Positions 1 to 16,107 of a DNA stretch of 16,107 nucleotides are shown in pieces. Within the stretch, counting starts at the first letter, position 1, and every line of letters begins with the position of its first letter. The stretch comes from Bacteroidia bacterium (GTDB lineage: Bacteria; Bacteroidota; Bacteroidia; Bacteroidales; Azobacteroidaceae). The position numbers and the translations under genes were made by a program. The notes beneath the pieces are model-generated. The model did no database searches, was not told where the DNA came from, and worked only from the letters and a program-made list of their open reading frames with translations. The stretch is from NCBI GenBank assembly GCA_025999935.1, contig BNXY01000056.1:1-16107 (forward strand), written 5' to 3'.

Positions 1-156
1 GGAGGTTTTTCCAAACGGTCGCCCGAACAATTGTTCGGCAGAACTTCTCAAAATAGAGTAGTTATATTTGATAAGGGCGTACATAGGATAGGAGATTTGG
101 TAAAAGTCAAAATCAATGAGGCTTCGGCTGCAACTTTATTCGGAGAACCGGTGTAA
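1..156 (+). CDS. miaB: MiaB C-terminus (tRNA methylthiotransferase, TRAM domain), 5' partial
   Basis: The frame is open from the first base and ends at TAA 154-156, giving 51 residues. The segment SKRSPEQLFGRTSQN followed by VVIFDKG, GDLVKVKI and ATLFGE is the typical end of the TRAM RNA-binding domain of MiaB. MiaB is the radical-SAM enzyme that adds a methylthio group to N6-isopentenyladenosine at position 37 of tRNAs. The radical-SAM core and both iron-sulfur cluster sites lie outside the window, so only the C-terminal RNA-binding part is seen. A related methylthiotransferase such as MtaB or RimO is the alternative, but the SKRSxxQLFGRT wording fits MiaB best. Confidence 0.88.
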   Translation, partial: GGFSKRSPEQLFGRTSQNRVVIFDKGVHRIGDLVKVKINEASAATLFGEPV

Positions 157-178
157 GTTTTTTTCTTAAAAAAACTTA
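154..178. repeat. A/T-rich inverted repeat at the miaB stop codon
   Basis: An 11-base arm, 154-164, is perfectly complementary to 168-178, with a 3-base loop. It begins on the miaB stop codon. A U-run follows neither arm, so it is not a classical intrinsic terminator, although it could protect the 3' end or weakly terminate. The role is inferred only from position. Confidence 0.4.
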
Positions 179-206
179 ATTCGCAAAAAAGTTCGCATAT
201 ATTTTG

Positions 207-214
207 TAAATTTG
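207..214 (+). promoter_or_regulatory. Possible -7 element upstream of ftsX
   Basis: TAAATTTG matches the Bacteroidota -7 consensus TAnnTTTG and lies 57 bases before the ftsX start. I do not see a TTTG at the expected distance for the -33 element, so the assignment is weak. Confidence 0.35.
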
Positions 215-271
215 CGCCAAATTCGGGTATTGTATGCTTTTTAAATAAAATTGTATTAATAGGCAAAAAGA

Positions 272-1153
272 ATGAAGAATAAACGTACTGTTTCTCCGGC
301 AACTTTTTTTAATTCAAGGCTAACTGCGACAATCAGTATTTCGCTGGCGCTTTTTTTGCTGGGATTGATTATTTTACTTTTCCTGTTTGCCAATAATCTG
401 TCCACTTATGTAAAAGAAAGCCTTTCGTTCGACATTATTTTGTCGGATGATATTAAGGATGCGCAAGTGGCTGATTTACAGAAGAAGTTGGATAAAACGC
501 TTTTTGTAAAATCGACCGAATTTATTTCAAAAGCAGATGCGGCAAAACAATTGGAGGAAGATTTGGGACAAAGTCCGGAAGAATTTCTGGGATTCAATCC
601 GCTTCCGGCCATGATTGTGGTGCGCTTAAATTCGCAATATGCCAATACGGACAGCCTTTCGGTGATTGAGAAGCAAATCAAAGGTTTTTCCACAGACATC
701 AAAGAACTTGAATACCGGAGAGAATTGATGGATTTAGTAAACGATAATTTGAAAAATGTGGGAGCCATTCTGCTGGGATTGTCGGTCTTGCTGCTTATCA
801 TTTCGTTTGCGCTGATTAACAACACCATTCGTTTGACGATTTATTCAAAGCGCTTTCTGATTCACACCATGAAATTGGTGGGCGCCACTTCCGGGTTTAT
901 CCGCAAACCTTTTATCCGGGCGCATATTTTTTCCGGAATTATCGCGGCATTGATTGCGATTGCTTTGCTGATTTGGCTGTTGCAATATGTTGCAAAAGAT
1001 TTCAGCAGTATTCCGGAAATAATCAATTGGAACACCTTATATATAGTGTTTGGCAGCGTTCTGATTCTGGGTGTTGTAATTTCCATAACGGCGACTTTTT
1101 TAGCCGTCAATAAATACATCCGGATGGATGGCGATGATTTATTTTATATTTGA
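272..1153 (+). CDS. ftsX: FtsX-family cell division permease
   Basis: The 293-residue membrane protein has the FtsX layout. A short cytoplasmic N-terminus is followed by TM1 (about 20-42), a large extracytoplasmic domain (about 43-160), then three TM segments (about 163-184, 218-239 and 257-279) and a short cytoplasmic tail. The permease core around ISFALINNTIRLTIYSKR and MKLVGATSGFIRKPF (residues 178-214) is the FtsX part of the FtsX/MacB family. FtsX pairs with the ATPase FtsE to control peptidoglycan hydrolases at the division site. No ftsE is next to it, which is usual in this phylum. It leads an operon with uppP, consistent with envelope work. The ATG at 272 follows a purine-rich stretch and gives a normal N-terminus. 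The assignment is firm; the partner hydrolase is unknown. Confidence 0.92.
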   Translation: MKNKRTVSPATFFNSRLTATISISLALFLLGLIILLFLFANNLSTYVKESLSFDIILSDDIKDAQVADLQKKLDKTLFVKSTEFISKADAAKQLEEDLGQSPEEFLGFNPLPAMIVVRLNSQYANTDSLSVIEKQIKGFSTDIKELEYRRELMDLVNDNLKNVGAILLGLSVLLLIISFALINNTIRLTIYSKRFLIHTMKLVGATSGFIRKPFIRAHIFSGIIAALIAIALLIWLLQYVAKDFSSIPEIINWNTLYIVFGSVLILGVVISITATFLAVNKYIRMDGDDLFYI

Positions 1154-1171
1154 ACATAAAAACAATAAATA

Positions 1172-1432
1172 ATGGATAAAAAGAATTTTGTATTTGGTAA
1201 AGAAAACTTTATTATTTTGGCAGTCTCGGTTGCCGTTATTATCTTGGGATTTTGGTTGATGTCGGGCGCCAAAACAACGGAAGAAACCGGATTCGACCCT
1301 CGGATATTCGATACCCGGAGAATCGTCGTCGCTCCCATCGTAACCATGATTGGTTTTGCATTGGTCATTTGGGCGATTCTTAAAAAACCGAAAGATACGG
1401 CAGATAATACACCTTTGAAAAATAATAAATAA
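1172..1432 (+). CDS. DUF3098 family small membrane protein
   Basis: The 86-residue protein has two hydrophobic segments, about 13-32 and 52-69. Between them is a polar stretch containing the phrase [12 protein letters not shown] (residues 41-52) that is typical of DUF3098, and the C-terminal tail is lysine- and asparagine-rich. The family is found mainly in Bacteroidota and has no known function. It sits 18 bases after ftsX, and its TAA stop overlaps the uppP ATG by one base (TAATG), which suggests translational coupling. From this position I infer a role near the FtsX or undecaprenyl-phosphate machinery, but nothing in the sequence proves it. Confidence 0.85.
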
Positions 1433-2241
1433 TGGAAGAGTTAAGCTGGCTTCAGGCACTTATCTTGGGAATAGTACAAGGCTTAACGGAATATTTGCCG
1501 GTAAGCAGTAGCGGGCATTTGGCCATCGGCGGCGCCCTGTTCGGATTGAACGGGGAGGAAAACCTGACGTTTACCATCGCGGTACATGCGGCTACGGTTT
1601 TAAGTACCATCGTGGTTTTGTGGAAGGAAATTTTTGACTTGTTGTCGGGATTATTCAAATTTAAATGGAATGAAGAAACGCAATATCTTTTCAAAATTGC
1701 GGTTTCTATGGTTCCGGTCTTAGTCGTGGGACTATTTTTCAAGGATTATGTAGAAGCCTTTTTTGGCGGCGGATTATTGCTGGTCGGCGCCATGTTGTTG
1801 CTGACAGCGGCTTTGCTGTTGTTTTCCTATAATGCCCAATCCGGTTCCAAATCGAAAATTTCTGTTAAGGATGCATTTATTATTGGGCTTTCCCAGGCGG
1901 TTGCCGCCCTTTTTCCGGGTTTATCCCGTTCGGGGACAACCATTTCCACCGGTTTACTGTTAGGAAATAATAAGAAAACGATTGCCCAATTTTCTTTCTT
2001 GATGGTGATCATTCCCATTTTGGGAGAAGCTTTCCTCGATTTGGTAAAAGGTGATTTTTCAGCTTCCCAATCCGGAATCTCTACTACTGCATTGGTCGTT
2101 GGATTTTTGGCGGCATTCATTTCCGGAACCATTGCTTGTAAGTGGATGTTGAATTTAGTGAAGAAAGGGAAATTGATATACTTCGCCTATTATTGTATTG
2201 CAGCAGGCCTTTTGGTTATCGGATTTTCCTTATTTAAATAA
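1432..2241 (+). CDS. uppP: Undecaprenyl-diphosphatase (UppP/BacA)
   Basis: UppP removes one phosphate from undecaprenyl diphosphate, recycling the lipid carrier for peptidoglycan and other envelope glycans; high dosage gives bacitracin resistance. The 269 residues are the normal length. Both family signatures are present: [15 protein letters not shown] at 16-30, with the catalytic glutamate and serine/histidine region, and PGLSRSGTT at 162-170, with the key arginine. About seven to eight hydrophobic segments are visible. The start ATG overlaps the DUF3098 stop, so the gene is probably translated by coupling. No lesion is seen. Confidence 0.96.
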
Positions 2242-2246
2242 AAAAC

Positions 2247-2924
2247 ATGGATTTTATTGAAGGAGAAGTTTTATATTTCGACAAACCACTTCATTGGACT
2301 TCTTTTGATTTGGTAAACAAGGTCAGGTATGAAATTTCACGTTTCTTAAAAATAAAAAAAATTAAAGTGGGTCATGCGGGAACATTAGATCCGCTGGCAA
2401 CCGGCGTGTTGATTGTTTGTACCGGTAAAGCGACAAAAAGGATTGATGAATTTCAATACCAAACGAAAGAATATGTTGCTGATTTGTGTTTGGGCGCAAC
2501 CACCCCTTCTTTTGATTTGGAAACGGAAATTGATGCAAGATACGAAACCGCCCATATTACGAAAGAATCGGTAGAAGAAATTCTGCCTCATTTTCTGGGC
2601 AATATAGAACAGATTCCACCGGCTTTTTCGGCTTGCAAGGTAAATGGCAATAAGGCTTACGATTTGGCAAGGAAAGGATTGGAAGTAGATTTGAAACCGA
2701 AGTTGCTGGTTATCGACGAAATAGAATTATTGTCCTTTCAACCGGACGCTATCCGGATACGGGTGGTTTGCAGTAAGGGAACTTATATCCGCGCTTTGGC
2801 AAGAGATATTGGTTTGGCGCTAAATTCGGGCGCACACCTGACAGCTTTGCAACGGACACGAATTGGTAACGCCACTTTAGAGAAATGTTTAAAAATAGAG
2901 GAATTTATAATGCACAACTTATAA
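2247..2924 (+). CDS. truB: tRNA pseudouridine(55) synthase TruB
   Basis: TruB makes pseudouridine at position 55 in the T-loop of tRNAs and also acts as a tRNA folding chaperone. The catalytic motif GHAGTLDPLATG lies at residues 42-53, with Asp48 as the nucleophile. The KEYVADLCLGATTPSFD segment (66-82) and CSKGTYIRALARDIG near residues 175-189 are also typical. At 225 residues it is shorter than the E. coli enzyme (about 314) and ends without a PUA domain, as is common for Bacteroidota TruB. It starts 5 bases after uppP and precedes queA, so it is mid-operon. Confidence 0.95.
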   Translation: MDFIEGEVLYFDKPLHWTSFDLVNKVRYEISRFLKIKKIKVGHAGTLDPLATGVLIVCTGKATKRIDEFQYQTKEYVADLCLGATTPSFDLETEIDARYETAHITKESVEEILPHFLGNIEQIPPAFSACKVNGNKAYDLARKGLEVDLKPKLLVIDEIELLSFQPDAIRIRVVCSKGTYIRALARDIGLALNSGAHLTALQRTRIGNATLEKCLKIEEFIMHNL

Positions 2925-2936
2925 CATATTAATGAA

Positions 2937-3986
2937 ATGAAACTCTCGAAATTTAAGTTTAATCTTCCGCAAGACCAGATTGCTTTGTATCCTGCAAAAA
3001 ACAGGGATGAATCCCGTTTGATGGTCATTCACCTGAAGACGAAAAAAATAGAGCATAAAGTGTTCAAAGACGTTCTGGGTTATTTTGGCGATAAAGATGT
3101 TTTTATTTTCAATGATACCATGGTTTTTCCTGCCCGTTTGTACGGGAATAAAGAAAAAACCGGAGCGAAAATCGAAGTATTCCTGCTGCGTGAGTTGAAT
3201 CAGGATTTAAGGCTTTGGGATGTATTGGTTGACCCCGCCCGTAAAATCCGTATTGGAAACAAACTTTATTTTGGGGAAGACGATTCGATGGTGGCCGAAG
3301 TGATAGACAACACGACTTCAAGGGGACGTACCTTGCGGTTCCTGTACGACGGCCCGCACGACGAATTTAAAAAATCCTTGTACATATTGGGCGAGATGCC
3401 TATTCCCGGTTATATTAACCGGGCGGTAGTTCCCGAAGATGTCGAACGTTATCAAACCATTTTTGCGAAAAATGAAGGAGCGGTTATAGCCCCCGCTGCC
3501 GGTCTGCATTTTAGCCGCGAACTGATGAAGCGTTTGGAAATCAAAGGCGCTGAATTTTCTTATATTACGATACATTCGGGTTTGGGTAATTTCCGCGAAA
3601 TCGATGTGGAAGACTTGACCAAACACAAAATGGATTCGGAAGAAATTATTATCAATGAAGATGCCGTGAAAATCGTCAACCGGGCAAAAGACAACCACAA
3701 ACAGGTTTGTGCAGTAGGTTCTTCCGTCTTGCGGGCGATAGAAAGCACCGTGACCACCAATGGGCACATGAAAGAATATACAGGTTGGACGAATAAATTT
3801 ATTTTCCCGCCCTACGATTTTACGGTGGCGACCAGCCTGATTACCAATTTTCATTTACCGCTTTCAACCATGTTGATGCAAACGGCTGCTTTTGGCGGAT
3901 TCGATTTTATCATCGACATTTACCATCAGGCGATTAAAGACGGTTATCAATTTGGCGCTTACGGAGATGCCATGTTATTGATATAA
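2937..3986 (+). CDS. queA: S-adenosylmethionine:tRNA ribosyltransferase-isomerase (QueA)
   Basis: QueA transfers and isomerises the ribosyl group of SAM onto 7-aminomethyl-7-deazaguanine in tRNA, giving epoxyqueuosine at the wobble position. The 349-residue length is usual. Family motifs are NRDESRLMV (22-30), [13 protein letters not shown] (58-70), [45 protein letters not shown] and [15 protein letters not shown]. The ATG at 2937 lies 12 bases after truB and gives the standard [16 protein letters not shown] beginning. The enzyme uses SAM, whose synthase metK is encoded nearby under separate control. No defect is visible. Confidence 0.96.
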
Positions 3987-3987
3987 A

Positions 3988-4022
3988 CGCAAACCCCTAA
4001 ATCCCCTAAAGGGGACTTTGCG
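3988..4022. repeat. Nested hairpin with CCCCTAAA direct repeats between queA and folK
   Basis: The outer arms CGCAAA (3988-3993) and TTTGCG (4017-4022) pair, and inside them TCCCC (4002-4006) pairs with GGGGA (4011-4015) around a TAAA loop. CCCCTAAA occurs twice in tandem, at 3994-4001 and 4003-4010. There is no U-run after the stem. From memory, C- and G-runs of this kind recur in intergenic spaces of Bacteroidota, so it may be a dispersed element or an attenuator, but this window cannot show that. Confidence 0.5.
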
Positions 4023-4042
4023 GGCGAATATTATTATGGCTT

Positions 4043-4519
4043 ATGAGTAGTCTGGTTTATTTGGCTTTGGGCGCCAATCTGGGCGACCGGGATTTGAATT
4101 TATTGAAAGCAATTGCGCGAATAGCCGAAAGAATAGGAATTTTTTCGGCTATTTCGTCTGTATATGAAACCCCAGCTTGGGGATTTGAATCGGACAATCT
4201 ATTTCTGAATCAGGTGGTTTGTGTGGAAACCGATTTAAGTCCGCAAGAGATATTAACGGAAACCCAAAACATTGAAAAAGAAATCGGTCGCACGGAAAAA
4301 ACCAATCACAGCTATCAAGACCGATTAATCGATATAGACTTGATTCTGTACAACGATCTGGTTTTTAAGTCGGAAACGCTGGAACTTCCCCATCCGCTTT
4401 TCCATCAAAGAATGTTTGTTTTAGAACCCTTGAATGAAATCGCCCCGGAATTGGTGCATCCGATATTAAAAAAGCAGATAAAAATTTTGTTGAATGAATA
4501 TCGTAGTTTAGGTAAATAA
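4043..4519 (+). CDS. folK: 2-amino-4-hydroxy-6-hydroxymethyldihydropteridine diphosphokinase (HPPK)
   Basis: FolK transfers pyrophosphate from ATP to 6-hydroxymethyl-dihydropterin in folate synthesis. The 158-residue length is that of a single-domain HPPK. The N-terminus LALGANLGDR (7-16), SSVYETPAWG (38-47), the signature DRLIDIDL (93-100) with the metal-binding aspartates, and PHP followed by FVLEPL (116-130) are all present. The chosen ATG at 4043 gives the standard MSSLVYLALGANLGD start; an ATG at 4036 is out of frame. It follows queA after a 56-base hairpin-bearing spacer and may share that transcript. It ends about 70 bases before the metK promoter. Confidence 0.94.
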   Translation: MSSLVYLALGANLGDRDLNLLKAIARIAERIGIFSAISSVYETPAWGFESDNLFLNQVVCVETDLSPQEILTETQNIEKEIGRTEKTNHSYQDRLIDIDLILYNDLVFKSETLELPHPLFHQRMFVLEPLNEIAPELVHPILKKQIKILLNEYRSLGK

Positions 4520-4591
4520 TAAAAATAGAATCAGCCAAGTTAGGTATCATATACGATAATCATCGAGAATACAATTTTTACACAAAAAAAA

Positions 4592-4623
4592 TTTGGATAA
4601 TATATAAATGTTTCGTAACTTTG
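4592..4623 (+). promoter_or_regulatory. metK promoter, Bacteroidota type (-33 TTTG / -7 TAACTTTG)
   Basis: TTTG at 4592-4595 and TAACTTTG at 4616-4623 are separated by 20 bases, the spacing expected for the main sigma factor of Bacteroidota (TTTG, about 19-21 bases, TAnnTTTG). This predicts a transcription start near 4628-4631, directly before the riboswitch aptamer. It is the best-formed promoter in the window. Confidence 0.82.
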
Positions 4624-4630
4624 CCCCGTA

Positions 4631-4731
4631 ATTAGAAAAGTGGATAGATTTGTATGCTTGCAACCACAATAAAAAATGCTAAAAACCGGTTTATGCGGTT
4701 TCTTTATTACAAATCACTTCTCTTTTCTGAT
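4631..4731 (+). promoter_or_regulatory. Predicted antiterminator: aptamer 5' half pairs with the terminator's upstream arm
   Basis: AGAAAAG (4634-4640) is complementary to CTTTTCT (4722-4728), and GATTTGTA (4647-4654) to TACAAATC (4708-4715). Between them the two 6-base stretches are equal in length and pair at three of six positions. The outer ends add 4631-4633 with 4729-4731. In total about 21 pairs form over 24 positions. This duplex uses the P1 5' arm and GATTT of the aptamer as well as the 5' arm of the terminator at 4726-4745, so it excludes both. The inner hairpin AAACCG/CGGTTT (4683-4688 with 4696-4701) fits inside it. This is read directly from complementarity; the regulatory role is inferred. 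Confidence 0.7.
4637..4688 (+). ncRNA. SAM-II-like riboswitch aptamer in the metK leader
   Basis: The segment carries the conserved SAM-II elements in order: a P1 arm GTGG (4640-4643), GATTT (4647-4651), TTGCAA (4658-4663), the closing P1 arm CCAC (4664-4667), ATAAA (4669-4673) and GCTAAAAA (4678-4685). These match the well-studied SAM-II (metA motif) core GAUUU, UUGCAA, AUAAA, GCUAAAAA. The pseudoknot can form through GC (4660-4661) with GC (4678-4679) and GT (4652-4653) with AC (4685-4686). SAM-II is known from Proteobacteria and, to my recollection, Bacteroidota. P1 is only 4 bp, with an extra base before GATTT, so this is a slightly divergent member. Placement before SAM synthetase fits feedback by SAM. 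Confidence 0.78.
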
Positions 4732-4752
4732 AAATAATTATCAGATTTTTTT
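4726..4752 (+). terminator. Intrinsic-type terminator in the metK leader
   Basis: TCTGATAA (4726-4733) pairs with TTATCAGA (4738-4745) over 8 bp with an ATAA loop, followed at once by seven T residues (4746-4752). The stem is A/T-rich but the shape is that of a factor-independent terminator. It ends about 20 bases before the metK ATG, so it would cut off metK transcription when formed. I infer that it is the OFF state of the SAM riboswitch. Confidence 0.72.
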
Positions 4753-4771
4753 ATTTTAAAACATTACAATT

Positions 4772-6034
4772 ATGAGTTATTTATTTACCTCGGAATCCGT
4801 ATCGGAAGGGCATCCTGATAAAGTAGCCGATCAGATATCCGATGCGCTGTTAGACCAGTTTTTAGCCTACGATGCCGATTCCAAAGTAGCGTGTGAAACC
4901 TTAGTGACGACCGGACAAGTGGTTTTAGCCGGCGAAGTAAAATCAAAAGCTTATGTGGATGTTCCCGATGTAGCCCGCAGGGTTATCGAAAAAATCGGTT
5001 ATACTAAAAGCGAGTATCAGTTTGAAGCTCAATCCTGCGGGATTTTGAGCGCTATTCACGAACAATCCGGCGATATCAACCGGGGTGTGGAACGGGAAGA
5101 CCCGCTCAATCAAGGCGCCGGCGACCAAGGCATGATGTTCGGTTATGCAACTGCCGAAACTGCCAATTATATGCCGTTGCCTTTGGATCTTTCTCACAGT
5201 TTATTGATTGAATTGGCGAATATCCGTAAAAACGAAATTCATTTGATGCCGTATTTGCGTCCCGACGCCAAATCGCAGGTAACCATTCAATACAATGACG
5301 ACGGCACCCCCGAAAGCATTGATACCATCGTGATTTCTACCCAACACGATGAATTTGCATCGGACGAAGCCATGCAGGCGAAAATCAAAGAGGATGTTAT
5401 CAACATTCTTGTTCCCAGAGTAAAAGCCATTTATCCGGCTCATGTTCAAGCATTATTCAACAATAAAATCAAATATCACGTGAATCCGACCGGCAAATTT
5501 GTAATCGGCGGCCCGCACGGAGATACCGGCTTGACCGGACGGAAAATCATTGTAGATACGTATGGCGGAAAAGGCGCGCACGGCGGCGGCGCATTTTCGG
5601 GAAAAGACCCCTCGAAAGTGGATCGTTCAGCCGCTTATGCCGCACGTCATATTGCTAAAAACTTAGTAGCAGCCGGTGTTTCCGACGAAGTTTTGGTACA
5701 GGTGGCTTATGCGATCGGCGTGGCTGAACCCATGAATATTTTCATCAATACTTACGGAAAAAGTAAAGCCCAACTGAGCGATGGCGAAATTGCCGAAAAA
5801 GTAGCCGCCCTTTTCGATATGCGCCCGAAAGCCATCGAATTAAGGCTGAAGCTCCGCAACCCGATTTATTTGGAAACCGCAGCTTACGGTCACATGGGAC
5901 GTCAACCGGAAACAGTTACTAAAACGTTTACTTCCCGCTATGTCGCAGAACCCACCAAACAAATTGAAGTAGAATTGTTTACATGGGAAAAACTCGACTA
6001 TGTGGATAAAATCAAGGCAGCGCTGAGCATTTGA
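4772..6034 (+). CDS. metK: S-adenosylmethionine synthetase
   Basis: MetK joins methionine and ATP to give SAM plus phosphate and diphosphate; the active enzyme is usually a tetramer. Motifs are [17 protein letters not shown] (9-25, ATP-binding HPDK), [12 protein letters not shown] (115-126), [13 protein letters not shown] (246-258) and [16 protein letters not shown] (271-286), covering all three repeats of the fold. The 420 residues exceed the E. coli enzyme (384), as is usual for Bacteroidota. It stands alone with its own promoter, leader and terminator. No Shine-Dalgarno sequence precedes the ATG, and the region upstream is A/T-rich. The leader carries a SAM-II-like aptamer and a terminator, so feedback by SAM is likely. 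Its product feeds MiaB and QueA, also encoded here. Confidence 0.98.
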
Positions 6035-6065
6035 TATAGTTAATTTAACACAAAGTTTTATTATT

Positions 6066-6100
6066 AAACCTGTTAGGTCTTAAAGACCTAACAGGTTTTT
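6066..6100 (+). terminator. Strong palindromic terminator or repeat element after metK
   Basis: A 15-base arm (6066-6080, AAACCTGTTAGGTCT) pairs perfectly with 6084-6098 around a 3-base loop, and the 3' arm ends in a T-run (6096-6100). Placement 31 bases after the metK stop fits transcription termination. The symmetric A/T ends could make it work in both directions. The sequence resembles palindromes I recall from other Bacteroidota intergenic regions, so it may also be a dispersed repeat. Confidence 0.75.
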
Positions 6101-6252
6101 GTACATTGGTTATTATGGAACAAGTACTATCGTATTATTTTTCAGAGGTAGAAGAGTTTTCAAAATCTACTTTCTTTTGGTCTTCTTTTGGGAACACAAT
6201 CAAAATCATTTAAATTTATCCCAAATAATTAAAATCTTTTTACTTTATTTTT

Positions 6253-6260
6253 TACCTTTG
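6253..6260 (+). promoter_or_regulatory. Probable -7 element for the DUF1573-meaB operon
   Basis: TACCTTTG matches TAnnTTTG and lies 43 bases before the ATG at 6304. A clear TTTG is missing at the -33 position. A start site near 6266 would leave a short leader to the ATG at 6304 and would place the upstream TTG at 6274 almost at the 5' end, which favours 6304. The rest of the 6101-6303 spacer is A/T-rich and I see no gene in it. Confidence 0.45.
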
Positions 6261-6303
6261 TGCAAAATTAGAATTGATTTTAGTGACTTTTAAAACAACA
6301 TCT

Positions 6304-7371
6304 ATGACACGCATTTATTTTGCCATAATATGTTTTGCATTGAACTTGAGCGTACTGTGCGCCCAAAATGATAAAATAAGTTTCAATGAAACAACGCATA
6401 ATTTCGGAACAATCGGCGAGGAAAGTGGAAAAGCGAGTTGCGATTTTTTTGTAACCAATAACTCGGACTCTCCGCTTCTGATAACCAATATAAGCGCCAC
6501 TTGCGGATGCACTACGCCTAAATGGACCAAAGAACCCATCGAACCGGGAAAAACAGGGTCAATCACGGTTACTTATAATCCATTGGGGCGTGTAGCTCCT
6601 TTCACAAAACCGGTTACGGTTTATACCAATCAAACTTCTCCGATAGTATTACGTATTGTAGGAGAGGTTGTTAAAGGAAAAGTAAACAATGTGCATCAAT
6701 TTTCGACTAAAGATTATTTGGTGGAATTTGGAAATTATCTGCTAAAAACAAAAGAATTGAACTTTGATAAAATGGCGCCGGGTGAAGTAAAAACGATTCG
6801 ATTGGAAGCGTATAATAAATCCGAAAAAAACATTACCCAACAGATAAAAAAATTGCCAAAGCATATCAAAGTGGTTTTTAGTCCGGCTACCATTCCGGGG
6901 AAAACGGAAGCTACGGTGGATGTAAGTTTTAACGCACAAGAATTTAACCAATACGGACGTTTGAAGGATGAAATTCATATTTTTATTAATGGTGTATCTT
7001 ACGCATTTCCTTATTCGGTAACTATTTTGGATGATTTTGACAAATGGACGGCTACGAAAAGAAGCAATGCCGGAAAAATCAATGTCAATTTCCCCGAACT
7101 TAATTTCGGCAATTTTACCAAAGGAAACAGCCGTACCATTAAAATATCCAATTCCGGTAAAACCAAATTGAATATTCGAAATGTGCAGTCGGATACCCCG
7201 GCGATTACGGTTTCAAAACCCGTTTTCAGTGTTGAACCCGGAGAAATCGTCGAATTGAAAGTGATTGTGGATGAGAAAAAGATAACATCTGCTGTATCCG
7301 CTATCATTTCAATTATTTCGGACGATCCTAAAACGCCTATTTTTGAGTTAACTGTTACTGCAAAACCTTGA
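6304..7371 (+). CDS. Exported DUF1573 domain protein
   Basis: From the ATG at 6304 the protein has 355 residues and opens with a signal peptide (MTRIYFAIICFALNLSVLCA), probably cut before QND. An in-frame TTG at 6274 would place ten residues before it and spoil the signal, so I reject that start. Residues about 24-122 form a DUF1573 domain: FNETTHNFGTIGEESG, then NISATCGCTTPKW, with the CGC at 67-69, and IEPGKTGSITVTYNP. The C-terminal third repeats the immunoglobulin-like pattern (NFGNFTKGNSRTIKISNSG, then VEPGEIVELKV). DUF1573 proteins are abundant in Bacteroidota and have no defined function; an envelope or periplasmic binding role is only inference. It is 6 bases upstream of meaB and probably leads that operon. 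Confidence 0.87.
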   Translation: MTRIYFAIICFALNLSVLCAQNDKISFNETTHNFGTIGEESGKASCDFFVTNNSDSPLLITNISATCGCTTPKWTKEPIEPGKTGSITVTYNPLGRVAPFTKPVTVYTNQTSPIVLRIVGEVVKGKVNNVHQFSTKDYLVEFGNYLLKTKELNFDKMAPGEVKTIRLEAYNKSEKNITQQIKKLPKHIKVVFSPATIPGKTEATVDVSFNAQEFNQYGRLKDEIHIFINGVSYAFPYSVTILDDFDKWTATKRSNAGKINVNFPELNFGNFTKGNSRTIKISNSGKTKLNIRNVQSDTPAITVSKPVFSVEPGEIVELKVIVDEKKITSAVSAIISIISDDPKTPIFELTVTAKP

Positions 7372-7377
7372 AGCTTA

Positions 7378-8472
7378 GTGGAACATCCAGAAAACAATCC
7401 GAAATATGCAGGGCTGAACGTGAATAAAGGCGTATCGCAGCCCCCGATTATCAATCCCTATTTGAAGCAGAAGAAAAAACGACAGGATTATTCTCCTGCC
7501 GAATACACCGAACAGATTCTGAAAGGGAATATTACCGTGTTAAGTCAGGCGGTAACTTTGGTGGAAAGTCAAAAAAATGAACACCAGGCCATTGCGCAGG
7601 AAGTGATTGAAAAATGCCTGCCTTATTCCGGTCGTTCCGTGCGAATCGGAATAACCGGCGTTCCCGGTGCCGGGAAAAGCACTTCGATCGATGCGTTTGG
7701 AGTGCACCTGATTCACGACCGCAACCGGAAATTAGCCGTATTGGCGATTGACCCCAGCAGCGAACGCTCCAAAGGCAGCATCTTGGGCGACAAAACCCGC
7801 ATGGAAGACCTTTCCCGCGAACCTTTGGCATTTATCCGGCCTTCGCCTACCGCAGGTTCTTTGGGCGGCGTTGCCCGGAAAACCCGCGAAACCATTATTT
7901 TATGCGAAGCTGCCGGTTTTGATACCGTCTTTGTCGAAACAGTCGGCGTAGGACAATCGGAAACAGCGGTTCATTCCATGGTCGATTTTTTCCTCCTTAT
8001 TCAATTGGCCGGAACCGGCGACGAATTGCAGGGAATCAAACGAGGCATCATGGAAATGGCCGATGGAATCATTGTCAACAAAGCCGACGGAAACAATATC
8101 GACAAAGCAAACTTGGCAGCCGCTCAATACCGCAACGCCTTGCATCTCTTTCCATTGCCGCCTTCAGGATGGAGTCCGAAAGTGCTGACCTATTCCGGCT
8201 ATTACAAAACCGGGATTACGGAAATCTGGAATATGGTAGATGAATACATGACTTTTACCCGAAATAACGGTTTTTTCGAGTTCCGGAGAAATTCGCAGGC
8301 AAAATATTGGATGTATGAAAGCATCAATGAACAGTTGAAAAATCATTTTTATCAATCCCCGCAAATCGCCAAAGAACTTTTGCTGAAAGAATCGCAGGTG
8401 CTTCATTCGGAAATCAGTTCTTTTACGGCAGCCAAACTTATGCTGGATAAATACTTTAATGAAACTAAATAA
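7378..8472 (+). CDS. meaB: MeaB/ArgK-type GTPase, methylmalonyl-CoA mutase chaperone
   Basis: MeaB is a G3E P-loop GTPase that guards methylmalonyl-CoA mutase, gating cofactor loading and protecting the radical enzyme. The 364 residues carry Walker A GVPGAGKS (94-101), AIDPSS (123-128), the RMEDLS segment (141-146), ETVGVGQSE (187-195) and the guanine-specificity motif NKAD (234-237). The start is GTG at 7378: an in-frame stop lies 9 bases upstream and the N-terminus MEHPENNPKYAGL resembles Bacteroidota homologues as I recall them. No mutase subunit (mutA/mutB) is in the window, so the partner would be encoded elsewhere. Its TAA directly abuts the next ATG, indicating an operon. Confidence 0.93.
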   Translation: MEHPENNPKYAGLNVNKGVSQPPIINPYLKQKKKRQDYSPAEYTEQILKGNITVLSQAVTLVESQKNEHQAIAQEVIEKCLPYSGRSVRIGITGVPGAGKSTSIDAFGVHLIHDRNRKLAVLAIDPSSERSKGSILGDKTRMEDLSREPLAFIRPSPTAGSLGGVARKTRETIILCEAAGFDTVFVETVGVGQSETAVHSMVDFFLLIQLAGTGDELQGIKRGIMEMADGIIVNKADGNNIDKANLAAAQYRNALHLFPLPPSGWSPKVLTYSGYYKTGITEIWNMVDEYMTFTRNNGFFEFRRNSQAKYWMYESINEQLKNHFYQSPQIAKELLLKESQVLHSEISSFTAAKLMLDKYFNETK

Positions 8473-9621
8473 ATGGCAATGAATTATACGCAAACCGATT
8501 GGACTGATCTTTTTGTCAGCATCCGTTGGAGTAAATTTGAACCAAAACAAGGCGTTTCCGAGTTCCATGCCATGCTGGAACTGACTGTAAATAATCTATC
8601 CGGAGCGGAACAGTTCCAAATGATTGAACTGGCTATCGACCGCTTGAAACAATCGGACGAATTTGCCGGAGCCGCTTTGGTCTGGAAACGTTATTTCGTG
8701 AGCGATGCCGTCAATCAAAAACAATATATACAATCATCTGCCGAAGAGGCTGTTTCCATTATCCAACAACCACCTTTGAACGGAAGTAAACTTTCTTTGT
8801 GGGCTTATTTTGTGGAAGCTGTTTCGCTGCATCTATCGGCAGATGGGATGGTTGTCGTAAAACGTCCGTATTATACCCATCTTTACAATGTCCGGCTTCA
8901 TGAAAAAAGCGGAGATTCCTACGAGCAAACGCAGTCAATTTTTAATGCCTATATCCGAAATTTAGAAGATTATCAATGTACGTTAGCATCTAATTGTCTC
9001 CGTACATGGATTTTTGTTCGGAACGTAGATACCCAATACGAGGGAATGGTAAAAGCCAGAAGGGAACTGTTTGAAAAATCCGGTTTAAACCCTCAAACCC
9101 ATTTTATTGCGAGTACGGGCATTGAAGGACAATCGGTTTACCCCGAAGTATCGGTACTGATGGATGCTTATGCCGTCCGGGAAATTCAAAAAGAGCAAAT
9201 TACCTACCTGCATGGTTCCACAAATCTCAATCCGACACATGAATACGGTGTGACTTTCGAGCGGGGAACTGCTGTTCAATACGGCGATCGACGACACATT
9301 TTTATTTCCGGAACCGCCAGTATCGACAACCAGGGGAAAATTGTTCATCCATTAGATGTAGAGCAGCAAACCGAAAGAACCCTCGAAAACATCCGAGCGC
9401 TGTTGCAAGAAGCGGAAGCCGACATGACTGATGTCGCTCATCTGATTATCTATCTTCGGGATATTGCGGATTATGGAAAGACAAAAACCTATTTTGAACA
9501 ACGCTGTCCGAAAGTCCCCAAAGTGATTTTATCGGCTCCCGTTTGCCGCCCCGGTTGGCTGATTGAAATTGAATGTATAGCAGTAACAGCAATTGACGAT
9601 AGCCGATTTAATATCTTTTAA
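8473..9621 (+). CDS. Two-domain Rid (YjgF) / chorismatase-like protein
   Basis: The 382-residue protein has a C-terminal Rid/YjgF domain (about 255-372). It includes HIFISGTASIDNQG (275-288), VHPLDVEQQTERTLENIRALL (within 291-311) and CRPGWLIEIE (358-367). The N-terminal half lacks a standard Rid signature but contains LRTWIFVRNVD (176-186) and a following ARRELF. This arrangement, with SGTASI, a CR..L.EIE ending and an RTW segment, is that of the chorismatase family (FkbO, Hyg5, XanB2), which cleaves chorismate to pyruvate and a ring acid. Bacteroidota members are usually annotated only as YjgF-like. Whether it acts on chorismate, or on enamines like RidA, cannot be told. The ATG at 8473 abuts the meaB stop; the ATG at 8479 is the alternative start. 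Confidence 0.75.
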   Translation: MAMNYTQTDWTDLFVSIRWSKFEPKQGVSEFHAMLELTVNNLSGAEQFQMIELAIDRLKQSDEFAGAALVWKRYFVSDAVNQKQYIQSSAEEAVSIIQQPPLNGSKLSLWAYFVEAVSLHLSADGMVVVKRPYYTHLYNVRLHEKSGDSYEQTQSIFNAYIRNLEDYQCTLASNCLRTWIFVRNVDTQYEGMVKARRELFEKSGLNPQTHFIASTGIEGQSVYPEVSVLMDAYAVREIQKEQITYLHGSTNLNPTHEYGVTFERGTAVQYGDRRHIFISGTASIDNQGKIVHPLDVEQQTERTLENIRALLQEAEADMTDVAHLIIYLRDIADYGKTKTYFEQRCPKVPKVILSAPVCRPGWLIEIECIAVTAIDDSRFNIF

Positions 9622-9685
9622 GCGGGAACCTGAGCTTTCGTTCCACAAAATTGGTGCGGTATTATAAAGCACAATAAAAAATTAC

Positions 9686-9722
9686 CCCCTTTAGCCAATG
9701 ATTTATCCATCGGCTAAAGGGG
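9686..9722. terminator. Bidirectional terminator between the converging operons
   Basis: CCCCTTTAGCC (9686-9696) pairs perfectly with GGCTAAAGGGG (9712-9722), 11 bp around a 15-base loop in which ATG/CAT can pair further. On the plus strand the stem is followed by AAAAATTTTAT, and on the minus strand by TAATTTTTTATT, so it can stop transcription arriving from the Rid-like gene and from asnS. It is the only structure seen in the 9622-9741 spacer. Confidence 0.82.
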
Positions 9723-9741
9723 AAAAATTTTATCCAAGTAT

Positions 9742-11136
9742 TTAAAACTCTGCGTTTTTCGGTGTCCTTGGGAAAGGAATCACATCGCGGATATTGGTCA
9801 TACCGGTAATAAACAATACCAAGCGTTCAAATCCCAAACCGAATCCTGCGTGTGGAGCTGTCCCGAATTTACGGGTATCAATGTACCACCACAAGCTATC
9901 CAACGACATATTCAATTCGTTGACCCGATTCATCAATTTGTCGTAGTCGGCTTCCCTTTCCGAACCGCCGATGATTTCTCCGATTTTCGGAAACAAAACA
10001 TCCATGCCCCGGACGGTTTTTCCATCATCATTCTGCTTCATATAGAAAGATTTGATTTCTTTCGGATAATCGGTCAGAATAACCGGACAATTGAAATGGT
10101 CTTCCACCAAATAGCGTTCGTGTTCCGATTGCAGGTCGGCACCCCAATAGACCGGAAATTCAAATTTTTTTCCGCTCTTTTCAAGGATTTCCACGCCTTC
10201 GGTATAAGTCAATCGAACGAATTTGTTTTTGAGTACAAAATTCAGCCGTTCAATCAATTCATTGTCGTACATCTTGTTCAGAAACTCAATATCGTCTTTG
10301 CAATGTTCCAAAGCATAAGAGATTACGTATTTCAGAAAATCTTCCGCCAGATTCATGTTGTCGTTGATATCGTAGAAAGCGATTTCCGGTTCAATCATCC
10401 AAAACTCCGCCAAGTGACGGGGCGTATTGGAATTTTCGGCACGGAAAGTCGGCCCGAAAGTATAAATTCCACCCAAAGCCATTGCACCCAATTCGCCTTC
10501 CAATTGTCCGGAAACGGTCAGGTTGGAATGACTGCCGAAGAAATCCTGCGAATAATCTACTTTCCCGGTTTCGGTACGCGGCGGATTGTCCACATCCAAG
10601 GTAGTTACCTGAAACATGGAACCTGCGCCTTCCGCATCGGAAGCGGTAATCAGCGGCGTATGGAAATAATAAAATCCCTGTTTGTTGAAATAATCGTGAA
10701 TGGCGAAAGCCAAGTGGTGGCGTATCCTGAAAATAGCGCCAAAAGTATTGGTGCGCGGTCGAAGATAAGCGATTTCCCTCAAAAATTCCAGCGAATGGCC
10801 TTTCTTTTGCAAAGGATAAGTAGCGGGATCGGCTTTTCCATAGATTTCGATTTCTTCCGCTTGAATTTCAGCCGATTGGCCTTGTCCCTGCGATTCAACC
10901 AATAATCCGTTGACCCGGATGCAGGCGCCGGTGGTAATGCCTTTCAGGTATTCTTCGTCAAATTGAGCCAAGTCAACGACAATCTGAATACTGTGAATGG
11001 TAGAACCATCGTTCAAAGCTACAAACGCCACTTGTTTACTACCCCGCCGGGTACGCACCCAGCCTTTTACGCATACGATTTCCCCGAATTGGGGATTGTT
11101 CAGTAATTCAACGATTCTTGTTCTTTTGATTTCCAT
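9742..11136 (-). CDS. asnS: Asparaginyl-tRNA synthetase
   Basis: AsnRS charges tRNA-Asn with asparagine. The 464 residues match bacterial AsnRS. The N-terminal OB-fold anticodon-binding domain shows [18 protein letters not shown] (within 21-38) and [15 protein letters not shown]. The class II core has motif 2 in [21 protein letters not shown] and motif 3 in [21 protein letters not shown]. The C-terminus [11 protein letters not shown] is characteristic of AsnRS rather than AspRS. It lies 9 bases after the pseudouridine synthase gene and ends next to the bidirectional terminator, so it is the last gene of the purB, rluB-like, asnS group. A 351-codon open frame on the opposite strand is a shadow. 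Confidence 0.97.
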
Positions 11137-11145
11137 AAGTTATTC

Positions 11146-12612
11146 TTAATCAAACGCTCCCATACGAAGCATGGAAACTTCTTTTTCGTTCAGATAACGC
11201 CATTGTCCACGTTTCAGATTTTTCTTGGTCAATCCGGCGAAATAAACCCGGTCTAATTTTATCACATGATAGCCCAATGTTTCAAACATACGGCGCACCA
11301 CGCGATTTCGTCCCGAGTGGATTTCAATACCTACCTGGTCTTTGTCTGTTTCGGTCACGTAACTGATGGCGTCGGCGTGGATTTCTCCATCTTCCAATTC
11401 TACGCCTTCGGCTAATTTTTCCATATCGGCAACACTCACATTTTTATCCAACCATACATGGTAGATTTTCTTTTTCAGAAATTTCGGATGGGTCAGTTTC
11501 GACGCCAAATCGCCATCGTTGGTCAGCAATAAAACGCCGGTGGTGTTCCGGTCGAGACGGCCAACCGGGAAAATCCGTTCCTGACAAGCGGTTTTAACCA
11601 AGTCCATAACGGTCAGTCTTTCCTGTGGGTCGTCGGCTGTGGTAACACAGTTTTTCGGCTTATTCAGAAGCACATACACTTTCTGCTCCAATTTAACGGT
11701 TTCATTGTGGAAGATAACGGCATCGACACGTTTTACTTTCGTGCCCAATTCGGTAACGATTTCCCCATTCACTTTTACCAAACCGGCTTGGATAAATTCG
11801 TCGGCTTCCCTTCTGGAACATACGCCGGCATTGGCCAAGTACTTATTCAAACGGATGGGTTCGTTGGGATCAAAATGTTCTTCGCGATACTTCAACTGTT
11901 TCTTAACGCTGTATTTATCATTCGGATTGTACGCACCTCTATCTCCCTGATTAAACCGGTTAGGCCCTGCGCCCTGATTCGGACGGTTGTTGTTATAAGG
12001 CCGTTGCTGGTATCCTCCGCGGGAATTTTGGTTATAGCCGCCACCTTGATTATAACCGCCGCTCGGACGATTGGTGTTATAATTGGTGTTCCTTGCAGGG
12101 ATGGGCACGTCTCCTACGCGCGGTCTTCTTTTCTTTCCGGTTGCATTGGCGTCTTCGGATTCTTGAGGCCTGTTGTCGTAAGATCTTTGTGGACTATCGT
12201 ACTGGCGTTGGTAATTGTTGTCGTACGAACGTTGTGGTCTGGGATTATAACCTCCTTCGCTGTTGCGGTTATAGCTGTCATTTCCCCGGTTGTTGTAATT
12301 TCCGCCCGAACGGTCGGAACGGTCATAGCTGCTTGAGCTTGAACGGTCATAATTACCTGATCCAGAGCGATCGTAATTGGCCCTCGGACGGTCGTAATTT
12401 CCACCTTGACGGTCGTAATTACTCCTTTGACCGTAGTTTCCACCTTGTCTTTCATAATTTCCACCCTGCCGGTTATAATTCCCGTTTTGGTTTCCATAGT
12501 TTGGACGATTGTAAGATTGATACGGCCTTCTTTCTCCGTTTTGACCGTCATCATTCTGCGCGCTATCGTTATAACGGTTGCGCGGCTTCCATTCTTCTCC
12601 TTCTGTAGTCAT
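11146..12612 (-). CDS. rluB: RsuA/RluB-family pseudouridine synthase with long disordered N-terminus
   Basis: Residues about 250-488 form a standard RsuA-family enzyme. There is an S4 RNA-binding domain (IRLNKYLANAGVCSRREAD, 253-271), then the catalytic domain with GRLDRNTTG (351-359, Asp354 as nucleophile), ending with GRNRVVRRMFETLGYHV. Such enzymes isomerise uridine in rRNA; RluB (23S, position 2605 in E. coli) is the closest name, but RsuA or RluE/F activity cannot be excluded. Residues 1 to about 235 are low in complexity, rich in Asn, Gly, Tyr, Arg, Gln and Ser, with many (N/S)YDR and NYxRQGG units, so probably disordered and RNA-binding. This doubles the usual length of about 240. The spacing to asnS is 9 bases. 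The symbol is given by family, not by proven target site. Confidence 0.9.
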   Translation of the reverse strand: MTTEGEEWKPRNRYNDSAQNDDGQNGERRPYQSYNRPNYGNQNGNYNRQGGNYERQGGNYGQRSNYDRQGGNYDRPRANYDRSGSGNYDRSSSSSYDRSDRSGGNYNNRGNDSYNRNSEGGYNPRPQRSYDNNYQRQYDSPQRSYDNRPQESEDANATGKKRRPRVGDVPIPARNTNYNTNRPSGGYNQGGGYNQNSRGGYQQRPYNNNRPNQGAGPNRFNQGDRGAYNPNDKYSVKKQLKYREEHFDPNEPIRLNKYLANAGVCSRREADEFIQAGLVKVNGEIVTELGTKVKRVDAVIFHNETVKLEQKVYVLLNKPKNCVTTADDPQERLTVMDLVKTACQERIFPVGRLDRNTTGVLLLTNDGDLASKLTHPKFLKKKIYHVWLDKNVSVADMEKLAEGVELEDGEIHADAISYVTETDKDQVGIEIHSGRNRVVRRMFETLGYHVIKLDRVYFAGLTKKNLKRGQWRYLNEKEVSMLRMGAFD

Positions 12613-12684
12613 TGTTTTGACAAATTTTTAATTGTGTTGTTGTTAATTTTTAACCTCACGGTTACGTTAATTTATCTCTGTGTA

Positions 12685-14022
12685 TTAAATGCCTGTATAG
12701 TTATGAGGACTGATTGCTTTTAATTCTTTTTTTACCTCATCACTTATATCGAGTGTGTTTATAAACTCCATAATTGATTGTTCCGTTATCCGTTCATTGG
12801 TGCGGGTTAGCGCTTTTAATGCTTCGTAAGGCGCCGGATAAGATTCTCTTCTCAAAATGGTTTGAATACCTTCTGCCACAACAGCCCATGTGTTTTCCAG
12901 ATCTTCTTCCAATGCTTTTTCGTTTAATAATAATTTGCCCAATCCTTTTTGAATGCTTTGAACAGAAATCAAAATATGCGCAAAAGGAACGCCGATATTC
13001 CTTAACACAGTCGAATCCGTCAAATCCCTCTGCAAACGGGAAATGGGCAGTTTGGCCGATAAATGCTCCAACAAAGCATTGGCGATTCCCAAATTTCCTT
13101 CGGCATTTTCAAAGTCGATGGGATTCACTTTATGCGGCATGGCCGAAGATCCGATTTCTCCCGCTTTGATTTGCTGTTTGAAATATTCCATCGAAATGTA
13201 CAACCAAAAATCTCTGACTAAATCGATTAATATTGTATTTATTCTTTTTAATCCGTCAAAAATAGCGCTTAAATTATCATAATTGGATATTTGCGTCGTA
13301 TATTCTTCCCTTTCAAGATCAAATTTCTCAACGAATTGATTTCCAAATGCTTTCCAGTCAATGTCGGGATAAGCTACATGATGCGCATTGAAATTTCCGG
13401 TTGCGCCTCCGAACTTGGCTGAAATCGGTATCTGTTTCAACAGTTTGATTTGTTGCTCCAAGCGGCTCACGAATACTTGAATCTCTTTTCCCAAGCGGGT
13501 AGGAGAAGCCGGTTGTCCGTGGGTTTTTGCCAACATGGAAATATTTGCCCAATCTTTTGCTTGTTTCTTCAAGGTTTGACACAGACCTTCCAGAGTAGGC
13601 AAATATACTTCTATCAGCGCATCTTTCAGCGACAACGGAATAGCCGTGTTGTTAATATCCTGCGATGTCAGTCCGAAATGGATAAATTCTTTCTCCTTAC
13701 CCAAGCCCAAACCGTCAAATTTTTCTTTGATAAAATACTCTACCGCTTTGATGTCATGATTGGTTGTCTTTTCAATTTCTTTAATCCGGTTGGCATCTTC
13801 TAATGAGAAACCGGCATATATTTTCCGCAAAGAACACCATTCACAATCGACCGTTGCCAATTGGGGCAACGGTAATTCACACAGAGATATAAAATATTCT
13901 ATCTCCACCCACACCCGGTACCGAAACAGTGCATATTCCGAAAAATAAGCTGAGAGGGTAGCGGTTTTATCATGATATCTTCCATCAACGGGAGATACAA
14001 CTGTCAGTGTGTTTAACTCCAT
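12685..14022 (-). CDS. purB: Adenylosuccinate lyase
   Basis: PurB cleaves SAICAR to AICAR and adenylosuccinate to AMP, each time releasing fumarate, so it acts twice in purine synthesis. The 445 residues belong to the fumarase/aspartase superfamily. Visible motifs are SPVDGRYHDK (10-19), HFGLTSQDINNTA (115-127), AKTHGQPASPTRLGKE (165-180, with the catalytic histidine at 168) and the signature GSSAMPHKVNPIDFENAEGN (291-310), which holds the catalytic serine of the flexible loop. It is the first gene of the minus-strand group and lies 72 bases before the rluB-like gene. A -7 element is visible just upstream. The type is the E. coli-like short form. Confidence 0.97.
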   Translation of the reverse strand: MELNTLTVVSPVDGRYHDKTATLSAYFSEYALFRYRVWVEIEYFISLCELPLPQLATVDCEWCSLRKIYAGFSLEDANRIKEIEKTTNHDIKAVEYFIKEKFDGLGLGKEKEFIHFGLTSQDINNTAIPLSLKDALIEVYLPTLEGLCQTLKKQAKDWANISMLAKTHGQPASPTRLGKEIQVFVSRLEQQIKLLKQIPISAKFGGATGNFNAHHVAYPDIDWKAFGNQFVEKFDLEREEYTTQISNYDNLSAIFDGLKRINTILIDLVRDFWLYISMEYFKQQIKAGEIGSSAMPHKVNPIDFENAEGNLGIANALLEHLSAKLPISRLQRDLTDSTVLRNIGVPFAHILISVQSIQKGLGKLLLNEKALEEDLENTWAVVAEGIQTILRRESYPAPYEALKALTRTNERITEQSIMEFINTLDISDEVKKELKAISPHNYTGI

Positions 14023-14063
14023 AAAAAATAAATTGCCAATGGGCCTGTAAATAAAATCTCCCG

Positions 14064-14071
14064 CAAAGGTA
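14064..14071 (-). promoter_or_regulatory. Probable -7 element of the purB promoter
   Basis: On the minus strand TACCTTTG matches TAnnTTTG and lies 41 bases upstream of the purB ATG. A well-matched -33 TTTG is not present at 19-21 bases. No comparable element was found for the divergent gene on the plus strand. Confidence 0.45.
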
Positions 14072-14164
14072 GTGAATTATTTGAAAATAATGGATAAAAT
14101 GCTGAAAAATTCAAGAATTTATTATAACATCGCACTTTATTACAAACTTAAATTTAATAATCTG

Positions 14165-15988
14165 ATGAAAAAAATTACTTGCATAGCGCTGGCTATGCTT
14201 TTATCACTCTCTTTTTCTTTGAAAGCCGGTAATTATAATGGTTTTAAAGTATCTATCTATATCACGGCGAGTGATGTGGATAAAATGCAAAACACAAAAT
14301 GGTTGGACAGTGTCTGGACTACTATTTCATCTCGCCTGAAGGTGGATAAAGTGTTTATCGAAACCTATCGGGACGGACTTTATACCAATGAAGCCGCCCT
14401 CGTAGCCGCTAAAAAATTCTTTTCCGCTAAAAAAATCGAATATTCCGGCGGCATTACTTTTACCCAAAAGGGAGACGGAAAATTTATGACTTTCTGTTAT
14501 ACCACGCCGGAAGGACGGGCGGAAGTCAAGAAAATATCCGAAATTACCGCCAAGCATTTCGATGAATTTATTTTGGATGATTTTTTCTTCAACAGTTGTA
14601 AATGCGAACATTGTACCGCTGCGAAAGGCGATAGGTCTTGGACGGATTTCCGGCTTGAGTTGATGAACGATGCTGCCAAAAACTTGGTAGTCGACGCAGC
14701 AAAAGCTGTGAATTCCAAATGCAAAGTCATTATTAAGTACCCAAACTGGTACGAACATTTTCCGGCCTTAGGTTTTGATTTGGGAGCTGAAGCCAAATTG
14801 TTTGATGGAATTTGGTCGGGAACCGAAACCCGGAATCCCGATGGAGAGCAGCATCTACAAGCTTATTTGAGTTATGAAATTATTCGTTATTTAAGCAATA
14901 TTGCACCGGGCAGAAACGGCGGCGGTTGGGTAGACCCTTACGGAATGGCTTATGCCGACCGTTATGCCGAACAACTTTGGCTGACTTTGTTTGGAAAAGC
15001 GCCGGAATGTACGCTGTATCAATTCAGCGATGTTCAGCGACCGGTTTCTTCAAATAGCAAAGGCAAATGGCAAGGTACCGGAACGTCTTTCGATTGGGAC
15101 AAGATGGGAGAAAAACCCACAATTGCCAGTGTCGCCGCGCAGGCATTCGAAGGTGTTGATAAATTTTATAGCAAATTAGGAAATCCGGTCGGAATAAAAT
15201 CGTATAAACCGGTTAATTCGGTGGGGGACGACAATTTGCAGAATTATTTGGGAATGGCAGGTCTTCCAATCGAAATGGTGCCGGAATTTCCGTCGGATGC
15301 CAAACTGGTGTTGTTGACCGAACAGGCCGCTTATGATAAAGACTTGATAACCAAAATAAAAAAGCAATTGAAAGCAGGAAAAGAAGTGATGATTACTTCC
15401 GGTTTGTTAAGTCTTATTCAAAAGGAGTTGGGCGATATTGTGGAACTACGGATAAACGAAAAACGGGCATTCGTCAACGATTTCGGTCGTTACGGCAAAT
15501 CGGCTGAAAAAATGATAGTTCCTCAGGTGCTTTATTATACGAATGATGCTTGGGAAGATATTCCGGTAATAGATAAAGGAGTAGCCGGTTGGCCGCTGTT
15601 GATGCAGGCAAGATATGAAAACGGCGCTTTGTGGGTATTGACCATTCCTGATTCTTATGCCGATATTTATGCGCTACCGCAAGGTGTTCTGAATCGCATT
15701 CGCACCGTGGCAAGCCCGGATTTGCCTGTCCGCTTGGAAGGGCCGGATAATGTGAGCCTCTTTGTTTACGACAACGGAACTTTTATCGTCGAATCGTTCC
15801 GTGACGAACCTTTGAAAGTGAAGGTTATTGTAGATGATTCCAAACAAATCAGCGACTTATTGGATGGTTCTGTTATTGAATCGACACCGGCCATGGCAGG
15901 CCGAACTTGGTTGCGAACTACTGCAAGTCGCGCCAATGCTTTTGAAATAGAACTTAAACCGCACAGTTACAGGGTTTTTAAGAAATAG
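14165..15988 (+). CDS. Secreted glycoside-hydrolase-like protein, family not recognised
   Basis: From ATG 14165 the protein has 607 residues and a clear signal peptide (MKKITCIALAMLLSLSFSLKA, probable cut before GNYNG). A GTG at 14072 would add 31 residues before the signal, so I reject it. Residues about 25-300 look like a TIM barrel: alternating strands and helices, FIETYRDG, then FDEFILDDFFFNSCKCEHC with Asp138-Asp139 and a CxCxxC set (145-150), VIIKYPNWYEHF, and GIWSGTETR (216-223). Residues about 367-415 resemble a Rossmann-like or trimerisation domain (KLVLLTEQAAYDKDL, then GKEVMITSGLL), and about 525-607 a C-terminal beta domain. The order recalls GH42-type enzymes. Substrate and catalytic residues are unknown. 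No sugar-uptake genes (susC/susD) are adjacent. Confidence 0.72.
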   Translation: MKKITCIALAMLLSLSFSLKAGNYNGFKVSIYITASDVDKMQNTKWLDSVWTTISSRLKVDKVFIETYRDGLYTNEAALVAAKKFFSAKKIEYSGGITFTQKGDGKFMTFCYTTPEGRAEVKKISEITAKHFDEFILDDFFFNSCKCEHCTAAKGDRSWTDFRLELMNDAAKNLVVDAAKAVNSKCKVIIKYPNWYEHFPALGFDLGAEAKLFDGIWSGTETRNPDGEQHLQAYLSYEIIRYLSNIAPGRNGGGWVDPYGMAYADRYAEQLWLTLFGKAPECTLYQFSDVQRPVSSNSKGKWQGTGTSFDWDKMGEKPTIASVAAQAFEGVDKFYSKLGNPVGIKSYKPVNSVGDDNLQNYLGMAGLPIEMVPEFPSDAKLVLLTEQAAYDKDLITKIKKQLKAGKEVMITSGLLSLIQKELGDIVELRINEKRAFVNDFGRYGKSAEKMIVPQVLYYTNDAWEDIPVIDKGVAGWPLLMQARYENGALWVLTIPDSYADIYALPQGVLNRIRTVASPDLPVRLEGPDNVSLFVYDNGTFIVESFRDEPLKVKVIVDDSKQISDLLDGSVIESTPAMAGRTWLRTTASRANAFEIELKPHSYRVFKK

Positions 15989-16106
15989 TTTTTTCATTTT
16001 TAGCGATTAAACCAATCCGCTGTCCTTCGGAAATCCCGAAAGAAAGGTCGGCGAACAACAGCAAATCGCCAAACGATTTGGTCAGGGAAGAAACTTGCAG
16101 ATATAA
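15978..16106 (-). pseudogene. Truncated N-terminus of an ABC-F ATPase, right-edge partial
   Basis: Reading the minus strand from the window edge, one frame gives LYLQVSSLTKSFGDLLLF, then DLSFGISEGQRIGLIAKN, which is the start of an ABC-F protein (EttA/Uup/Vga type ribosome-associated ATPase), ending exactly where Walker A (NGxGKT/S) should follow. Instead it reads EKTIS and stops at 15978-15980, inside the end of the convergent secreted-enzyme gene. The homologous part covers about 15996-16106. The start codon lies beyond the window. With no Walker A or later domains it cannot be a working ATPase, so I call it a remnant. An assembly error is the alternative explanation. Confidence 0.7.
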
Positions 16107-16107
16107 G

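Follow-up and report, generated by a model that had tools for sequence, protein, structure and literature searches.

A SAM-II riboswitch predicted to attenuate metK transcription in one genus of Azobacteroidaceae

The gene metK, whose product makes SAM, the chief methyl donor of the cell, is preceded in a Bacteroidia bacterium belonging to the Azobacteroidaceae by a leader resembling a SAM-II riboswitch, and the locus raises the question of how such an aptamer controls its gene in Bacteroidota. A first-pass annotation had proposed a transcriptional layout in which the aptamer strand itself acts as antiterminator, and this proposal was followed up on the window, i.e. the whole stretch of 16,107 nt under analysis, and on the leaders of relatives. 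The window derives from a 3.16-Mb draft genome, 81% complete, and the aptamer sits in the interval between folK, which ends at 4519, and metK, which starts at 4772 (Table 1). Upstream of metK, the matches for folK, queA and truB exceed the NCBIfam cut-offs, and weaker matches under the cut-off were obtained for undecaprenyl-diphosphate phosphatase and ftsX. Directly 3' of metK lies an inverted repeat of 12 perfectly matched bp (6069-6080/6084-6095) with five T residues after it (6069-6100 in all), which likely represents a terminator after the gene.

Table 1. Features of the metK locus, in window positions.
Feature	Position	Strand	Basis
TTTG, candidate -33 promoter element	4592..4595	+	match to the Bacteroides consensus, in the passages of PMC7366714
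TAACTTTG, candidate -7 promoter element	4616..4623	+	Bacteroides consensus; TAnnTTTG in genus leaders
Aptamer 5' flank, most of the antiterminator 5' strand (helix A)	4631..4639	+	fold, pairing and swap tests
SAM-II aptamer (RF01726)	4634..4692	+	covariance model, 60.2 bits
P1 stem of the aptamer	4640-4643/4664-4667	+	model alignment and listed base pairs
GATTTG of the aptamer	4647-4652	+	sequence
GCTAAA of the aptamer	4678-4683	+	sequence
Small hairpin directly 3' of GCTAAA (AACCG...CGGTT), accessory helix	4683..4701	+	fold and genus counts
TACAAATC, complement of aptamer 4647-4654 (helix B, anti-aptamer strand)	4708..4715	+	minimum-energy fold
Antiterminator helix A 3' strand (4726-4731 also in terminator 5' arm)	4722..4731	+	fold, constrained energies
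Predicted intrinsic terminator (arms 4726-4733 and 4738-4745, T7 4746-4752)	4726..4752	+	sequence, relatives' leaders
metK, methionine adenosyltransferase, gene presumed regulated	4772..6034	+	TIGR01034, 510.2 bits (cut-off 309.4)

For comparison, 147 leaders were collected, 26 from the genus of the source organism, 6 from other genera of the family and 115 from other Bacteroidota (35 of these from named organisms), the last two groups making up the 121 leaders outside the genus. Leaders were picked by a regular expression for the motifs together with a metK start, which leaves aside aptamers with other loops; they represent part of the order-level SAM-II matches, and 36 of the 80 metK loci from named organisms entered the set. 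Leader L112 is the same as L002 and was counted once. Seven aptamers for which no metK start was matched were left out of the terminator count, as L137 and L138 are cut off by the contig end, the starts of L182, L188, L191 and L221 follow other patterns and the gene behind L190 is a different one.

The Rfam SAM-II model RF01726 matched the leader with 60.2 bits against a gathering threshold of 44 (E 1.1e-9), confirming the SAM-II-like element that the first-pass annotation had placed before metK. This was the sole Rfam match in the 16-kb window at gathering thresholds, and the whole source genome (81% complete) returned no other match to RF01726. As to the P2 pseudoknot, which in SAM-II joins the P1 loop to the 3' strand, the conserved TTGCAA and GCTAAA are both present; the structure line of the RF01726 alignment shows no pseudoknot. 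Judged by its sequence, the element is a genuine SAM-II riboswitch on metK with SAM as its presumed ligand. The aptamer is somewhat unusual in this genus, because the P2a extension of the pseudoknot was found by an exact-word test in only 2 of the 26 genus leaders (0.9 in permuted data, 366/5000) versus 52 of the 121 others (32.6 permuted, 0/5000), where it covaries. In terms of duplex energy the P2a pseudoknot gave no signal (4603 of 5000 permutations equally good), perhaps owing to poor scoring of very short helices. The small hairpin directly after GCTAAA occurs in 21/26 genus leaders (7.3 expected) versus 25/121 of the others (26.9 expected) and may take over the stacking role of P2a in the genus.

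The Bacteroides promoter consensus, as given in the passages of PMC7366714, consists of -7 and -33 elements. As TAACTTTG and the TTTG upstream of it fit this consensus, the metK transcript probably starts near 4629-4631, in agreement with the earlier placement of the aptamer just after the predicted start. The motif TAnnTTTG was found 29-32 nt 5' of GATTT in 23 of the 26 genus leaders (0.8 expected), and outside the genus in 105 of 121 (5.7 expected), 83 of which carry it 25-31 nt 5' of GATTT. Given this position, transcripts should begin at or near the first paired base of the antiterminator. The motif is missing from the genus leaders L113, L117 and L132. In L113 (1418-1559) and L117 (1419-1559) a tRNA-Asp gene ends 6-8 nt before the metK aptamer, and since the usual promoter motif is absent there, the riboswitch may be co-transcribed with the tRNA and receive its 5' end from tRNA processing; a search for a tRNA in L132 found none.

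The lowest-energy fold of 4628-4760 was a long duplex, not the aptamer, with an energy of -25.1 kcal/mol against a mean of -16.2 (SD 3.25) for shuffled sequences (z -2.73; 1 of 200 shuffles equally good). It comprises 21 pairs between 4631-4654 and 4708-4731, in blocks of 10 (4631-4640/4722-4731), 3 (4642-4644/4718-4720) and 8 (4647-4654/4708-4715). The duplex of about 21 pairs with 4708-4731 described in the first-pass annotation was thus recovered, beginning at 4631, three bases 5' of the 4634 claimed there, and the 8-bp hairpin followed by seven T residues was also found, with a 4-nt loop. This hairpin is AT-rich and weak (-6.5 kcal/mol). As 4726-4731 are common to the antiterminator and the terminator 5' arm, the full forms are mutually exclusive over 6 nt, as had been proposed; the competition is, however, close, the full antiterminator at -24.8 kcal/mol lying about 1.5 below the terminator combined with a shortened duplex at -23.3. 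Since the exchange of part of helix A for the terminator costs only ~1.5 kcal/mol, antitermination could be leaky. Forcing P1 and the terminator returned -19.7 versus -24.8 kcal/mol, a cost of ~5 kcal/mol from which the energies of the pseudoknot and of SAM are excluded. Folding of the growing transcript in steps showed P1 at 4680; the long duplex, still missing at 4722, had formed at 4728, ahead of transcription of the terminator 3' arm (4738-4745). As the duplex has formed by 4728 and the 3' arm comes later, SAM must probably act before ~4728 and the outcome of the switch is likely kinetic, in a model that includes neither pseudoknot nor polymerase footprint.

What has been computed is the aptamer (covariance model), the two folds with their conservation and covariation, and the promoter motif. 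From these we infer with considerable confidence that the SAM-II riboswitch turns metK off by transcription attenuation, SAM binding, OFF polarity and termination being the predicted parts of this reading. At low SAM, the nascent stretch 4631-4654, i.e. the flank, the P1 5' strand and GATTTGTA, would pair with 4708-4731, and the long duplex would unfold the aptamer and occupy the terminator 5' arm, letting the polymerase read into metK. At high SAM, the aptamer would fold first around its ligand through P1 and the pseudoknot, withholding the 5' strand, so that the hairpin 4726-4745 would form and transcription would stop at the T tract.

By a fixed rule, a terminator was recognised in 20 of the 26 genus leaders (all with SAM-II and complete; dinucleotide shuffles give 0.40), in 1 of the 6 leaders from other genera of the family (0.05 expected) and in 4 of the 115 from elsewhere in Bacteroidota (1.35 expected). 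A laxer cut gave 20/26, 1/6 and 6/115, with 1.15, 0.25 and 3.15 expected, respectively. The transcriptional layout suggested for Bacteroidota was thus found in one genus and not across the phylum. The single case in the rest of the family is L226; its genome, G288, shows 7% contamination and carries two SAM-II copies, so L226 may not truly be part of it. The rule found no terminator in the genus leaders L114, L118, L124, L130, L134 and L136, the last of which carries a bulged terminator outside the rule. On a MAFFT alignment (A1) of the genus leaders, 95.9% of the terminator helix cells were paired, against a maximum of 54.6% when the helix was slid; 3 of its 7 pairs were changed on both sides, and 7 of 500 shuffles reached the covariation score. 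Terminator pair types on A1 were not in excess (6 versus 5.6 in shuffles, 268/500).

In all 21 genus leaders with a recognised hairpin, the 5' flank can pair with the terminator-arm region over 9-13 bp, in a survey whose arm-overlap counts may be one too high. Flank and P1 paired with their own downstream region at -11.97 kcal/mol versus -9.38 (SD 0.37) after swapping among the 24 genus leaders (of 26) that matched a narrower start pattern, none of 5000 swaps being as good, and the non-redundant set of 12 leaders gave -11.74 versus -9.02 (SD 0.61; 0/5000). In the 24-leader set the promoter region, taken as control, leaned to self (212/5000). Both swaps drew on all kin distances; kinship was addressed by swapping with the five nearest kin, where the own partner was better in 20/26 leaders by a mean of 1.23 kcal/mol (Wilcoxon p 0.005; controls p 0.41 and 0.59). 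Because the position of helix A in A1 differs by one base from leader to leader, A1 was used for the terminator only and helix A was counted in fixed slots, in which 22 of the 26 leaders could be placed. These slots were paired in 92.0% of cells versus 88.9 (SD 0.8) for whole-arm swaps (0/2000), a value favoured by the register being set by each leader's own pairing, and they contained 16 further pair types versus 10.8 (SD 1.2; 0/2000). Slots with a double change were modestly enriched (4 versus 1.3 in swaps, 47/2000 reaching 4). In L112 and L123, the clearest examples, an A-to-G change in the flank is matched in the terminator by T-to-C on the 5' arm and A-to-G on the 3' arm, so both folds survive; in the A1 count the corresponding terminator pair is CG in two sequences. 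A similar triple change, with a bulge, was seen by eye in L136.

Helix B did not covary within the genus (1099/5000 swaps), and the complement of GATTTG (CAAAT[CT]) was found downstream in 12 of the 26 genus leaders (2.8 expected). The proposal that the aptamer strand serves as antiterminator must therefore be narrowed: the P1 5' strand and GATTTG do take part in the duplex, but the decisive arm is the 5' flank (4631-4639) with P1. The leaders of relatives accordingly bore out the terminator, which is conserved, and the flank pairing, which covaries, but not the GATTTG part. Outside the genus, the flank gave no signal, pairing with the downstream region at -6.69 kcal/mol versus -6.55 after swapping (1014/5000).

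A different signal was obtained outside the genus, where in 105 non-redundant Bacteroidota leaders the aptamer 5' half paired with its own downstream region at -17.49 versus -14.68 (SD 0.24) kcal/mol, a difference of 11.6 SD (0/5000 swaps). It resides in the variable loop, which alone gave 8.3 SD; P1 with GATTTG, hardly variable, gave 0.8 SD (970/5000), and the controls 1.5 SD (coding sequence) and 1.7 SD (aptamer 3' half). The last 22 nt with the coding start paired with the aptamer no better than swaps did. Compared with the ten nearest kin, the own partner was better in 73 of the 105 leaders, by a mean of 2.04 kcal/mol (p 6.6e-7), the controls giving p 0.03, 0.42 and 0.10 with means of 0.28-0.48 kcal/mol. 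The duplex has 18.5 pairs on average, and its commonest centre lies 40-50 nt before the ATG (38/105). An exact 6-nt complement of the own loop occurred in 71/121 leaders, versus 45.0 (SD 4.0) swapped and 28.1 shuffled; examples are L059, with 12 uninterrupted pairs, L054, L020, L104 and L107. In L006, from an uncultured Parabacteroides, the downstream strand has two possible partners, the aptamer 5' half or, as seen by eye, the arm of a local hairpin lacking a T tract, which makes it a second candidate switch.

In Bacteroidota, a downstream strand that can unfold the aptamer thus seems to belong to SAM-II generally; as far as the leaders tell, this anti-aptamer strand seems to extend through the phylum, and the genus seems to have added the terminator that the 5' flank drives. 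We are inclined, with some reserve, towards an ancestral Bacteroidota switch in which the downstream strand would pair with the aptamer 5' half (about 18 predicted pairs) when SAM is absent; one lineage would have extended the pairing into the 5' leader and grafted on a co-evolving terminator, and elsewhere the freed strand would act by other means. One such means might be sequestration of the metK start by the freed strand in leaders outside the genus: their pairing gave -6.1 SD with overlapping regions and -5.4 SD without overlap (short leaders -4.8, long leaders -3.7 SD), against controls of -3.6 SD (untranscribed) and -2.0 SD (coding positions 40-80). Another might be loading of Rho on the freed strand, which is C-rich; by base composition this looks the same as a strand that is C-rich as the complement of a G-rich one.

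Attenuation in the genus has to be weighed against a constitutive or processing role of the hairpin, with SAM acting elsewhere, at translation start or on mRNA decay. A precedent exists in S. meliloti metA, where the passages of PMC9373788 describe a SAM-II aptamer controlling translation, followed by a terminator that it is not predicted to govern; most SAM-II leaders outside the genus carry no terminator by the same rule, and the two folds differ little in energy. A constitutive terminator would, however, have no need of a 5' flank covarying with its arm, as observed in the genus, while further points against this reading are that the aptamer ends 80 nt before the ATG and that, outside the genus, downstream-strand pairing to the start region is not clearly above controls. 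We consequently regard this reading as unlikely.

The opposite polarity, with SAM binding favouring read-through, is highly improbable: the antiterminator uses the P1 5' strand and GATTTG of the aptamer, so that aptamer and full antiterminator exclude each other, product feedback on metK would call for an OFF switch, and no point in support of it was found. It is equally hard to believe that the pairings reflect chance, composition or kinship, although a conserved aptamer makes complements easy to find and some controls do lean to self, i.e. the promoter region (19/5000) and the aptamer 3' half (11/5000) in the swaps outside the genus, the untranscribed control (-3.6 SD) and one neighbour-swap control (p 0.03). 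These leanings are exceeded by the main effects, which amount to 4.5-7 SD in the genus (flank) and 11.6 SD outside the genus (aptamer 5' half); coding-sequence controls reach only -1.5 and +0.3 SD, and the effects are kept in the nearest-kin swaps, both in the genus (20/26) and outside (73/105).

The first-pass annotation had assumed that most described SAM-II elements act on translation, a premise that is at best partly right. A 2024 review agrees in its passages, which place SAM-II under ribosome-site occlusion (PMC10907184); in alpha- and beta-Proteobacteria, however, terminators are reported as the commonest SAM-II platform in the passages of PMC2258182, and for S. meliloti metZ termination by SAM-II is predicted, with sRNA evidence in the form of a short RNA rising under high SAM (Scheuer 2022, PMC9373788). 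Control of transcription by SAM-II is therefore not new as such. The metZ element resembles the present one in that its SAM-II aptamer is predicted to cause intrinsic termination on SAM binding, but it belongs to an alphaproteobacterium and to another gene. The translational SAM-II of metX shares the aptamer class, but its ribosome binding site is occluded inside P2 (PMC10907184, same passages); in the window no such site lies inside or next to P2, the aptamer ending at 4692 and the ATG lying at 4772. Generic terminator/antiterminator riboswitches, as the passages of PMC2258182 present them, likewise have mutually exclusive folds with P1 as part of the switch, whereas here the P1 5' strand switches together with the leader in front of the aptamer, and their pairing spans the aptamer entirely.

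The closest relatives are the SAM-II long loops, listed by Weinberg 2010 from Bacteroidetes and marine samples (PMC2864571). The element is a member of their covariance model (RF01726) and likewise stands before a SAM-synthesis gene in Bacteroidota, but the passages concerned describe no expression platform, and the studied genus mostly lacks P2a and usually has a hairpin after GCTAAA. We found no description of a SAM-II platform in Bacteroidota or of a 5'-flank antiterminator in the literature, subscription papers and supplements (Weinberg's annotated alignments) aside, so the aptamer is a known one and its flank-driven expression platform in a Bacteroidota genus looks undescribed. SAM-II is nevertheless common in the order, occurring in 165 of 247 sampled genomes, as well as in 33/45 genomes of the family (genus included) and 27/38 of the genus; searches spanning more than 40 genomes used stricter filters and may miss weak copies. 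Two platforms can thus be tested: the clear terminator/antiterminator of the genus, with the transcript's own 5' end as switching strand, and the more widespread anti-aptamer strand, which mostly lacks a terminator. Their comparison would reveal how the output mechanism of a riboswitch evolves while its aptamer stays fixed.

Within the genus, metK was found in 32 of 38 genomes, the copy in G278 being only a fragment; G280 and G251 have two copies each. Five genomes have metK without SAM-II, and the six metK leaders read from them (L153, L158, L164, L172, L227 and L228) lack the aptamer; all of these except L227 have TAnnTTTG near the ATG, which would fit either loss of the riboswitch or its never having been acquired. 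Two of the five genomes, G091 and G248, measure 1.0-1.2 Mb and are 99% complete. Protist symbionts, e.g. Azobacteroides, likewise have small genomes. Bacteroidales bacterium OttesenSCG-928-M11 probably belongs to the same genus as the window, since its metK leader L002 is identical over the compared stretch to L112 of the genus member G256. Finally, G083 has two SAM-II copies, one of which (L190, 513 onwards) precedes an ORF starting MNTEKNIYTEVEKRILVLDGAMGTM that, by eye from the DNA, looks like the methionine synthase MetH.
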